64,000 nucleotides of DNA from Mariprofundus sp. NF (lineage in GTDB: Bacteria > Pseudomonadota > Zetaproteobacteria > Mariprofundales > Mariprofundaceae). Under the pieces are notes generated by a model. It saw only the letters and a list, made by a program, of their open reading frames with translations. It had not been told where the DNA came from and did not search any database. The stretch lies in the NCBI RefSeq assembly GCF_013387455.1, contig NZ_VWNC01000002.1, forward strand, positions 1 to 64,000. Reading direction: 5' to 3'. The translations under genes and the position numbers were made by a program. Below are positions 1-64,000 of the stretch, in pieces (position 1 is the stretch's first letter; every line of letters begins with the position of its first letter).

Positions 1-56
1 ATATAATCGACTCAGGCCGCACCTCAGCCTGGGAATGAAAACACCCGAAGAGGTGC

Positions 57-90
57 ATAAAAAAGCCGACTGCCATTGGCAGCCGGCTTG
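57..90 (-). terminator. Rho-independent terminator after the peroxiredoxin gene
   Basis: A hairpin with arms AAGCCGaCTGCC and GGCAGcCGGCTT (one mismatch) is followed on the minus strand by TTTTTTA. It lies about 50 bases past the peroxiredoxin stop. An A-rich run on the other side means it could also work in the plus direction. Confidence 0.8.
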
Positions 91-137
91 AATAAAAAAA
101 CGTCAACGTATTTTAGGACGAGACAATCATAGCTGAA

Positions 138-785
138 TCAGAGCTTATCAGACTCGGAAGCCAGGTAAGATGCGACACCATCCGCATCAGGAACCATGCC
201 TTTATCACCTTTGTTCCAACCGGCAGGACAAACTTCGCCATGCTCTTCAGTGAACTGCAGTGCATCAATCATACGCAGCATCTCATCAACGTTGCGACCC
301 AGTGGCAGGTTGTTCACAACCTGATGCTGAACAACACCGGACTTATCGATCAGGAATGAACCGCGCAGAGCGATGTTACCGCCCAGCAGATGAACCAGAT
401 CACCATCTTCATCAACAACGCTGTCGTTATCGATCAAAACATCGAAATCAGCAGCGATAGTCTTGGTCAGATCAGCAACCAGCGGATATGCCACAGGGCC
501 AATACCACCCTCGTTGACCGGGGTGTTACGCCATGCAGCGTGAGAGAAGTGAGAATCAACAGAGCAGCCGATGACCTGTACGCCACGCGCTTCAAATTCA
601 GCAATGCGGTGATCAAATGCGATCAGCTCGGATGGACATACAAAGGTGAAGTCCAGTGGGTAAAAGAAGAGAACCACATATTTTCCTTCATAATCAGACA
701 GGGAAAAGTTTTCGTTGATCGAACCGTCTGCCATTACAGCAGCGGCGGTAAATTCAGGGGCCTGCTGGCCAACCAGTACACTCAT
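138..785 (-). CDS. 2-Cys peroxiredoxin (AhpC/Prx1 class)
   Basis: This is a thiol peroxidase that reduces H2O2 and organic hydroperoxides in the cytoplasm using a redox-active cysteine pair. The 215-residue protein has the peroxidatic motif FTFVCPSEL near residue 50 and the resolving-cysteine motif EVCPAGW near residue 185, so it is a typical 2-Cys enzyme of normal length. The start is supported by GGAGGAATGCAAC just upstream. It stands alone, with a terminator behind it. No ahpF or OxyR gene is adjacent, so its reductant (thioredoxin or an AhpF/AhpD system) cannot be told from this window. Confidence 0.93.
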   Translation of the reverse strand: MSVLVGQQAPEFTAAAVMADGSINENFSLSDYEGKYVVLFFYPLDFTFVCPSELIAFDHRIAEFEARGVQVIGCSVDSHFSHAAWRNTPVNEGGIGPVAYPLVADLTKTIAADFDVLIDNDSVVDEDGDLVHLLGGNIALRGSFLIDKSGVVQHQVVNNLPLGRNVDEMLRMIDALQFTEEHGEVCPAGWNKGDKGMVPDADGVASYLASESDKL

Positions 786-896
786 GTTGCATTCCTCCGG
801 GAATTGTTGGGATTAAAGTCTAGAGATGCAATGTTAGTCAATTTGACGACACAGCACCACCCTACTCATTTTCTGGGATAATTGGCTTCACTCTCG

Positions 897-989
897 TTCA
901 CACTATCGCGCCGATTGAAGCAGCACCCGTTGCTTGCATTGTTTCTCACTATCGCGCCGATTAAAAACAACGCCCGTTGCTTTTAATCG
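897..989. repeat. Two-unit tandem repeat, period about 46-47 bp
   Basis: The sequence CACTATCGCGCCGATT occurs at 901-916 and again at 947-962, and CCCGTTGCTT follows each copy (926-935 and 973-982). The second unit can fold into a perfect 10-bp hairpin, CCGATTAAAA with TTTTAATCGG, which overlaps the stop codon of the CDF transporter gene. With two copies and no spacers it is not a CRISPR array. It may help end transcription from either flanking gene, but there is no T-tract. Confidence 0.6.
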
Positions 990-1957
990 GCTTGCTCGGC
1001 TTGCTTTTTAGGGATTGTGAACTCAATAAAGATATGGCGAGTCTCAGGGGCGATGCGGCTGACATCCTCCTCCAGTGACCGGCGGATCTCGTCAAGCTTG
1101 CGCATAAAGCGAATGGCCTGCTTAATCTCATCTTCGCTCATGCTGGAGAAGATCGCCTCTTCACGCAGTTCGATCTCGGCCATCAACAAGGTATCATCCG
1201 GAGAGAGCACAATACTGTTAACCCGCTGAATATCCTGCACCTTGTCATCTGCCTGCCAGAGTTTGGTGGCGACATCGTTGACCTCATCATCGGAGCGATT
1301 AAGCAGGAATTTACGATTGGTAGCAGCCAGAAACCAGGCCAGACCACCCATCAACAGGCCGATGCAGATCGCTGCGATGCCATCAAAGATGGCGGAACCG
1401 GTATATGCCGCCAGCCCCATGCCGATAGCAGCCACTGCCAGTCCAAATACAGCCACTGCATCTTCAATCAGTACCGCCAGCGTAGTCGGATCACGCGTCT
1501 CAACAAAATAGGTACGAAACGATTTTCCAGCCTCTGCTGCCTGACGCCGGAACTCAACAAGTGCGACAAAAAAGGAGTAGCCCTCAACCACAAAGGCGAA
1601 ACCGATAATCAGAAAGGGAATCCAGGAGAGCTCCGGGGTGTGCTCATCACGCAGCTGCTCAACCGCATGCATGACGGTGTAAACGCAACCGAGAAAGAAG
1701 ATGGTAACTGCAGAGACCAGATTCCAGAAATAGCGCTCCTGCCCGTAACCGAAATGGTGATTAGTGTCTGCTTCACGCTGGGATCGGCGAAGTCCGAGAT
1801 AGAGCATGCACTGATTGGCTGTATCAGCCAGTGAATGCACCGCTTCGGCCAGTAGTGCACTGGAGCCGGAAAAGGCAAAACCGATAAACTTGGCAACAGT
1901 TACCATACTGTTGCCGGCTATCGCTGTTACCACTGCTTTTGTTGAACCACTCGACAT
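983..1957 (-). CDS. Cation diffusion facilitator (CDF) family transporter
   Basis: This is an inner-membrane antiporter of the CDF family, which exports divalent metals such as Zn2+ or Fe2+ in exchange for protons. The 324-residue protein has several hydrophobic spans and the CDF pattern SSALLAEAVHSLADTANQ in the second helix, where the H-S-x-x-D type metal site lies. The cytoplasmic C-terminal domain (from about residue 210) is followed by an acidic, charged tail. A GGGAG sequence precedes the ATG. The metal cannot be predicted from sequence alone. The multi-hairpin element at 1978-2119 starts directly upstream of this gene. Confidence 0.88.
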   Translation of the reverse strand: MSSGSTKAVVTAIAGNSMVTVAKFIGFAFSGSSALLAEAVHSLADTANQCMLYLGLRRSQREADTNHHFGYGQERYFWNLVSAVTIFFLGCVYTVMHAVEQLRDEHTPELSWIPFLIIGFAFVVEGYSFFVALVEFRRQAAEAGKSFRTYFVETRDPTTLAVLIEDAVAVFGLAVAAIGMGLAAYTGSAIFDGIAAICIGLLMGGLAWFLAATNRKFLLNRSDDEVNDVATKLWQADDKVQDIQRVNSIVLSPDDTLLMAEIELREEAIFSSMSEDEIKQAIRFMRKLDEIRRSLEEDVSRIAPETRHIFIEFTIPKKQAEQAD

Positions 1958-1977
1958 GGAATCTCCCTATAGGACAT

Positions 1978-2119
1978 GCTGATTCATTCAGTACGTCCGT
2001 GCAGCCTATGGATGGGCTGCCAAATCAACCAGGCAAATGGTTGATTTGTGAACAAAAGAAAAACGACGCTTTTTCTTTTGTGAGCTGATTTTTGGCAGGA
2101 GCCAATAAATCAGCATCTC
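1978..2119 (+). repeat. Five-hairpin structured element, copy 1
   Basis: The interval reads as successive hairpins: CTGA/TCAG; GCAGCC (2001-2006) with GGCTGC (2015-2020) around loop TATGGATG; a perfect 11-bp stem 2021-2031/2038-2048 with loop GGCAAA; a perfect 12-bp stem 2052-2063/2070-2081 with loop CGACGC; and a 13-bp stem 2084-2096/2101-2114 with one bulge. The segment TCCGT (1996-2000) could also pair with ATGGA in the first large loop, as in an H-type pseudoknot. It lies between the divergent CDF and gloB genes. A second copy with different stems is at 55262-55410. Confidence 0.75.
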
Positions 2120-2153
2120 CCAAACTCAACTGAATCGCGCTAAGCTACTGCAC

Positions 2154-2942
2154 ATGTGGTCATACAGGCACCAGAACTTTACCGTACATCAACTTCCTGC
2201 GCTCAAGGATAACTATATCTATCTGATTGATCTGCACAATTCAGAGATCCTGATTGCTGTTGATCCGGCTGAAGCGGTGAGTATCTCCAATTTTTGCACC
2301 GAGCGTGATGTCAGACTCACCCATATTATCAACACCCATCACCACTGGGACCATACCGATGGCAACAAAGCACTGAAAGAGAAGTTCAATGCCCAGGTGA
2401 TCGGAGCAGCGGATGATGCTCATCGCATTCCAGCCATCGATATAACCGTTTCAGAACATACGCCACCGGCTATAGACGGATTAAATATCAGCGTATTGGA
2501 GCTACCAGGCCATACCAGCGGCCACGTCGCTTATCTGATTGATGATGCTCTGTTCTGCGGTGATGTTCTGTTCGGGGCGGGTTGCGGCAGACTCTTTGAA
2601 GGCACTCCATCGCAGATGTGGGATAGCCTGAACAAACTGGCCAAGCTTGATGGTAAAACAAAAGTCTACTGCGCCCATGAGTACACACTGCCAAATCTGC
2701 GTTTTGCCCGCACGGTTGATCCTGACAATGACGCGTTGGATCAGCGCATCCATCGCGACACTCAAACCCGCATGGATAAAAAACCGACCATCCCATCAAC
2801 CATCGCCATGGAGATGGCCACCAATCCGTTTCTCAGGCCTTTGGATGAAAAGTTCCGCAACCACTATACCGGGCAAGCTAAGGTCGAAAATGATGGCTTA
2901 ACTATTTTCACTGATTTGAGACAAAGAAAAGACAGGCACTAA
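2154..2942 (+). CDS. gloB: Hydroxyacylglutathione hydrolase (glyoxalase II)
   Basis: This enzyme hydrolyses S-lactoylglutathione to lactate and glutathione, the second step of methylglyoxal detoxification. The 262-residue metallo-beta-lactamase-fold protein has the binuclear metal motif THHHWDHTDGN near residue 60, the GHTSGHVAY segment near residue 120, FCGDVLF near 140 and CAHEYTLPNLRFA near 175. The last is characteristic of glyoxalase II rather than of other family members. Length matches the family (about 250-260). No good ribosome-binding site is visible before the ATG, so the start is less certain than the identity. Confidence 0.93.
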   Translation: MWSYRHQNFTVHQLPALKDNYIYLIDLHNSEILIAVDPAEAVSISNFCTERDVRLTHIINTHHHWDHTDGNKALKEKFNAQVIGAADDAHRIPAIDITVSEHTPPAIDGLNISVLELPGHTSGHVAYLIDDALFCGDVLFGAGCGRLFEGTPSQMWDSLNKLAKLDGKTKVYCAHEYTLPNLRFARTVDPDNDALDQRIHRDTQTRMDKKPTIPSTIAMEMATNPFLRPLDEKFRNHYTGQAKVENDGLTIFTDLRQRKDRH

Positions 2943-2953
2943 AACAGGGGGAT

Positions 2954-3376
2954 TTATTTACCCCGAATCACCTTGTCCTGTCTCATTATAACGCTATTAA
3001 GAAGATTGGAGTTGGCGATATTGTGGTCAAAATTCACGCCTATACCCTCATGGGTGTGACGCGATATCTGGCCATACAGACTCACTGCATCAGGTACGGA
3101 CATAAAAGAGATCAGCAGATGCAGATGTTCGCCCAGCTCAAACGGCTCAGTGGTCTCAATAAATATGCCGGTAGAGCTGATATTCTTTGCCCTGCCCTGA
3201 TGCGTTCCATGCTCTGAGGTGAAACCGAGCAGCTCAACAAAATGCCAGCGCCTCGCGTTCCTCACCTCTTTTTTCCATGACCCGACAAGGATCAATAGCT
3301 CCTCCTGCAGTTCAGGCGGAAGATCTTCAGCAATCTGAGTGATCAGTTTAACGGTATTGGGATCTGCATAACTCAA
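2954..3376 (-). CDS. PilZ domain protein (c-di-GMP receptor), 140 aa
   Basis: This is a small cytoplasmic protein with a single PilZ domain. It has RNARR (the RxxxR motif) near residue 37 and NISSTG (the D/NxSxxG motif) near residue 66, the two parts that bind cyclic di-GMP in this family. An N-terminal helical region of about 35 residues resembles that of the next gene upstream, so the pair looks like a tandem duplication. The only plausible start is TTG at 3376 with no clear ribosome-binding site, which suggests coupling to the upstream gene 26 bases away. Its downstream target is unknown. Confidence 0.8.
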   Translation of the reverse strand: MSYADPNTVKLITQIAEDLPPELQEELLILVGSWKKEVRNARRWHFVELLGFTSEHGTHQGRAKNISSTGIFIETTEPFELGEHLHLLISFMSVPDAVSLYGQISRHTHEGIGVNFDHNIANSNLLNSVIMRQDKVIRGK

Positions 3377-3402
3377 TGGAGATGACCGATGCCAGTCGCT
3401 GC

Positions 3403-3813
3403 TTATCTGGAGCGCAGAATCAGCGCGTGGTTGGCAATGATAGAATCCATCTCACTCACCTGTGACTGACTTCGTTCGTCAAACCGAACCCCGATACCGT
3501 TCGGTGTCTTGCGCACCACTGAACCACATAGACGCAACGGATTGGGAGCCGAGATGAAGGTCAACATCATTTTAACCTTGTCACCTATCTCAAAATCATC
3601 TGTTGTCTCGATAAACAGGCCTGTCGAACTAACATCAATAGCATGGCCTAAATAGCTGCCACTACCCGATGAAATACTAAGCGTCTCGGAATAGGGCTCA
3701 CGCGTTGCCTGCCTACCATCGCCAGACCAACTGGCGATCAGTTCGAGTATCTGTTTGCGTTGCAATGCAGGCAACTCTTCGGCTATTTCGGAAATTTTCT
3801 CAATGGCATCCAT
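3403..3813 (-). CDS. PilZ domain protein (c-di-GMP receptor), 136 aa
   Basis: A single-domain PilZ protein with RQATR (RxxxR) near residue 34 and DVSSTGLFIET (DxSxxG) near residue 62. It shares with the neighbour at 2954-3376 the N-terminal pattern of a helix rich in Ile/Glu ending in a conserved SW, and the FIETT segment, so the two are paralogs in one transcription unit. The role is presumably to sense c-di-GMP and act on a partner protein; no partner is encoded beside it. It lies directly downstream of the four-tRNA cluster and its terminator. Confidence 0.82.
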   Translation of the reverse strand: MDAIEKISEIAEELPALQRKQILELIASWSGDGRQATREPYSETLSISSGSGSYLGHAIDVSSTGLFIETTDDFEIGDKVKMMLTFISAPNPLRLCGSVVRKTPNGIGVRFDERSQSQVSEMDSIIANHALILRSR

Positions 3814-3843
3814 ATCGGGACAGTGTAGACAGGGCTAAGCAAT

Positions 3844-3875
3844 AAAAAAAGCACCTGTGTTGCCACAGGTGCTTC
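3844..3875 (-). terminator. Rho-independent terminator of the four-tRNA transcript
   Basis: A near-perfect hairpin with arms AAGCACCTGTG and CACAGGTGCTT and a GCAA-type loop is followed on the minus strand by a run of T. It sits immediately past the CCA end of tRNA-Lys, so it ends the tRNA operon before the PilZ pair. Confidence 0.88.
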
Positions 3876-3882
3876 CTTGATA

Positions 3883-3958
<76 letters not shown>

Positions 3959-3977
3959 ATATCAATATCAAGCAAAA

Positions 3978-4054
3978 TGGGGTGGACGACGGGATTCGAA
4001 CCCGCGACCACCGGCATCACAAGCCGGGGCTCTACCAACTGAGCTACATCCACC
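3978..4054 (-). tRNA. tRNA-His (anticodon GTG)
   Basis: A 77-nt tRNA including an encoded extra 5' G opposite the C discriminator base, the identity element of tRNA-His. The anticodon loop is TTGTGAT between CCGGC and GCCGG arms, and CCA is encoded. It is third in the minus-strand cluster. Confidence 0.95.
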
Positions 4055-4068
4055 ATAATGTTTGCAGG

Positions 4069-4145
4069 TGGCGCGCCTGGCAGGGCTCGAACCTGCAGCC
4101 TACAGCTTAGAAGGCTGTTGCTCTATCCAATTGAGCTACAGGCGC
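4069..4145 (-). tRNA. tRNA-Arg (anticodon TCT)
   Basis: A 77-nt cloverleaf with acceptor GCGCCTG, anticodon loop CTTCTAA between ACAGC and GCTGT arms, a T-arm CTGCAGGTTCGAGCCCTG and encoded CCA. It reads AGA and AGG codons. Confidence 0.95.
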
Positions 4146-4190
4146 TCGCCAGATCGCGTCCAATCACTTGATTATACATCGAGGAAGGAA

Positions 4191-4267
4191 TGGTCGGGAT
4201 AGAGTGATTCGAACACTCGACCCTCTGCTCCCAAAGCAGATGCGCTACCAGGCTGCGCTATATCCCG
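4191..4267 (-). tRNA. tRNA-Pro (anticodon TGG)
   Basis: A 77-nt cloverleaf with acceptor CGGGATA, anticodon loop TTTGGGA between TCTGC and GCAGA arms, and encoded CCA. It is the first gene of the minus-strand tRNA cluster Pro-Arg-His-Lys. Confidence 0.95.
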
Positions 4268-4400
4268 ATTTATTCCTCATCTCGAAGGCGGCGGACGATA
4301 GTAATCTAATTTGCATTCGTCAACACTTGAATCACAGCTGACTACACTTCTGATCACCGCTAGGGTTGCCTATCTGTTTTTATTACATGTGAGGTACGCT

Positions 4401-4958
4401 ATGGGCAAGATTGATATGCGTGGAACAACGATCTGCTGTATCCGGAAAAATGGTGAAGTTGCTATTGGTGGTGATGGTCAGGTCACCCTTGGTGATACCG
4501 TCGTAAAACATGGTGGCCGCAAAGTGCGCACCATTCGTGATGGTGCGATTCTTACCGGCTTTGCCGGCTCAACTGCCGATGCAATGAATCTCTTTGAACG
4601 CTTTGAAGCCAAGCTTGATGAACATGGCGGCTCACTGATGCGTGCGGCTGTATCACTGGCCAAGGAGTGGCGCACCGACAAATACCTGCGCCAGCTGGAG
4701 GCGATGATGATTGTTGCTGACCGTGACAATACCCTGCTGATCTCGGGCAATGGCGATGTGCTGGAGCCGGATGATGGTGTTGCCGCTATCGGTTCGGGTG
4801 GCGCTTATGCCAAGGCTGCTGCTACTGCACTGGTCAATCACAGCGATCTCTCGGCCCGTGATGCCATACGCGAGGCGATGAATATCGCTGCCAACATCTG
4901 TATCTACACCAATAACAACATCACTATCGAATCCATCGACAAAGAGGCTGAAGCATGA
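4401..4958 (+). CDS. hslV: ATP-dependent protease subunit HslV
   Basis: This is the proteolytic subunit of the HslVU (ClpQY) protease, a dodecamer of N-terminal threonine hydrolases related to proteasome beta subunits. The reading frame is open upstream to 4311, but the ATG at 4401 has GAGGT five bases upstream and gives 185 residues, close to the family norm. The catalytic Thr is the first T of RGTTICC (residue 9), so a short propeptide of eight residues must be removed, as in several proteobacterial HslV proteins. GFAGSTADA near residue 53 and AIGSGGAYA near residue 132 are family motifs. Its stop overlaps the hslU start by four bases (ATGA). Confidence 0.95.
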
Positions 4959-6298
4959 GCTACTCCATGACACCGCGTGAGATTATTTCTGAGCTTGATC
5001 GCTATATTGTTGGCCAGGATGATGCCAAACGTGCCGTTGCCATTGCCCTGCGCAATCGCTGGCGCCGCCAGCAGGTGGCCTCGCCGATGCGTGAAGAGAT
5101 CACGCCAAAGAATATTCTCATGATTGGCCCCACAGGTGTCGGTAAAACCGAGATTGCGCGCCGGCTGGCAAGATTGGCCAATGCCCCCTTTATTAAAGTG
5201 GAAGCGACCAAATTTACCGAGGTGGGTTATGTCGGTCGTGATGTTGAAACCATCATCCGTGACCTGGTAGACACAGCCATCAAAATCGTACGTGAAGAGC
5301 ATCTGAAACGGGTGCAGACCAAAGCGGAGAAGATGGCCGAAGATCGCCTGCTCGATATTCTTATCCCCCACCCTGTTGCTCCCCATGGCCCGCACAGCAG
5401 CGAGCCCAACAATGCCAGTAGCGAATCGCGCGAGAAGATGCGCCATAAACTGCGTTTGGGAGAACTGGACAAACGACAGGTTGAGATCGATGTTGAGTCG
5501 CAGCAGGAAGCACCGATGATGCAACTCTTCTCAGGTCAGGGCACCGAAGCGATGGATCTCAAAGAGATGCTTGGCGGCATGATGGGTGGCCAGAAAAAGA
5601 GTAAACGCATGAGTGTCGCCGATGCCATGAAGGTGATTCAGCAGCAGGAGGCTGATCGTCTGCTGGATATGGAGAGCATCAAAGAGGAGGCGATCCTGCG
5701 CGCTGAGAATGATGGCATCGTCTTTCTCGATGAGATGGATAAGATCACCCAGCGCAGTGGTGCCGCATCAGGCGGTGAGGTCTCCCGCGAAGGGGTACAG
5801 CGCGATCTGCTGCCACTGGTGGAGGGCACCACGGTCAACACCCGTTATGGCCACCTGAAAACCGATCATATTCTGTTTATTGCATCCGGTGCCTTCCATC
5901 TGGCCAAACCTTCCGATCTGATTCCCGAGCTGCAGGGTCGCTTCCCGATCCGCGTTAATCTCACTGCGCTTGGTGAAGAGGAGTTCCGCCGTATTCTGGT
6001 TGAACCTGAAGCCTCGCTGACACGCCAATATGCCGCCCTGCTCAATGCCGAGAATGTCGACATCCATTTCACCGATGATGGTATCGCTGAGATTGCCCGC
6101 ATCGCCGTGCAGGTGAATGAGAAGACTGAGAATATCGGGGCCCGCCGCCTGCATACACTGCTGGAGAGGGTGCTGGAGAACATCAGTTTTGAAGCGTCTG
6201 ATCGCAGCGGTGACAGTATCGAAGTGGATGCACCGTTCGTAGTGGAAGAGCTCGGCGAAATCAGCGCTGACGAAGATCTATCACGTTATATATTGTAA
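4955..6298 (+). CDS. hslU: ATP-dependent protease ATPase subunit HslU
   Basis: The AAA+ unfoldase ring that feeds substrates to HslV. The 447-residue protein has the N-terminal segment [16 protein letters not shown], Walker A GPTGVGKT (58-65), the GYVGRDVE pore motif near residue 90, an inserted I-domain of about 110 residues, Walker [11 protein letters not shown] near residue 255, and the C-terminal sensor-2 region ending in LSRYIL, the tail that inserts into HslV. It is translationally coupled to hslV through an ATGA overlap. All parts are normal for the family. Confidence 0.97.
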
Positions 6299-6301
6299 GA
6301 C

Positions 6302-6380
6302 GTGAAGGGTGAATTGTTAGGTGTGAGGGGTCTTTTGCCTTACACCTCTCCCCTTACCCCTCTCGCCTGACCTCTAACAA
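6302..6380. repeat. Imperfect inverted repeat between hslU and rnhB
   Basis: The left part TTGTTAGGTGTGAGGGG (6314-6330) pairs imperfectly, with bulges, with a right part ending CTCTAACAA at 6380 that runs into the 3' end of rnhB. GTGTGAGGGG and ACACCTCTCCCC give a second internal pairing. The pair of genes is convergent, so it may serve as a bidirectional terminator, although no T-tract is obvious. Confidence 0.45.
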
Positions 6381-6929
6381 CCTGGCTACTGGCGCGAAGG
6401 ATTTGCGGTGCACCGGCGATGGCCCGAGCTCTCTGAGTGCATCCATATGCACTTTGGTTCCATACCCTTTATGTTTAGAGAAGCCGTAACCCGGATAGAG
6501 ATAATCCAGCTGCTGCATCAGACGATCCCGAACCACCTTGGCGATAATCGAGGCTGCTGCAATCTCCTGCACCAGATCATCGCCACCGATAATCGCTTCG
6601 GCAGGCACCCTCAAATCAGGCACACGATTACCATCTACCAGAACTTTTGAGGGAACAACGCTTAAACCATCCACCGAACGGCGCATGGAGAGCATGGTGG
6701 CATGTAGAATATTGAGCTGATCAATCTCATCGATGGAGGCCATGGTCACCGAATAGGCCACAGCATGCTTTCTGATATGGTGGTAAAGACGCAGACGCTT
6801 CTTCTCGGCCACCCGCTTGGAGTCGCGGTACTGACCCAGATAGGGATCATCAGGCGAAAGTATCACCGCCGCCGTCACCACGGGACCGGCCAGTGGCCCA
6901 CGACCTACTTCATCAACCCCTGCCAGCAT
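6354..6929 (-). CDS. rnhB: Ribonuclease HII
   Basis: This enzyme cuts RNA in RNA-DNA hybrids and starts removal of single ribonucleotides from DNA. The 191-residue protein opens with [15 protein letters not shown], carrying the catalytic Asp-Glu pair and the GRG motif that recognises the ribonucleotide. Asp residues in VLVDGN near residue 98 and [11 protein letters not shown] near residue 130 complete the site. An in-frame stop lies two codons before the ATG, so the start is fixed, yet no ribosome-binding site is visible. The dispersed inverted repeat at 6935-7073 abuts the start codon, between this gene and pheT. Confidence 0.95.
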
Positions 6930-6934
6930 TATTA

Positions 6935-7073
6935 TTTAGACACAGATCAACGCAGATGAACACTGATAATTAGAGACTGTCAAACCATCATAATGATGAG
7001 CCGGACTAAAGCCACTGAGAATGTCGAAAGCGCTAATATATCTGTGTAAATCTGCGTTGATCTGCGTCAAAAA
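6935..7073. repeat. Long inverted repeat of the ACGCAGAT type between pheT and rnhB
   Basis: The left arm (about 6937-6969) contains CACAGATCAACGCAGATG, and the right arm (about 7036-7070) is its reverse complement with few changes, ATCTGCGTTGATCTGCG. The arms are separated by about 65 bases of unrelated sequence. It fills the gap between the pheT stop and the rnhB start on the minus strand. It resembles the repeats at 29251-29344, 30671-30782 and 45003-45139 in design (short direct motifs repeated within each arm), but its core word differs. Confidence 0.7.
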
Positions 7074-7075
7074 AT

Positions 7076-9433
7076 TCAACCCCTGAGAGAAGCGCCGAAC
7101 TTCTTATCCATCGCCGCAATAATCGCCTTGGAAGCAGCATCGGAATCCTGCTGTGTCAGCGTGCGTTTGGGATCCTGCAGTGCAAAACGAATACCAAGAC
7201 TCACCTTACCCTCCGGCACCCCTTTGCCTGCATAGAGATCAAAGATACCTGCCTCAGTCAGCAGCTTGCCGCCAGCACTGCGTACTGCATTGAGAATGGC
7301 ATCAGATGATGAGTTTTTATCAAACAGGAACACCAGATCACGCTCTACACCGGGGAATTCCGGCAGTGGCTGGAATTTCGCTTTTTTACCTTCAGGCAAC
7401 AGATCCAGATTGATATCAGCCACAAAGACCGGCGTATCAATATCAAACGAATCGGCAATATCACCATCAATTTTTCCGATACGTCCAGCTTGTGCACGAC
7501 CCACCATAATCTTCGCACTCTGACCAGACTGCAGCCCGGCAATCGAATCATCAGCGATGAAGCGACCTGTCAGACCACGCTTTGCCAGCCACGATTCAAC
7601 TGCAGCTTTAAGATCAAAGAAATCAGCCTTGCGTGTCTGCGCATGCCACTGATCCTGACCAACATCACCGCTCATCAACCAGGCCAATACATTATTTTCA
7701 TCATGACCGCTCTCTGTTTTGGCATACAAACGCCCCTGCTCTGCCAGAGCCACACCCGACTGCTGGCGGTTCAGGTTGTGCTTTGCCACATTGAGAAGGC
7801 CCGGCCAGGCGCTTCGACGCATCACACTCATGGCATCGGAGATCGGATTTTGCAGTGCGATATCCAGTCCATCATCTTCAACAAACAGACGCTGCTCACC
7901 ATCAGAGATAAAGGCGTAGGTCACCACCTGTAAAAAACCATCGGCGACCGCATCATGAACAGAGCGATCCACTTTGGCAGGAGCCGTGGTCGCCAGTGCA
8001 GGCAGGATCTCAGGAATCGCATCAAAACCGATCACTCGCGCATACTCTTCAGAGATATCCTCAGGAATCGTCACATCATGACGGAACGGTGGCACATCTA
8101 CATCCAGCCTGTCTCCGTCTCTGCGAACCCCGAACGCCATACGCTCCAGCACAGCATCCACCGATTCAGGGATATCAATACCAAGACGCGATGATATACG
8201 CGCCACCGAACAGCTGACTGAACGATTGGCATTAATCGCTGCGGCATCACCACAAACAGTCATCTCACCAACGGCACCACCGAAGAGCTCGGTAATCAGC
8301 GCGGTAGCCTTCTGCATAGCAGTCTCAACCATCAGAGGATCCACACCACGCTCAAAACGCATCGACGCCTCACTAACCATCGCATAGGTACGACGTGTTT
8401 CACTCACCCGTGCAGGACGGAAAAACGCTGATTCCAGCACAATATTGGTTGTGGATTCCGTTACACCGGACGGTTCAGAGCCCATAATACCAGCCAGAGC
8501 AATCACATCAGTTTCATCACACACCACCAGATCACCGGCGTGCAGTTTGAGTTCACGCCCATCCAGTGCGGCGAAATCCTCACCAGCCTCAGCCGAACGG
8601 ATACAGATATCACCATTGAGCCTGTCGGCATCAAAGGCGTGCATCGGCTGCCCGAAATCGAGCATCACATAATTAAGTACATCGACAATGCCATTAACCG
8701 GACGCATACCAGCCAGAATCAAGCCGCTCTGCATCCAGGCCGGAGAATCGGCCAGCTTCACACCTTCAATACGGCGAGCCATATATACAGGGCAATCACC
8801 CTCTGCAGTAACAGTTACTTTTGCAGCAGGAATTGCAGTTTCCACTTCAGCAACATGGCTGATCACATCCGCCAGAGGAAGCCCTGCATCGGCAGCCAGA
8901 TCACGGGCGATACCGCGAACATTCATGCAGTCGCCACGATTAGGGGTGATCGAGAGGTCAAACACAGCCTCTTCAAGCCCCAGATACTCCCCCACTTCAG
9001 CCCCTACTGGTGCATCAGCAGGTAGAATCAAGAGACCTGCAGATTCGTCCGCCAGACCGAGTTCGGTTTCAGAGCAGCACATACCACAACTGGTTTCACC
9101 GCGGATTTTACCTTTTTTGATGGTCAGTCCGTTAGGCAGGGTTGTGCCGAGTGTGGCAACCGGGATCTTATCCCCTTCACCCATATTGGAGGCACCACAG
9201 ACGATATCCACCATCTCTGCCTCGCCAATATCCACTTTCAAAAGGCTCAGTTTGTCGGCATCCGGATGTGGCTGCTTGGATGTTATCTGACCAACACGCA
9301 CGCCCTGCACTGCAGCTCGCGGCTCTTCAACACCCTCAACCTCATGACCCAGACGTACCAGATCATCGGCAATCTCTGCCGGAGTCTTGCTCAGAGCCAC
9401 CTGCTCTTTTAACCAGGAAAAAGGAATTTTCAT
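7076..9433 (-). CDS. pheT: Phenylalanine--tRNA ligase beta subunit
   Basis: The beta subunit of the alpha2-beta2 PheRS, which charges tRNA-Phe and edits mischarged Tyr. The 785-residue protein starts MKIPFSWLKEQV and has the tRNA-binding EMAP-like domain (about residues 40-150), the B3/B4 editing region, B5 domain and the C-terminal ferredoxin-like anticodon-binding domain with FPGVERDLVFL near residue 698. Length is typical. It overlaps the end of pheS by four bases and is the last synthetase gene in the run. Confidence 0.97.
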   Translation of the reverse strand: MKIPFSWLKEQVALSKTPAEIADDLVRLGHEVEGVEEPRAAVQGVRVGQITSKQPHPDADKLSLLKVDIGEAEMVDIVCGASNMGEGDKIPVATLGTTLPNGLTIKKGKIRGETSCGMCCSETELGLADESAGLLILPADAPVGAEVGEYLGLEEAVFDLSITPNRGDCMNVRGIARDLAADAGLPLADVISHVAEVETAIPAAKVTVTAEGDCPVYMARRIEGVKLADSPAWMQSGLILAGMRPVNGIVDVLNYVMLDFGQPMHAFDADRLNGDICIRSAEAGEDFAALDGRELKLHAGDLVVCDETDVIALAGIMGSEPSGVTESTTNIVLESAFFRPARVSETRRTYAMVSEASMRFERGVDPLMVETAMQKATALITELFGGAVGEMTVCGDAAAINANRSVSCSVARISSRLGIDIPESVDAVLERMAFGVRRDGDRLDVDVPPFRHDVTIPEDISEEYARVIGFDAIPEILPALATTAPAKVDRSVHDAVADGFLQVVTYAFISDGEQRLFVEDDGLDIALQNPISDAMSVMRRSAWPGLLNVAKHNLNRQQSGVALAEQGRLYAKTESGHDENNVLAWLMSGDVGQDQWHAQTRKADFFDLKAAVESWLAKRGLTGRFIADDSIAGLQSGQSAKIMVGRAQAGRIGKIDGDIADSFDIDTPVFVADINLDLLPEGKKAKFQPLPEFPGVERDLVFLFDKNSSSDAILNAVRSAGGKLLTEAGIFDLYAGKGVPEGKVSLGIRFALQDPKRTLTQQDSDAASKAIIAAMDKKFGASLRG

Positions 9434-10509
9434 GAGCCCATCCTCCGCAAGAAACGCACATCGTTTTCAAAGAACAGCCTCAGATCAGGGATGCCTTTCT
9501 TCAACATCACCAGTCGCTCTACGCCCAGCCCGAAAGCAAAACCGGAGAACGCTTCGGCATCGATACCGACCGAACGCAACACATTGGGATGGATCATGCC
9601 GCTACCCAGCACCTCAATCCAGCCGCTGCCTTTACATATGCGGCAACCTTTGCCGGCGCAGAACACACAACCGATATCCACTTCTGCTGATGGCTCGGTG
9701 AACGGGAAGTAGTGCGGACGCAGACGAATGGAGACCTCTTTCTCGAAATAGGTGGAGAGGAAATGTTTCAATACGCCTTTGAGATGTGCCATGGAGACAT
9801 CACGATCCACCTTAAACACCTCAACCTGATGAAACATAGGAGAGTGGGTCACATCATAATCGCAGCGGTAAACACGACCCGGAGCCACTACAGCCAATGG
9901 TGGCTCATGCCCCTCTTCAAGAAAACGTTTCATAGCACGGATCTGCACCGGTGATGTATGCGTACGCAGCAGCATCGGCTCTGATTGTTCACCCTCGGCA
10001 AACTCCTTTACGAAAAAGGTGTCATGCATAGCACGAGCCGGATGTTCCGGTGGAATATTCAACGCATCGAAGTTGTGGAACTCATTCTCAATTTCAGGCC
10101 CTTCAGCAACAGCAAAACCCATCTGTGAGAAGATTGCGGTCATCTCATCCAGCCCCTGCTGAACCGGATGCAGCGCGCCGGAGGTTGAACTACGGCCGGG
10201 CAGTGTCACATCAATGCGTTCAGCTTCAATACGCTCAGCTTTGGCTTTAACTGCAAGGCTAGCTTCACACCCATCCAGTGCCGCCGCCAGTGCTGTTTTG
10301 GTGGCATTCACATGCTGACCGATCACTGGACGCTCTTGAGGTGGCAACTTGCCAACACCCTTAAGCACTTCAGTCAACGCACCCTTTTTACCGAGATAAT
10401 TTACACGCAGCTGCTGCAACTCGCTCAAACTTGCAGCCAGGGCAAACGACTCCAGCGCCTCAGATTGCAATGACTCCAGCTGAGCTTTCAACGAATCGAT
10501 TTCGCTCAT
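9430..10509 (-). CDS. pheS: Phenylalanine--tRNA ligase alpha subunit
   Basis: The catalytic alpha subunit of PheRS. The 359-residue protein has an N-terminal coiled coil (about 1-85), then class II synthetase motif 2 around HTSPVQIRAM near residue 185 and GRVYRCDYDVTHSPMFHQVEV, and motif 3 GFAFGLGVERLVMLK near residue 323. A four-cysteine cluster CVFCAGKGCRICKG near residue 280 resembles the zinc-binding-like loop seen in many PheS proteins. A GGGG sequence lies upstream of the ATG. A terminator-like hairpin separates it from rplT. Confidence 0.96.
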   Translation of the reverse strand: MSEIDSLKAQLESLQSEALESFALAASLSELQQLRVNYLGKKGALTEVLKGVGKLPPQERPVIGQHVNATKTALAAALDGCEASLAVKAKAERIEAERIDVTLPGRSSTSGALHPVQQGLDEMTAIFSQMGFAVAEGPEIENEFHNFDALNIPPEHPARAMHDTFFVKEFAEGEQSEPMLLRTHTSPVQIRAMKRFLEEGHEPPLAVVAPGRVYRCDYDVTHSPMFHQVEVFKVDRDVSMAHLKGVLKHFLSTYFEKEVSIRLRPHYFPFTEPSAEVDIGCVFCAGKGCRICKGSGWIEVLGSGMIHPNVLRSVGIDAEAFSGFAFGLGVERLVMLKKGIPDLRLFFENDVRFLRRMGS

Positions 10510-10570
10510 TCAATTCCCCTTATTCATCAAACATGAGTCCCATACTTCGAGACCATATCAAAAAAACCAT

Positions 10571-10603
10571 CAAAAAAAATGGCAGAGCCTCTACAGCTCT
10601 GCC
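10571..10603 (-). terminator. Terminator or attenuator between rplT and pheS
   Basis: Arms GGCAGAGC and GCTCTGCC with a 7-base loop are followed on the minus strand by ATTTTTTTTG, a canonical intrinsic terminator. The 135-base gap also holds a small CCGGAtacgTCCGG hairpin before it. I looked for a Phe-rich leader peptide ahead of it, as in enterobacterial pheST, and found none. Confidence 0.8.
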
Positions 10604-10644
10604 ATTCCATCATTCACATTCCGGACGTATCCGGAAAATAATTT

Positions 10645-11001
10645 TTACTGGATCTGCGCGCGAGCTGTTTCTGCCAGCTTCGCAAAACCATCAGCATCGC
10701 GAACTGCGATGTCAGCCAGAACCTTACGATCCAGCTCAATGCCAGCCTTAGAAAGGCCGTGCATGAAACCTGAATAGTTCAGACCATTCTGTTTGGCCGC
10801 GGCATTGATACGCACGATCCACAGGCTGCGGAACTCACGTTTCTTAACCTTACGGTCGCGGTACGCATACTGGCGCGCCTTATCAACCGCCTGGGTTGCA
10901 ACGCGGAAGCAGCTCTTGCGACGACCACGGTAGCCCTTGGCTGCCTTAATTACACTTTTGTGGCGCGCGTGCGCCTGTACACCGGATTTAACGCGAGGCA
11001 T
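10645..11001 (-). CDS. rplT: 50S ribosomal protein L20
   Basis: A large-subunit ribosomal protein needed for early 50S assembly; in E. coli it also represses its own operon. The 118-residue sequence, [18 protein letters not shown] followed by [12 protein letters not shown], is a full-length, highly basic L20. It follows rpmI by 26 bases, as in most bacteria. A terminator lies downstream, before pheS. Confidence 0.97.
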
Positions 11002-11027
11002 ATATCTCTCCTAACCTAAAACTTTCT

Positions 11028-11228
11028 TTAACCGCGGCCTGGAACTAAACGTTCCAGTGCCTTCGAATCAGCAGCTGAAACCAGCTCTGTACCACGCATA
11101 TTGCGCTTACGCTTTGGCGACTTCTTAGTCAGAATATGACTTGAGAAAGCCTTGTTACGCTTCCATTTGCCGCTACCAGTTTTGGTAAAACGTTTGGCTG
11201 CGCCGCTGTTTGATTTCATCTTAGGCAT
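11028..11228 (-). CDS. rpmI: 50S ribosomal protein L35
   Basis: A 66-residue basic large-subunit protein starting [14 protein letters not shown] and containing [13 protein letters not shown], diagnostic for L35. AAGGAAGA lies just before the ATG. Between infC and this gene there is a hairpin with a T-tract at 11252-11272, so expression of rpmI-rplT may be partly separated from infC. Confidence 0.97.
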
Positions 11229-11251
11229 TATATTCTTCCTTTTCTTAAACT

Positions 11252-11272
11252 AAAAAAGCCCCTCCAGGGCTT
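11252..11272 (-). terminator. Terminator-like hairpin between infC and rpmI
   Basis: On the minus strand, arms AAGCCC and GGGCTT with a short TGGAG-type loop run straight into TTTTTTA. It lies inside an operon whose members are usually co-transcribed, so it may be an attenuator, a site of partial termination, or part of an L20 autoregulatory leader. The stem is only six base pairs. Confidence 0.6.
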
Positions 11273-11294
11273 ATATGACCACGGAGAGAAACTC

Positions 11295-11813
11295 TTATTT
11301 TGTTTTGTTCGGTGCGATGATCATGATCATCTGTCGCCCTTCCATGTTTGGCATCTTTTCAGGTTTGCCAAACTCTTCCAGCTGAGCAGCTACGAACTTC
11401 ATCTGCTCAAGTCCGCGTCCGGTATGTGCCATTTCACGGCCCCTGAATCGCAAACTCACCTTAACCTTGTTACCTTGCGACAAAAACTTCGTCGCATTCT
11501 TCATTTTCACTTCCATGTCATGCGCGTCGGTGTTGGCGCCAACCTTCACCTCTTTAATCTGCATTACATGCTGACGTTTCTTGGCAAGATTGGCTTTCTT
11601 GCTCTGCTCGTATTTGTATTTACCATAATCCATGATCTTGCAAACTGGCGGATTGCTCTTGGCTGCCATCAGCACAAGGTCCAGCCCTTTCACTTCTGCT
11701 CTGCCTACTGCCTCTGCAAGAGAAAGTACGCCCAGCTGCTCACCTGTTGTATCGTCAACGACTCGAACCTCGCGGGCGTCGATGTCCATGTTGATTGGTA
11801 AATCCTTTTTAAT
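11295..11813 (-). CDS. infC: Translation initiation factor IF-3, probable ATT start
   Basis: IF-3 keeps 30S subunits free and checks the start codon and initiator tRNA. The C-terminal domain is clear: KVSLRFRGREMAHTGRG near residue 115 and EGRQMIMIIAP at the end. An ATG at 11789 would give 164 residues but lacks a well-spaced ribosome-binding site and cuts the N-terminal domain. Reading on upstream gives ATT AAA AAG GAT TTA CCA ATC AAC, and the ATT at 11813-11811 has AGGAG six bases before it (11820-11824). The resulting IKKDLPINMDIDAREVRV matches the usual IF-3 N-terminus. infC starts at AUU in E. coli, where this permits autoregulation. The identity is sure and the ATT start likely. Confidence 0.93.
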   Translation of the reverse strand: MKKDLPINMDIDAREVRVVDDTTGEQLGVLSLAEAVGRAEVKGLDLVLMAAKSNPPVCKIMDYGKYKYEQSKKANLAKKRQHVMQIKEVKVGANTDAHDMEVKMKNATKFLSQGNKVKVSLRFRGREMAHTGRGLEQMKFVAAQLEEFGKPEKMPNMEGRQMIMIIAPNKTK

Positions 11814-11847
11814 ACAAAGCTCCTAACGTCAAAACTGTTTCTACACT

Positions 11848-13752
11848 CTAGTCGTGATTAAGCTGCATCTTCTGCATCTCGGAAATCCAGTCATCCAGAC
11901 TAAACGTTCCCAGATTCTGACCGCTGCGATCACGTACACTCACGGTTTTTTCATCACGTTCCCGATCTCCGGCAACTAGAATGAAGGGTACCCGCTCCAA
12001 AGTGTGGGCGCGCACTTTATAGCCGACCTTTTCGTTACGCAAGTCCATATCTACACGAAATCCCGCTTTGACCATATTTTGTGTCACTTCAGCCACATAT
12101 TCTGCCTGTGAATCGGTGATATTACAGACCACGGCCTGCACCGGTGCCAGCCAGAACGGAAATTTACCTTCATGGTGTTCGATCAGAATTCCGATGAATC
12201 GCTCCATCGAACCGAGAATGGCGCGATGCAGCATCACCGGCGTCTGACGTGATGAGTCTTCAGCTACATATTCAGCATCAAGCCTGCCCGGCATGGAGAA
12301 ATCGACCTGAATCGTACCGCACTGCCAGACACGACCCAGACAGTCCTTTAGAGAAAACTCAATCTTCGGCCCGTAGAACGCGCCCTCACCCTTGTTCTCG
12401 CCATACTCGATATTTTTCGACTGTAGCGCCTGATGCAGCGATGCCTCAGCTTTATCCCACTGCTCATCGGTGCCCACACGTTTATCAGGACGATCCGAAA
12501 GGAAGATAATCACATCTTCAAAGCCGAAACGTTTGTACACCTCATATGTCAGATCGATAAAGTTGCACACCTCATCCTGAATCTGTGCTTCAGTACAGAA
12601 GATATGGGCATCATCCTGAACAAAGTTACGCAGACGCATCAGGCCATGCAGTGTGCCCGATGGCTCATTGCGGTGGCAGGAACCGAACTCAGCCAAACGT
12701 AGTGGCAGATCGCGGTAGGAGTGCAGATTCTGATTGAACACCTGAATGTGGCACGGGCAGTTCATCGGTTTGATCGCATATTCACGGTTATCGGTACTGG
12801 TGGTGAACATATCATCACGGAACTTGTCCCAATGCCCTGACTTCTCCCACAGCTTGCGATCCACCACTGACGGGGTTTTGATCTCCTGATAACCGTTGTC
12901 GCGCATCACACCGCGAATCTCATTCTCCACCTGCTGCCAGATGGTCCAGCCTTTGGGGTGCCAGAAGATCATACCCGGCGCCTCCTCCTGCAGATGGAAC
13001 AGATCAAGAGCCTTGGCAATCTTACGATGGTCACGCTTCTCCGCCTCTTCCAGACGAACCAGATAATCTTTCAGGTCACCCTTGGATGCCCAGGCTGTGC
13101 CATAGATGCGGTGCAACTGCTCATTGTCGGAGTTACCCTCCCAGTATGCGCCGGAGACCTTCATCAGTTTAAAATGTTTGAGGATGCTGGTGTTGGGCAC
13201 ATGCGGGCCACGACAGAGATCCATCCAGTCGCCCTGTTTATACATGCTGACCGTCTCACCAGCCGGAATACGGCCGATCAGTTTAGCCTTATAGATTTCA
13301 CCTATGCGCTCGAAGTGCTCAATCGCACCATCGCGATCCCACTCTTCGCGGCTGATCGGCAGCTTCTGATTAGAGAGCTGGCGCATCTTCTCTTCGATCT
13401 TCTTCAGATCCTCAGGTGTAAAAGCGCGTTCATAGGCAAAGTCGTAGTAGAAACCATCTTCAATCACCGGACCAATGGTCACCTGCGCACCGGGGAACAC
13501 CTCCTGCACAGCCATCGCCATCAGATGCGAGGTTGAGTGACGGATAATCTCCAGCCCCTCGTCAGACTTCTCGGTAATCAGGGAAACCGTATCGCCATCG
13601 TTCAACAGGTGAGAAACATCTACCATATTACCGTTCACGGTTGCCGCAATCGTTGCCCGCGCCAGACCCGGACCGATATCGGCAGCAAGGTCATAAGCGG
13701 TTGCGCCCTCTTCCAGGGTACGTGATGAACCGTCAGGTAGTTGAATATTCAT
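11848..13752 (-). CDS. thrS: Threonine--tRNA ligase
   Basis: A class II synthetase that charges tRNA-Thr and edits Ser-tRNA. The 634-residue protein has the TGS domain (1-60), the editing domain with [10 protein letters not shown] near residue 72, the catalytic core with motif 2 around [20 protein letters not shown] near residue 350, the zinc-site residues MNCPCH near residue 323, motif 3 with [19 protein letters not shown] near residue 500, and the anticodon-binding domain. Length is standard. It heads the thrS-infC-rpmI-rplT-pheST series. The leader region between the tRNA-Val terminator and the ATG is only about 60 bases. Confidence 0.97.
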
Positions 13753-13810
13753 GGCGATGGTGTTCCTCCAGCTTGAAAGGCCTGCATCCTAGCGAAGCAG
13801 CGCGCATATA

Positions 13811-13848
13811 AAAGAAAAAGAGGCCAGACTTAAAAGTCCGGCCTCTGA
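13811..13848 (-). terminator. Rho-independent terminator after tRNA-Val
   Basis: A long hairpin with arms AGAGGCCGGACTT and AAGTCTGGCCTCT (one mismatch) is followed on the minus strand by TTTTTCTTTTA. It ends the tRNA-Val transcript ahead of thrS. Confidence 0.88.
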
Positions 13849-13868
13849 ATTACCATTAATCATCAAAA

Positions 13869-13943
13869 TGGTAGGCTCGGGCGGTTTCGAACCGCCGACC
13901 CCCACCATGTCAAGGTGGTGCTCTACCCCTGAGCTACGAGCCT
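13869..13943 (-). tRNA. tRNA-Val (anticodon GAC)
   Basis: A 75-nt cloverleaf with acceptor AGGCTCG, anticodon loop TTGACAT between CCACC and GGTGG arms, T-loop GGTTCGAAACC and encoded CCA. It reads GTC and GTT codons. It is a single tRNA gene followed by its own terminator. Confidence 0.95.
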
Positions 13944-14115
13944 ATACTGGGTATCCCTCTCACGAGGGCGGCGAATCGTATTGATCCCCCCTCATCCGGT
14001 CAAGACGCAACAAGCCTTACCCCAGCATTCCCGATCAGTTTCAGACTTTCACGATGCAACTCCCACGCAAACACCCAAAAGGGGTGTGCCTCTTTTTTCA
14101 AAGAAGATTTTTCGA

Positions 14116-15021
14116 TTATTGTTTTTCTAAAAAGAAGTTCCACATTAGATCATTGGCGCTGATATCGCGGGTAGATTTCCCGAGACGCTTCATCTTCACC
14201 TGCTTGCCAGGCCAGGTGTGACCGCCACCAGTGATTTTATAGACTGCTACTTTGGTCTTTCTATCGCTACTTTTATAAACATAGCGTGTGACTCGCGTAC
14301 CATCCCGTTTCAAATTTGGCATATAAGTAATCTCGGATCCGGATGAAATGCCATGCGCTTTTACCCATGCTTGAATGGCCTGTTCAACTGGCATGTAATC
14401 CATACCGCTGACCGTGTGTTTACCGGTTCCACCCTGATACGGCACATGCGTATCTTTAGTGCCATGAAAATGAATGACTGGCACAGGCGCTTTGATGCTG
14501 CCGGAGAGAATCACCATGGTGCCCGCAACCGTTGCAATCGCGGCAATCTTCTCCGGCATTTCTGCTGCAAACCGGAACGCCATCATCGCACCGTTGGAAA
14601 TGCCAGTCAGATAAACACGTTTTGGATCAGCGTGAAAAGTTGTAACAGCATAATCGATGATATCCCTGATAAAACCGACATCATCCATATTCTGCTTCAC
14701 AGCATACCCACAACACAGGCCCGCATTCCACGAGGAAAAACGATTGATACGACCTGTGCCATTGGGATAAATAACCATAAAGTCATTCCGATCTTCTGTT
14801 TCATTCAGGCCGGTTAATCGAGCCATGGAGCGACCATTACCGGCCCCGCCATGCAGAGCAATCAACAGCGGTCGAGATTCAACTGTTCCATTTACCGGAT
14901 GATGGACTAGAAATGTTCGATCTGAATTCAGCGTCACACTGTCCAATGCCCCGCACATCACCATTCCGGGTAGAACACCCAGCATCAGAAACATCGCTAA
15001 CAACTGCAACCTATTCGCCAC
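14116..15021 (-). CDS. Secreted esterase of the PHB depolymerase/LpqC family
   Basis: An alpha/beta hydrolase of the group containing poly(3-hydroxybutyrate) depolymerases and feruloyl-esterase-like enzymes. Motifs are LLIALHGGAGNGRS (oxyanion region), FIRDIIDYA, the nucleophile GISNGAMMA, the acid HGTKDTHVPY and the C-terminal histidine in GGGHTWPG. The frame is open to 15132, but GTG at 15021 has AGGAG six bases upstream (15028-15032) and gives a protein starting with a hydrophobic signal sequence (NRLQLLAMFLMLGVLPGMVM). The cysteine after that stretch does not fit a lipobox well. The substrate is unknown. It is divergent from the lipoprotein gene at 15250. Confidence 0.8.
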   Translation of the reverse strand: MANRLQLLAMFLMLGVLPGMVMCGALDSVTLNSDRTFLVHHPVNGTVESRPLLIALHGGAGNGRSMARLTGLNETEDRNDFMVIYPNGTGRINRFSSWNAGLCCGYAVKQNMDDVGFIRDIIDYAVTTFHADPKRVYLTGISNGAMMAFRFAAEMPEKIAAIATVAGTMVILSGSIKAPVPVIHFHGTKDTHVPYQGGTGKHTVSGMDYMPVEQAIQAWVKAHGISSGSEITYMPNLKRDGTRVTRYVYKSSDRKTKVAVYKITGGGHTWPGKQVKMKRLGKSTRDISANDLMWNFFLEKQ

Positions 15022-15249
15022 CCTCATCTCCTGAACGAGATTACGATTCAGTGAATAGCAACCACCATTATGACTATTCAGTAACCCAAAGCCAAATACA
15101 GCATAAATGTGATGCAAATCGCATATTGGCATACAAAACCTTCATACAGTTGGGCTTCCTCGGAAGGGAAGGGAGAACACAGTTATGCCAGATCAATACC
15201 ACCATATGTTTTGCGCCAAAGGAATCTTCATTCTGGGGGCACAACCAAA

Positions 15250-16251
15250 ATGAAACTCATTTCTATTAAACGACTATCTTTGTGTCTGGTCATTCTCGCT
15301 CTCTGTTCATGCGGCGTAACAAAAAAACCTCTGCAACCGGTGCTTGAAAAAAGAGTACAAAACATTGAAATCGCCAAGATTGAGACTGGCAACGTTCTGA
15401 TGATTCAACAGGTTAACCCTGTCATCCTGGCTATGGGCTCTACAGGCCAACTGCTTGATACTGCGATTGTCGCTCAACGCGCTCATGAGTACAAACAGGC
15501 TGCAGGACCGGTAAATCAAATGTGTACCGAGATGTTTGAGAAATCACTACTCAAGGCTTTGGCACGAAAAGGAATTGCAGCAAATTCTTCGGGAAAACGC
15601 TACTGGGACTATTATAAAGGAAAACAAAAAGAGCAAAATGGGAACATTGGTGCAATTCTAAGGATTGAGCTGAAGAACGTTGGCTTCTGGTCTAGGAGCA
15701 TGGTTGATGCTTACAGGCCGTCGATTTTAGTCATGGCAGAGCTGATAGAGCCGGGCAGCCGAAAAGTATTATATAGCGATAGCTTTACACTCGGCATTGA
15801 TATGACCTCTACGAAGGTAATGATGGCCCTCTATGGCGAGATCAACATGCTTCCAGCTCCACGCAATAGCAAATCCTATAAAAGTTTTGCAAAACTGGTA
15901 AAAAACCCTGAACAAAGTCGAAATGCACTGCTAAAAACCGTGTCAGCAGCAGCTCGCCATATGGCAAAGGGACTCAATGGCGAGGGGCGGTTTATCGCCA
16001 AAACCTATGCGAAAACCGCAGCTCAAGTGCAAATTGCCACATCAAATGATCTGATTGTGAATGTATATAACGCCAGAACCAGAAAAGCTCCCAGCATCAG
16101 AAGTCAAATTCTATATAAAGTGAATAAAGGTCACGTTATGACCCAAATGCAAAAAAAGGGAGAGTGGCTTTATGTTCGCCTGGAAAACGGCAAAAAAGCA
16201 TGGGCTCATCAATCCATCTTCCTGAAACAAGACGAGACCATTATCAACTAA
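15250..16251 (+). CDS. Lipoprotein of unknown function with C-terminal SH3b domain (paralog A)
   Basis: A 333-residue predicted outer- or inner-membrane lipoprotein: a signal sequence ends in LALCSC, a plausible lipobox. The middle has a stretch containing NPVILAMGSTG and a helix with FEKSLLKALARKGI, a pattern seen in CsgG/TolB-N-like lipoprotein domains, although I cannot assign the family. The C-terminal 60 residues (ARTRKAPSIRSQILYKVNKG to AWAHQSIF) look like a bacterial SH3 domain, which often binds peptidoglycan. The frame is open upstream, but only this ATG gives a lipoprotein. It is strikingly similar to the gene at 17048. Confidence 0.72.
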   Translation: MKLISIKRLSLCLVILALCSCGVTKKPLQPVLEKRVQNIEIAKIETGNVLMIQQVNPVILAMGSTGQLLDTAIVAQRAHEYKQAAGPVNQMCTEMFEKSLLKALARKGIAANSSGKRYWDYYKGKQKEQNGNIGAILRIELKNVGFWSRSMVDAYRPSILVMAELIEPGSRKVLYSDSFTLGIDMTSTKVMMALYGEINMLPAPRNSKSYKSFAKLVKNPEQSRNALLKTVSAAARHMAKGLNGEGRFIAKTYAKTAAQVQIATSNDLIVNVYNARTRKAPSIRSQILYKVNKGHVMTQMQKKGEWLYVRLENGKKAWAHQSIFLKQDETIIN

Positions 16252-16429
16252 CTTCATCAACAACCCAATGGCACGGAAGGAACCAACAGCAAAAGGAGGC
16301 GCTACCCTTTTCTAATTCCCCATCCCGTTTGCCAATTGATTACAACAGGGAATCAGGGATATGTAGCTCCTACCACAATGAATTCCAACGACACTTGCTA
16401 AGCAATGCCCGCTTAGAGAGGGTTAGAGC

Positions 16430-16915
16430 ATGAAGAGAGTCGCGGCCATATTCACGCTGATCCTTACTTTTGCTCATACTGCAGAGGCAGAAGCGCTCTA
16501 TAAGTGCAAAGGCCTCGGCATGTTTGATACCCCCATATGGACAAACACCCCCTGTAAAAGCAAGTCAGATATTCTCGAAACAAGAAATCTTCGGGTCTAC
16601 CCTCCCGTGCAGAAACCAGAAGAAAAACCTGCAGCAAAAGAGCATGGCAATTTAACTGCCGAGAAGGCTGAGAAGCTGATTCAATCCAAGAAACTCGCTG
16701 TCGGCATGAGCAGAAAAGATGTCATCCGCTCATGGGGTAAGCCCGATGAGACAGATACTTTGCTAACTGAAAAAGGAAAAAGTGACATCCTGATTTACCA
16801 CAGAGGCTCGACAAAATCGCAATATGTTTTGATCGATGAACAGGGGCTGCTGACCAACGTAAAATCGGTAAACCCCAATGCCGCCAAGACAGAAAAGAAG
16901 CAGGAAAACAAATAA
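16430..16915 (+). CDS. Small secreted protein with DUF4124-like and SmpA/OmlA-like parts
   Basis: This is a 161-residue protein with a cleavable signal peptide (about 1-20, ending AEAEA). The next part, ALYKCKG to NTPCKSK, resembles the short cysteine-containing DUF4124 domain. The second half has VGMSRKDVIRSWGKPDE, the signature of the BamE/SmpA-like fold, followed by two beta strands. The tail is lysine-rich. It lies between two paralogous lipoprotein genes on the same strand, so the three may form one cell-envelope unit. The function is not known, and the domain calls are by eye. Confidence 0.68.
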   Translation: MKRVAAIFTLILTFAHTAEAEALYKCKGLGMFDTPIWTNTPCKSKSDILETRNLRVYPPVQKPEEKPAAKEHGNLTAEKAEKLIQSKKLAVGMSRKDVIRSWGKPDETDTLLTEKGKSDILIYHRGSTKSQYVLIDEQGLLTNVKSVNPNAAKTEKKQENK

Positions 16916-17047
16916 ATTCTGATCTTGCTTTACGCGCCCCATTGAACACCCCCTTACTATTAACCATATCTTAGCTTGTTATCGTCGAGTGCTCCCGTAT
17001 GGTTCGCGCCGAAAAAATATCCAGAAAACAGGGATCCGGTGCAGTTG

Positions 17048-18139
17048 ATGAGAGTTAAACAGATATCTTTATGCTTGGCCCTGATTGTGCTCTGCTCATG
17101 CGGCGTGACAAAAAAACCACTGCAGCCGGTTCTGGAAAAAAGAGTCGTAAGTATTGAGATCGCCAAAGTAGAAACTAATAAATCCCTGATGATTCAACAG
17201 GTAAATCCAGTTATTCTTGCCATGGGCTCAACCGGCCTGCTACTTGATACAGGCATGCTTATTTTTCGTGCCAGCAAATACAGAGACTCTGCCGGTCCGG
17301 TAAATCAAATGTGTAATGAAACATTTGAAAAATCACTACTTAAAGCTCTGTCACAAAAAGGCATACAGACTAAGAGCTCAAAAAGAGCTTACTGGGATTA
17401 CTACAGAGGCAAACAGAAACAGCTGACCAAAACTATTGATACTATTCTCAAAGTTGAACTGAGAAATGTGGGCTTCTGGTCCAAGGGGCCTTTAGATCCA
17501 TATAGACCATCTATTTTTGTGTTGGCTGAATTGATCGAGCCATCAACGAGAAAGGTTTTATACAGTGACCGCTTCACCATGGGTATCGACATCACATCAC
17601 TGCAGGTGATGAAATACCTCTTCGGCGACATCAATATCCTGCCTGAGTTTCGCGAAGCTAAATCCTACAAAACCTTTTCAAAGCTGATCAACAGCCCAGA
17701 ACAGAGTCGCGAGGCGCTACTCAAGGTTGTGGAGGCCGCAGCATCTCATCTGGCAAAAGGGCTGAACGGAGAAAAAGAATTCATCACCAACACCTATGCA
17801 AAATCTTCTGCCCAGATACTGATGGCAACAACAGATAACATGGTCATTGATGTAGAGCATGCCGCTATGCGAAAATCCCCCAACAGCAAGAGCAGAATCT
17901 TGCAAAAGCTTAACAAGGGTAACGTTGTGACCAGAATGCAAAAACAGGGCGAATGGGTTTTTGTTCGCCTGCAAGATCGCAGCACAGCTTGGGCACATCA
18001 GTCGATGTTCGTGGATGAGCACGGAATAATCTCAGCTGAAACCAATATCAGCAAAACGACCTCTGAGACTAAAACCTCTCAACCCTCCCCTGCTATGGTA
18101 CAGGCACACTCTGATGTTCAGGTCTTCGAATCACTCTAA
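17048..18139 (+). CDS. Lipoprotein of unknown function with C-terminal SH3b domain (paralog B)
   Basis: This is a 363-residue paralog of the protein at 15250. The signal sequence ends LIVLCSC, and the following GVTKKPLQPVLEKRV is identical in both. NPVILAMGSTG, FEKSLLKAL, AYWDYY and the SH3b region (MRKSPNSKSRILQKLNKG to WAHQSMF) are all shared. Paralog B carries about 30 extra Ser/Thr-rich residues at the C-terminus. DNA identity around the lipobox is also high, so the duplication is either fairly recent or kept similar by conversion. No strong ribosome-binding site precedes the ATG. Confidence 0.72.
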   Translation: MRVKQISLCLALIVLCSCGVTKKPLQPVLEKRVVSIEIAKVETNKSLMIQQVNPVILAMGSTGLLLDTGMLIFRASKYRDSAGPVNQMCNETFEKSLLKALSQKGIQTKSSKRAYWDYYRGKQKQLTKTIDTILKVELRNVGFWSKGPLDPYRPSIFVLAELIEPSTRKVLYSDRFTMGIDITSLQVMKYLFGDINILPEFREAKSYKTFSKLINSPEQSREALLKVVEAAASHLAKGLNGEKEFITNTYAKSSAQILMATTDNMVIDVEHAAMRKSPNSKSRILQKLNKGNVVTRMQKQGEWVFVRLQDRSTAWAHQSMFVDEHGIISAETNISKTTSETKTSQPSPAMVQAHSDVQVFESL

Positions 18140-18618
18140 TAGATAGCAACAACGTCGTAGCTGCGACTGTTGCCTGCGATGGCGACCTCAAATTCATCAC
18201 CCACGCATTTACCTGTTAATCTCTGTCCTAGTGGAGATCTGGGTGTAATCACTGTGATGGTCAAATCATCATAGATAACTTTCAGACCACCCGCCTCCGA
18301 AGCGAGCCACAACAGCTGTCGATTTCCCTGATCATCATCCAGAGTCACCAGTGATGAGAGAGCTACAGTGGATGAAAACTCAACAGGCGTCAGGCGCTTA
18401 AAATATTCGAGCGAACGCTCGATCTCCAGTAGACGGGCCCCTTGCCCCTGCGCTAGGTATGAAGCCTCTAAACCCATTGTCTCATATTTACTTGCCCCCA
18501 AGCAATCAGCATGGGTCGCTGTGTCACGGGCAATGGCTACCGCCTGCTCAAGCGAGGTGAGATCAAGGCGAAGCTGACCGATAATCAGGGCGAGTATTTC
18601 AGATTTGTCTATGTTCAT
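18136..18618 (-). CDS. GreA/GreB-like transcription factor (C-terminal domain protein)
   Basis: This is a 160-residue protein whose second half matches the FKBP-like C-terminal domain of GreA/GreB: STVALSSLVTLDDDQG and ITPRSPLGQRLTGKCVGDEFEV. The N-terminal half is helical but carries KYETMGLEASYLAQGQGARLLE instead of a standard Gre coiled-coil tip, as in the GreA-like proteins of some Gammaproteobacteria. It may bind RNA polymerase in the secondary channel, but transcript-cleavage activity is doubtful. The ATG at 18618 matches the usual N-terminus; an upstream ATG at 18639 is in frame. Its last four bases overlap the convergent lipoprotein gene. Confidence 0.78.
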   Translation of the reverse strand: MNIDKSEILALIIGQLRLDLTSLEQAVAIARDTATHADCLGASKYETMGLEASYLAQGQGARLLEIERSLEYFKRLTPVEFSSTVALSSLVTLDDDQGNRQLLWLASEAGGLKVIYDDLTITVITPRSPLGQRLTGKCVGDEFEVAIAGNSRSYDVVAIY

Positions 18619-18660
18619 CACGGCTAAAGCTGCATGCATTCTGAGCTTAGTCCAGCAAAG

Positions 18661-18963
18661 CTACATACTGATCCCCATCATAAATGCGCCGCTGGACTGA
18701 TCGCCAGCAGCCTCTTCTGAGACAGGAGAGCACCAGACCACGCGACCATAGATTTGAAAGCCGGCCCTGCCAAAATATTTAAAGCCCAACTGAATCTCCT
18801 CACCTTCATCCAGAGGAGAACATACTCGCAAGCCAATACCTGTAAATGAGACATCACGTACACTTTCCACATGCAGGTATTGGCCTGAACCGGGATGGAA
18901 CAGCTCGCCTTTCGACAGCTCAGGGGCAGAGCTGCGCTCTTCTTTACGTTGTTCAACGCCCAT
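18661..18963 (-). CDS. PilZ domain protein, 100 aa (paralog of the one at 21826)
   Basis: A minimal PilZ protein: RKEER (RxxxR) at residues 6-10 and DVSFTGIG (DxSxxG) near residue 38. The order EQRKEERxxAxELSKGELxHPxSGQYL is shared with the PilZ protein at 21826, which lies on the other side of pepN, so the two are paralogs. An AGGGGG ribosome-binding site seven bases before the ATG lies partly in the right arm of a perfect 10-bp inverted repeat (18973-19006), which might control translation. Confidence 0.84.
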   Translation of the reverse strand: MGVEQRKEERSSAPELSKGELFHPGSGQYLHVESVRDVSFTGIGLRVCSPLDEGEEIQLGFKYFGRAGFQIYGRVVWCSPVSEEAAGDQSSGAFMMGISM

Positions 18964-18972
18964 AACTGTCCC

Positions 18973-19006
18973 CCTATAATCAAAGATGCTTCTAATTGAT
19001 TATAGG
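18973..19006 (-). promoter_or_regulatory. Hairpin overlapping the PilZ ribosome-binding site
   Basis: The perfect 10-base arms CCTATAATCA (18973-18982) and TGATTATAGG (18997-19006) enclose a 14-base loop. In the mRNA of the PilZ gene the downstream arm ends in AGG, which is the beginning of the AGGGGG Shine-Dalgarno sequence. The hairpin could therefore hide the ribosome-binding site. TATAAT within the arm could alternatively be a -10 box, so the function is unproven. Confidence 0.45.
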
Positions 19007-19098
19007 AGAAAAAAAACGATCTGGAGGAGATCCCGACCCTTTTTAAACTATGGGATTAGGTTCCTCTTTAAGTGTAACAGGATAATCCATTGAACAGA

Positions 19099-21711
19099 TC
19101 AGCATAGACTTTTACTGACAATCTCATAGACATCCCCGGAGATGCCATCGGCATCAGCAATGCGCTGCAACTGGCTGCGCATCAATTCACTGCGCTTTGG
19201 CTCCAAACGTTTCCAGTTCATCAATGCACGTACCATACGTGAGGCAATCTGCGGATTGAGTCGATCCAGTGCCAAAACCTGATCGGCCACAAAGCTATAA
19301 CCACTGCCATCCAGCGCATGAAAGTTCACAGGATTACGCATGGCAAAACTACCAATCACGGCCCGCACCTTGTTCGGATTGCGCAGATCAAATTTAGGAT
19401 GAGTCATCAGCAATTTTACAGCTGCAAGACTGTCAGGCAACGATGAAGATGCCTGCAGAGCAAACCATTTGTCCATGACATTAGCATCCTCAGACCACTG
19501 TTTCTCAAATGAGGCAAGCGCCTGCAGGCGTTCATCACAATCGCAATGGGCCAGTAGCGCCAGTGCGGCATACTGATCCGTCATATTCTCTGCCTGACAA
19601 AACTGCTCATAGGCCATTGCAATCGAAGGTTTATCCTTAAGTGAAACCAGATAACTCAGACAGACATTTTTTAGCTGTCGCTGCTGCATAGCGTGATCGT
19701 CCAATCCTGAAGCAGGAGACAAGCGGTGGTAATATATTTCAAAATCCTCACGAAGAGATGATGCGATAAAAGAGAGCAACTGCTCACGCACAGCATGAAT
19801 ACGCCCCGGATCTGCCGGAGCACTCGCCTCAGCAATATCGGACTCTGAAGGCAGCATCAGCGCCTCCGCTTTCAGTGCTGCATCAAGCCCTGCATCTCTA
19901 AGCAGATGGCCAAAGGCTGTTGCAACAGACGCCTCTGGTTCGTGACCGGCGAGCATGGCCAACAGTGACTGCATCGCCAGCCTTTGCGCTGCAGCCCAGC
20001 GGTTAAAGGCATCGCTGTCATGGGCCATCAAAAAGGCATCATCCTCAGCCGAATAGGGGTAATCGAGTTCAACCGGTGCTGAAAAACCACGCAACAGTGA
20101 CGGCAGTGGCCTCTTTGCCACATGAATGAAGGTGAAGGATTGGCTTTGTTCAGTTATCAAAAGCGCGCGGCTCTCCCCTTGCGGCTCGCTCTCACCCTCC
20201 AGTTGTAACGGTTGCGGCGATCCATCCGGCAGCAGCAGACCAAGTGTGAGTGGAATAAGCAACGGTTTTTTCTCTATCGCTTCCGGTGTTGCAGGAGAGG
20301 ACTGAGCGCAGTGCATGGTGCAGCACTGCTCCTGTTCATTATATTCCATGCGTACTGAAAGCCGTGGCGTTCCGGCCTGATCATACCAGGTCTGCATTTG
20401 GGAAAGATCTCTGCCGTTGGCATCGCCCATAGCCGCAAGGAAATCCTCGGTGCTGACAGCCTGCCCGTCATGGCGTTTAAAATAGAGATCCATACCACGC
20501 CGGAACCCATCCACACCCAACAGACTCTGGTAGAGGCGCACCACCTCCGCCCCCTTCTCATAGACCGTCACCGTATAGAAATTATTAATTTCCATATAGG
20601 AAGCCGGACGAATCGGATGCGCCATCGGACTGGCATCCTCGGCAAACTGGTGGCTGCGCAGCAGGCGCACATCCTCGATGCGTTTCACCGCATGCGAGTG
20701 GTGATCGGCAGTGAACTCCTGATCACGGAATACCGTCAGCCCCTCTTTCAGACTGAGCTGAAACCAATCACGGCAGGTCACTCTGTTACCTGTCCAGTTA
20801 TGAAAATATTCATGGCCGATCACCGCTTCAATGGCGATATAATCATCATCAGTTGCAGTTTCAGGCGTGGCAAAGACCAGTCGCGAATTGAAGATGTTTA
20901 ACCCCTTGTTCTCCATCGCCCCCATATTGAAATCATCCACGGCAACGATCATGAACAGATCAAGATCGTACTCCAGACCAAAGCGCTGCTCATCCCATGT
21001 CATCGCCCGTTTCAGGGATGCCATAGCGTGGTCACAGTGGTCAACATGGTGAGCCTCTGTATAGATGCGTAAAGCCACATCACGCCCTGAAGCCGTCTGA
21101 TAACAGTCCTGCACACAGGCCAGATCTCCCGCCACCAGAGCAAACAGGTAACAGGGTTTGGCAAATGGATCAGACCATTCAGCCCAGTGCAGACCACCCG
21201 CCAGTTCCCCTGCAGCTGTCGGATTACCATTGGAGAGCAGCACTGGATTTGTCTGCTTATCAGCCACAATGCGAACATCAAAGGGTGCCATTACATCGGG
21301 TCGATCCTGATAGAAGGTGATACGGCGAAAACCCTCTGCCTCACACTGGGTGCAGTAGTTGCCACCGGAGCGGTAGAGCCCTTCAAGAGCGCTGTTGGCC
21401 TCGGGATTTATGCGGGTGGTAATCTCCAGTTCAAAGATGTCGGGAAGATCACTCAACCGCAAACCCTGCTCACTGAGAAGATAAACCTCTGGCTCCAGTA
21501 GCAACCCATCCAGTCGAATCGTGATCAATTGCATGCCAAAACCATCGAGATCCAATGGCAAACAGGTGGCGGCTAAATTATTACGACGATATTTCACCCT
21601 GCTCACCACTTCAGTAGCAGAGGGATGCAGCGTAAAATCGAGCGCCACATGATCAACCAGAAATGGGGGTGCTTGATAATCTTTCAGATATACGGTTTGT
21701 GGCTGAGTCAT
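19099..21711 (-). CDS. pepN: Aminopeptidase N (M1 family zinc metallopeptidase)
   Basis: This cytoplasmic enzyme removes N-terminal residues from peptides. The protein has 870 residues from the second in-frame ATG (21711), which has AGGG nine bases upstream, and this equals the E. coli PepN length. Motifs are GAMENKGLNIFN (substrate binding), the zinc motif HEYFHNWTGN followed by LKEGLTVFRDQEF (HExxH-x18-E), and the catalytic Tyr region NFYTVTVYEKGAEVVRLY. The C-terminal helical domain is complete. It lies between two paralogous PilZ genes on the same strand. Confidence 0.97.
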   Translation of the reverse strand: MTQPQTVYLKDYQAPPFLVDHVALDFTLHPSATEVVSRVKYRRNNLAATCLPLDLDGFGMQLITIRLDGLLLEPEVYLLSEQGLRLSDLPDIFELEITTRINPEANSALEGLYRSGGNYCTQCEAEGFRRITFYQDRPDVMAPFDVRIVADKQTNPVLLSNGNPTAAGELAGGLHWAEWSDPFAKPCYLFALVAGDLACVQDCYQTASGRDVALRIYTEAHHVDHCDHAMASLKRAMTWDEQRFGLEYDLDLFMIVAVDDFNMGAMENKGLNIFNSRLVFATPETATDDDYIAIEAVIGHEYFHNWTGNRVTCRDWFQLSLKEGLTVFRDQEFTADHHSHAVKRIEDVRLLRSHQFAEDASPMAHPIRPASYMEINNFYTVTVYEKGAEVVRLYQSLLGVDGFRRGMDLYFKRHDGQAVSTEDFLAAMGDANGRDLSQMQTWYDQAGTPRLSVRMEYNEQEQCCTMHCAQSSPATPEAIEKKPLLIPLTLGLLLPDGSPQPLQLEGESEPQGESRALLITEQSQSFTFIHVAKRPLPSLLRGFSAPVELDYPYSAEDDAFLMAHDSDAFNRWAAAQRLAMQSLLAMLAGHEPEASVATAFGHLLRDAGLDAALKAEALMLPSESDIAEASAPADPGRIHAVREQLLSFIASSLREDFEIYYHRLSPASGLDDHAMQQRQLKNVCLSYLVSLKDKPSIAMAYEQFCQAENMTDQYAALALLAHCDCDERLQALASFEKQWSEDANVMDKWFALQASSSLPDSLAAVKLLMTHPKFDLRNPNKVRAVIGSFAMRNPVNFHALDGSGYSFVADQVLALDRLNPQIASRMVRALMNWKRLEPKRSELMRSQLQRIADADGISGDVYEIVSKSLC

Positions 21712-21825
21712 GAATACCATCCCTGAATAAGTTCGGGGCAGACTAGAGGCTGTTCAGGCAAAACCCAAACGACATACGCTACTGTTTCAGTGGATTAACA
21801 AAAACGGGTGCCAAGAAGGCTTTAA

Positions 21826-22122
21826 CTACAGTCTGACACCCAACATGAATAAAGATGCCTCGTCTTCAGAGAGTTCACTGGCTGCTGGAGCACACCAGAT
21901 CACCCGGCCATACATCTGAATATGACTTCTACCATATTTAAAACCGAGACGAATTTTTTCGCCCTGCTCCAGAAATGTATCCACCATCAAACCTATACCA
22001 TCGATGGAAACATCACGCACGCTTTTGACTCTCAGGTACTGACCGGAATTGGGATGGTAGAGCTCTCCCTTAGACAGTTCTCTGGCTGCAAAGCGCTCAT
22101 CCTTTCGCTGTTCGGCTGACAC
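21826..22122 (-). CDS. PilZ domain protein, 98 aa (paralog of the one at 18661)
   Basis: RKDER (RxxxR) and DVSIDGIG (DxSxxG) identify a PilZ c-di-GMP-binding domain that fills almost the whole protein. The GTG at 22122 has GGAGG six bases upstream. An ATG at 22128 touches the GGAGG, so it is too close to be the start. With the GTG the N-terminus lines up with the paralog at 18661. It is followed by pepN about 110 bases downstream. Confidence 0.83.
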   Translation of the reverse strand: MSAEQRKDERFAARELSKGELYHPNSGQYLRVKSVRDVSIDGIGLMVDTFLEQGEKIRLGFKYGRSHIQMYGRVIWCAPAASELSEDEASLFMLGVRL

Positions 22123-22224
22123 AATCATCCTCCTGATTCATGAAACGACCTAATGTTGTATCTATTATAGAACAAAAAATGGAAAAATGTGCAAATTCAT
22201 AAATCAGAATATCGAAAAACTTAC

Positions 22225-22572
22225 TTATCCGGCAGTGATGGCATTGAACAGCGTCACATTCAGCGCTGATTGATCTTCCTGAAGATAGATGCCCACCCGA
22301 AAAGCAGCAGACTCATTATCACTCCCGGCTGCCGTGACCGAACTCCAGACCACCGTTCCATGAACCTCAATGGCCGTTGTTCCACGTTGATAACTCAAGC
22401 TAATTCGACAGCCATTATCGAGCCTTCTGTCGAGTTGCAGCCCAATACCAAAGGGCGAGATATCCTGCACCTTTAGAATATTTACGGGATGACCATTGCT
22501 ATAGATGGATAGTTTAGACCCACTCGGAAACTCCAAGGCACGTCTACCATTACTTCGGCGTTCACTGCTCAA
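22225..22572 (-). CDS. PilZ domain protein, 115 aa, TTG start
   Basis: This is a third PilZ gene of this cluster. It has RSNGR (RxxxR) at the N-terminus and DISPFGIGLQL (DxSxxG) near residue 40. The start is TTG at 22572, with GGAGG six bases upstream and no better codon in frame. It resembles the two 98-100-residue PilZ proteins in layout but is more distant in sequence. Its partners are unknown. Confidence 0.8.
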   Translation of the reverse strand: MSSERRSNGRRALEFPSGSKLSIYSNGHPVNILKVQDISPFGIGLQLDRRLDNGCRISLSYQRGTTAIEVHGTVVWSSVTAAGSDNESAAFRVGIYLQEDQSALNVTLFNAITAG

Positions 22573-22684
22573 TTCAAGCCTCCTTCACTTCACCAGCATT
22601 CATGCATGCCTTTGTGGAATAGATTCAATCCTATTTTTTGATTATAACAGATATTCTCAATTCTGCTCGCAATTGCAGTAGTTC

Positions 22685-23248
22685 TTAAGTTAATAGTGAC
22701 AGAATTTCCGGCATAGCGTCCGGCAGATGATCAAAGCGGTGCGAGCCGCCTGCAAAGAGAGATACCCGAGATTCACTGCCGTAACGGGTGATAGCTTTTC
22801 TGTAATCGAGCAGCTCATCACCCTTATCAAGAAGCAGTAGTGATGGCGCCTCGGGTTTACACATCGATTCACTCAAGCCAATGAGTGCTTCGGCATCATC
22901 GCGATCCATAACAAAGCTTTCACCCGTCGCATAATTCACATTCTCACCCATAGCTGAATCGATCAGATCACGCACATCAGCCAGTGGATTAATCAGCACA
23001 GCAGGCCAACAGTGTTTGCCACCATAACAGGCAGCAAAGAATCCACCCAGCGAGGTGCCAATCAGGCAGACCTTTTGATCCGCAAGCTTGCCGAGGTAGT
23101 TATCCAGAAAGGTGATCGCCTGACTTGGATTATTCGGCAGATCGGGAGAGATGAACTCAAACTCACTGCTGGAAAACTGTTCACGCAGCCAGTGGCTTTT
23201 ACTACTGTTTCCTGAACTGGCAAAACCGTGCAGATAGATCACCTTCAT
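22685..23248 (-). CDS. YqiA/YcfP-type esterase (alpha/beta hydrolase)
   Basis: A 187-residue cytoplasmic hydrolase of the YqiA family. It starts MKVIYLHGFASSGNSSKS, with the nucleophile in GTSLGGFFAACYG near residue 68, the acid around LLLDKGDELLDY and a C-terminal histidine in GGSHRFDHL. The GGGGAG five bases before the ATG at 23248 sets the start; the longer open frame to 23293 has no family-like sequence. E. coli YqiA shows carboxylesterase activity on short acyl esters, but the natural substrate is unknown. It is divergent from hrpA. Confidence 0.85.
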   Translation of the reverse strand: MKVIYLHGFASSGNSSKSHWLREQFSSSEFEFISPDLPNNPSQAITFLDNYLGKLADQKVCLIGTSLGGFFAACYGGKHCWPAVLINPLADVRDLIDSAMGENVNYATGESFVMDRDDAEALIGLSESMCKPEAPSLLLLDKGDELLDYRKAITRYGSESRVSLFAGGSHRFDHLPDAMPEILSLLT

Positions 23249-23359
23249 ATCGTCTCCCCCTTCATCTTCTTGGCTGAACACTCTGGTGAGCATATCAAAA
23301 GAGGCAACAGAGATCTCGGAAAGTGACGGATGCAGAAGGTATAAGAAAGATAAAAGGAA

Positions 23360-23397
23360 GCCGCCTGCCTGCCCATTGAACTTTTCAGACAGGCGAC
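23360..23397. other. Hairpin in the yqiA-like/hrpA divergent region
   Basis: GCCGCCTGCCTG (23360-23371) pairs with CAGACAGGCGAC (23386-23397) with two mismatches. On the minus strand it is followed by a T-rich stretch (TTCCTTTTATCTTTC). It lies between divergent genes, so a terminator for an unrecognised minus-strand transcript or a protein-binding site are both possible. Confidence 0.35.
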
Positions 23398-23487
23398 TGA
23401 GATCAGTATAGCAAAGATTCAGCCAAAATGTGAAATTCCAACATCAAGGTGCGCCAAAGCAGCAATCCGATATACTGCCCCGCTCTT

Positions 23488-26400
23488 ATGACTGGTGATT
23501 CTCAAACGATAAATGAGCTGTTCGGCAAGCTTGAGCATTGCATGCTTGTGGATCGTCGCGGCCTCTCAAAAAAACTGCATGGACTCTCTCACCGACTGAA
23601 ACAGAGAAAACCGATTGACCTGTCACTAGCCAAACTAACCAAAGAGATTGAGCGCTCCACGCACTGTTATCAACAACGCCAAAGCAACCAGCCACAACCC
23701 ACTTATCCGGAAGAGCTGCCTGTCTCAGGCAAACGTCATGAGATTGCTGAACTCATCAGGGCGCATCAGGTAGTGATCATCGCCGGTGAAACCGGTTCGG
23801 GAAAAACCACCCAGATCCCGAAAATCTGCCTGGAGTTGGGACGCGGTATCGCAGGCCAGATCGGCCATACCCAGCCACGTCGTATCGCCGCCCGCTCGGT
23901 GGCCACCCGAATTGCCCAGGAGCTAGGTGGCAAGGTCGGTGAATGTGTCGGTTATAAGGTGCGCTTCTCTGATCAAACCAAGAAGAGCAGTTACATTAAA
24001 TTGATGACTGACGGAATCCTGCTGGCCGAGATTCAAGGGGATCCGCTGCTTCTGGCCTATGACACCATCATCATCGATGAGGCGCATGAGCGCAGCCTGA
24101 ATATCGACTTCCTGCTCGGCTTTCTACAGCAACTATTACCCAAACGGCGCGATCTGAAGGTAATCATCACCTCGGCTACGATCAATACAGAACGCTTCTC
24201 CGAATTCTTTCACAAAGCACCGATCATTGAGGTTTCCGGACGCAGTTATCCTGTTGATATTCACTATCGACCCATTGAAGGGGACGAGGATGACCGGGAT
24301 CGTGACCTGCCACAGGCCATTGTTGATGCGGTGGATGAAGCGGCAATAGTAGATCCGCTGGGTGATATCCTCGTCTTTCTGCCGGGTGAGCGAGAGATAC
24401 GTGAGGCCACTGAGGCGCTGCATCAGCACGCCATGACCAACACCGAGGTGATTCCCCTGCTCTCCCGCCTCTCACCTGCCGAACAGGACAAGGTTTTTCA
24501 AAGCCACAGAGGGCGCCGCATCGTGCTGGCAACCAATGTGGCAGAAACCTCACTGACCGTGCCCGGCATCCGCTTTGTGATCGATTCCGGTCTTGCCCGC
24601 ATCAGCCGGTACTCTGCGCGCACCAAGGTGCAGAGACTGCCGATTGAGCCTATTTCACAGGCCTCGGCCAACCAGCGCTCTGGTCGCTGTGGCCGTATTG
24701 CTGCAGGCATCTGCATCCGCCTCTACTCCGAGGAGAGTTTTAACAATCGTCCCGCCCAGACCGACCCGGAGATTCGTCGCACCAATCTGGCCAGTGTGAT
24801 CTTGCAGATGAGCAATCTTAACCTGGGTGAACTGAGCAGTTATCCATTTATGGATGCGCCGGAGAAGAAGGCAATTGCTGATGGATATCTGCTACTGGAG
24901 GAGTTGCAGGCGGTTGATAACCAGAAGAAACTGACCCCGATTGGCAGAAAGCTTGTACGACTACCGGTCGATCCGCGCATTGGCCGCATGCTTCTGCAGG
25001 CTGATAACGAACGCTCACTGCATGAGCTGCTGATTATCGCTTCAGCCCTCTCGGTGCAGGATCCGCGCACCAGACCCATGGACAAACAGCAGCAGGCCGA
25101 TGAGAAGCACAGGCTGTTTGCCGACCCGACATCCGATCTTCTGAGCTGGTTAAAACTGTGGAACTGGTATCATGAGCAGGCGCGTCACCTCTCCCGTTCA
25201 AAACTGCGCAAGCTCTGTCATGATCGTTTTCTCTCATATATCAGACTGCGTGAATGGCACGACCTCCACGGACAGCTGCTGGCCATCGTGCGCGAGATGA
25301 AGATGACGCCAAACCGCGAAGCGGCCAAACCCGATGAGATTCATCGTGCCCTGCTGGCCGGACTGTTAAGTCATGTCGGCCTCTATGATCAGGAGAAGCG
25401 CAACTATATGGGTTCGCGCAATCTCCGTTTCTCTATCTTCCCAGGCTCATCGCTGTTTAAAAAACCACCGAAATGGGTGCTCTGCGGCGAGCTTGTTGAA
25501 ACCACCCGCCTTTATGGTCGCTCAGCTGCAGCCATCAATCCGGCATGGCTGGAGGAGCTTGCCCCCCACCTGATCAAAAAGAGTTACAGCGAACCGCACT
25601 GGTCGAGCAAGCGAGCCCAGGTTGCCGCCTATGAGAAGGTAAGCCTCTATGGCCTACCCATCATCGGCAGGCGCCTTATCCACTATGGGCCAATTGATCC
25701 TGAGATTTCCCGTGAGATGTTTATTCGCCATGCTCTGGTGCAGTTCGAGTATCGCAGCCATGGCAAGTTTTTCAGCCATAATCAGCGTCTTATCAATGAA
25801 CTCGAGAAACTTGAGGCTAAATCACGACGCCGCGATCTGCTGGCCGAGGAGCAGGTAGCATTCGACTTCTTCGATGCCATCATTCCCGAGAGCGTTTATA
25901 GCGGCAAACTGTTCGAGCAGTGGCGTAAACAGGTAGAGCAGAAGAACCCGAAGATTCTCTACCTTGATAAAAAGGATCTACTGCACAGTGATGCCAAAGC
26001 CATCAACAGCAATCTTTTCCCCGATTTTTACCGGGATGGGAAACTGAAACTCAAGTATAGCTATCACTTTGATCCGACTCACAAAGCCGATGGTGTGACA
26101 CTGGTCGTGCCGTTGCCGGTGCTCGGCCAGCTTGATGCTACCCGATTCGAGTGGCTGGTACCGGGTATGCTGGAAGAGAAGCTGACCTTGCTGATCAAAA
26201 GCCTGCCCAAAGCAACACGGCGCAACTTCGTACCTGCGCCGCAGTTTGCTCAAGCCGCGATGGAGAGCATGGCCTTCGCTAAGGAAGAGCTTCTGGAATC
26301 ATTTTCGCAACAGCTTGAACGCATGACCGGCATTAAACCGCATCGGGGTGAGTGGAATATCGAAGCCATGCCATCGCACCTGCGTATGAAATTCAAAGTC

Positions 26401-27375
26401 ACCGGTGAAAGTGGCAAAACTATCGAGATTGGCAGCGACCTCAGAGTGCTGCAAACCAAACATGCAGAAAATAGCCGCCAGAGCCTGCAGGCCATCGATA
26501 CGGTGCAGAAGCTGGAGCGAGATGGCATTACCCGCTGGGATTTCGGCGATCTGCCGGAGTCGCTGACCACGACACGCCAGCGGCTGCAGCTACAGCTCTT
26601 TCCAGCCCTGCAAGATAACGGACAGAGTGTTGCCATCCGGATCTTTGAGAGTCGCCACGAAGCTGCACAGGTGATGCGTAAGGGTTTGAGAAAACTATTG
26701 ATGTTACATCTGCACCAACAGGTGGAGATGCTCAAAAAGAACACGCCGCAACTGCAAAAGCTGGCACTGCGTTATGCCCTGATCGGTGATCCGGTCACAC
26801 TCAAAGATGAACTGATTCAGACCGCCTTTGATGAAATCTTCATGGCCGATCCTCTGCCGCGCACAACATCCGAATTTCAGGAGCGGCTGGACAGGGGGCG
26901 TCCTCGCATCGTGGCAGAGGCGACCAAACTAGCTGATGCTGTCAGTGCGGCACTTACCAGCCACACTGATCTGCTCACTGCGCTTGATGCGGTACGCTCG
27001 CCACAACTGCAGCTCGTTGCCAGTGATATCAGATGCCAGATGGAGAGGCTCGTCTATCCGGGTTTTATCGCTGCGACACCTGGCCACTGGCTTACCCAGC
27101 TTCCCCGCTTCATTGAAGCTGCATCTATTCGCCTTGGCAAAGCTGGCCGCAATCTTAAACAGGACAGCCAGAACAATGCGGCCGTCGAACAGCTCTGGGT
27201 GCAATATGCTGCCCGTCGTGAGGTGTTACTAAAGCTGCAGGAGAACAAGGAAGCCATCGATGAATTTCGCTGGTTACTTGAAGAGTTGCGTGTATCGTTT
27301 TTTGCACAGGAGCTAAAGACATCGACCCCTGTTTCACTCAAAAAAATGGAGTCACTCTGGCAGGCTCTGCGCTAG
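23488..27375 (+). CDS. hrpA: ATP-dependent RNA helicase HrpA
   Basis: This is a DEAH-box helicase that, in E. coli, acts on mRNA and rescues stalled or collided ribosomes. The 1295-residue protein, close to E. coli HrpA's 1300, has motif I GETGSGKTTQIPK near residue 100, Ia TQPRRIAARSVA, motif II DEAH in IIIDEAHERSLNIDF, motif III SATI, motif VI QRSGRCGRIAAG, then the HA2 and OB domains and the long C-terminal DUF3418 region specific to HrpA. The ATG at 23488 matches the usual N-terminus; one at 23449 is also in frame. It ends about 95 bases before hoxF. Confidence 0.95.
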   Translation: MTGDSQTINELFGKLEHCMLVDRRGLSKKLHGLSHRLKQRKPIDLSLAKLTKEIERSTHCYQQRQSNQPQPTYPEELPVSGKRHEIAELIRAHQVVIIAGETGSGKTTQIPKICLELGRGIAGQIGHTQPRRIAARSVATRIAQELGGKVGECVGYKVRFSDQTKKSSYIKLMTDGILLAEIQGDPLLLAYDTIIIDEAHERSLNIDFLLGFLQQLLPKRRDLKVIITSATINTERFSEFFHKAPIIEVSGRSYPVDIHYRPIEGDEDDRDRDLPQAIVDAVDEAAIVDPLGDILVFLPGEREIREATEALHQHAMTNTEVIPLLSRLSPAEQDKVFQSHRGRRIVLATNVAETSLTVPGIRFVIDSGLARISRYSARTKVQRLPIEPISQASANQRSGRCGRIAAGICIRLYSEESFNNRPAQTDPEIRRTNLASVILQMSNLNLGELSSYPFMDAPEKKAIADGYLLLEELQAVDNQKKLTPIGRKLVRLPVDPRIGRMLLQADNERSLHELLIIASALSVQDPRTRPMDKQQQADEKHRLFADPTSDLLSWLKLWNWYHEQARHLSRSKLRKLCHDRFLSYIRLREWHDLHGQLLAIVREMKMTPNREAAKPDEIHRALLAGLLSHVGLYDQEKRNYMGSRNLRFSIFPGSSLFKKPPKWVLCGELVETTRLYGRSAAAINPAWLEELAPHLIKKSYSEPHWSSKRAQVAAYEKVSLYGLPIIGRRLIHYGPIDPEISREMFIRHALVQFEYRSHGKFFSHNQRLINELEKLEAKSRRRDLLAEEQVAFDFFDAIIPESVYSGKLFEQWRKQVEQKNPKILYLDKKDLLHSDAKAINSNLFPDFYRDGKLKLKYSYHFDPTHKADGVTLVVPLPVLGQLDATRFEWLVPGMLEEKLTLLIKSLPKATRRNFVPAPQFAQAAMESMAFAKEELLESFSQQLERMTGIKPHRGEWNIEAMPSHLRMKFKVTGESGKTIEIGSDLRVLQTKHAENSRQSLQAIDTVQKLERDGITRWDFGDLPESLTTTRQRLQLQLFPALQDNGQSVAIRIFESRHEAAQVMRKGLRKLLMLHLHQQVEMLKKNTPQLQKLALRYALIGDPVTLKDELIQTAFDEIFMADPLPRTTSEFQERLDRGRPRIVAEATKLADAVSAALTSHTDLLTALDAVRSPQLQLVASDIRCQMERLVYPGFIAATPGHWLTQLPRFIEAASIRLGKAGRNLKQDSQNNAAVEQLWVQYAARREVLLKLQENKEAIDEFRWLLEELRVSFFAQELKTSTPVSLKKMESLWQALR

Positions 27376-27469
27376 AAAAAACCACGCATTTCAGTTGGTC
27401 ACCACCATCTGACTCAAAGTGATACGGCAGGTCAGCTTCTGCTTCCCAGCTGCATTGAAAGGTCGTAGA

Positions 27470-29242
27470 ATGCCTTCACTCCGTACCTGTTACTTCATAT
27501 CCAATGCGATGACTTATATGACCCCATACCCCCCCGAACATCTGCTGCACGTCCTGCACGAGCATCAGCAACAGTTCCTCTATATCTCTGATCAGGCCAT
27601 CTGTGAGATTGCGTCCCGCCTGAAACTGCCACGTGCTCAAGTGGAGGCTGTCACCGAATTCTACGCCTTCTTTCACCGTGCACCGCGCGGGCGCTTTGAT
27701 ATTCTATTCAGTAACTGCACCAGCTGTGGTGATCAGAAACTGATGCAACAGCTATGCGACAGACTTGAGGTTAGCGTTGACCAGACACGTAGTGATGGCC
27801 TGATCTCCATCGGCCAAACCTCCTGCATCGGCATGTGTGATCATGGCGCTTCCGCACTGGTCAATGGTCTTACCATTACATCGCTCTCTGAACAGATTAT
27901 TGAAGAGATGGCCAGCCTGATCGAATCAGAGACTCCTGTTTCAGCATGGCCAACCAGCTGGTTCCAGATCGGCAACAACATCCGCAAAGAGGGGCTACTG
28001 TTAACCGAATCGCTTGAAGCCGGCGCGGCCCTGAAAGCTATAGCCGGGCGCAGCAGTGATGAGATCCTCAATGAAATCACCGCTTCAGGTCTGAAAGGAC
28101 GTGGCGGAGCAGGCTTCTCCACCGGCCTGAAATGGAAACTCTGCCGTGATGCAGATAGTGATCTCCGTTATGTTGTCTGCAATGCCGATGAGGGCGAACC
28201 GGGCACATTTAAAGATCGCATCCTGCTCAACAGCCATGCCGACACCCTTTTTGAAGGCATGACCATCTGTGGACAGGTCATCGGAGCAACACAGGGTTAT
28301 CTCTATCTGCGCGGCGAATACCGTTATATGCTGGATGCGCTGCAGGCCACACTGCAGAGCAGGCATGAAGCTGGCCTGTTGGGCAGCAATATTCTTGGCT
28401 CCGGTTTTGATTTCGACATCTCCATTGTGGTGGGTGCAGGTGCCTATATCTGCGGTGAAGAGTCTGCGCTGATCGAATCAATTGAAGAGAAACCGGGCAT
28501 TCCACGCATTCGGCCACCATTCCCGGTCACAAGCGGCCTGTGGGGTAAACCGACCGTCGTCAATAACGTAGAGACCTTGGTTGCAGCTGCCAGAATCGCA
28601 CTGCATGGGCACCAGTGGTTTGAAACCAGTGGCACCTGGCAATCCAAGGGCAGTAAACTGCTCTCGGTTTCAGGTGACTGCGCGCGCCCCGGCATCTACG
28701 AATATCCATTCGGCACTACCGTTCAGCAGATTCTCGATGATGCAGGCGCAGAAAATGTACAGGCCGTGCAGGTCGGTGGCCCGGCTGGCCGTCTGATCGG
28801 AGAAGATCACTTCTCGAATCACATCGCCTTTGAGGATATCGCTACCGGTGGCTCGTTTATGATCTTTGATAAGTCACACGACCTGTTAGAGGTGATTAGT
28901 AATTTCACCCATTTCTTTGCCCATGAAAGCTGTGGTTTCTGTACCCCGTGCCGGGTTGGCACAAGACTGCTGAAAAATGGTCTGGATAAAATTTGCAGTG
29001 GACATGGTACTGCCCATGATCTCGATGAGTTGCAGCGCACTGCCGCACTTGTATCCCGCCGCTCACACTGCGGCCTCGGCATGACTGCACCCAATCCGGT
29101 TCGTGACGGCATAAAATCATTCCCTCAGCTATTTGAAGCGAAACTACTACACAAAGAGATGGAACCGGAATTCAACCTTGACGCTTCGCTGGAAGAGGCC
29201 AGATCCCTCACAAACCGTGACGATGCGGAGGCTCACTTATGA
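27470..29242 (+). CDS. hoxF: NAD-reducing hydrogenase diaphorase subunit HoxF
   Basis: This is the flavin and NAD-binding subunit of a soluble bidirectional [NiFe] hydrogenase, a fusion of NuoE-like and NuoF-like parts. The first 150 residues carry the thioredoxin-fold [2Fe-2S] site (NCTSCGDQ and TSCIGMCDHG). Then come the NADH/FMN motifs GRGGAGFSTGLKWKLC, NADEGEPGTFKDR and GAGAYICGEESALIESIEEK, and the [4Fe-4S] site ESCGFCTPCRVG with the distal Cys in HCGLG. ATG at 27470 has a weak AAAGG; ATGs at 27419, 27509 and 27518 are in frame, so the exact start is uncertain. It heads hoxFUYHW. GGAGG near its 3' end precedes an ATGA overlap with the mini-ORF at 29239. Confidence 0.94.
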   Translation: MPSLRTCYFISNAMTYMTPYPPEHLLHVLHEHQQQFLYISDQAICEIASRLKLPRAQVEAVTEFYAFFHRAPRGRFDILFSNCTSCGDQKLMQQLCDRLEVSVDQTRSDGLISIGQTSCIGMCDHGASALVNGLTITSLSEQIIEEMASLIESETPVSAWPTSWFQIGNNIRKEGLLLTESLEAGAALKAIAGRSSDEILNEITASGLKGRGGAGFSTGLKWKLCRDADSDLRYVVCNADEGEPGTFKDRILLNSHADTLFEGMTICGQVIGATQGYLYLRGEYRYMLDALQATLQSRHEAGLLGSNILGSGFDFDISIVVGAGAYICGEESALIESIEEKPGIPRIRPPFPVTSGLWGKPTVVNNVETLVAAARIALHGHQWFETSGTWQSKGSKLLSVSGDCARPGIYEYPFGTTVQQILDDAGAENVQAVQVGGPAGRLIGEDHFSNHIAFEDIATGGSFMIFDKSHDLLEVISNFTHFFAHESCGFCTPCRVGTRLLKNGLDKICSGHGTAHDLDELQRTAALVSRRSHCGLGMTAPNPVRDGIKSFPQLFEAKLLHKEMEPEFNLDASLEEARSLTNRDDAEAHL

Positions 29243-29358
29243 ACAGAACCTTGAACCACGAAGTACACGAAGCTCACGAAGAATGGAATAATCATTCATT
29301 CCCTGAACTTCTTCGTGCTCTTCGTGTCCTCTGTGGTAAATCGGGTAAAACAAAATGA
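29239..29358 (+). CDS. Repeat-derived 39-codon mini-ORF bridging hoxF and hoxU
   Basis: The ATG at 29239 overlaps the hoxF stop (ATGA at 29239-29242) and has GGAGG seven bases upstream (29227-29231). The frame stays open through the whole palindromic repeat and ends in a TGA at 29356-29358 that overlaps the hoxU ATG (ATGA at 29355-29358). The peptide begins MNRTLNHEVHEAHEE and ends with LRALRVLCGKSG and a short basic tail. hoxU itself has no clear ribosome-binding site, so ribosomes that finish this ORF may restart on hoxU. Whether the peptide does anything is unknown; it may only carry translation through the repeat. Confidence 0.45.
   Translation: MNRTLNHEVHEAHEEWNNHSFPELLRALRVLCGKSGKTK
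29251..29344. repeat. Palindromic repeat inside the hox operon, copy 1
   Basis: The left arm ACCACGAAGTACACGAAG, continuing to about 29283, pairs with the right arm at 29308-29337, whose reverse complement begins ACCACAGAGGACACGAAG. Each arm is itself built of repeated CACGAAG-like words. It shares both ends, TTGAACCACGAAG and GTGGTARATCGG, with the copy at 30671-30782, so the repeat probably runs between those words. It would form a hairpin of about 29 bp in the hoxFU mRNA. Confidence 0.82.
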
Positions 29359-30125
29359 CTACAATCAAAATCGATGGCATCGAAGTTCCCTTTAAAGAGG
29401 GACAGACGATTATGGATGCAGCCCTTGCCGCTGATATCTATATCCCCCACCTCTGCCACAAACCCGGCCTCTCTCCGCATGGTAGCTGCAAACTATGCAC
29501 AGTGGATGTGAATGGCCGTGCCGTCTCCTCATGTACCATGCCTGCAGAAGAAGGACAGGAGATTGAAAACAATACAGCAGCTCTCAATGAGACGCGGAAA
29601 ACCATCACCCAGATGCTGTTTATTGAAGGCAATCACCTCTGCCCGTCATGTGAGAAAACCGGCGACTGCACACTGCAGGCGATCGGTTATCACCTGGGCA
29701 TGCTTGATGGTCACTTTCCACAGTTTTACCCCCGTCGCGAGGTGGATGCCTCACATGGCTCACTGGTGCTTGATCGTGATCGCTGCATCGTCTGTGAACT
29801 CTGCGTGCGCGCCAGCCGCGAGTGTGATGGCAAGGATGTTTTTGCCATCTCAGGCCGTGGCAGCAATCGCCATCTGATCGTTAATTCACCAACCGGAAGG
29901 CTGGCCGATTCCGATATTGAACTTGATGATATGGCTGCCCATATCTGCCCGGTCGGCGCCATTCTGATCAAAGATCACGGTTATGAGGTGCCGATTGGTC
30001 GGCGCACCTTCGATCTGCATTCGGTCGCCGAAACTGATCTGGACGAGCTCATTCTGAAAAAGACGACCCATCACGATGAAGCAGATGAATCTGCTGAAAA
30101 AGAGGGAGGTGTTTACGGTGTCTGA
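29355..30125 (+). CDS. hoxU: NAD-reducing hydrogenase subunit HoxU (iron-sulfur)
   Basis: This NuoG-N-like electron-wire subunit joins the diaphorase HoxF to the hydrogenase HoxY/HoxH. The 256-residue protein has the plant-type [2Fe-2S] motif (HLCHKPGLSPHGSCKLC and a later SC), the His/Cys [4Fe-4S] site HLCPSCEKTGDC, and two ferredoxin-type clusters in RCIVCELCVRASREC and HICPVGAI. Length fits HoxU (about 240). The start overlaps the stop of the mini-ORF at 29239. Its 3' end overlaps hoxY by eight bases. Confidence 0.94.
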   Translation: MTTIKIDGIEVPFKEGQTIMDAALAADIYIPHLCHKPGLSPHGSCKLCTVDVNGRAVSSCTMPAEEGQEIENNTAALNETRKTITQMLFIEGNHLCPSCEKTGDCTLQAIGYHLGMLDGHFPQFYPRREVDASHGSLVLDRDRCIVCELCVRASRECDGKDVFAISGRGSNRHLIVNSPTGRLADSDIELDDMAAHICPVGAILIKDHGYEVPIGRRTFDLHSVAETDLDELILKKTTHHDEADESAEKEGGVYGV

Positions 30126-30666
30126 TTCATCACCAAAGGTACGCGTTGCCACCACCTCGCTGGCCGGCTGCTTCGGCTGCCATATGTCTTTCCTCGATAT
30201 GGATGAACGCATTGTCGGATTGCTGGAACATGTTGAATTCAGCCGCTCTCCCATCAACGATATCAAACATTGCGAACCGTGTGATATCGGTCTGATTGAG
30301 GGGGCACTCTGTAATGCCGATAATGTGCATGTGCTTAAAGAGTTTCGTGACAACTGCAAGATCATCATCGCCGTAGGCGCCTGTGCCATCAATGGCGGTG
30401 TACCTGCCATGCGCAACCACTTCACCCTCAAAGAGTGCCTTGAAGAGGCATTCCTTGATGAGATCGGCGTGGATAATCCGCATATTCCCAACGATGTTGA
30501 GATCCCCCTGCTTCTGAACAAGGTGCACCCGATCCACGAGGTGGTGAAGGTGGACTACTATCTTCCGGGCTGTCCGCCCTCGGCTGATGCCTTTTTAAAG
30601 ATTCTGACCGATCTGCTGGAAGGCAGAGAACCAAGCCTGCCCAAAGAGATGCTACATTATGATTAA
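30118..30666 (+). CDS. hoxY: NAD-reducing hydrogenase small subunit HoxY
   Basis: The [NiFe] hydrogenase small subunit that holds the [4Fe-4S] cluster next to the active site. The 182-residue protein has the cluster ligands in AGCFGCHMSFLD, VGACAINGG and LPGCPPSADAF. The lack of the extra C-terminal cluster domain is typical of HoxY. GTG at 30118 follows GGGAGG by eight bases and overlaps the end of hoxU. An ATG at 30076 in frame lies well inside hoxU and is unlikely. The ATG of a mini-ORF overlaps its last codons. Confidence 0.93.
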   Translation: MSDSSPKVRVATTSLAGCFGCHMSFLDMDERIVGLLEHVEFSRSPINDIKHCEPCDIGLIEGALCNADNVHVLKEFRDNCKIIIAVGACAINGGVPAMRNHFTLKECLEEAFLDEIGVDNPHIPNDVEIPLLLNKVHPIHEVVKVDYYLPGCPPSADAFLKILTDLLEGREPSLPKEMLHYD

Positions 30667-30808
30667 TATATTGAACCACGAAGCACGCGAAGATCACGAA
30701 GGATTAAAGAGTAACTACACGATCACTCACGGTTGCGGTCAGAATTCCTTTCGAGTTCTTCGTGACCTTCGTGGTAGATCGGTTTTGACTTTCAGGGAGT
30801 TCAGATGA
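30659..30808 (+). CDS. Repeat-derived 49-codon mini-ORF bridging hoxY and hoxH
   Basis: The ATG at 30659 overlaps the last two codons of hoxY. The frame is open through the second palindromic repeat, and its TGA (30806-30808) overlaps the hoxH ATG (ATGA, 30805-30808). The peptide begins MINILNHEAREDHEG and later has FRVLRDLRGRSV, echoing the mini-ORF between hoxF and hoxU. Unlike hoxU, hoxH has its own AGGGAG site, which falls inside this ORF. The mini-ORF's own start has only a weak AGAG upstream. It may preserve translational traffic; there is no evidence yet for a functional peptide. Confidence 0.42.
   Translation: MINILNHEAREDHEGLKSNYTITHGCGQNSFRVLRDLRGRSVLTFREFR
30671..30782. repeat. 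Palindromic repeat inside the hox operon, copy 2
   Basis: Left arm ACCACGAAGCACGCGAAGAT (from 30675) and right arm TTCGTGACCTTCGTGGT (to 30775) are near reverse complements, separated by about 50 bases that differ from copy 1. Both copies point the same way and share the outer words TTGAACCACGAAG and GTGGTARATCGG. A related palindrome lies at 45003-45139. Confidence 0.82.
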
Positions 30809-32271
30809 GCGAGAACGAAAATCTCAGACGTGTCGCAGTTGATCCGGTTACCCGCGTTGAAGGGCACGGAAAAATAACCCTGCTGCTGGATGATGCGAAT
30901 CATGTGCGCGAAGCGCGTTTTCATATCGTTGAGTTCCGTGGCTTTGAAAAGTTCATTCAAGGGCGTCCCTACTGGGAAGTTCCCTACTTTGTGCAGCGCC
31001 TGTGCGGCATCTGCCCGGTATCCCACCATCTGGCAGCAGCCAAAGCGGTTGACCAACTGGTTGGTGTGGATGAGCTGACGCCAACGGCAACCAAGCTGCG
31101 CAAACTGCTGCATTTCGGTCAGACACTGCAGAGCCATGCCTTGCACTTCTTCCACCTCTCCTCGCCTGATCTGCTATTTGGTTTCGGCAGCAATCTTGAG
31201 CATCGCAATATCGTTGGTGTCATTGAAGACTTTCCTGATCTGGCGCTGAAAGGGGTAAGACTGCGTAAATATGGTCAGCAGGTGATTGAGGTTATCTCCG
31301 GCAAACGTGTACATGGCGCAGCCACTGTTCCCGGCGGCGTTAACAAAGGACTCACTATTGATGAACGCGACCGCCTGCTTGCTGATATCAATGATGTTCT
31401 GATCTGGGCACAGGATGCGGTAGCGCTGAATGAGAAGATTCATACTGAACATCCCGAGAACCACGCTTTTGGTCGTTTGAACAGCAACTACCTGAGTATG
31501 GTTGGCGGCAAAGGCGAACTGGAGCTCTATCATGGCGGCCTGCGTGCCAGCCGACCAGATGGCTCGCCAATCTTTGATCAGTTCGACTATCGTGGTTACT
31601 ACAACATTATCCGCGAAGAGGTACGTTCATGGAGTTACATGAAGTTCCCCTACCTCACCGAACTGGGTCGCGATGACGGCTGGTACCGTGTTGGCCCGCT
31701 GGCACGCGTAAACAATTGTGATTTCATCTCTACACCACTGGCTGAAGCAGCACGCAAAAGCTTTGTTGCATTTGGCGGCGGTGGTTACGTGCATGATACA
31801 CTCGCCTATCACTGGGCCCGTATGATTGAGGTGCTGCACTCGGCTGAATCGATTCATGAGCTGCTGCTTGATCCCGAAATCCTCGGCAGTGATCTGGTGG
31901 TGAAAGGTGAGAAACGCGAGGAAGGTATTGGCGTTATTGAAGCACCACGCGGCACCCTTTTCCACCACTACAAGGTCAATGAGGATGGTACGATCAAAAA
32001 AGCCAACCTCATCGTCTCCACCACCAGCAATAATCAGGCGATGAACGAATCGGTGCGTTCAGTAGCCAACGAGTATCTGGATGGTAACGAGATTACCGAA
32101 GGGCTACTGAATCATCTGGAAGTCGCCATTCGCGCTTATGACCCATGCCTCTCCTGCGCGACACATGCGCTGGGCAAGATGCCACTGGAGATCGAGCTTC
32201 AGGACAGTGATGGCAAGGCAGTAGACCGCATCGAAAAAGGTTCAAACGGCAGTATCACCCGTACGCTTTGA
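30805..32271 (+). CDS. hoxH: NAD-reducing hydrogenase large subunit HoxH
   Basis: The [NiFe] catalytic subunit that splits H2. Nickel ligands are in RLCGICPVSHH (C67, C70) and DPCLSCATH (C448, C451). His454 is followed by a 34-residue tail starting ALGKMP, the extension that the maturation protease removes after metal insertion. The protein has 488 residues and DPVTRVEGHG at its start, as in group 3 enzymes. AGGGAG lies five bases before the ATG. Its stop overlaps the beginning of hoxW. No hyp genes for cofactor assembly are in this window, so they must lie elsewhere if the enzyme is active. Confidence 0.95.
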   Translation: MSENENLRRVAVDPVTRVEGHGKITLLLDDANHVREARFHIVEFRGFEKFIQGRPYWEVPYFVQRLCGICPVSHHLAAAKAVDQLVGVDELTPTATKLRKLLHFGQTLQSHALHFFHLSSPDLLFGFGSNLEHRNIVGVIEDFPDLALKGVRLRKYGQQVIEVISGKRVHGAATVPGGVNKGLTIDERDRLLADINDVLIWAQDAVALNEKIHTEHPENHAFGRLNSNYLSMVGGKGELELYHGGLRASRPDGSPIFDQFDYRGYYNIIREEVRSWSYMKFPYLTELGRDDGWYRVGPLARVNNCDFISTPLAEAARKSFVAFGGGGYVHDTLAYHWARMIEVLHSAESIHELLLDPEILGSDLVVKGEKREEGIGVIEAPRGTLFHHYKVNEDGTIKKANLIVSTTSNNQAMNESVRSVANEYLDGNEITEGLLNHLEVAIRAYDPCLSCATHALGKMPLEIELQDSDGKAVDRIEKGSNGSITRTL

Positions 32272-32273
32272 CC

Positions 32274-32738
32274 ATGCCAAAGATTCTCATATTAGGTTAC
32301 GGCAACCCCGGCCGAGGCGATGATGCGCTGGGCCCGGAGCTTGTTGAATCTATACAAGCGCTAGGATTAGCTGATATCGAATGCCAGCATGATATGCAGC
32401 TACAGGTTGAGTATGTCACCGACCTGCAGGGGCGCGAGCTGATCCTGTTCGCTGATGCCGATGCCTCCTGTCCTGGGCCATTCCACTTCTCTGAGATTTC
32501 TGCAGAGAAGGATGACAGCTACACCTCTCACGCCATGACCCCGCATTCCGTTCTGTATGCTTATAATAAGGTATTTGGCACAGATGCACCGCCAGCCTTC
32601 CTGCTGCGCATTCGCGGCTACCGGTTTGAACTTGGTGAATCCCTGAGTGAAGAGGCATCAGCCAACCTCGATGCCGCGACATCATTCGCACGAATACTAT
32701 GCAGCAACCCAATTCTTACAAATTGGCGAAAAGGCTGA
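32274..32738 (+). CDS. hoxW: Hydrogenase maturation protease HoxW
   Basis: A nickel-dependent endopeptidase of the HyaD/HycI fold that cuts the C-terminal tail of HoxH. The 154-residue protein has the family opening ILILGYGNPGRGDDALGP, where the Asp and the preceding Glu/Asp-rich loop bind metal, and DADASCPGPF and SHAMTPHSVL in the middle, the latter with the conserved His. ATG at 32274 is preferred; a TTG six bases earlier overlaps the hoxH stop. It ends the hox operon. Confidence 0.88.
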   Translation: MPKILILGYGNPGRGDDALGPELVESIQALGLADIECQHDMQLQVEYVTDLQGRELILFADADASCPGPFHFSEISAEKDDSYTSHAMTPHSVLYAYNKVFGTDAPPAFLLRIRGYRFELGESLSEEASANLDAATSFARILCSNPILTNWRKG

Positions 32739-32784
32739 ACTACGCTAAGGGGCTCACTCTCCTGTATTAACAATCCAGACAGTT

Positions 32785-34866
32785 TCATGAATCTGGTTTC
32801 TGTTTACCATTGAAGAAGCAGTAGCTATTTCGCTCTCTTTTGGCGTGATACATCGCACTGTCTGCATGTTTGAGAAGCGTCTCTCTATCTTCCCCATCCT
32901 CAGGATAAATGGCGATCCCTATGCTACATCCTATTTTGCAGTGCTCCCCGCTTAATTCAAACGGCTCCAGCAGGGATTTAAGAATATTATTTGCTACGAG
33001 CTCTACGCATCCGGGAGGACGCTTTGTTTCAGTAAGGATGACAGTGAATTCATCGCCTCCCAGACGTGCCACCGTATCGGATTTTCGTACACAGCCCAGC
33101 AACCGGTTTGCGGTTTGTCGTAGTAGAAGATCGCCCATATCGTGGCCTAGTGTATCGTTGATCTCCTTAAAATGATCCAGATCGAGAAAGAAAAGAGCAA
33201 AACCACTTCGTTGCCGATTTGCCATCGCCAAAATCTGATCCAGCCGATCATAAAACAGTGAGCGATTAGGAAGGCCCGTGAGCATATCGATATGGGCCAG
33301 TTGATCGAGTTCCTGCTCAGCCAACTTGCGTTCAATGACGATCGCCAGCGTGTCAGCGACGTTTTTCAGGTATCCTTCTTCCTCCTCATCCCTCTCATGA
33401 CCCACTTCAACATAGGCATTAAGCACACCGAGCAGCTTGTGTTCTGAGATAATCGGAATGCAGTAGTGTCCATGCGGCTGAATTCCGTCGTACCTTATCT
33501 CATGCTGCTCATTGAGGTGATTGAAAAACACGATTTCACGTGTAGCGGCTGCTTTGCCACAGAGGCATTTACCAAACGGCAGCAGGGCACAGGATTGCAT
33601 CAATGAATCAGGAAGGTTGCGTTGCGCCACCATCTCCAGATTCTCCTCGCCTTGAATAGTTAGAAAAATGGCCCCCTTGTTCTGCATCGAAAACACTGAC
33701 ATCGACAGCACTGCATCTAGCGACTTGAGCAGCACCTCTTTCATGGTCAATGGTGGCAGAGAGATATTCAGCATCTCATCAAGCACTCGCTGAATATTCA
33801 GCGCCAACTCGACCCGTTTTACCCGCAATTCATTGGCCTCCTGTAGCTCTCGTCGGGCACTAGTCAACTCCTGCTCAAACCTGCCCAGAACCACCCAAAA
33901 AAGGGCAAACAGAGACCAGCTGATCACTGCAGAAAGTGCAAAGAACCAATACATTTCTGCTTTTGAACTCTCCATAATGGCTGTCATATCATGCAGCATC
34001 ACCAGAGAGGCCACGCCACGACCACCGGCATCATCGATCAGAATAGTCGCAGACCAGTAGTTCTGCCCGTCCATGCCAATATCATCCCTGACTTGATCAG
34101 CCCCACCTGATCGACCCCGATCTACACGATTGAGCAACGTAGTGGGAAGCTGATCTAGGCTCTGGGAAACAATCACCGATGAAGAGAGCATCTGCCAGTC
34201 AAATGACCGGCCCAACATGCGCATGCCCTCTTCCCAATTACGCTGCACCAGATACTGTTTGTCGATCAGCAGTAGCAACTCAACATTGAACATGTGGTGG
34301 GTCTGCTCAATGATGCGATCAATCTCCTGCCCCAGTTCGATATAACCGATCAGTTGCCCTTTCTCGAAAACCGGAAGTACGGAACGCAACGTAAAGGTAC
34401 CCAGCGGCCCAAGCTCTAGTCCAGAGAAGAGAGAGCCACTTTTCTCAGCGCCCAGTGCTGTAAAGCGGTTAATCACATCGCCATATTTCTCGGGTTTATG
34501 CACGCGCAGAATATTTCTTCGCGCTGCATCATGAAAATAGAAGTGGGTGATATTGTCCTGCTTATTCAGGCGCTCATAGAGGGGGGAAGCAAGCACCAGC
34601 AACTGTTGACGATCCGCTGATTTCAGGGCTGCAACCAGCTGACTATCGCGCGCAATAAAATCGAGGCTGGTGGCCATCGCATCGCTTTTGCTCTTGAGTG
34701 CTGATTGCAGATGACTCTGTAACGATTCGGCCTGTTGCTGCACAGCTTCATGACGTTGACGGGTCTCAACAGTGTTGAGGAAATAGCCAGCAATGGCGAA
34801 TATGACCCAACCCACAATAAAAAGGGGCAGTAGAATGCGTCTTTTCAGGCTAACCGAACGTGTCAC
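32785..34866 (-). CDS. Membrane-bound diguanylate cyclase with periplasmic sensor and GAF
   Basis: This 693-residue protein makes cyclic di-GMP. It has a transmembrane helix at about 8-29, a periplasmic sensor of about 270 residues of the double-Cache type, a second transmembrane helix at about 308-330, a coiled coil, a GAF domain at about 375-515 with a cysteine-rich stretch (CALLPFGKCLCGKAA), and a GGDEF domain with the intact motif RLGGDEF near residue 603. An inhibitory-site RxxD is not obvious. There is no EAL domain, so it is a synthase only. The ligand is unknown. It lies downstream of, and convergent with, hoxW. Confidence 0.88.
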   Translation of the reverse strand: MTRSVSLKRRILLPLFIVGWVIFAIAGYFLNTVETRQRHEAVQQQAESLQSHLQSALKSKSDAMATSLDFIARDSQLVAALKSADRQQLLVLASPLYERLNKQDNITHFYFHDAARRNILRVHKPEKYGDVINRFTALGAEKSGSLFSGLELGPLGTFTLRSVLPVFEKGQLIGYIELGQEIDRIIEQTHHMFNVELLLLIDKQYLVQRNWEEGMRMLGRSFDWQMLSSSVIVSQSLDQLPTTLLNRVDRGRSGGADQVRDDIGMDGQNYWSATILIDDAGGRGVASLVMLHDMTAIMESSKAEMYWFFALSAVISWSLFALFWVVLGRFEQELTSARRELQEANELRVKRVELALNIQRVLDEMLNISLPPLTMKEVLLKSLDAVLSMSVFSMQNKGAIFLTIQGEENLEMVAQRNLPDSLMQSCALLPFGKCLCGKAAATREIVFFNHLNEQHEIRYDGIQPHGHYCIPIISEHKLLGVLNAYVEVGHERDEEEEGYLKNVADTLAIVIERKLAEQELDQLAHIDMLTGLPNRSLFYDRLDQILAMANRQRSGFALFFLDLDHFKEINDTLGHDMGDLLLRQTANRLLGCVRKSDTVARLGGDEFTVILTETKRPPGCVELVANNILKSLLEPFELSGEHCKIGCSIGIAIYPEDGEDRETLLKHADSAMYHAKRERNSYCFFNGKQKPDS

Positions 34867-34985
34867 CTATTAAGACCCTCCATAAGAGGCAGGAAAACAC
34901 CTCATGACTCAATCAGCATAGTGGAATCCTCCATGCATCACAATATTTCCACACAAACTGCGCAACAAGCTTATAGAAGGAGAAC

Positions 34986-35834
34986 CTACTCTGCTCTTGA
35001 AGGTTTATGCTGATTGATGCTCTCATCCGGTTTCTCAATACCGCAGAATGAGCAGTAATTACTCTCCCGCTCAATGGAAGCGTGGCAGCTACGGCAGTGA
35101 ACACGCTCATAAATCCGCGTTGCTTCAAAGATTCGCGATGAGATCAGGCCGGTAACGATGGCAAATAGTACAATGCCGACAATCATGGCCGCTCCGGCAA
35201 CCATCCGTCCGGCCAGTGTGTGTGTCACATAATCGCCATAACCCACCGTCGACATGGTCACCAGTGACCACCAGACGCCATCAAAGGCGGAATCAAAATT
35301 CTCAGGCTCAACCAGATAGATGACGTTACCACCGATCAGGGTCAGCAGAATAATCCCCGAAATGAGCATCACGATAATCATCATGCTTTTACTCAGCGAG
35401 CTGAGAAGCACCTGCACATCTCTGGTGTAGCGGATCAGTTTTAGCATACGGAACAGTGATATCGTTCTCACTAAGCGAAGTGCAAAGGTTTCATTTGAGC
35501 CGAACAGGAACATTGGAAGGATTGCAGCCAGATCGATAAGTCCGTAAAAACTGAACATATATTTCAGCCGGTTTGGCGCGGAGAATATTCGTATCAGATA
35601 CTCAACCAGAAATATTGAAGCAAACATATACTCAGCTACTTTGATGGCATCACGGTACTCATCAGGCAGCGCTTTGACTGTAATCAGCATCGAGCAGATC
35701 ACAGAAACAATAATCAGCGATACCAGCGTCAGATTTACATATTTTGCAACCCTTGAATCTACGTCGTTGAGGTAACCTTCAAGTTTTAGCCGCAGACTTC
35801 CAGGATTTGATTGAGAATCACTATGCTTACCCAT
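34986..35834 (-). CDS. Voltage-gated-type K+ channel with C-terminal zinc ribbon
   Basis: A 282-residue six-helix channel of the Kv-like family. The S4-like helix is FALRLVRTISLFRMLKLIRY, with a positive charge every third residue (about 118-138), and the selectivity filter is TMSTVGYGD (196-201). After S6, instead of an RCK domain, there is a short cytoplasmic tail with CRSCHASIERESNYCSFCG (C247, C250, C261, C264), a probable zinc ribbon. The start at 35834 has GGAGG some 11 bases upstream; the frame is open to 35897. Physiological role and gating signal are unknown. Confidence 0.85.
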   Translation of the reverse strand: MGKHSDSQSNPGSLRLKLEGYLNDVDSRVAKYVNLTLVSLIIVSVICSMLITVKALPDEYRDAIKVAEYMFASIFLVEYLIRIFSAPNRLKYMFSFYGLIDLAAILPMFLFGSNETFALRLVRTISLFRMLKLIRYTRDVQVLLSSLSKSMMIIVMLISGIILLTLIGGNVIYLVEPENFDSAFDGVWWSLVTMSTVGYGDYVTHTLAGRMVAGAAMIVGIVLFAIVTGLISSRIFEATRIYERVHCRSCHASIERESNYCSFCGIEKPDESINQHKPSRAE

Positions 35835-36079
35835 GCCTAAACCACCCTCCATTGTAGTGAATCTCTTCACTTTCGATAAAGTACCATGAAAAGTCAAAAG
35901 ATTGAATGGCGTTTACCATGAAAGAAGCAGAAAACTCTCATATGAAAGAATTTTTTTATTTGGAAATCCTTCAGTACCATCTCAAGCCATTCCCGATTAA
36001 CATATCGCCCGTCATTCGTTGATTCGGTTATCCGAATCCCTCCGAGACTAAAGTAATTAGTGATAAAGAGAGAGTTAAT

Positions 36080-36802
36080 ATGGGAAGAGCGTATCAGAAC
36101 CGTAAGGAATCCATGGCCAAGACTGCGGGCGCCAAAACCAAGGTCTACTCCAAATATGGCAGGGAGATCTATGTCTGCGCCAAAAATGGTGGCGATGATC
36201 CCAATGGCAACCTCTCACTGCGTCGTTTGATGGATAATGCCAAGAAAGATCAGGTGCCAAGCCATGTGATTGAACGCGCCCTGGAAAAAGCACGTGGTAG
36301 TGGCGGCGAAGATTATGCCACTGCCCGTTATGAGGGATTTGGCCCTGCCGGCTGCATGGTGATTGTCGATTGTCTGACAGACAATGGCACCCGCACATAC
36401 AATGATGTCCGTGTCTGCTTTAATAAAAATGGTTCCAAGCTTGGCGGCCCGGGCACAGTGGCTCACATGTTTGATCATCAGGCTGTGTTCGTCTTTAAAG
36501 GTGATGATGAAGATGAAGTGCTGGAGACACTGATGATGGCAGATATTGATGTCACCGATATCGAAAGCGAAGATGGCATGATCACGGTGCTGGCTCCCCA
36601 CACCGAATTTTTCAAGATCAAAACAGCCTTGAGCGAAGCGATGCCCGGCATTGAGTTTGAAGTGGATGATATCTCTTATGAGCCGCAAACCACCGTTAGT
36701 CTCACTGGTGACGATGTTGAAATATTTGAGCAGCTACTTGATGCGCTGAATGATAATGATGATGTACAGAAGGTTTATCACAACGCCGAATTGGAAGCGT
36801 AA
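36080..36802 (+). CDS. YebC/PmpR family protein (YeeN-like)
   Basis: A 240-residue member of the YebC family. Members act as DNA-binding regulators or, as recent work on the family shows, as translation factors that help ribosomes through polyproline stretches. [19 protein letters not shown] and [19 protein letters not shown] are diagnostic, and the internal pattern ([24 protein letters not shown]) is closer to E. coli YeeN than to YebC. GAGAGAGTT lies before the ATG. It is a single gene with its own terminator. Confidence 0.92.
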
Positions 36803-36827
36803 CCACCTCTGGTTAATATCTACCAGG

Positions 36828-36860
36828 AAAGGCCTCGGAGATATCCGGGGCCTTTTTTTA
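36828..36860 (+). terminator. Rho-independent terminator after the YebC-family gene
   Basis: AAAGGCCTCGGA and TCCGGGGCCTTT form a stem with one mismatch, followed by a run of seven T. It lies about 25 bases past the stop codon. Confidence 0.9.
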
Positions 36861-36992
36861 TACAGTCTGGGACACACTGCCGACCCCATCTAAAATAGGT
36901 GTATTTTTTCCGCCTTCCTGACCGATATTGGCAGGGAGTATCCTGACGCGTCGGCGGGGAGGCCCTCCGTCATATTATCTAAGGAGATCAAC

Positions 36993-37355
36993 ATGAAAAA
37001 AGCACTGTTTGTTGCAGCCGCGGCTGCATTCGTAATGGGTGGTGTAATGACTGCCGAAGCCAGCGCGCTGGGTAAATGTAAGGCATGTCATAACTTCGAT
37101 ACCTCCAAGAAAGTCGGTCCTGGCCTGAAAGGCGTAGCAGGCGGCCCACAAGGTAGCGTTGATGGTTTCAGCTATGGTTCATATCTGGAGTCTCAGAAAG
37201 CTGCCGGCGCAGTATGGGATGATGCATCTCTGGAAGCATGGCTTTGCGAATCTAAAAATGTTGCCAAAGCTGCTGGTGGCAAGTCTAAAATGCCTAACCA
37301 GAAAGTATGTGGTGATAAAGCTAAAGCAGCAGTTGCAGAGCTGAAAGCACTGTAA
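36993..37355 (+). CDS. Periplasmic monoheme cytochrome c
   Basis: A 120-residue protein with a cleaved signal peptide (about 1-24, ending AEASA) and one heme motif CKACH near residue 28. Met in SKMPNQ near residue 104 is the likely sixth ligand, and two further cysteines (WLCES, KVCGD) could form a disulfide. It is a small class I cytochrome that could carry electrons in the periplasm, for example from an outer-membrane oxidase towards a terminal oxidase. AAGGAG precedes the ATG, and the gene has its own terminator. Its redox partners are not encoded here. Confidence 0.88.
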   Translation: MKKALFVAAAAAFVMGGVMTAEASALGKCKACHNFDTSKKVGPGLKGVAGGPQGSVDGFSYGSYLESQKAAGAVWDDASLEAWLCESKNVAKAAGGKSKMPNQKVCGDKAKAAVAELKAL

Positions 37356-37377
37356 TCAACATAATAACGAGTAAGAG

Positions 37378-37410
37378 ACGGCCTGTGTAATTACATGGGC
37401 CGTTTTTTTT
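37378..37410 (+). terminator. Rho-independent terminator after the cytochrome c gene
   Basis: ACGGCCTGTGTAA and TTACATGGGCCGT form a 13-position stem with mismatches, followed by eight T. The A-rich left flank is short, so it mainly serves the plus-strand gene. Confidence 0.9.
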
Positions 37411-37433
37411 ATATTAAGACACTCTAAACAGAG

Positions 37434-38291
37434 TTATAGCCGACTCTCCAGGCAACCTTTCATCAGTGCAATCATACTGCTCAGCAAAGCATCCCCCTCC
37501 CTGCCTGCAAGCACTACTGCATAGGCAGGCCTGACAATAACGGGTGTACCTACTACCGGGAAAAGATTCCTGTTGGCCATGTGGCTGGCCACCATCGGCT
37601 CAGGAAGATAGGCAGCACCACCTGATTTCAGGATCATCTCAAGCGCTACCTTACCAACACTGGTATGCAGAAATGCCGGGATTGCCGTGCCAAAATGCTG
37701 CTGCATGGCGACAGCGAACGACTCTCCCCAATCCACATCGATAAATCGCGTCGATAGTGCCTCTTCCGCACTGATATCTTGCCTGTTGGAGACCATAATC
37801 AATGGAACTGGCCCCAGCTCCTCGACATACAGTCGTGGCAGCGCAGGCGCATCAAACATCACCGCAACATCAAGAGAACCATCCAGCAGCGAAGGCATCA
37901 GCGAGTTAGCAGTGTGCAGTTCAGCGCGAATCGTCATGGCCGGATCTGCCTGACTGGCTCCGATCATCCAATCGGTCAGGAAAATATTCCAGAGGGTATC
38001 GGTCGCGCCAGTCACGATGGATGCACTTGTACGCTCCGGCAGTCTTACCTCCTGACAGGCAACCACCCATGATGCCATAAGGTTTTCGGCATGGGAGAGA
38101 AAGCGTACACCGGCCGTGGTCAGAGAGACCTGATGTTTACTGCGTTCAAAGAGCTTTGCACCAAGCCTCTCCTCAAGAAGTTTAATGCGGGCACTCACCG
38201 CCGATTGGGTAAGGAAAAGCTGCTCGGCCGCTTTTCGGAAATGGCGGGTTTTTGCTACCTGCAGAAATGTTCGAATCAGATCGACATCCAT
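37434..38291 (-). CDS. LysR-type transcriptional regulator
   Basis: A 285-residue LysR protein. The helix-turn-helix is in MDVDLIRTFLQVAKTRHFRK and AAEQLFLTQSAVSARIKLLE at the N-terminus, followed by the periplasmic-binding-like effector domain from about residue 90. The ATG at 38291 has AGGTG upstream and gives the standard N-terminus; the longer frame to 38573 is not family-like. It resembles HdfR-type regulators. The target is not clear: it is convergent with the cytochrome c gene and divergent from the small acidic-protein genes. Confidence 0.9.
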   Translation of the reverse strand: MDVDLIRTFLQVAKTRHFRKAAEQLFLTQSAVSARIKLLEERLGAKLFERSKHQVSLTTAGVRFLSHAENLMASWVVACQEVRLPERTSASIVTGATDTLWNIFLTDWMIGASQADPAMTIRAELHTANSLMPSLLDGSLDVAVMFDAPALPRLYVEELGPVPLIMVSNRQDISAEEALSTRFIDVDWGESFAVAMQQHFGTAIPAFLHTSVGKVALEMILKSGGAAYLPEPMVASHMANRNLFPVVGTPVIVRPAYAVVLAGREGDALLSSMIALMKGCLESRL

Positions 38292-38423
38292 AAGCACCTG
38301 TCCTTGATCACCGTGATCAAGATTATTTGATTTACTACCACCCCTGCAACTGAAGATCATCACCCCCGCAACAAACCTCATATGATGAGAGATATCCTGG
38401 GTAACACGAACAGAGGAGGTCAC

Positions 38424-38597
38424 ATGAGAACTAAAAAAGGCCGTATAGACAACAGAAAAGATATGCATAACCAGCCCAAAGAGAACAAACAGAGAAGAAC
38501 AAGCAGCGAGAGTGATGATTTCGATAGCTGGGAGAGCTGGGATAGTGATGACTTCAGTGACATTACAGAGCACTTCTCACAGTCGATCGACAGATAA
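38424..38597 (+). CDS. Small hypothetical protein, 57 aa, basic then acidic
   Basis: The ATG at 38424 has AGGAGG four to five bases upstream. The N-terminal half is basic (RTKKGRIDNRKDMHNQPKEN), and the second half is rich in Ser, Asp and Trp (SWESWDSDDFSDI). There is no signal peptide and no family I recognise. It lies about 40 bases before another small gene on the same strand, so the two may be co-transcribed, and it is divergent from the LysR gene. Confidence 0.55.
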   Translation: MRTKKGRIDNRKDMHNQPKENKQRRTSSESDDFDSWESWDSDDFSDITEHFSQSIDR

Positions 38598-38636
38598 GAA
38601 TCACTTTCATAGCTATCAATAGCACAAGGAGACCCA

Positions 38637-38855
38637 ATGAAAAGAATAGCGCTCACCACATTGATGATTGCAGTAATGGCACTGGCACTTCAGCCGCTGA
38701 TGGCCAATGCCGAAGAGGCCTACGAGTATGCTGAAGAGACATATATCGAAGAGCCTGCTACTGATACCGGTGAGAGTGAAGAGGCCGTTGAAGATAGTGG
38801 TGAAGAGGAGTCTTCTGCCGACCAGGAGAGTTACGAAGAGAATCAGCCTCATTAA
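38637..38855 (+). CDS. Small secreted acidic protein, 72 aa
   Basis: AAGGAG precedes the ATG by five bases. Residues 1-25 form a signal peptide ending LMANAEEA. The mature part of about 47 residues is almost entirely Glu, Asp, Ser, Tyr and Thr, with no cysteine, so it is strongly acidic and probably disordered. Such a protein could bind metal ions in the periplasm, but that is a guess. It is followed by a large stem-loop terminator and then gltA. Confidence 0.62.
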   Translation: MKRIALTTLMIAVMALALQPLMANAEEAYEYAEETYIEEPATDTGESEEAVEDSGEEESSADQESYEENQPH

Positions 38856-38871
38856 GGTGAAAACCTTCGTT

Positions 38872-38945
38872 GATGGAAGCTGCCGGATATTGAAAGAGAC
38901 AACGCCTCTCGAAATTTGGAAAATCCGGCAGCTTCCATCTTTTTC
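38872..38945 (+). terminator. Large stem-loop terminator before gltA
   Basis: A perfect 17-bp inverted repeat, GATGGAAGCTGCCGGAT (38872-38888) with its complement at 38923-38939, is followed by TTTTTC. The 34-base loop holds a second small hairpin, GAGA/TCTC. The stem is longer and the loop larger than in ordinary terminators. A small AAGGTgaaaACCTT hairpin precedes it at 38854-38867. Confidence 0.75.
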
Positions 38946-38965
38946 TCAACATGTTACGATCAAGC

Positions 38966-40255
38966 ATGCCTGAACACGACGTCACATTCAGTATCGATGG
39001 TAACCCCGTCTCTGGCCAACTTCCGCTCCTGCAGGGAAGCGAAGGGCCCGCGGCTATTGATATTCGCCCCCTCTATCAGCAGCACGGCCTGCTAACATTC
39101 GATCCCGGCTTTAAATCCACTGCATCGTGTAAAAGCGCAATCACCTACATCGATGGTGATCAGGGCATCTTGCGCTATCGCGGCTACCCTATTGAAGAGA
39201 TTGCTCACACCTGCAGCTTTACCGAGGTCACCCACCTGTTGATGCATGGTGAACTTCCCGATAGTTCTCAGCTGGCTGCCTTCAACGATACCATCCATGA
39301 TCACAACCTGCTGCATGAACAGGTGATCAGTTTTTATCGCGGTTTTCGCCGTGATGCACACCCTATGGCGGTGATGGTCGGCGTGGTTGGTGCGCTCTCA
39401 GCCTTTTATCAGGATCTGCAGGACTACAGTAAACCTGAACAGCAGATGAAGGCGGCTATCCGCCTGTTTGCCAAGATGCCTGCCATAGCAGCCGCCTCCT
39501 ACACCTACAGCATCGGTCGCCCGGCCCGTTATCCGGATAACCGTCTCGATTATGCGGGCAACCTGCTGCAGATGATGTTCGGCAAACCCAATGAACCCTA
39601 TGAAGTAGATCCTGTGATTGCCAAAGCGCTTGATCTTATTCTTATCCTGCACGCTGACCACGAGCAGAACGCTTCGACATCCACCGTGCGCATGGCCGCC
39701 TCATCCGGTGCCAACCCCTTTGCTTGCGTTGCATCAGGCATTGCCACCCTTTGGGGCCCTGCACATGGTGGCGCCAATGAAGCAGTGCTGAATATGCTTG
39801 AGGAGATCGGCTCAATAGAGAATATCCCTAACGCCATCAGACGCGCCAAGGATCGCAATGATCCCTTCCGCCTGATGGGTTTTGGTCATCGGGTCTATAA
39901 AAACTATGACCCCCGCTCCGCCATTATCCGCGATATGACCAGATCGGTTCTCAAACACCTGAATATGGAAGATGAGCCGCTACTGGCCATCGCACTGGAG
40001 CTGGAACGTGTTGCCCTGAGTGATGAGTACTTTATTGAGAAGAGGCTCTACCCCAATGTCGACTTCTATTCCGGCATCATGCTCAGTGCCATGGGCTTTC
40101 CGCGCCGCATGTTCACTGCCCTGTTTGCCGTAGCCCGTACCTCCGGCTGGGTCAGTCACTGGCTGGAGTTGAAGAACGATACAACCCACGGCATTGACCG
40201 TCCGCGCCAACTCTACACCGGCCATATCCTGCGCCATATCAACAACACAAAATAG
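38966..40255 (+). CDS. gltA: Citrate synthase (type II)
   Basis: Condenses acetyl-CoA and oxaloacetate to citrate, the entry step of the TCA cycle. The protein of 429 residues is highly similar throughout to the hexameric, NADH-regulated enzyme of Gram-negative bacteria: [37 protein letters not shown], the catalytic His in [26 protein letters not shown] and the Asp region [15 protein letters not shown] at 38951 is also in frame, and neither has a clear ribosome-binding site. It stands alone. Confidence 0.97.
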
Positions 40256-40405
40256 TGATTTCAGGCTTTTCAGCCGCTCTGTTTATCTCATCACTCTGCT
40301 TTTCTGGCAGCGCTGCTGATAGACAAGCTCCACTTCTAATGCGAAACTAAAAATATGCCTCTGCATCTTTTTTATTGATGGTAAATGCATGAAAGGAGAA
40401 TCCGG

Positions 40406-43117
40406 ATGCCTGAAGAGAACCTCGATACAAGCCCACTCTGGCACCATCATGAGAGTGATGCCGTCTTTAAACAGCTGGAGAGCAGTGCAGAGGGCTTAAG
40501 CAGTGCGCAGGTAGAGCAGCGCCTTGAACAGCATGGCCCCAACCGTCTCAAACCACAGGAGAAGCAGAGCCCGCTCACTCGCTTTCTTCTACAGTTTCAT
40601 AATGTGCTGATCTATGTACTGATCGGTGCAGGCATCATCACCTCACTGCTTGGCCACTGGGTGGATAGCGGTGTGATCTTCGGCGTGGTGATTATCAATG
40701 CTATCATCGGTTACATTCAGGAGGGCAAGGCGGAGAAGGCACTGGATGCGATTCGCAATATGCTCTCTCAAAAAGCGATGGTAAAACGTGATGGCCGTTT
40801 TATCAGCCTCAGTGCTGAGGAGCTGGTTCCCGGCGATATCGTATCCCTGCAGTCCGGTGACAAGGTGCCTGCTGACCTGCGCCTGTTTAAATTGCGTGAT
40901 CTGCGTATTGAAGAGGCGATGCTCACCGGTGAATCACTGCCAGCTGAGAAGAGCACACCAGCAGTTGCTGACAACGCCAGTATTGGTGATCGTAAAAACC
41001 TCGCCTACTCCGGCACGCTGGTCACCTATGGGCAGGGACAGGGCATTGTTGTGGCAACCGGTGATGCCACCGAGATTGGCCGCATCAGCGGTATGCTTCG
41101 CCATGTACAGACCCTGACCACGCCACTGCTCAAACAGATGGGCGTGTTCGGTCAGTGGTTAACCATCGGTATCACTGTCATTGCAGCCCTCACCTTCGGC
41201 TATGGGGTACTGTTTCAAGGCTTCACGGCTGCCGAGATGTTTCTTGCTGCTGTTGGACTTGCCGTAGCAGGCATACCGGAAGGACTGCCAGCGATCATGA
41301 CCATCACGCTGGCCATTGGCGTGCAGCGCATGGCGCGAAAAAACGCCATTATTCGCCGTCTTCCGGCAGTCGAGACACTCGGCTCAGTCACAGTAATCTG
41401 CTCAGATAAGACCGGTACGCTGACCCGCAATGAGATGACGGTCACCAGCGTCACCACCGCCACTGGCATCGTCGAGGTGACTGGTAGCGGATACGACCCG
41501 CACGGCGTGTTCATTAAGGATGGTGAGCAGATTACGCTTGAGCATCATCCGCAACTGCGCGAAATGGCTCAGGCAGCCCTGCTCTGCAATGATGCCAGCA
41601 TCAGTGAAAGCGCAGGCGTATGGAAGATGCAGGGGGATCCCACCGAAGGTGCGCTGGTCACCCTGGCCATGAAAGCAGGCCTGCCACAGCAGCAGCTGCA
41701 GGCAGAGTTTCCACGCATCGACACCATTCCGTTTGAATCAGAACACCGCTTCATGGCTACCCTGCATCATGATCACAGTGGCCATGGCTTTATCTATATC
41801 AAGGGAGCCCCGGAACGGGTACTGGATATGTGCCACCTGCAACGGCAGGACGGCGAAGATCGACCGCTAAACCGGGCACACTGGGAAGCCTGCATGAACT
41901 CTGTTGCCGGTCGCGGCCAGCGCTTGCTGGCTATCGCCTTTCGCACCACGTCGGCTGAACAGGGGAGTCTCTCCTTCAGTGATGTGAATGCCGAGCTTAC
42001 CCTGCTCGGCATGGTCGGCATCATCGATCCGCCTCGTGATGAGGCCACAGCGGCAGTCAAAACCTGTCAGGATGCCGGTATCCGGGTTAAAATGATTACC
42101 GGCGACCATGCCATCACCGCCCGTGCTATCGCCGCGCAGATGGGTATTGGCGACGGTTCTTCGGTGGTTACCGGTGCTGATATAAGTCGCTACAGCAGTG
42201 ATGAACTGCAGCAGGTTGCCCAGAGCACCAGCGTCTTTGCCCGCGTCTCTCCCGAACAGAAACTACAACTGGTTACAGCCCTGCAGGCCAATGGTGAAGT
42301 AGTCGCCATGACCGGCGATGGTGTTAACGATGCACCGGCACTTAAACGCGCTGATGTGGGTGTTGCCATGGGCATCAACGGTACCGAGGTGGCCAAGGAG
42401 GCTGCCGAGATGGTGCTCACCGACGATAATTTCGCCTCCATCGCCCGCGCTGTTGAAGAGGGGCGCACGGTTTACGACAACTTGAGAAAATCGATCATGT
42501 TTATCCTGCCTACCAATGGTGGCGAGGCGTTCATTATTATTGCCGCCATTGCCATGGGCACTGTACTGCCGATTACTGCAGCCCAGATCCTCTGGGTGAA
42601 CATGATTACCGCCGTCACGCTGGCACTTACACTGGCTTTTGAACCATCAGAGCAGAATGTGATGCAACGCCCACCTCGTGATCCATCCGAACCGATCCTC
42701 TCTGGCTTTCTCATCTGGCGTATCACCTTTGTCTCGCTGATTATTGTCACTGGCACTTTTGGCCTGTTTCTCTGGGAGCAGGCACAAGGAAGCAGCCTTG
42801 AGGTGGCACGCAGTGTGGCGGTAAACACGCTGGTGATGTTTGAGATCTTCTATCTGTTCAGCGCCCGTTATCTGCTGGCTGCATCACTGACACGCGAGGG
42901 CATTTTCGGTAATCGCTATGTGCTATACGCCATCGGCCTTCTGATCATTTTTCAACTGCTGCTCACCTATGCGCCGCCGATGCAACTGATGTTCGGCACC
43001 GCCGATATGAGTGCTGCTGCATGGCTAAGGGTCGTGGCTGTTGCCAGCTCAGTACTGTTTCTGGTGGAGATCGAGAAGTGGCTGCTGCGCAGATGGCGCA
43101 AAAGTGACAACGCATAG
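40406..43117 (+). CDS. Cation-transporting P-type ATPase (P2 type)
   Basis: A 903-residue ion pump of the inner membrane. The actuator motif is LTGESLPAEKS near residue 175, the phosphorylation motif is SDKTGTLTRNE near residue 335, the nucleotide-binding motif is KGAPERVLDMC, and the hinge is TGDGVNDAPALKRADVGVAMG. Ten membrane helices and an N-terminal cation_ATPase_N domain fit the P2A (Ca2+) or P2C/D type. VAGIPEGLPAI in helix 4 is the P2 ion-site motif. AAGGAG lies seven bases before the ATG at 40406. The ion could be Ca2+, Na+ or K+; the sequence does not settle it. Confidence 0.93.
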   Translation: MPEENLDTSPLWHHHESDAVFKQLESSAEGLSSAQVEQRLEQHGPNRLKPQEKQSPLTRFLLQFHNVLIYVLIGAGIITSLLGHWVDSGVIFGVVIINAIIGYIQEGKAEKALDAIRNMLSQKAMVKRDGRFISLSAEELVPGDIVSLQSGDKVPADLRLFKLRDLRIEEAMLTGESLPAEKSTPAVADNASIGDRKNLAYSGTLVTYGQGQGIVVATGDATEIGRISGMLRHVQTLTTPLLKQMGVFGQWLTIGITVIAALTFGYGVLFQGFTAAEMFLAAVGLAVAGIPEGLPAIMTITLAIGVQRMARKNAIIRRLPAVETLGSVTVICSDKTGTLTRNEMTVTSVTTATGIVEVTGSGYDPHGVFIKDGEQITLEHHPQLREMAQAALLCNDASISESAGVWKMQGDPTEGALVTLAMKAGLPQQQLQAEFPRIDTIPFESEHRFMATLHHDHSGHGFIYIKGAPERVLDMCHLQRQDGEDRPLNRAHWEACMNSVAGRGQRLLAIAFRTTSAEQGSLSFSDVNAELTLLGMVGIIDPPRDEATAAVKTCQDAGIRVKMITGDHAITARAIAAQMGIGDGSSVVTGADISRYSSDELQQVAQSTSVFARVSPEQKLQLVTALQANGEVVAMTGDGVNDAPALKRADVGVAMGINGTEVAKEAAEMVLTDDNFASIARAVEEGRTVYDNLRKSIMFILPTNGGEAFIIIAAIAMGTVLPITAAQILWVNMITAVTLALTLAFEPSEQNVMQRPPRDPSEPILSGFLIWRITFVSLIIVTGTFGLFLWEQAQGSSLEVARSVAVNTLVMFEIFYLFSARYLLAASLTREGIFGNRYVLYAIGLLIIFQLLLTYAPPMQLMFGTADMSAAAWLRVVAVASSVLFLVEIEKWLLRRWRKSDNA

Positions 43118-43158
43118 AGAGTGAGCTATCAAACAGGCTGCTGAGGTTCAGGAGCAGA

Positions 43159-43998
43159 TTAGAACGTCACACGATCATCCTGACTTCTCTCCAGCATCCG
43201 GATCCAGTCACGCCAGGCAGCGCTATAAGCCATGAATGAGTAGTGATCGAAGTCGTTATGGCCACCAGCAAGAAGAGTATTGGATTTGGGTTCATTTGCT
43301 GCATTAAATATCTGTTCACCCATCCACGATGGCGCAATCGTGTCATCGCGAGCAGCAATCACCAGTAGCGGCAGATGAACATCTTTGACCATGAGCTCGG
43401 TATCAAACTGACTTCTTGCCAGCCAGCGCAGTGGCATCCACGGATAGTGGTAAGCCGCCATATCAGCCATAGAGGTGAACGGGGTCTCCAGCACAAGTCC
43501 GGCCGCATTCACCTCACTGGCAAGTTTTGCTGCCACCGCCGCGCCAAGGCTGCGGCCAACAATAATCACCTCTTCCGGCCTCTTGCCCAGACGAATTGTG
43601 AGATCAGACCAGGCAGCACGAGCATCTTCATACAAGCCCTCTTCGCCGGGCTCGCCTTCACTCTTGCCATAACCGCGATAATCGAAGGCATAGACGGAAA
43701 AACCCATCGACTGCCACTGCCGATAGAGCGCCAGCCGGTGACTGATATTGCCCGCATTACCGTGAAAGTGGAGCAGCGTGAAACGTGACAGAAGAACAGG
43801 CATATACCAGCCATGCAGGGTGATACCATCGGAGGTGGAGATGAGCAGTTCCTCAAACGGCATGGCGGAATTAGCTGGTGTTGTGTTTATCTCCCGGTTC
43901 GGGAAATAGATAAACTGATCTTCAAACAGCACCATATAGCCCGAGACAACGGCGAAACTCAAGGCGATGATCAGCAGCAGTCGTTTGATGATAAACAT
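43159..43998 (-). CDS. Membrane-anchored alpha/beta hydrolase (BEM46/YfhR-like)
   Basis: A 279-residue hydrolase with one N-terminal membrane helix (FIIKRLLLIIALSFAVVSGYM). It has the oxyanion region LLHFHGNAGNISHR, VYAFDYRGYGKSEGEPGE, the nucleophile GRSLGAAVAA, an acid in IAARDDTIAP and a C-terminal His in GGHNDFDHY. This is the layout of the BEM46/ABHD13-like family, whose substrates are mostly unknown. The frame is open to 44043; the ATG at 43998 is preferred because the membrane helix then starts directly. It follows fmt on the same strand, a few bases away. Confidence 0.82.
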   Translation of the reverse strand: MFIIKRLLLIIALSFAVVSGYMVLFEDQFIYFPNREINTTPANSAMPFEELLISTSDGITLHGWYMPVLLSRFTLLHFHGNAGNISHRLALYRQWQSMGFSVYAFDYRGYGKSEGEPGEEGLYEDARAAWSDLTIRLGKRPEEVIIVGRSLGAAVAAKLASEVNAAGLVLETPFTSMADMAAYHYPWMPLRWLARSQFDTELMVKDVHLPLLVIAARDDTIAPSWMGEQIFNAANEPKSNTLLAGGHNDFDHYSFMAYSAAWRDWIRMLERSQDDRVTF

Positions 43999-44048
43999 AT
44001 ATACAGCATAGCCTAAAAGAGCCGTTCTGGCATCAGATGCCACCCTGT

Positions 44049-44981
44049 TTATGGGAGAGCGTCACCTGCTTGCAATTGCGCACCACGCAGAAAATCAGCT
44101 GCAGCCATAACCTTTTTACCCTCAGGCTGTAGCTCAGTAACACGGTAGATTGAACCATCGCCACAGGCGATATCGAGCCCTTCTGATATAGCAACAATCT
44201 GACCTGTTGAGATGTGATGTGAATCTGTCATCACCTGACCGGCAATCAGCTTCAGCCATTTGCCCGAGACCAGCGTGCGCACACCCGGACGCGGTGAAAA
44301 ACAGCGCACCAGCCGGTCAATCTCGGCGGCCGGTTTTGACCACTCGATAATGCGCTCTTCATTGGTGATCTTCTTTGCGTAGGTGATCCCCTCTTCAGGC
44401 TGCGGTTCAGGCTGCAATCCGGCTGCAATTTTTGGCAATGTTTCAACAAGCAACTCAGCACCCATTGGCGAGAGTGTAAACCAGAGCTCTGAGCCGGTTG
44501 TTACACTGGTAATCGGCAGTATCTTGCAGGCATAGATACCACCTGTATCCAGCCCCTCCTCCATCTGCATGATGCAGACACCGGTCTCGGCATCACCGGC
44601 CAGAAGCGAGCGCTCAATCGGTGCAGCACCACGCCAGCGCGGCAGTAGAGAGGCATGCACATTAACCGGAGCAATGGCCGGCGCATCCAGCCACGCTTTG
44701 GGCAGGATCATGCCGAAGGCAACCACCACCAGAACATCACACTGCTTGCGCTTCAGCCACGCCAGCGCCTCTTCATTGTCGCGCAGCTTTTCAGGGGTAA
44801 TGAGATCAATACCGGCATCGATAGCCGCCTGTTTAACCGCTGAAGGGGTCAACTTCATGCCACGTCCGGACTTTCGATCGGGCTGGGAAACCACGCCGAC
44901 CACCTCGATACCGTCGGTATCGATTAACGCCTGTAGACAGGGAACGGAAAAACCGGGGGTTCCGGCAAATACTACGCGCAT
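44049..44981 (-). CDS. fmt: Methionyl-tRNA formyltransferase
   Basis: Formylates Met-tRNA-fMet for initiation. The 310-residue protein has MRVVFAGTPGFSVP at the start, the catalytic region VNVHASLLPRWRGAAPIERSLLAGD near residue 108 and the C-terminal OB-like domain. GGAG lies five bases before the ATG. def lies upstream, but the gap of about 155 bases holds a dispersed palindromic repeat, which is unusual for the normally tight def-fmt pair. Confidence 0.97.
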   Translation of the reverse strand: MRVVFAGTPGFSVPCLQALIDTDGIEVVGVVSQPDRKSGRGMKLTPSAVKQAAIDAGIDLITPEKLRDNEEALAWLKRKQCDVLVVVAFGMILPKAWLDAPAIAPVNVHASLLPRWRGAAPIERSLLAGDAETGVCIMQMEEGLDTGGIYACKILPITSVTTGSELWFTLSPMGAELLVETLPKIAAGLQPEPQPEEGITYAKKITNEERIIEWSKPAAEIDRLVRCFSPRPGVRTLVSGKWLKLIAGQVMTDSHHISTGQIVAISEGLDIACGDGSIYRVTELQPEGKKVMAAADFLRGAQLQAGDALP

Positions 44982-45002
44982 CTCAACTCCAGTTTATTCA
45001 AT

Positions 45003-45139
45003 TCACCACAGAGGTCACAGAGGGCCGCTCTTACGCGTCCATGCGTTCGCGTCATAGGGGCTTCCTGCCCGGCAACGCAAAGGAATAACAGCAATCAGTA
45101 TATTCTCTCTCTTCGTGCCCTTCGTGCCCTTCGTGGTTA
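45003..45139. repeat. Palindromic repeat between def and fmt
   Basis: On the minus strand the repeat begins in the def stop codon: TTAACCACGAAGGGCACGAAG, with a third CACGAAG word. The other end, CTCTGTGACCTCTGTGGTGA, is the imperfect complement. It belongs to the same ACCACGAAG family as the two repeats in the hox operon. The inner part holds another small palindrome, GACGCGAACGCATGGACGCG. No ATG-initiated frame links def to fmt here. Confidence 0.75.
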
Positions 45140-45676
45140 AGATTTGTATAACTTCTTCATCTTCTTGGTGATCATCGCACGTTTGAGCGGGCTCAGGTAA
45201 TCGATGAAAAGTTTGCCAATCAGATGATCGAACTCATGCTGCAAGGCAACGGCTTCAAAACCGTCGAAATCCTTCTCATGGGTATCACCCTCCATATCCT
45301 GCCAGCGCAGTCGCACTGCGGCCGGACGTGAGACATCACCATAAACCTCAGGCACAGAGAGACATCCCTCTTCCCAGGTCTCCATCTCATCGGACTTCCA
45401 GGTGAATTCAGGGTTGATCCACACCTTCAGATTACGGCTGCCTATCGGCTCACCATCATGACGCACCTCTTCCTTGCGCCATTCGGTATCAGTCACGGCA
45501 ATCTGTAGTGCCACACCGATCTGCGTGGCGGCCAGGCCAACGCCCGGAGCATCATACATCGTATCAGCCATATCCTGGATGGTCTGCTTCACCTCATCAG
45601 AGAGGGGGAAGGCAACAGGTTTGGCGATCTCACGCAGTCGATCATCGGGATGAATAAGGATTTCACGAAGACTCAA
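45137..45676 (-). CDS. def: Peptide deformylase
   Basis: Removes the formyl group from nascent proteins; an Fe2+ or Zn2+ enzyme. The 179-residue protein has the three motifs GVGLAATQIG, EEGCLSVPE (metal Cys) and QHEFDHLIG (metal His pair and catalytic Glu). The start overlaps the stop of the MIF-like gene by four bases. Its stop codon is formed by the first bases of the palindromic repeat, so the repeat may have slightly changed its C-terminus. Confidence 0.96.
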   Translation of the reverse strand: MSLREILIHPDDRLREIAKPVAFPLSDEVKQTIQDMADTMYDAPGVGLAATQIGVALQIAVTDTEWRKEEVRHDGEPIGSRNLKVWINPEFTWKSDEMETWEEGCLSVPEVYGDVSRPAAVRLRWQDMEGDTHEKDFDGFEAVALQHEFDHLIGKLFIDYLSPLKRAMITKKMKKLYKS

Positions 45677-46011
45677 AACGTACCTCCATTCCAGCCGAAC
45701 ATATCACGCTGTGGCGCCTCAAATTCGATATAGATGCGAGAGATATCAATCTCCAGTTCATGATGAATCAATGTCGATATTTTGTGTGAAACGTGCGCTG
45801 TATCAGCAGGTGAAAGTCCCAGACTTTTCAGCTCCACAAATGCCAGCGGTTGATCCGAACCGGCAAAGACCATCGGACGCTGATCTGAGAGTTCAACCAT
45901 CACATAGGATTCCGGTTTGCCCAGGGCCAGTGCTGTACCAAGAGAACAACGCGCCAGAAAATCAGCATGGTTCTCCACCGCGACGTTGGTGTGTATGTGC
46001 AGGTAAGGCAT
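45673..46011 (-). CDS. MIF-like tautomerase superfamily protein
   Basis: A 112-residue protein of the macrophage migration inhibitory factor group: MPYLHIHTNV with the catalytic N-terminal Pro2, YVMVELSDQRPMVFAGSDQPLAFVELKSLG and RIYIEFE. Bacterial members are trimers with phenylpyruvate tautomerase activity, and their role is mostly unknown. It overlaps the 61-codon gene upstream by one base and def downstream by four, so these genes form a compact unit after rnfE. Confidence 0.85.
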   Translation of the reverse strand: MPYLHIHTNVAVENHADFLARCSLGTALALGKPESYVMVELSDQRPMVFAGSDQPLAFVELKSLGLSPADTAHVSHKISTLIHHELEIDISRIYIEFEAPQRDMFGWNGGTF

Positions 46012-46196
46012 CAGCCCTCGTCCTTTTTAGCGGCCTCTTCGGCCTGTTGTTGAGCCAACCACTCCAGATTCCTTCTTGCCTGCTCTTCGCGCTCCTGGTT
46101 TTTACCGTGGCGCATACGTGCAGTAGCGACATAGGCCAGCCACCAGAGAAATGCGCCAACTACCACAACAATTAACCAGAACTCCAAACTACTCAC
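46011..46196 (-). CDS. Small membrane protein of unknown function after rnfE, 61 aa
   Basis: One N-terminal membrane helix (LEFWLIVVVVGAFLWWLAYVA) is followed by a charged helix rich in Arg, Glu and Gln. The start overlaps the end of rnfE by four bases and the stop overlaps the next start, so it is almost certainly translated. I do not recognise the family. Its position suggests either an accessory part of the Rnf complex or a chance neighbour. Confidence 0.7.
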   Translation of the reverse strand: MSSLEFWLIVVVVGAFLWWLAYVATARMRHGKNQEREEQARRNLEWLAQQQAEEAAKKDEG

Positions 46197-46837
46197 GATC
46201 CCGCCTCCACTGCTGCCACCACTTGCTCTGCCGCATCGGCACGCTGTTTCAGCTTACGATTTATCAGATTCACACCGGCCAGAATAAAGCCCAGCGCAAT
46301 AAAAGCTCCCGGCGGAAGAATAAACATCAACACATCCGGATAGGATTCTCCGAACAGGACAAAGCCGAACAGCTCACCCTGCCCCAACAACTCACGCACA
46401 CCACCAAGCACTACCAGTGCAAAGGTGAAGCCGGCACTGACAGCAAGCGCATCCACCACGGAATCAGAGACTGAATTTTTACTGGCAAACGCCTCGGCAC
46501 GGCCAAGAATCGCGCAGTTCACCACGATCAGCGGAATAAACAAGCCAAGAACCAAGTACATCTCATGCATCCATGCATTCATCGCCATACCAACCACGGT
46601 CACAAATGCGGCAATAATCGTGATATAGGCTGGGATACGAACATTTTTAGGGATCACATCACGGACAAGTGAGACCACCAGATTGGAGCCCAGCAGCACC
46701 AGCATGGTTGCCGCCCCCATCCAGAGACCGTTCTCTGCAGATGTGGTTACACCCAGCAGCGGACACATACCGAGCAGCTGGGCAAAAATGGTATTGTTAT
46801 GCCAGAACCCGTCGTAAAAAACTTCCGATTTAGTCAA
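46193..46837 (-). CDS. rnfE: Electron transport complex subunit RnfE
   Basis: An integral membrane subunit of the Rnf complex with six helices, paralogous to RnfA. The 214-residue sequence has NTIFAQLLGMCPLLGVTTSAENGLWMG at the start, with the conserved Cys of the RnfA/RnfE family that, in Rnf/Nqr structures, holds an intramembrane iron-sulfur cluster with its partner, and later LFIPLIVVNCAILGRAEAFA. It overlaps rnfG by eight bases. Confidence 0.95.
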   Translation of the reverse strand: MTKSEVFYDGFWHNNTIFAQLLGMCPLLGVTTSAENGLWMGAATMLVLLGSNLVVSLVRDVIPKNVRIPAYITIIAAFVTVVGMAMNAWMHEMYLVLGLFIPLIVVNCAILGRAEAFASKNSVSDSVVDALAVSAGFTFALVVLGGVRELLGQGELFGFVLFGESYPDVLMFILPPGAFIALGFILAGVNLINRKLKQRADAAEQVVAAVEAGS

Positions 46838-47471
46838 TCTTCATCTCCAGCTTCATCTCATGCTCCGAGGCGTGTTTGCCGCTGTTCTGCTGCTCGACAG
46901 CATTGAGAATAACCTGCCGCTGGCTGTTGTAAAATGCCAGCGCACCCTTCACCGCTTTTACTACCGCACGCGGCGTGATCGTGGCACCGGTAAACTGATC
47001 AAAATCACCACCATCTTTTTTCACCTGCCAGCTGCTTCCCTCCAGCATGCGGCCACTGAAGTTCTGTAACCAGTCGCTGTTTTTGACAATGCCATCACCA
47101 AGGCCTGGCGTCTCTCTATGCTCGGTCACCCGAATCGCATGGATCACACCGTCGGGTTTCAAACCAACAAGTATACGGATTGAACCTGAATACCCATCCG
47201 GAGCAATCACCTCCCAGGCAAAACCGCGCACATTACCCAACCCGTCCTTAGCCGGATAGATATCCACAGAAGCAACATGAAAACTATCGGCCTGAGCATC
47301 GTTAGCATGCTTGGGAAGCACCTGCGTCAACGCTTTGTGAAGTGCCTCTTTCTGGGCTCTGGCAATCGGTTCACGGGTCAGGATATCGGTCACCCCGAGA
47401 ATCGCCGCAGCCAGCACTGCGACCACAACAATGGCCAGCACCATACGCATCTGATCACGATCAAATATCAT
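46830..47471 (-). CDS. rnfG: Electron transport complex subunit RnfG
   Basis: The periplasmic flavin subunit. One membrane helix at the N-terminus (MVLAIVVVAVLAAAILGVTDIL) anchors an FMN-binding domain. FTGATITPRAV near residue 170 has the [S/T]GAT motif in which the Thr receives FMN covalently by ApbE. The protein has 213 residues, normal for the family. It overlaps rnfD by four bases. Confidence 0.95.
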   Translation of the reverse strand: MIFDRDQMRMVLAIVVVAVLAAAILGVTDILTREPIARAQKEALHKALTQVLPKHANDAQADSFHVASVDIYPAKDGLGNVRGFAWEVIAPDGYSGSIRILVGLKPDGVIHAIRVTEHRETPGLGDGIVKNSDWLQNFSGRMLEGSSWQVKKDGGDFDQFTGATITPRAVVKAVKGALAFYNSQRQVILNAVEQQNSGKHASEHEMKLEMKID

Positions 47472-48535
47472 GACTCATCCTTGATGCCGTGGCCATATAC
47501 ACGTGGCCTGAAGTAGTGGTCGATCAACGGTACCGCACAGTTCATCAGCAGCACGGCAAACATCGCACCCTCAGGATAGCCGCCAAAGCTGCGGATACTC
47601 CAGGTCAGCACGCCGCAACCGATACCGAAAACAATCTGCCCCATCGGTGTAACCGGTGAGGAGACCGGATCGGTCGCCATAAAAAAGGCGCAGAGGATCA
47701 GACCACCGGCAAAGAGGTGAAACAGCGGCGGTGTAAACTGCTCGGGATTGATCGCATTAAACAGACCTGCCAACAGCAGCACTGTGGCGATATAGGAGAA
47801 GGGGATATGCCAGGTGATGGTGTGGCGTGCGAGCAGGAATATACCGCCGATCAGCAGTGCCAACGCACTGGTTTCACCGATACTTCCCGCCTCAAAACCG
47901 AGGAAAGCGTTGAGATAACTGTAGTCATAGGCCTTTAGCGCTTCAACCACAGGTACACCCAGCGTCGCTTCTGTTTTCACATACCCCAGTGGCGAGGCCA
48001 TGGAGATCGCATCAAAACCAAGCTTCAGTGAGTCAGGCCCGGCCAGGAAAAAGTTCAGACAGAGTGAGAAGTCATAAAGATTGAGAGCCGGTTCTGCTGC
48101 CGACATCGGCACAATCCATGTGGTCATATGCAGCGGGAATGAGATCAACAGAATAATGCGGGCTGAGAGTGCCGGATTGAAAATATTGTACCCCAGACCA
48201 CCATAGATCTGTTTACCCAGTACAATGGCAAACACAGAGGCGAGCACCGCCATCCACCACGGCACCGCCGCAGGCAGGGTGAGTGCGAGAAACAGACCGG
48301 TCAGTGCTGCAGAATTATCAAGCAACGCAGTGAGTGGACGCTGCATCCATTTCAGACAGAGCGCTTCAGTCACCAGTGCCGTCACCATACAGGTGACAAT
48401 CAGCAGCAGCGCCAACCAGCCGAAGAGATAAACACTGACCATTGTGGCAGGCAGCAGCGCCAGTATCACGGTCAGCATCACCATGCGAATCGAATCACCG
48501 CCATGGGCATGCGGTGGACTAAGCATCACCGGCAT
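47468..48535 (-). CDS. rnfD: Electron transport complex subunit RnfD
   Basis: An integral membrane flavin subunit (355 residues, about ten helices) related to NqrB. KQIYGGLGYNIFNPALSARI and the flavin-attachment region DAISMASPLG near residue 175-183 identify it. The usual attachment residue in this motif is Thr (ATPL); here it reads ASPL, so Ser181 would have to carry the FMN. Other features look intact. It starts one base from the rnfC stop. Confidence 0.95.
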   Translation of the reverse strand: MPVMLSPPHAHGGDSIRMVMLTVILALLPATMVSVYLFGWLALLLIVTCMVTALVTEALCLKWMQRPLTALLDNSAALTGLFLALTLPAAVPWWMAVLASVFAIVLGKQIYGGLGYNIFNPALSARIILLISFPLHMTTWIVPMSAAEPALNLYDFSLCLNFFLAGPDSLKLGFDAISMASPLGYVKTEATLGVPVVEALKAYDYSYLNAFLGFEAGSIGETSALALLIGGIFLLARHTITWHIPFSYIATVLLLAGLFNAINPEQFTPPLFHLFAGGLILCAFFMATDPVSSPVTPMGQIVFGIGCGVLTWSIRSFGGYPEGAMFAVLLMNCAVPLIDHYFRPRVYGHGIKDES

Positions 48536-50082
48536 CAGCTCTTCTCCTGTGCAGCATCGGGTGCCGCCGTTTCGCTTTTCTCAACCGGCTTGGCCGGCGC
48601 ATGATCGCGGCGCACGCGTGAGCGACGTGCCGCCTTCTCAGCCTTTTCCGCCTCAATACGCTTGTCACGTGCCTCGGAGCGTTTGCGCGATGCCTCGGCA
48701 AACACCTGTTCACGTCGCTGCTGGGCAATCTGTCCCTTGCCGTAACGGAAGTAGTGAACCAGAGGAATATTGGCCGGGCAGACATAGGAGCAGCTACCGC
48801 ACTCAATGCAGTCGAAAAGCTGATAGTTCTCCGCCCTGTCAAACTGATCGCTACGGCAGGCATCAGCCAGCAGATTGGGCACCAGATGCACCGGGCACGC
48901 CTCACTGCAGTGACCACAGCGGATACAGGGCTGCTCTTCAGTGTGGGCCAGCATCATCGTCTCCGTGCGCATGGCCAGTAGTCCGGTGGTCGATTTAACC
49001 ACCGGCACATCCGCACTCTTCAGTCGCTCACCCATCATCGGGCCACCATGCAGAAGATGCAGACCGGTAAGATCATCCAGACCACGACTTGCAAACAGGC
49101 TACGCACCGGCGTACCGAGCCGTACAGAGAGCGTAGCCGGATTTTCAACGGCATCTCCGCTCACCGTCACCAGTCGCTCAGTCAATGGTCTGGCCTGCAC
49201 AACCGCCTCAAACAGCGCCTTGCTGGTGCCGACATTCTGACACAACACACCGACATGCATCGGCAACCGTCCTGCTTCCACCTCTTTACCGGTCAGTGAA
49301 TAGATCAGCTGCTTTTCGCTGCCCTGCGGATAGCGGGTCGGAAGCACAACAACATGTACATCCTGCATATCGGTTGCTTGAGCCAATGCTCTACGCATCG
49401 ATTCTGCGGCATCGGGTTTATTATCTTCAATGGCAATAATGCCCGATTTTGCACCGACCATATGCATGATTATGGCCATGCCGGTCAGGATATCCTGCGG
49501 TTTCTCAAGCATCAGGCGATGATCATTGGTCAACCACGGTTCGCACTCGATACCATTAAGAATCACCGTCTCAATCGGGAATCGTTTATCCTGAACCAGC
49601 TTGATAAAGGTCGGGAAAACCGCACCACCAAGGCCAGCCAGGCCGCACATACGCGCCCGCTCCCGCAACATTGCCGGATTAAGTTCGCGCCAGTTGGTCA
49701 GTGGTTCAAGGCTGTTGTCTGACGCATCATCACCATCAGACTCAATAAAGATACATGGCAGCCCCATACCCGATGGGTGCGGAATGGCATGCTCCTCAAT
49801 TCTGACCACGCGACCTGAGGTTGGCGCGTGCACAGGTACGGAGAGATAACCTTCGGATTTGGCAATCTTCTGCCCGCGCAGCACCCGATCCCCCACCTTC
49901 ACCAGCGGGCTGCAGGCCTCACCGATATGCTGTTTCATCGGCAGGATATGGACAGGTGCAATGGCCGCCACCTCAATGGGAAGTGCAGCGGTCACCTTAT
50001 TCATCTCAGGATGCACACCACCGGCAAAGCTGTGTTGCAGTATCCCCAAACGCTGGGCAAGTTTTCTAAGCATGGCCGGCAT
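48535..50082 (-). CDS. rnfC: Electron transport complex subunit RnfC
   Basis: The cytoplasmic NADH/FMN and iron-sulfur subunit. The 515-residue protein has the NuoF-like core with GLGGAVFPTFIKL and the two [4Fe-4S] motifs CIRCGHCSEACPVHLVP and CIECGSCSYVCPANIP, followed by an Arg/Lys/Ala-rich C-terminal tail as in proteobacterial RnfC. ATG at 50082 has GGAGG seven bases upstream and overlaps rnfB; the frame is open to 50151 inside rnfB. Confidence 0.95.
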   Translation of the reverse strand: MPAMLRKLAQRLGILQHSFAGGVHPEMNKVTAALPIEVAAIAPVHILPMKQHIGEACSPLVKVGDRVLRGQKIAKSEGYLSVPVHAPTSGRVVRIEEHAIPHPSGMGLPCIFIESDGDDASDNSLEPLTNWRELNPAMLRERARMCGLAGLGGAVFPTFIKLVQDKRFPIETVILNGIECEPWLTNDHRLMLEKPQDILTGMAIIMHMVGAKSGIIAIEDNKPDAAESMRRALAQATDMQDVHVVVLPTRYPQGSEKQLIYSLTGKEVEAGRLPMHVGVLCQNVGTSKALFEAVVQARPLTERLVTVSGDAVENPATLSVRLGTPVRSLFASRGLDDLTGLHLLHGGPMMGERLKSADVPVVKSTTGLLAMRTETMMLAHTEEQPCIRCGHCSEACPVHLVPNLLADACRSDQFDRAENYQLFDCIECGSCSYVCPANIPLVHYFRYGKGQIAQQRREQVFAEASRKRSEARDKRIEAEKAEKAARRSRVRRDHAPAKPVEKSETAAPDAAQEKS

Positions 50083-50650
50083 GGGTTTCCCTCCGATCAT
50101 GTCCCAACCGGGCACGCTGGGTATCCGGCAGAGGCCAGGCCCAGTGTTCAATCAGTTCAGGTTTCATCAGCATATCGATGCAATCCACCGGGCAGGGCTC
50201 AATGCAGAGTGTGCAGCCGGTGCAGTGATCGGTAATCACGGTGTGATACTGTTTGGGGGCCCCGATAATCGCATCAACCGGGCAAGCCTTGATGCAGAGT
50301 GTGCAACCGATGCACTCATCCTCACGCACAAAGGCGATCATCGGTGCCGTCGCCTCCGCCTCGAGATCTTTAGGCTCCACGCCCATAAGATCGGCAATCG
50401 CCAGCATGGTACGTTCACCACCTGGTACGCAGTGGTTCACATCCGCAGCACCACCTGAAACCGCTTCGGCATAGGGTTTGCAGCCGGGAAAACCGCACTG
50501 GCCGCACTGGGTCTGAGGCAGCAGGTTATCAATCTTCTCCACCATCGGGTCGCCCTCAACATGAAACACCTTCTGTGCCACAGCCAGAACGATACCGGCA
50601 ACAAGTGCGAAGGCGCCGAGTGAGAGCAATGCATACAACAACTGAGTCAT
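50066..50650 (-). CDS. rnfB: Electron transport complex subunit RnfB
   Basis: The ferredoxin-like entry subunit. It has a membrane helix at the N-terminus, a four-Cys cluster CGQCGFPGCKPYAEA near residue 48, and two ferredoxin-type [4Fe-4S] motifs CIGCTLCIKACPVDAI and CTGCTLCIEPCPVDCI. The 194-residue length is standard. It receives electrons from, or gives them to, ferredoxin. It lies 11 bases after rnfA. Confidence 0.96.
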   Translation of the reverse strand: MTQLLYALLSLGAFALVAGIVLAVAQKVFHVEGDPMVEKIDNLLPQTQCGQCGFPGCKPYAEAVSGGAADVNHCVPGGERTMLAIADLMGVEPKDLEAEATAPMIAFVREDECIGCTLCIKACPVDAIIGAPKQYHTVITDHCTGCTLCIEPCPVDCIDMLMKPELIEHWAWPLPDTQRARLGHDRRETHAGHA

Positions 50651-50661
50651 CGAATAGGGCC

Positions 50662-51243
50662 TTAGATCTTCACGAGGCCGGAGAAGCCCATAAATGCCAG
50701 ACTCATCATGCCTGCAGTAATCAGCGCCAGCGGTGAACCTTTAAACAGTTCAGGTACCGGTGCGATCTCAATGCGTTCGCGAATGCCGGAGAAGAGGATC
50801 AGCACCAGTGCAAAACCAAGGGCTGCACCAAAGCCGTAGAGTGCGGAGGTGAGAAAGGTCTGCTCCTGCTGCACGTTAAGAATAGCCACGCCAAGTACCG
50901 CGCAGTTGGTGGTAATCAGCGGCAGGAAAATACCCAGACCCTGATAGAGAACAGGGCTGGTTTTATGGATCATCATCTCAATAAACTGCACCAGTGACGC
51001 AATAATCAGGATAAAGAAGATGGTCTGCAGATATTCGAGATCCAGCGGTACCAGCAGATACTCCTGCACCAGCCATGAAGCGGTGGATGCCAGTGTCATC
51101 ACAAACATCACGGCAAAGGACATGCCCACAGCCGTTTCAACTTTGCCTGAGGTACCAAGAAACGGGCAGATACCAAGAAATTTGGTCAGCACATAGTTAT
51201 TCACCAGTACAGCAGAGAGCAGGATAAGTGCGATTTCGGTCAT
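50662..51243 (-). CDS. rnfA: Electron transport complex subunit RnfA
   Basis: A 193-residue integral membrane subunit with six helices, the same length as E. coli RsxA. It has [20 protein letters not shown] at the start and [16 protein letters not shown], the two conserved Cys sites of the family. ATG at 51243 gives the standard N-terminus; the frame is open to 51297 but not family-like. It heads rnfABCDGE and has no clear ribosome-binding site. Confidence 0.95.
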
Positions 51244-51462
51244 GGCGCGGGAGTATAGGGTGATGAACAAGCTGCGTACACCGCATAAAACCCACACTTT
51301 TACCGTTTTTTCTTCACTTCAACCCTCTATTCAGCTGATATGACTCCTGCCACCTCGATTATCCCCCTGTTTAGAGGCAGCAAAACTTTCATTGAACATT
51401 CATCTTACTGCTTCTATCGTCGCCTCTGATTTTTATCACCACATGATTCTGGAGGATTCACA

Positions 51463-51954
51463 ATGAAGCGTTTTCTGATCTCAATGTTTGCAGCCGCAGC
51501 ACTTTCACTACCCACGGCTGCACTGGCTGGTCACGGCCACCATGGCGGCGGCAATCAGGCTGACTGCCCGCTCGGTGCCCATAAATGCGACAGCAAGGCG
51601 GCCTGCCCGCTCGGCCATAAAGATTGCGACAACCATAAAAACTGCCCGCTTGGTAAACATGATTGTGGTAAAGCCACCAGCATGGACAGCGACAAGGATG
51701 GTAAAGTTTCACTCAAAGAGTTCACCGCCTCCCACGCAGCAGGCATGGAAGCAAAATTCAAACATATGGATGCCAATGGCGATGGTTTTTTGACTGAAGC
51801 AGACAGTGAAGCGCGCAAAACCAAACGCATGGATGATTTCTTTGCCGCTGCCGATACCGACAAGGATGGCAAGTTGAGCAAAGCTGAGTATGCAGCTGCA
51901 AAAAAAGCACGTTATGGCAAAAAGAAAGCGTGTAAATTCTCCGACAAAAAATAA
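51463..51954 (+). CDS. Secreted EF-hand protein with CPLG Cys repeats
   Basis: A 163-residue protein with a signal peptide (about 1-22). A His/Gly-rich stretch (GHGHHGGG) is followed by three repeats of exact period 13: CPLGAHKC (35-42), CPLGHKDC (48-55) and CPLGKHDC (61-68). Then come three canonical EF-hand loops: DSDKDGKVSLKE (75-86), DANGDGFLTEAD (103-114) and DTDKDGKLSKAE (131-142). Together these suggest a periplasmic or surface metal-binding protein for Ca2+ plus another metal or a disulfide-bonded module. GGAGG precedes the ATG, and a terminator follows. I do not know the family of the Cys repeats. Confidence 0.8.
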   Translation: MKRFLISMFAAAALSLPTAALAGHGHHGGGNQADCPLGAHKCDSKAACPLGHKDCDNHKNCPLGKHDCGKATSMDSDKDGKVSLKEFTASHAAGMEAKFKHMDANGDGFLTEADSEARKTKRMDDFFAAADTDKDGKLSKAEYAAAKKARYGKKKACKFSDKK

Positions 51955-51971
51955 AGGCTCCGATTAACATC

Positions 51972-52007
51972 AAGGCTGCCGATCCTTTGGGTCGGTGGCC
52001 TTTTTCT
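51972..52007 (+). terminator. Rho-independent terminator after the EF-hand gene
   Basis: AAGGCTGCCGA and TCGGTGGCCTT form a stem with an internal mismatch and a 10-base loop, followed by TTTTTCTT. Confidence 0.82.
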
Positions 52008-52041
52008 TGCCTGCCAGAACTCGGCCATTAAGCTACTAACC

Positions 52042-53055
52042 ATGAAATCCCATTTCTGGCTCCTCGCCCTGTTTCTGTTTGCCTCTCCATCCATCGCCGC
52101 AGAGACAATCACCCTGCATGGAGCCATCCATGCTGATCGCGACATCAGCGCTGTTGCCTTTTTTGACAATATGCTGGTGATCGGTGGCGATGAGGCAGTC
52201 GGAAAAAAGAATAACGAGAACTACATTCAACTGCTTGAAAAACAGGGCAATAACTATCGGGTCAGCAGCGACATTCTTATCTACAGCGGCAATAAAAAAA
52301 ATGGCCGCGAACTCGATATCGAGGGCATCGCCGTCGATGATCGCCATATCTATATCACTGGCTCGCATGCACTGGCCAGAAAACGGGTGAAACTCGACAA
52401 CAGCTATGAAAAAAACCTGCAGCGGCTGCAGAGCATCAAACCGGAACCGGGTCGCAAACAACTGTTCAGAGTGACGCTGGATCAGTCATATATCGTTGTC
52501 CAACGCCAACAGATATCACTGGCAAAACTCATTAAGAACGATCCTCTGCTCGCCCCTTTTGCCAGCATCCCATCCAAAGAGAACGGCATCGATATCGAAG
52601 GGATCGCAGTAAAAGATGGCCTGATCTATCTTGGCTTTCGCGGCCCTGTGCTGCGCGATGGTTTTGCACCTGTGATGCGCTTTGATTTCGATCAGCCCGA
52701 ATCCAGCTACCAGCTTCTCTTTCTCAATCTTGAGGGGCGCGGCATCCGTGATATGGCAGCTGTCTCCACCGGATTTCTGATGCTTACAGGCCCTGTTGGC
52801 GATGAACCCCGCTCCTACCGGATCTACCACTGGGACGGTCGCGACTGCATACCCGGCACAGATAAAAAACAGCAGGGTAAAGTGACACTGCTGGCTGAGG
52901 TTGATCCACCTGCCGGAGGAAAAGCAGAGGGGATTGCTGTTATCAACGAAACAGCAGAGCTGTATCACGTGATCGCTCTGTTTGACGGCATCAGTGGTGG
53001 AGCCCCCCGTCGCTACACAATCTCCAGACCTGAGTTAGACTCCGGCCGCAAATGA
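52042..53055 (+). CDS. Secreted DUF3616-type beta-propeller-like protein
   Basis: A 337-residue protein with a signal peptide (HFWLLALFLFASPSIAAE). Repeats of the kind ELDIEGIAVDDRHIYITGSH and GIDIEGIAVKDGLIYLGFRGP are typical of DUF3616 proteins, which probably fold as beta-propellers. The function is unknown. It is followed closely by the DUF493 gene on the same strand, with no clear functional link. Confidence 0.78.
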   Translation: MKSHFWLLALFLFASPSIAAETITLHGAIHADRDISAVAFFDNMLVIGGDEAVGKKNNENYIQLLEKQGNNYRVSSDILIYSGNKKNGRELDIEGIAVDDRHIYITGSHALARKRVKLDNSYEKNLQRLQSIKPEPGRKQLFRVTLDQSYIVVQRQQISLAKLIKNDPLLAPFASIPSKENGIDIEGIAVKDGLIYLGFRGPVLRDGFAPVMRFDFDQPESSYQLLFLNLEGRGIRDMAAVSTGFLMLTGPVGDEPRSYRIYHWDGRDCIPGTDKKQQGKVTLLAEVDPPAGGKAEGIAVINETAELYHVIALFDGISGGAPRRYTISRPELDSGRK

Positions 53056-53071
53056 ACCGACCGGAGCGATA

Positions 53072-53335
53072 ATGAGTGAAGAGACACTGCTGGAGTTCCC
53101 CTGCCAGTTCCCGATCAAGATAATGGGTGACAATAGCGCTGACTTTGAAAATGAGATTGTCGTGATTGTTCGCAAGCATGTTCCGCAACTTGGCGAAGCG
53201 GCTGTCAAATCAAAGCCGAGCAGAACTGGGAAATACCTCTCGGTTACCGTCACCTTTACCGCAGAAAGCAAGGTCCAACTGGATAATCTTTACCGGGAGG
53301 TGAATAGCCACCCGCAGGTCAAAATGGTTCTATAA
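53072..53335 (+). CDS. DUF493/YbeD family protein
   Basis: An 87-residue ACT-like protein: EFPCQFPIKIMGDNS, then YLSVTVTFTAESKVQLDNLYREV and HPQVKMVL. E. coli YbeD usually neighbours lipB; here it does not, and it lies between DUF3616 and aroK. Its last bases overlap the convergent aroK gene. The function is unknown. Confidence 0.86.
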   Translation: MSEETLLEFPCQFPIKIMGDNSADFENEIVVIVRKHVPQLGEAAVKSKPSRTGKYLSVTVTFTAESKVQLDNLYREVNSHPQVKMVL

Positions 53336-53927
53336 CATCCAGGGGGTTATAAGTTCCCTTGTCAGCAGAGAGGGCGTCGCCATGCTGCTCATACTGCCAC
53401 GATCTTAGATACTCAAGAACAGCCTTCAGAGAAGCGGCTTTATTCAACTTGCCGCGATGTAAAATGTAATCGGCACACTGCGTATAATAGGGGTAACGAA
53501 TCTCGGCCAGTTGCTGCAAAGTCGTTAATGCATCACGACCAACAATCAGTGGACGGTTTTTATCGCCTTGAATTCGGTTAGCGAGAAACTCAAGGGAGGA
53601 CTTCAACCAGATCACCGGTGCATGCGCCTCCATCAGTGCCCTGTTCTCCGCACGCATCACAGCGCCGCCACCGGTTGAGAGAACCACAGGTTTACCAATC
53701 ACCTCGGCCAATGCTTCACTCTCCAGATCGCGAAACCCCTCCTCGCCCTGCTCAGCAAAGATTTCGGGAATCGTTTTACCCGCCTTCTCAACGATATAAT
53801 GATCCAGATCAACCAGCTTCAGACCAAGCTCTTTAGACAAAAGCTTTCCGATACTGGTTTTTCCACAACCCATCAGTCCGATGAGAACCGGATACACCTC
53901 TGACTGTATTTTAACCGAATCAACCAT
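53319..53927 (-). CDS. aroK: Shikimate kinase
   Basis: Phosphorylates shikimate in aromatic amino acid synthesis. The 202-residue protein has Walker A GLMGCGKTS, the shikimate-binding Asp in VDLDHYI, FRDLESEAL, STGGGAVMR and the lid region GDKNRPL. ATG at 53927 has AAAGG seven bases upstream and is preferred over the ATG six bases earlier. The usual aroB partner is absent. The C-terminal extension of about 20 residues past the core is a little longer than usual. Confidence 0.93.
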   Translation of the reverse strand: MVDSVKIQSEVYPVLIGLMGCGKTSIGKLLSKELGLKLVDLDHYIVEKAGKTIPEIFAEQGEEGFRDLESEALAEVIGKPVVLSTGGGAVMRAENRALMEAHAPVIWLKSSLEFLANRIQGDKNRPLIVGRDALTTLQQLAEIRYPYYTQCADYILHRGKLNKAASLKAVLEYLRSWQYEQHGDALSADKGTYNPLDVIEPF

Positions 53928-54092
53928 TTCCATTCCTTTCGCAACTGATCTTTATGCTGCTATGATGCCAAAATAAAAGCCGACAATGCGAGTGCAATCG
54001 TATCAGGCATCACAAACAGATAAAATGATCCAGTTTATGGTACGTGATTTGCTTCTGTCGGTGAGATAGAGATGCAACAGAGGAGTAACGAC

Positions 54093-55256
54093 ATGGCCGA
54101 TGAAATTTCCCTTCGCCAACTGCTGAAGGTCATGGTGGATAAAGACGCCTCCGATCTCTACCTGATGGCCGGTGCCCCACCGGGTTACCGCATCAATGGC
54201 ACCATCCTCAGACTTGGTGATACCGAGATGAATCCTGTTACGGTTGAGCGACTGGCAAGTGAGCTGATGACTGAAAAGCAGAAGGCCGATTTCGCCTCCA
54301 GCATGGAGATGAACCTCTCCTCTGCACATGCGGGTCTGGGCCGGTTTCGTGTCAATATCTATCGCCAGCGTGGCTCAGTTGGCATGGTGATTCGTCAAAT
54401 CACCACCGATATCCCCAGTCTTGGCGACCTCAAGCTTCCCGAAGTATTCAAGGATATCTCGATGACCAAACGCGGACTGGTGCTGATGGTCGGTGCGACA
54501 GGTTCGGGCAAATCGACCTCCCTTGCGGCTATGGTGGATTGGCGCAACACCAATCAGGCTGGACATATCATCACCATCGAAGATCCGGTGGAGTTCATGC
54601 ATCCCCACAAAAAATGTTTCGTCACCCAGCGTGAAGTCGGCTCTGATACCGTCTCATTTCAGGCTGCACTGAAAAATACACTGCGTCAGGCACCCGACGT
54701 TATTCTGCTTGGTGAGATTCGTGAACGTGACACCATGGAGCATGCCATCGCCTTTGCCGAAACCGGCCATCTGGCTATGGCCACGCTGCACGCCAACAAC
54801 TCCAATCAGGCGCTGGAACGCATTATCAACTTCTTCCCTGAAGAGCAGCATCAGCAGGTGTATATGAATCTGGCCATGAACCTGCGCTCGATTTTATCCC
54901 AGCGTCTGGTTAAAACTGTGGATGGTGGCCGGGTAGCCGCCATTGAGATTCTGATTAACACCCCGCGCATTGCCGACCTGATTCTCAAAGGTGATATCAG
55001 TGCGATTAAAGAGGCGATGGAGAGTGGTGAGCAGCACGGCATGCGCACCTTTGATCAGGCCCTCTTCCAGCTCTGGAAAGATGAAAAAATCACCGAGGTT
55101 GAAGCACTGAGAAATGCCGATTCAGCCAACAACCTGCGTCTGAAGATGAAGATGCAGAGCATTGATGACGCCAACGATGGTGATGGTAAAACAGGTGTCG
55201 ATGAGATTTTGCAGAATCGCTCAGATGACGATGATGGTATCGAGTTGTCAATCTAA
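54093..55256 (+). CDS. pilU: Type IV pilus retraction ATPase PilU
   Basis: A hexameric PilT-like ATPase for twitching motility. The 387-residue protein has Walker A GATGSGKST (134-142), the Asp box HIITIEDPVEFMH, Walker B LLGEIRERDTMEHAIAFAETGHL and the His box MATLHANNS. The C-terminal EHGMRTFDQALFQL-type pattern (QHGMRTFDQALFQLW) and the tail with KMKMQS separate PilU from PilT. GGAG lies seven bases before the ATG at 54093. No pilT is adjacent. The second five-hairpin element follows directly. Confidence 0.93.
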   Translation: MADEISLRQLLKVMVDKDASDLYLMAGAPPGYRINGTILRLGDTEMNPVTVERLASELMTEKQKADFASSMEMNLSSAHAGLGRFRVNIYRQRGSVGMVIRQITTDIPSLGDLKLPEVFKDISMTKRGLVLMVGATGSGKSTSLAAMVDWRNTNQAGHIITIEDPVEFMHPHKKCFVTQREVGSDTVSFQAALKNTLRQAPDVILLGEIRERDTMEHAIAFAETGHLAMATLHANNSNQALERIINFFPEEQHQQVYMNLAMNLRSILSQRLVKTVDGGRVAAIEILINTPRIADLILKGDISAIKEAMESGEQHGMRTFDQALFQLWKDEKITEVEALRNADSANNLRLKMKMQSIDDANDGDGKTGVDEILQNRSDDDDGIELSI

Positions 55257-55261
55257 GGATT

Positions 55262-55410
55262 CTCTGAAAAAGTCAGAGCATCCGTTCAGGCTACGGACGG
55301 CCTGCCAATATCATGCATGGTAAATGCTTGATATTGTAAGCAAAGACAAAACCACGCTTTTGCCTTTGCGCGCTAAAAAACTACATGGCCGTAGTTTTAT
55401 AGCGTTTCCC
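55262..55410 (+). repeat. Five-hairpin structured element, copy 2
   Basis: Successive hairpins: CTCTGA/TCAGAG (55262-55278); CAGGC/GCCTG (55287-55304) around loop TACGGACG; a 13-position stem 55306-55318/55324-55336 with one mismatch and loop GGTAA; a 12-position stem 55340-55351/55358-55369 with one mismatch and loop CCACGC; and a 14-position stem 55371-55384/55391-55404 with one mismatch. Copy 1 (1978-2119) has the same order, stem lengths, loops and 3-base TRA linker, but different stem sequences. TCCGT (55281-55285) can pair with ACGGA in the first large loop. It lies between the convergent pilU and diguanylate cyclase genes. Confidence 0.78.
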
Positions 55411-55549
55411 TAACAGTAACAACAGAGGCGATTTACTTAGAGCTTTCGTAACTATTCAGTGGCTACATTCAGATCCACGAATGGTTCCAGCCACCTTATC
55501 TGCGCAGTGACGCATCCCCTCACAGTGACAATTGAGCACGAATTAAATA

Positions 55550-55612
55550 CAGATAACCAGAACTACCACGCTTATTCGTGTGCATTCGTGGTTCGATTTT
55601 CTGTTTTTTAGC
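55550..55612. repeat. Short ACCACGAAT-type repeat fragment
   Basis: CTACCACG and CGTGGTTCG bracket a GTGTGCATT centre, followed by a T-rich stretch (TTTTCTGTTTTTT). On the minus strand the motif reads AACCACGAATGCACACGAAT, akin to the larger palindromes in hox and def-fmt. It may be a degraded copy and may also serve as a terminator for pilU. The remaining bases at 55411-55549 show nothing that I recognise. Confidence 0.5.
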
Positions 55613-55636
55613 AGTGCTAAATAGTCACGAACTCTC

Positions 55637-57490
55637 TTACTCCTCTGAAGTCATGCCCTCCTGATAACGAATCACCTGATTGCGGCCCGTGTCTTTAGCC
55701 TGATACAAGGCCACATCAGCAAGTTTCGCGCACTCCCAGAAGTCATCGTTATCATTCGGGTAGATGGCATAACCCAGCGACATGGTTTTGGTCAGCGGCC
55801 CTTTCGGTGTTTTGAATGAGTGCTCCTCCATCGCCTTGCGAATACGTTCACCGGAGAGCATGCCGCCCTCCTCATCCGCATCAATCAGCAATGCAAGAAA
55901 CTCTTCGCCTCCGAATCGAATCAACAGGTCGGCTTCGCGAAGCGTTTTTCTCATGACTTCACATGCGCCCTTCAACACATCATCACCCACATCATGACCA
56001 TATGTGTCATTCACATGTTTAAAGTGGTCCAGGTCGCACATCAGGATACCAATCGTACTGTTTCGACGCAGAACGCCGGAAGTAACTGTCTCAAGGTGCT
56101 CTTCCAGAAAACGGCGGTTATAGAGGTTGGTCATCGGATCACGCAACGATGATTCCCGCAGCGACTTCATAAGCCGCTTGGTCTCAATAACAGGTGCAGC
56201 CTCATCCATAAACGATTGCAGCACTGGCAGCTCAGACATCACCATAGCTTTCTCTTCTTCAGAATAGACAACCTGTAGCACACCACCAACCGATCCGGAG
56301 AGCATCATAGGCAGACAGAGATGATATAAGCCATTCTCAGTATCTCGCCCTGCAAACGATGGGCATATATTTTCGGCATCATGTGAATTGGTGATCATCG
56401 CTGTCCGTTTAGCCCGACAAAAATCACAGTTCAGAATCACATCCTTCTTACACCACAGATCCATACCTTCAGGCAACCCGCCGGTAAACACTGCATTCAG
56501 ACGATTTCTGGAGTTAGAGACCTCATAAAATGAGTAGCGACTGAAGTGTAACTGCTGCTCCAGAAGCTGCTGGAATCGGGAGTAGACATCTTCAAGGGTG
56601 CGATCATTCTCAATGATCTGCTTAAACTGTGAAACCATCGCCATGGTGTGAACTACCGACACCGTGGTGTGCAGCAAGTTTTCACGCTCAGCGATCTGAC
56701 GATGCCCGGTCAACGTATCGAGATCCTTGGTGATCGAACCGATACTGTTATCCAGCACCTCCATAAAATGGTTGGTACGCTCGGCAATTTCGCCAATCTC
56801 ATCACTACTGCGTTTGACCATACGGCCTGAGAAGTCTCCCTCCTCAGCCAGTGACACCGTGTGATTCAGCTCCTCGGTAGCATGCTCCATAGGATTGAGA
56901 AAACGCCTGAGAGCAAAGGCAAGACCACCGGCAAAGAGCAGGAACAACAGTGAAATACCAACCGTATCCCTGATCGCCTCATAGAATTGCTGGGTAACAT
57001 CCATCTCCAGACTAACCACACCAATCACATCACCCTCGTTGCCAACATGGCATGCCAAACAGTTCATTTCGTTATCCTTGATGGCAATATAGGGGATAGA
57101 GTAGGTGTATCGTACGCGATCTCCGGAGATCAATTCAGACTGCTCCTCACCGGTAGCAAGCACCCTCTTCTCCATCTCGGTAACCTGGGTGCGCACACTC
57201 ATATCAATCTCGTATTGATCGATCACACTTTTGGCTGGCACAACAACACCACCCACCAGACCGGGAATATTCTTCAGGTTTTTGATGTAGGGGTCTTTGT
57301 GCTCGGCCTGGCCCTCAGTCATCTCATGGGTAACCGTAAGCCGGATCATCTCAGCACCCATCTGCGCCTGACGCTGCAAGGCATTAAGGCTATAGCGGTG
57401 ATAAGAGATGATGGAGGTGGCAGCAAATACGGCTACAACAAGAAGACTACTGATGATAATGAGAAGCTGACTCTTATGGCGAAGTTTCAT
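55637..57490 (-). CDS. Diguanylate cyclase with a c-type heme sensor domain
   Basis: A 617-residue inner-membrane protein. A helix at about 8-30 leads into a periplasmic domain of about 140 residues with one heme-c motif, CLACH (C144, C147, H148), just before a Cache-like end (GDVIGVVSLEMDV). A second helix (about 173-195), a HAMP domain, a coiled coil, a GAF-like domain with VILNCDFCRAKRTAM, and a GGDEF domain with FGGEEF near residue 526 follow. The GGEEF form is catalytically competent. The heme suggests sensing of redox state, NO, CO or O2, as in DUF3365/Tll0287-like sensors. Confidence 0.88.
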   Translation of the reverse strand: MKLRHKSQLLIIISSLLVVAVFAATSIISYHRYSLNALQRQAQMGAEMIRLTVTHEMTEGQAEHKDPYIKNLKNIPGLVGGVVVPAKSVIDQYEIDMSVRTQVTEMEKRVLATGEEQSELISGDRVRYTYSIPYIAIKDNEMNCLACHVGNEGDVIGVVSLEMDVTQQFYEAIRDTVGISLLFLLFAGGLAFALRRFLNPMEHATEELNHTVSLAEEGDFSGRMVKRSSDEIGEIAERTNHFMEVLDNSIGSITKDLDTLTGHRQIAERENLLHTTVSVVHTMAMVSQFKQIIENDRTLEDVYSRFQQLLEQQLHFSRYSFYEVSNSRNRLNAVFTGGLPEGMDLWCKKDVILNCDFCRAKRTAMITNSHDAENICPSFAGRDTENGLYHLCLPMMLSGSVGGVLQVVYSEEEKAMVMSELPVLQSFMDEAAPVIETKRLMKSLRESSLRDPMTNLYNRRFLEEHLETVTSGVLRRNSTIGILMCDLDHFKHVNDTYGHDVGDDVLKGACEVMRKTLREADLLIRFGGEEFLALLIDADEEGGMLSGERIRKAMEEHSFKTPKGPLTKTMSLGYAIYPNDNDDFWECAKLADVALYQAKDTGRNQVIRYQEGMTSEE

Positions 57491-57622
57491 ATACCCTCCT
57501 GTGCAGCTTGCCCGTATCTCTACTCAGCCATCTGCATTAATAGGAATCTAACATATTCTATGCCAATAAATGGTTTATTTTGTTTTTCTCTGCATGTATC
57601 CGACAAAAGGGCGTCATAATAA

Positions 57623-58165
57623 TCAGATGATCGGCTCGCACACTTCCAGCTTCTGGCTCTCTATAAATGCAATCAGCGTAGCTTTCGCAGCGTTTGTATC
57701 TCTCGGATCACAGGCCACAACATGGTTGGAATCGATCCCCATTGTCGCCGCAATATCGGCAGGAGAGAGCGCAGCTTCCAGATCAGATTTGGTGACTAAA
57801 ATAAGCTCCGGGATATTGATACGCTCTCCGAAGTGATCGTAGATATAGCTGACCTCTTCGATTGATTCAGGGTCGGAGCCATCAACCAGAAATAGAATCG
57901 CATGCGCACCCACAGCAAGTATCTCCCACATAAAATCGAACCGGCGCTGGCCGGGCGTGCCGTAGAGATGCAGCTCCATACCTTCTGAGGGATAACAGAT
58001 GCCATGATCCATCGCTACGGTGGTCAGATCTTTCATGCCTGCGACATCATCAGTTGCACTCTCATTGGTGCAGACCACCGGCACATCACTGAGCGTGCGG
58101 ATCAGCGTTGTTTTTCCCGCATTCACCGGCCCGGTCACCACTACTTTCACAACCCTGTTTACCAC
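57623..58165 (-). CDS. Small Ras-like GTPase (MglA/CvnD-like)
   Basis: A 180-residue P-loop protein with G1 GPVNAGKTTLI, G3 LYGTPGQRRFDF, which replaces the usual DxxGQ, and G4 TKSDLE. The end of the protein is VCDPRD-like (VACDPRDTNAAKATL). This pattern is that of the bacterial small GTPases often found next to roadblock/LC7 genes, but no such gene is adjacent here. GTG at 58165 has GGGAGG four bases upstream. Its role might be in polarity or signalling; that is inference from family members only. Confidence 0.82.
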   Translation of the reverse strand: MVNRVVKVVVTGPVNAGKTTLIRTLSDVPVVCTNESATDDVAGMKDLTTVAMDHGICYPSEGMELHLYGTPGQRRFDFMWEILAVGAHAILFLVDGSDPESIEEVSYIYDHFGERINIPELILVTKSDLEAALSPADIAATMGIDSNHVVACDPRDTNAAKATLIAFIESQKLEVCEPII

Positions 58166-58225
58166 AGCACCTCCCAAAACAGAGCTACCCTTCGGCTGCC
58201 CCTCACCCAGTGAGAGAAATTAGAC

Positions 58226-60817
58226 TTAATCGAGGATCAAATCCACCCTTGGCATAGATTTTAGCTTGGCATCATCGATTTTGGTGCGGCAGCCAAACAG
58301 TCGCTCAGTTGTTATGCCATGTGCTTTAAGTGCATCCATCACCACATCAGCACGTGTCTCTGCAAGCAGCAACAGCTCCTCATCGCTTCTGGCCGTGGCT
58401 GGTTCTACCTTAACAGCAGCATCAGCTGCTGGCGGTTTCGCCACCGGCTCACCCTCAATGCGTGTGGCAACACCACAGACTTGAACACGGAACTGCTCGC
58501 TCTTTTTCAATAGCCCGGCAATTTTGGAGATATAGTCTGTCATCTCAGGATTCAGTGATACTCCAAGCTCAGTAAAACCAATCGGTGTCAGCTTCGGCTT
58601 GGCCGCCTCCCTGATCAGATCACTGGCCAGATCAGCGGCAAGAATGATGCTGCCGTAGGGTTGCAATGCCAGTGTAGCGTAGGTCATCGCCCCGGCACTT
58701 AAGGAGGACATCAGCGCCTTATTAATAATGGCATTAAGATTGATGTTCGGGTCATCAAGATTACCGCTGATCGGCACCTCCATCTCAATATCACCACGAT
58801 CATCGCGCAACATATCCAACGCCATGCCAACCGGCATGCCGATACTCTGCTCCGCCTTGCCCGGCTGATCAGAGTCACCCAGCTCCAGCTTACGGATCAG
58901 CAGCTTGTTATTGGCACTGATGATGTTCTTATCAATGTTGACTGCAGTGTTCAGATTAAACTGCCCGGTCTGAATCGATTTGCCGAAATCCGATTCAATG
59001 AATCCGCTCAAACCCGGCATCTCGAAGTTCTTCACGGTCACCATGAGCTCAGTTTTCAGTTTTTTGGCATGCGGTCGAATCTTACCCTTGGCGCTCATCT
59101 CTCCGTACTTGCCGATGCCCATCTGCATATCAAGTATGCCGTCACGTTTGCCGGAGAGATCCAGTGGCGCAAAGCGGAACTTTTTGACGCTCATTTTCGT
59201 ATCAAGTGGTGGTGAGAGTGACTCATCGCGATAGGCAACTTTACTGCCCGCACTGATAATCAACTCATCAACTATGACAACCGGATCTTTTGGCTTCTCT
59301 GCCTTTGCTGCCGTTTTAACCGGCTCTTTTTTGTTTGGCTTCCCGGCCTCTGCTTTCGGCTTGCTCGCCAGTTCATCCAAGACAACAAACTTGCCACTCT
59401 TCTGCTTAATCAGCGTGGTATCCAGATCGTTAAACTGCAGTTTTTTCAGGTGATAGATGCCATTGGTATCCAGCGTTGCACTACTGGCAACAATCGCACC
59501 GATTGAACCCATCGACTTCTTGCCTGATGCAGGCAGTTTAACCTTGTTCAGCGCGAGTGAGTCAAAGCTCCCCTTCTCAGCACTTGTCATGGCAAAATTC
59601 TTCAGGGATACCCCATCAATAGCAGCAAGAAGTTGCTTGCCCTGCTGCTGTTTGAGATCAAAGCCCTGCATGGCCAGTGATTGCAGGTTCACTGTTTTGC
59701 CCGGTTCCATTTTCAAGTCGGCAAGTTCAAGGCGATTCAGGCGCATGCGGTCATCGCCACCACTCATACCATCAGCCTGCAAGGCTTTGAGAATCAGGGA
59801 GGCAACCTTGATCTGACCCTTTAGATCCGCATCAATTTTCTGCACATCAATGGCGGCAAACTGCAAACTACCTGCACCGGTAAGTTGTGGCTGCACGCTC
59901 ACATTGGTGATGTTAACCGATTCAAGTTTATGGCTGTTGATGCCAGCCATCTGCAGGTTATTCACTGCAAGCGACTCCACGGCAGCCAGCGGCTGACCAT
60001 CTGGCTGAGCAAGCTTGAGACCGGCAAGTTTAACCACGGTATCCTCACTCTTCAGTGAAGCTGCAATGTCCTCTGCGCCCATGGAAAAGAGTAGTTTTGC
60101 TGTCAAATCCAGAGTCTCGTTATTCACCCGGTAACCAAAACCGCTGAAACTTGTTTCACCCACTTTCAGCGCTGTCTCCAATGTCTGCTCACTGCCCATC
60201 AGATTGGAGAGATTAAGTTGCAGGGAATCGACTGGAAGCTTGAGCTGCATATCCTGGCCATTCACATCAACCAGCAGCCGATTGATCTGGAGATCATCCA
60301 CCACCGCCAGCCATTGTGCATCTTCTGACTCAACCGCGACTGCCTCACCCTTTGCGGGCTCTACAGCCGGCTCAAGTTTAATGTCGGCCAACTGCCACTG
60401 TTGCTGCGCATCCTGATGCAGATTCAGGTTTACACTGTCGAGTTCCAGAGAACGCACATGAACAATCTTCTTGAACAGTGGCAACCAATCAACATTCACT
60501 GCCAGACGCTCGATATTCAGACCGTCACCGGCCTTTAACCCCTGCAGTACAAACTCGCCGGAGAAGAGATTGAGATCAACATTCTCTATCTCAGCCTGCG
60601 GCACACCATGCTCCTGCAGCCACTTCTCTGCCGAATATTCGATGGCCAGTGGCAGCAGTGAAATCACCAGCAGGAGTAACACGACGAAACCTGCCAGAAT
60701 AGCGATTTTCCAATTCAATCTGGAAGAGTAAGCCACTTTGGTTGTGGATTCTGTTGCACCTTCTGTTACACCATCGGTTGTGGCTTCTGTTGTATCTTCT
60801 GAGCGTTCTTCAGCCAT
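58226..60817 (-). CDS. DUF748 (AsmA-like) membrane protein
   Basis: An 863-residue envelope protein. The N-terminal 35 residues are rich in Thr and Glu (with a repeated TTEATT-like pattern), then a single membrane helix (IAILAGFVVLLLLVISLLPL), then a long beta-rich AsmA/TamB-like region. The C-terminal part, FTELGVSLNPEMTDYISKIA to LAETRADVVMDALKAHGI, is the DUF748-specific end resembling an OmpA-like fold. AsmA-like proteins bridge the periplasm and move phospholipids, but this is not shown for DUF748. It follows tsaE by 16 bases. Confidence 0.85.
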   Translation of the reverse strand: MAEERSEDTTEATTDGVTEGATESTTKVAYSSRLNWKIAILAGFVVLLLLVISLLPLAIEYSAEKWLQEHGVPQAEIENVDLNLFSGEFVLQGLKAGDGLNIERLAVNVDWLPLFKKIVHVRSLELDSVNLNLHQDAQQQWQLADIKLEPAVEPAKGEAVAVESEDAQWLAVVDDLQINRLLVDVNGQDMQLKLPVDSLQLNLSNLMGSEQTLETALKVGETSFSGFGYRVNNETLDLTAKLLFSMGAEDIAASLKSEDTVVKLAGLKLAQPDGQPLAAVESLAVNNLQMAGINSHKLESVNITNVSVQPQLTGAGSLQFAAIDVQKIDADLKGQIKVASLILKALQADGMSGGDDRMRLNRLELADLKMEPGKTVNLQSLAMQGFDLKQQQGKQLLAAIDGVSLKNFAMTSAEKGSFDSLALNKVKLPASGKKSMGSIGAIVASSATLDTNGIYHLKKLQFNDLDTTLIKQKSGKFVVLDELASKPKAEAGKPNKKEPVKTAAKAEKPKDPVVIVDELIISAGSKVAYRDESLSPPLDTKMSVKKFRFAPLDLSGKRDGILDMQMGIGKYGEMSAKGKIRPHAKKLKTELMVTVKNFEMPGLSGFIESDFGKSIQTGQFNLNTAVNIDKNIISANNKLLIRKLELGDSDQPGKAEQSIGMPVGMALDMLRDDRGDIEMEVPISGNLDDPNINLNAIINKALMSSLSAGAMTYATLALQPYGSIILAADLASDLIREAAKPKLTPIGFTELGVSLNPEMTDYISKIAGLLKKSEQFRVQVCGVATRIEGEPVAKPPAADAAVKVEPATARSDEELLLLAETRADVVMDALKAHGITTERLFGCRTKIDDAKLKSMPRVDLILD

Positions 60818-60832
60818 CTGATGACTCCCGTT

Positions 60833-61309
60833 TTATTTTAATCCAGCCTGTTCAATGTCAATGGTCCTGAGATCAGGATTATGAGCATCGGGCCAAAGGT
60901 ATACCTTAATCGCATCGTTCGAGATCATATGAGGGGCGCGATCCGGCCATTCAATCAGTGCAATCCAGGGTGGCTGCAGATAGTCGCGCACACCCAGCAT
61001 CTCAATCTCATCAGGATCATCAAGCCGGTACCAGTCCATATGCGTCACACGACAATCTTTTCCGTCATACTCCTGAATAATGGCAAAGGTGGGGCTGGGA
61101 AGTGCGGCATCGGTGACTCCGAGTGCACGCATCACTGCTCGCGAGAAAAAACTTTTACCCGCACCAAGCTCACCGTAGAGCGCCACCACATCTCCCGGTT
61201 TAAGGGTGGCGGCAAAACGCTGCGCTAAGGCCGCTGTTTCCGCTTCACTATGACAGACTGTTTTCAAGAGCGTGTTATTTAGCGCCAACCAGAGCTTTGA
61301 TGACATCAT
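60833..61309 (-). CDS. tsaE: tRNA threonylcarbamoyladenosine biosynthesis ATPase TsaE
   Basis: An essential ATPase of the t6A37 tRNA-modification pathway, partner of TsaB and TsaD. The protein of up to 158 residues has the Walker A loop YGELGAGKSFFSRA, SPTFAIIQEY, the DWYRL motif and LIEWPDR, all diagnostic. The start is uncertain: ATG at 61309 overlaps the end of the CBS gene by 35 bases; a TTG at 61267 would avoid the overlap but shortens the usual N-terminus. Confidence 0.93.
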   Translation of the reverse strand: MMSSKLWLALNNTLLKTVCHSEAETAALAQRFAATLKPGDVVALYGELGAGKSFFSRAVMRALGVTDAALPSPTFAIIQEYDGKDCRVTHMDWYRLDDPDEIEMLGVRDYLQPPWIALIEWPDRAPHMISNDAIKVYLWPDAHNPDLRTIDIEQAGLK

Positions 61310-61739
61310 GTTTACAGATCATGCCAACCACCGAGTCACCATCGAGTACAGGCAGATGATGTACATGTTTATCCCCCATCACCGAGGCGATCTCATTGAG
61401 GTCTGAATCGACAGTCACTGTGGTGACATCGGTCTGAACCAGGTCTTCAGCACGCATCGCCTGCATACGTGTCAACTCCTCTTCAAATTTCGCCTCACCC
61501 ATCGGAATTATCATATCAAACAGGGCAACGGCGGTAGGCACATGCAGATTCTTCTGCTGGTCAATCAGGTCATTCTCGGTAATCACACCCAGCAGTCGCT
61601 GATCATCATCGACAACCAGGATACCGCTCAGATCTTCAACAGCAAAACGCCGGGCAATCTCATCCACCATGGTGCTCAGATGGCAGTATGGTGGATTGGT
61701 ATTCATGATGTCGCGGGCAAGAATTTTTGAATAAGGCAT
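61275..61739 (-). CDS. CBS domain-pair protein
   Basis: A 154-residue cytoplasmic protein made of two CBS domains (about 10-70 and 90-150), with ARDIMNTNPPYC and the second motif TVDSDLNEIASVMGDKHVHHLPVLDG. Such pairs bind adenine nucleotides and act as energy sensors. ATG at 61739 has AGGAGG six bases upstream, so the longer frame to 61817 is excluded. Its end overlaps the tsaE start. The partner protein is unknown. Confidence 0.88.
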   Translation of the reverse strand: MPYSKILARDIMNTNPPYCHLSTMVDEIARRFAVEDLSGILVVDDDQRLLGVITENDLIDQQKNLHVPTAVALFDMIIPMGEAKFEEELTRMQAMRAEDLVQTDVTTVTVDSDLNEIASVMGDKHVHHLPVLDGDSVVGMICKHDVIKALVGAK

Positions 61740-62017
61740 AAGAATCCTCCTGATACCTTCATTATAGACCAGATCGGGGTGATGATACACTCGCAATGCA
61801 TGGTACACAGCGATCATAGCCTTCCATAGGCATCAGGCAAGCTGCCCCGTTTGAACGCTCTACAACAAGTGCAATCATTCCATCGGCATGAGAAATAACG
61901 CTACCTTACAACTGTGCCTCAGGTGTTCTCAGTCAAAGCGCAGTGAGCGCAGTTTTCTGCATGCATACAGGCGAATTACAACTCAAATTGCGGATAAGCC
62001 ACAACCTGTAGCTGTAT

Positions 62018-62102
62018 CCCAGATGCGCTCAGCCAAGGCATGAGAAGCGACGTTTAGTACAACTAAATGAGCGCCGAACAACGCTGGATGAGCGTATTTG
62101 GG
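62018..62102. repeat. Nested palindrome downstream of thiC
   Basis: The outer arms CCCAGATGCGCTCA (62018-62031) and TGAGCGTATTTGGG (62089-62102) pair with two G-T type changes. The inner arms GCGACGTTTAGT and ACTAAATGAGCGC pair around ACA at 62047-62074. It can fold into a two-part cruciform. It lies 12 bases past the thiC stop and may act as a terminator, although it has no T-tract. The rest of the gap between 61740 and 62114 shows nothing that I recognise. Confidence 0.65.
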
Positions 62103-62114
62103 GTGCAGCAGCAA

Positions 62115-63998
<1,884 letters not shown>

Positions 63999-64000
63999 AC

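Follow-up and report, generated by a model that had tools for sequence, protein, structure and literature searches.

Non-autonomous transposons with a structured RNA module and CsrA-site-like loops in Mariprofundus and other Pseudomonadota

CsrA is among the most widespread global regulators, and MITEs, which are non-autonomous DNA transposons, are usually regarded as empty passengers. The high-affinity CsrA/RsmE site derived from NMR is an ANGGAX hexaloop placed directly on a stem, and leaving out N, like other variations of the site, reduces affinity 10- to 1000-fold (PMC4005645); the CsrA site selected by SELEX is RUACARGGAUGU (PMC7652899). Several A(N)GGAX hairpin loops are displayed by the sRNAs CsrB, RsmX, RsmY and RsmZ, which have their own promoters, occupy a single locus or few loci and are immobile (general knowledge; PMC4950607). 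The TwoAYGGAY RNA (RF01731), which occurs in gut metagenomes, gammaproteobacteria and Clostridiales, has been predicted to bind CsrA (PMC2864571, PMC4333381).

The element described here was found in a stretch of 64,000 nucleotides of Mariprofundus sp. NF (the window), and in the open-access literature no report of it was found. With the IS5-family-related MITEs it shares terminal inverted repeats, a YTAR duplication, the lack of coding capacity and ends that match IS5_4-type insertion sequences (IS) of related genomes. It differs from them in that its interior is a conserved multi-hairpin RNA module and not a deleted IS, and this module, unlike the interiors of IS5-related MITEs, has been kept across families despite different terminal repeats. 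The likeness to RsmW, an RsmA-sequestering sRNA, lies in the four hairpins over about 120 nt, the GGA of the outer loops and the 3'-UTR position of the window copy, whereas RsmW is a single-copy chromosomal sRNA. With the TwoAYGGAY RNA the element has in common two terminal loops, AYGGAY in that RNA, for which CsrA binding was predicted from the same loop motif (PMC4333381); however, the RF01731 model has no match to the element up to an E-value of 5, and mobility does not form part of the description in the excerpts of PMC2864571 and PMC4333381. The reading favored here, which is judged probable though well short of certain, is that of a MITE that carries a CsrA-sponge-like RNA module and is moved by IS5-family transposases.

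The element at the pilU site

The features of the pilU site, and the second copy in the window, are as follows.

54072..55256, + strand: PilT/PilU-family type IV pilus ATPase gene (pilU), with the element directly 3' and in sense
55253..55256, no strand: left target-site duplication CTAA, the TAA of which is the stop codon of pilU
55257..55409, + strand (the structured RNA strand): five-hairpin MITE, copy 2, 153 bp
55257..55283, + strand: hairpin 1, made up of the left terminal inverted repeat and, after it, an inverted copy of that repeat (GGATTCTCTGAAAAAGTCAGAGCATCC)
55287..55304, + strand: hairpin 2, loop ACGGAC, a CsrA-type ANGGAX hexaloop
55306..55336, + strand: hairpin 3, with a GNAA tetraloop in many relatives
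55340..55369, + strand: hairpin 4, with a conserved top (AAAACCACGCTTTT)
55370..55405, + strand: hairpin 5, loop ATGGCC, with GGA in most other copies
55410..55413, no strand: right target-site duplication CTAA
55637..57490, − strand: GGDEF diguanylate cyclase gene, convergent
about 1972..2122 (core 1998-2114), + strand: copy 1, subfamily B, with two intact loops (ATGGAT, AGGA)

An earlier note on this DNA had described five consecutive hairpins between the convergent pilU (+) and diguanylate cyclase (−) genes, with one mismatch in each larger stem and a further copy elsewhere in the window. All of this is borne out, and the element itself is present, but its start had been set 5 bases too late; the true limits, with CTAA on both sides, are 55257-55409. 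The + strand RNA folds with −61.4 kcal/mol (z −6.9), which none of 200 shuffles equaled, and the − strand is also far beyond shuffles (z −7.3). The terminal inverted repeats GGATNCTCTGA / TCAGAGNNTCC and GGAAGCGCTGATT / AATCAGCATCTCC lie at the ends of the element, as is typical of IS5-related MITEs, and the 3' arm of hairpin 5 continues into the right one in the window copy.

The window pilU gene is 99% identical to that of Mariprofundus sp. KV, and the insertion at this site is common to both genomes. Strain KV (L059) is without 214 bp between two ACCACGCTT repeats (window 55351-55583), and the 3' third of the element is gone there; the difference is read as a 214-bp deletion between the repeats in KV, the alternative being a gain of that stretch in the window genome. 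In M. micogutta and two other relatives, the order of pilU and the cyclase gene is kept without the element.

Transposition and distribution

Aligned copies of the element stop abruptly at the terminal inverted repeats, with YTAR outside. Identical 4-bp YTAR duplications were found in 32 of the 36 copies that have YTAR on both sides, compared to a mean of 13.7 and a maximum of 23 in 5000 permutations. Furthermore, for 14 insertions the two flanks were fused so that a single duplication remained, and the fused sequences were sought in related genomes. Nine of ten insertions of a close relative (G015) correspond to contiguous empty sites in the window genome, and two insertions of the window genome are empty in G015, which gives 11 precise empty sites between the two close genomes, several of them with zero length difference. 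The flanking duplications and empty sites that the earlier note had named as signs of mobility were thus both obtained, and several independent tests show that the element is a MITE, that is, a non-autonomous DNA transposon.

IS5-family transposases that could serve such an element are encoded in two other genomes, namely L161 (316 aa, G003) and L179 (318 aa, G091), which match the NCBIfam model transpos_IS5_4 with 324 and 333 bits. The G003 gene is located between the ends GGAGATGCTGATTAATTC and GAAAGCGCTGATCAATTC and is flanked by two copies of the element; subfamily B has two unlike ends, and the two ends of this IS are similar to them, GGAGATGCTGATTAATTC being like a B-type element end. 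The IS of G091 is intact, with a length of 1.16 kb, a CTAG duplication and the ends GGAGGTGCTGATTAACCC / GGAAGTGCTGATTAACTC. Within the window genome, no autonomous partner with matching ends was identified, and a PF13359 search retrieved no transposase; the current activity of the element in that genome is therefore uncertain. The sole DUF772 protein of the window genome was considered as a partner and rejected, its end motif matching on one side only.

BLASTN detected further copies in the window genome with E-values down to 7.6e-54, at least 13 significant copies there in total, and copies in 26 of the 61 genomes searched. A covariance model of hairpins 2-5, built from 32 sequences and denoted R1, retrieved at least 26 copies in the window genome, where 30 candidates were scored, and matches in 44 of 120 genomes. 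In other families, with 150 candidates scored per genome, R1 has at least 99 matches in G041, 88 in G038, 43 in G040, 10 in G057 and one in G048, and across a set of 398 Pseudomonadota genomes it also matches G134, G168, G170, G218 and G396. Searches with the window element and with a G041 copy gave no match in plasmids or phages, and a search with a G057 copy gave none in plasmids. The copies of G038, G040, G057, G048 and G170 (L222-L258) have the same core, with terminal repeats of other sequence (TGATGGTTTCGCAA, AGAGCCTGTCGCAG and, flanked by TTAG at either end, CAGGCTGCTGAAA).

Two further arrangements were observed. In G001, head-to-tail copies have one target site in common, with a period of about 154-158 bp (L139, L141, L142, G001:C37:140006-140176). 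Solo 27-bp palindromes that correspond to hairpin 1 alone are present in the window genome (G000:C3:82418-82452 and G000:C10:8868-8902, which are L022 and L026, and G000:C8:67223-67257); they sit between or beside YTAR sites, one of them between identical CTAG sites, and are possibly the smallest mobile form or a remnant after loss of the interior.

Placement and structure of the hairpin core

Crude ORF calls place 75 of 76 copies outside long ORFs. Relative to the left neighboring gene, 32 copies are in sense and 39 in antisense; this lack of an orientation bias gives no sign of selection for sense transcription. Divergent regions harbor 18 copies and convergent regions 17. No promoter or terminator consensus was found in or near the element, and there is no terminator T-run.

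The full mixed alignment yielded a weak signal in RNAalifold, probably due to gaps, and subfamily alignments with a defined structure were used instead. In the core alignment, double changes occur in 30 of 42 stem pairs, the 42 including three pseudoknot pairs that contribute none. Pairing is possible in 90.9% of the cells, compared to about 45% when the partner is slid by one column, and the covariation score is 0.311 versus 0.133 +/- 0.007 in shuffles. MAFFT alignments that were not fitted to the structure contain G-U and A-C combinations in ratios of 128:32 in subfamily A and 36:8 in subfamily B, with sign tests across pairs giving p values of 0.08 and 0.0007, respectively, so that significance is reached only in B. 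The excess of G-U over A-C indicates that the + strand is the folding RNA. It is therefore well supported that the inner four hairpins form a conserved, covarying RNA module on the + strand, and the preference of the earlier note for an RNA over a plain DNA palindrome gains support from both the asymmetry and the covariation.

These observations bear on the alternative of a purely selfish MITE with hairpins that work as DNA, in cruciform or single-stranded form bound by the transposase or a host factor, and with GGA loops that are a protein-DNA signal. Mobility itself, the location of the terminal repeats in hairpins 1 and 5, the lack of an orientation bias and the solo palindromes beside YTAR sites would all fit. 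However, the G-U versus A-C asymmetry and the GNAA tetraloops of hairpin 3 indicate an RNA, on one strand, and hairpins 2-4 have no relation to the terminal repeats and are maintained even as those repeats change from lineage to lineage, so this explanation appears unlikely.

A different question is whether the compensatory changes reflect selection at all. Long imperfect palindromes are prone to quasipalindrome correction, and template switching of this kind could have produced the changes with no RNA function involved, an idea with which the decay of single copies agrees. Among private changes, found in one copy each, 39 of 51 break a pair, while pairing is kept in 188 of 310 shared changes; together with the lack of an orientation bias, this suggests that structure and loops are kept in active lineages, whereas single copies seem to drift. 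Thus, the view of the earlier note that the copies diverge under structural constraint holds for active lineages and not clearly for single copies, most of which, the window copy included, appear to be decaying. Nevertheless, quasipalindrome correction would neither favor G-U over A-C nor retain GGA loops where the stems share little sequence, and as the source of the compensatory changes it is considered very improbable.

One proposal of the earlier note finds no support, namely that TCCGT and the loop of hairpin 2 form an H-type pseudoknot that is conserved among copies. In 84% of the alignment cells, pairing would be possible. However, none of the three testable pairs shows a compensatory change, and the TCC of TCCGT is already the 3' arm of hairpin 1. 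Loop and TCC also vary independently: GGA is kept in copies without hairpin 1 and TCC (L021, L024, L054), and, conversely, TCC is kept where the GGA of the loop has been lost (L036, L058). A conserved pseudoknotted RNA is thus hardly credible.

Loops of the CsrA type

Hairpin 2 carries an ANGGAX hexaloop that is closed by C-G in most copies, with A conserved at 98%, G at 92%, G at 93% and A at 97%, while N and X vary. The loop of hairpin 5 is an ANGGAX hexaloop or an AGGAX pentaloop across copies, and in subfamily A the hairpin reads CUACAUGGACGU, which resembles the SELEX sequence RUACARGGAUGU. GGA is present in both loops of 81 of 103 copies and in at least one loop of 99; these counts are over related copies, which deprives them of independence, and independent evidence comes from the agreement of six genomes of other families (G038, G040, G041, G048, G057 and G170), in which all 21 copies have GGA in both loops although stems and terminal repeats differ. 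Paired A(N)GGAX loops on C-G-closed stems are therefore found family-wide. The window copy has one of the two, as ACGGAC of hairpin 2 is intact and the loop of hairpin 5 is ATGGCC, with GGC for GGA; today it is at best a half-site.

It is precisely this pattern that speaks against REP/BIME-like transcription insulators or 3'-end stabilizers, kept harmless between genes, in which the loop sequence would be incidental. The placement of nearly all copies outside long ORFs and the stable hairpins on either strand are in line with such a role. On the other hand, the loop positions that hardly vary, A and GGA, and those that vary freely, N and X, agree exactly with the determinants for CsrA, divergent regions contain copies as frequently as convergent ones, and the T-run of a terminator is missing; a REP/BIME-like nature is thus quite improbable.

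An Rfam scan of the 64,000-nt window at gathering thresholds retrieved tRNAs only, and the CsrB, RsmX, RsmY and RsmZ models have no match in the window. Up to an E-value of 5, the sole match of the window copy was NsiR9 on the other strand, which was read as chance. The nearest Rfam model is that of RsmW (RF02809), the gathering score of which (52 bits) was missed, the best scores being 45.6 (G170) and 42.7 (G057); G057 copies match over the full length below the threshold, with 39.2 and 36.9 bits (E-values of 0.002 and 0.006). Among the 398 genomes, the RsmW model exceeds its cut-off in G123 and G186, which belong to one genus and are taken as Pseudomonas-type, and stays below it in G170, G057, G048 and G386. 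Its best matches coincide with R1 matches in G170 and G057 and lie at a different place in G048. In the reciprocal search, R1 misses the true RsmW loci (L251, L252), and the resemblance is thus one of architecture rather than of demonstrated common descent; a descent from RsmW is not claimed. Weak matches to the RsmW model were also observed for L255-L257.

The genome of the window contains two csrA genes (L159, L160), one of them in the order flgL-csrA-fliW. From the anatomy of the loops, the RNA of the element is predicted to bind CsrA, and it is hypothesized to be a CsrA sponge. According to the favored reading of a MITE with a sponge-like RNA module, IS5-family transposases would cut at YTAR sites and move the element in trans. 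The inner four hairpins of the + strand would display two CsrA/RsmA-type ANGGAX loops, in the first and the last of the four. Once a copy is transcribed, presumably as the 3' untranslated region of pilU at the window site, its RNA would bind a CsrA dimer through the two loops and might thereby serve as a small decoy, much like RsmW or RsmY, or place CsrA on the host transcript. The benefit for the element may lie in decoy activity, in host transcripts being silenced or protected under the guidance of CsrA, or in the relief of the transposase from CsrA control.

A bolder and only tentative extension is a Pseudomonadota-wide class of MITEs with a CsrA-sponge RNA as cargo, the core of which would have been joined to different ends in each lineage and expanded to roughly 100 copies in each of G041 and G038. 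Transposition would then tune CsrA and possibly free the transposase mRNA, and RsmW-like sRNAs could descend from such copies. An RNA with paired CsrA-site-like loops has been retained across several families of Pseudomonadota and with several sets of ends. If this RNA binds CsrA, any gain or loss of transposon copies would alter the dosage of a regulatory decoy, and it would become directly testable whether new Rsm/Csr sRNAs arise from mobile DNA. To our knowledge, it would also be the first candidate CsrA antagonist RNA in Zetaproteobacteria.

Some copies deviate from the common form. In contrast to the other lineages, GGA has disappeared from one loop or from both in several copies of G024 (L036, L111, L114, L115; CATTCATG, CATCCACG). 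An extra hairpin-bearing insert of 70-100 nt is found close to hairpin 3 or within hairpin 4 of L046, L138, L140, L142, L143, L144, L053 and L132, and several of these inserts carry CAGGA-type loops themselves. Finally, the copies of class C (L020, L024, L025, L027, L028) are without hairpin 1 or recognizable terminal repeats and have mostly retained the GGA loops; some are located between genes of operons (hisD-hisC, sdhA-sdhB), and the class C copies are candidates for domesticated copies.
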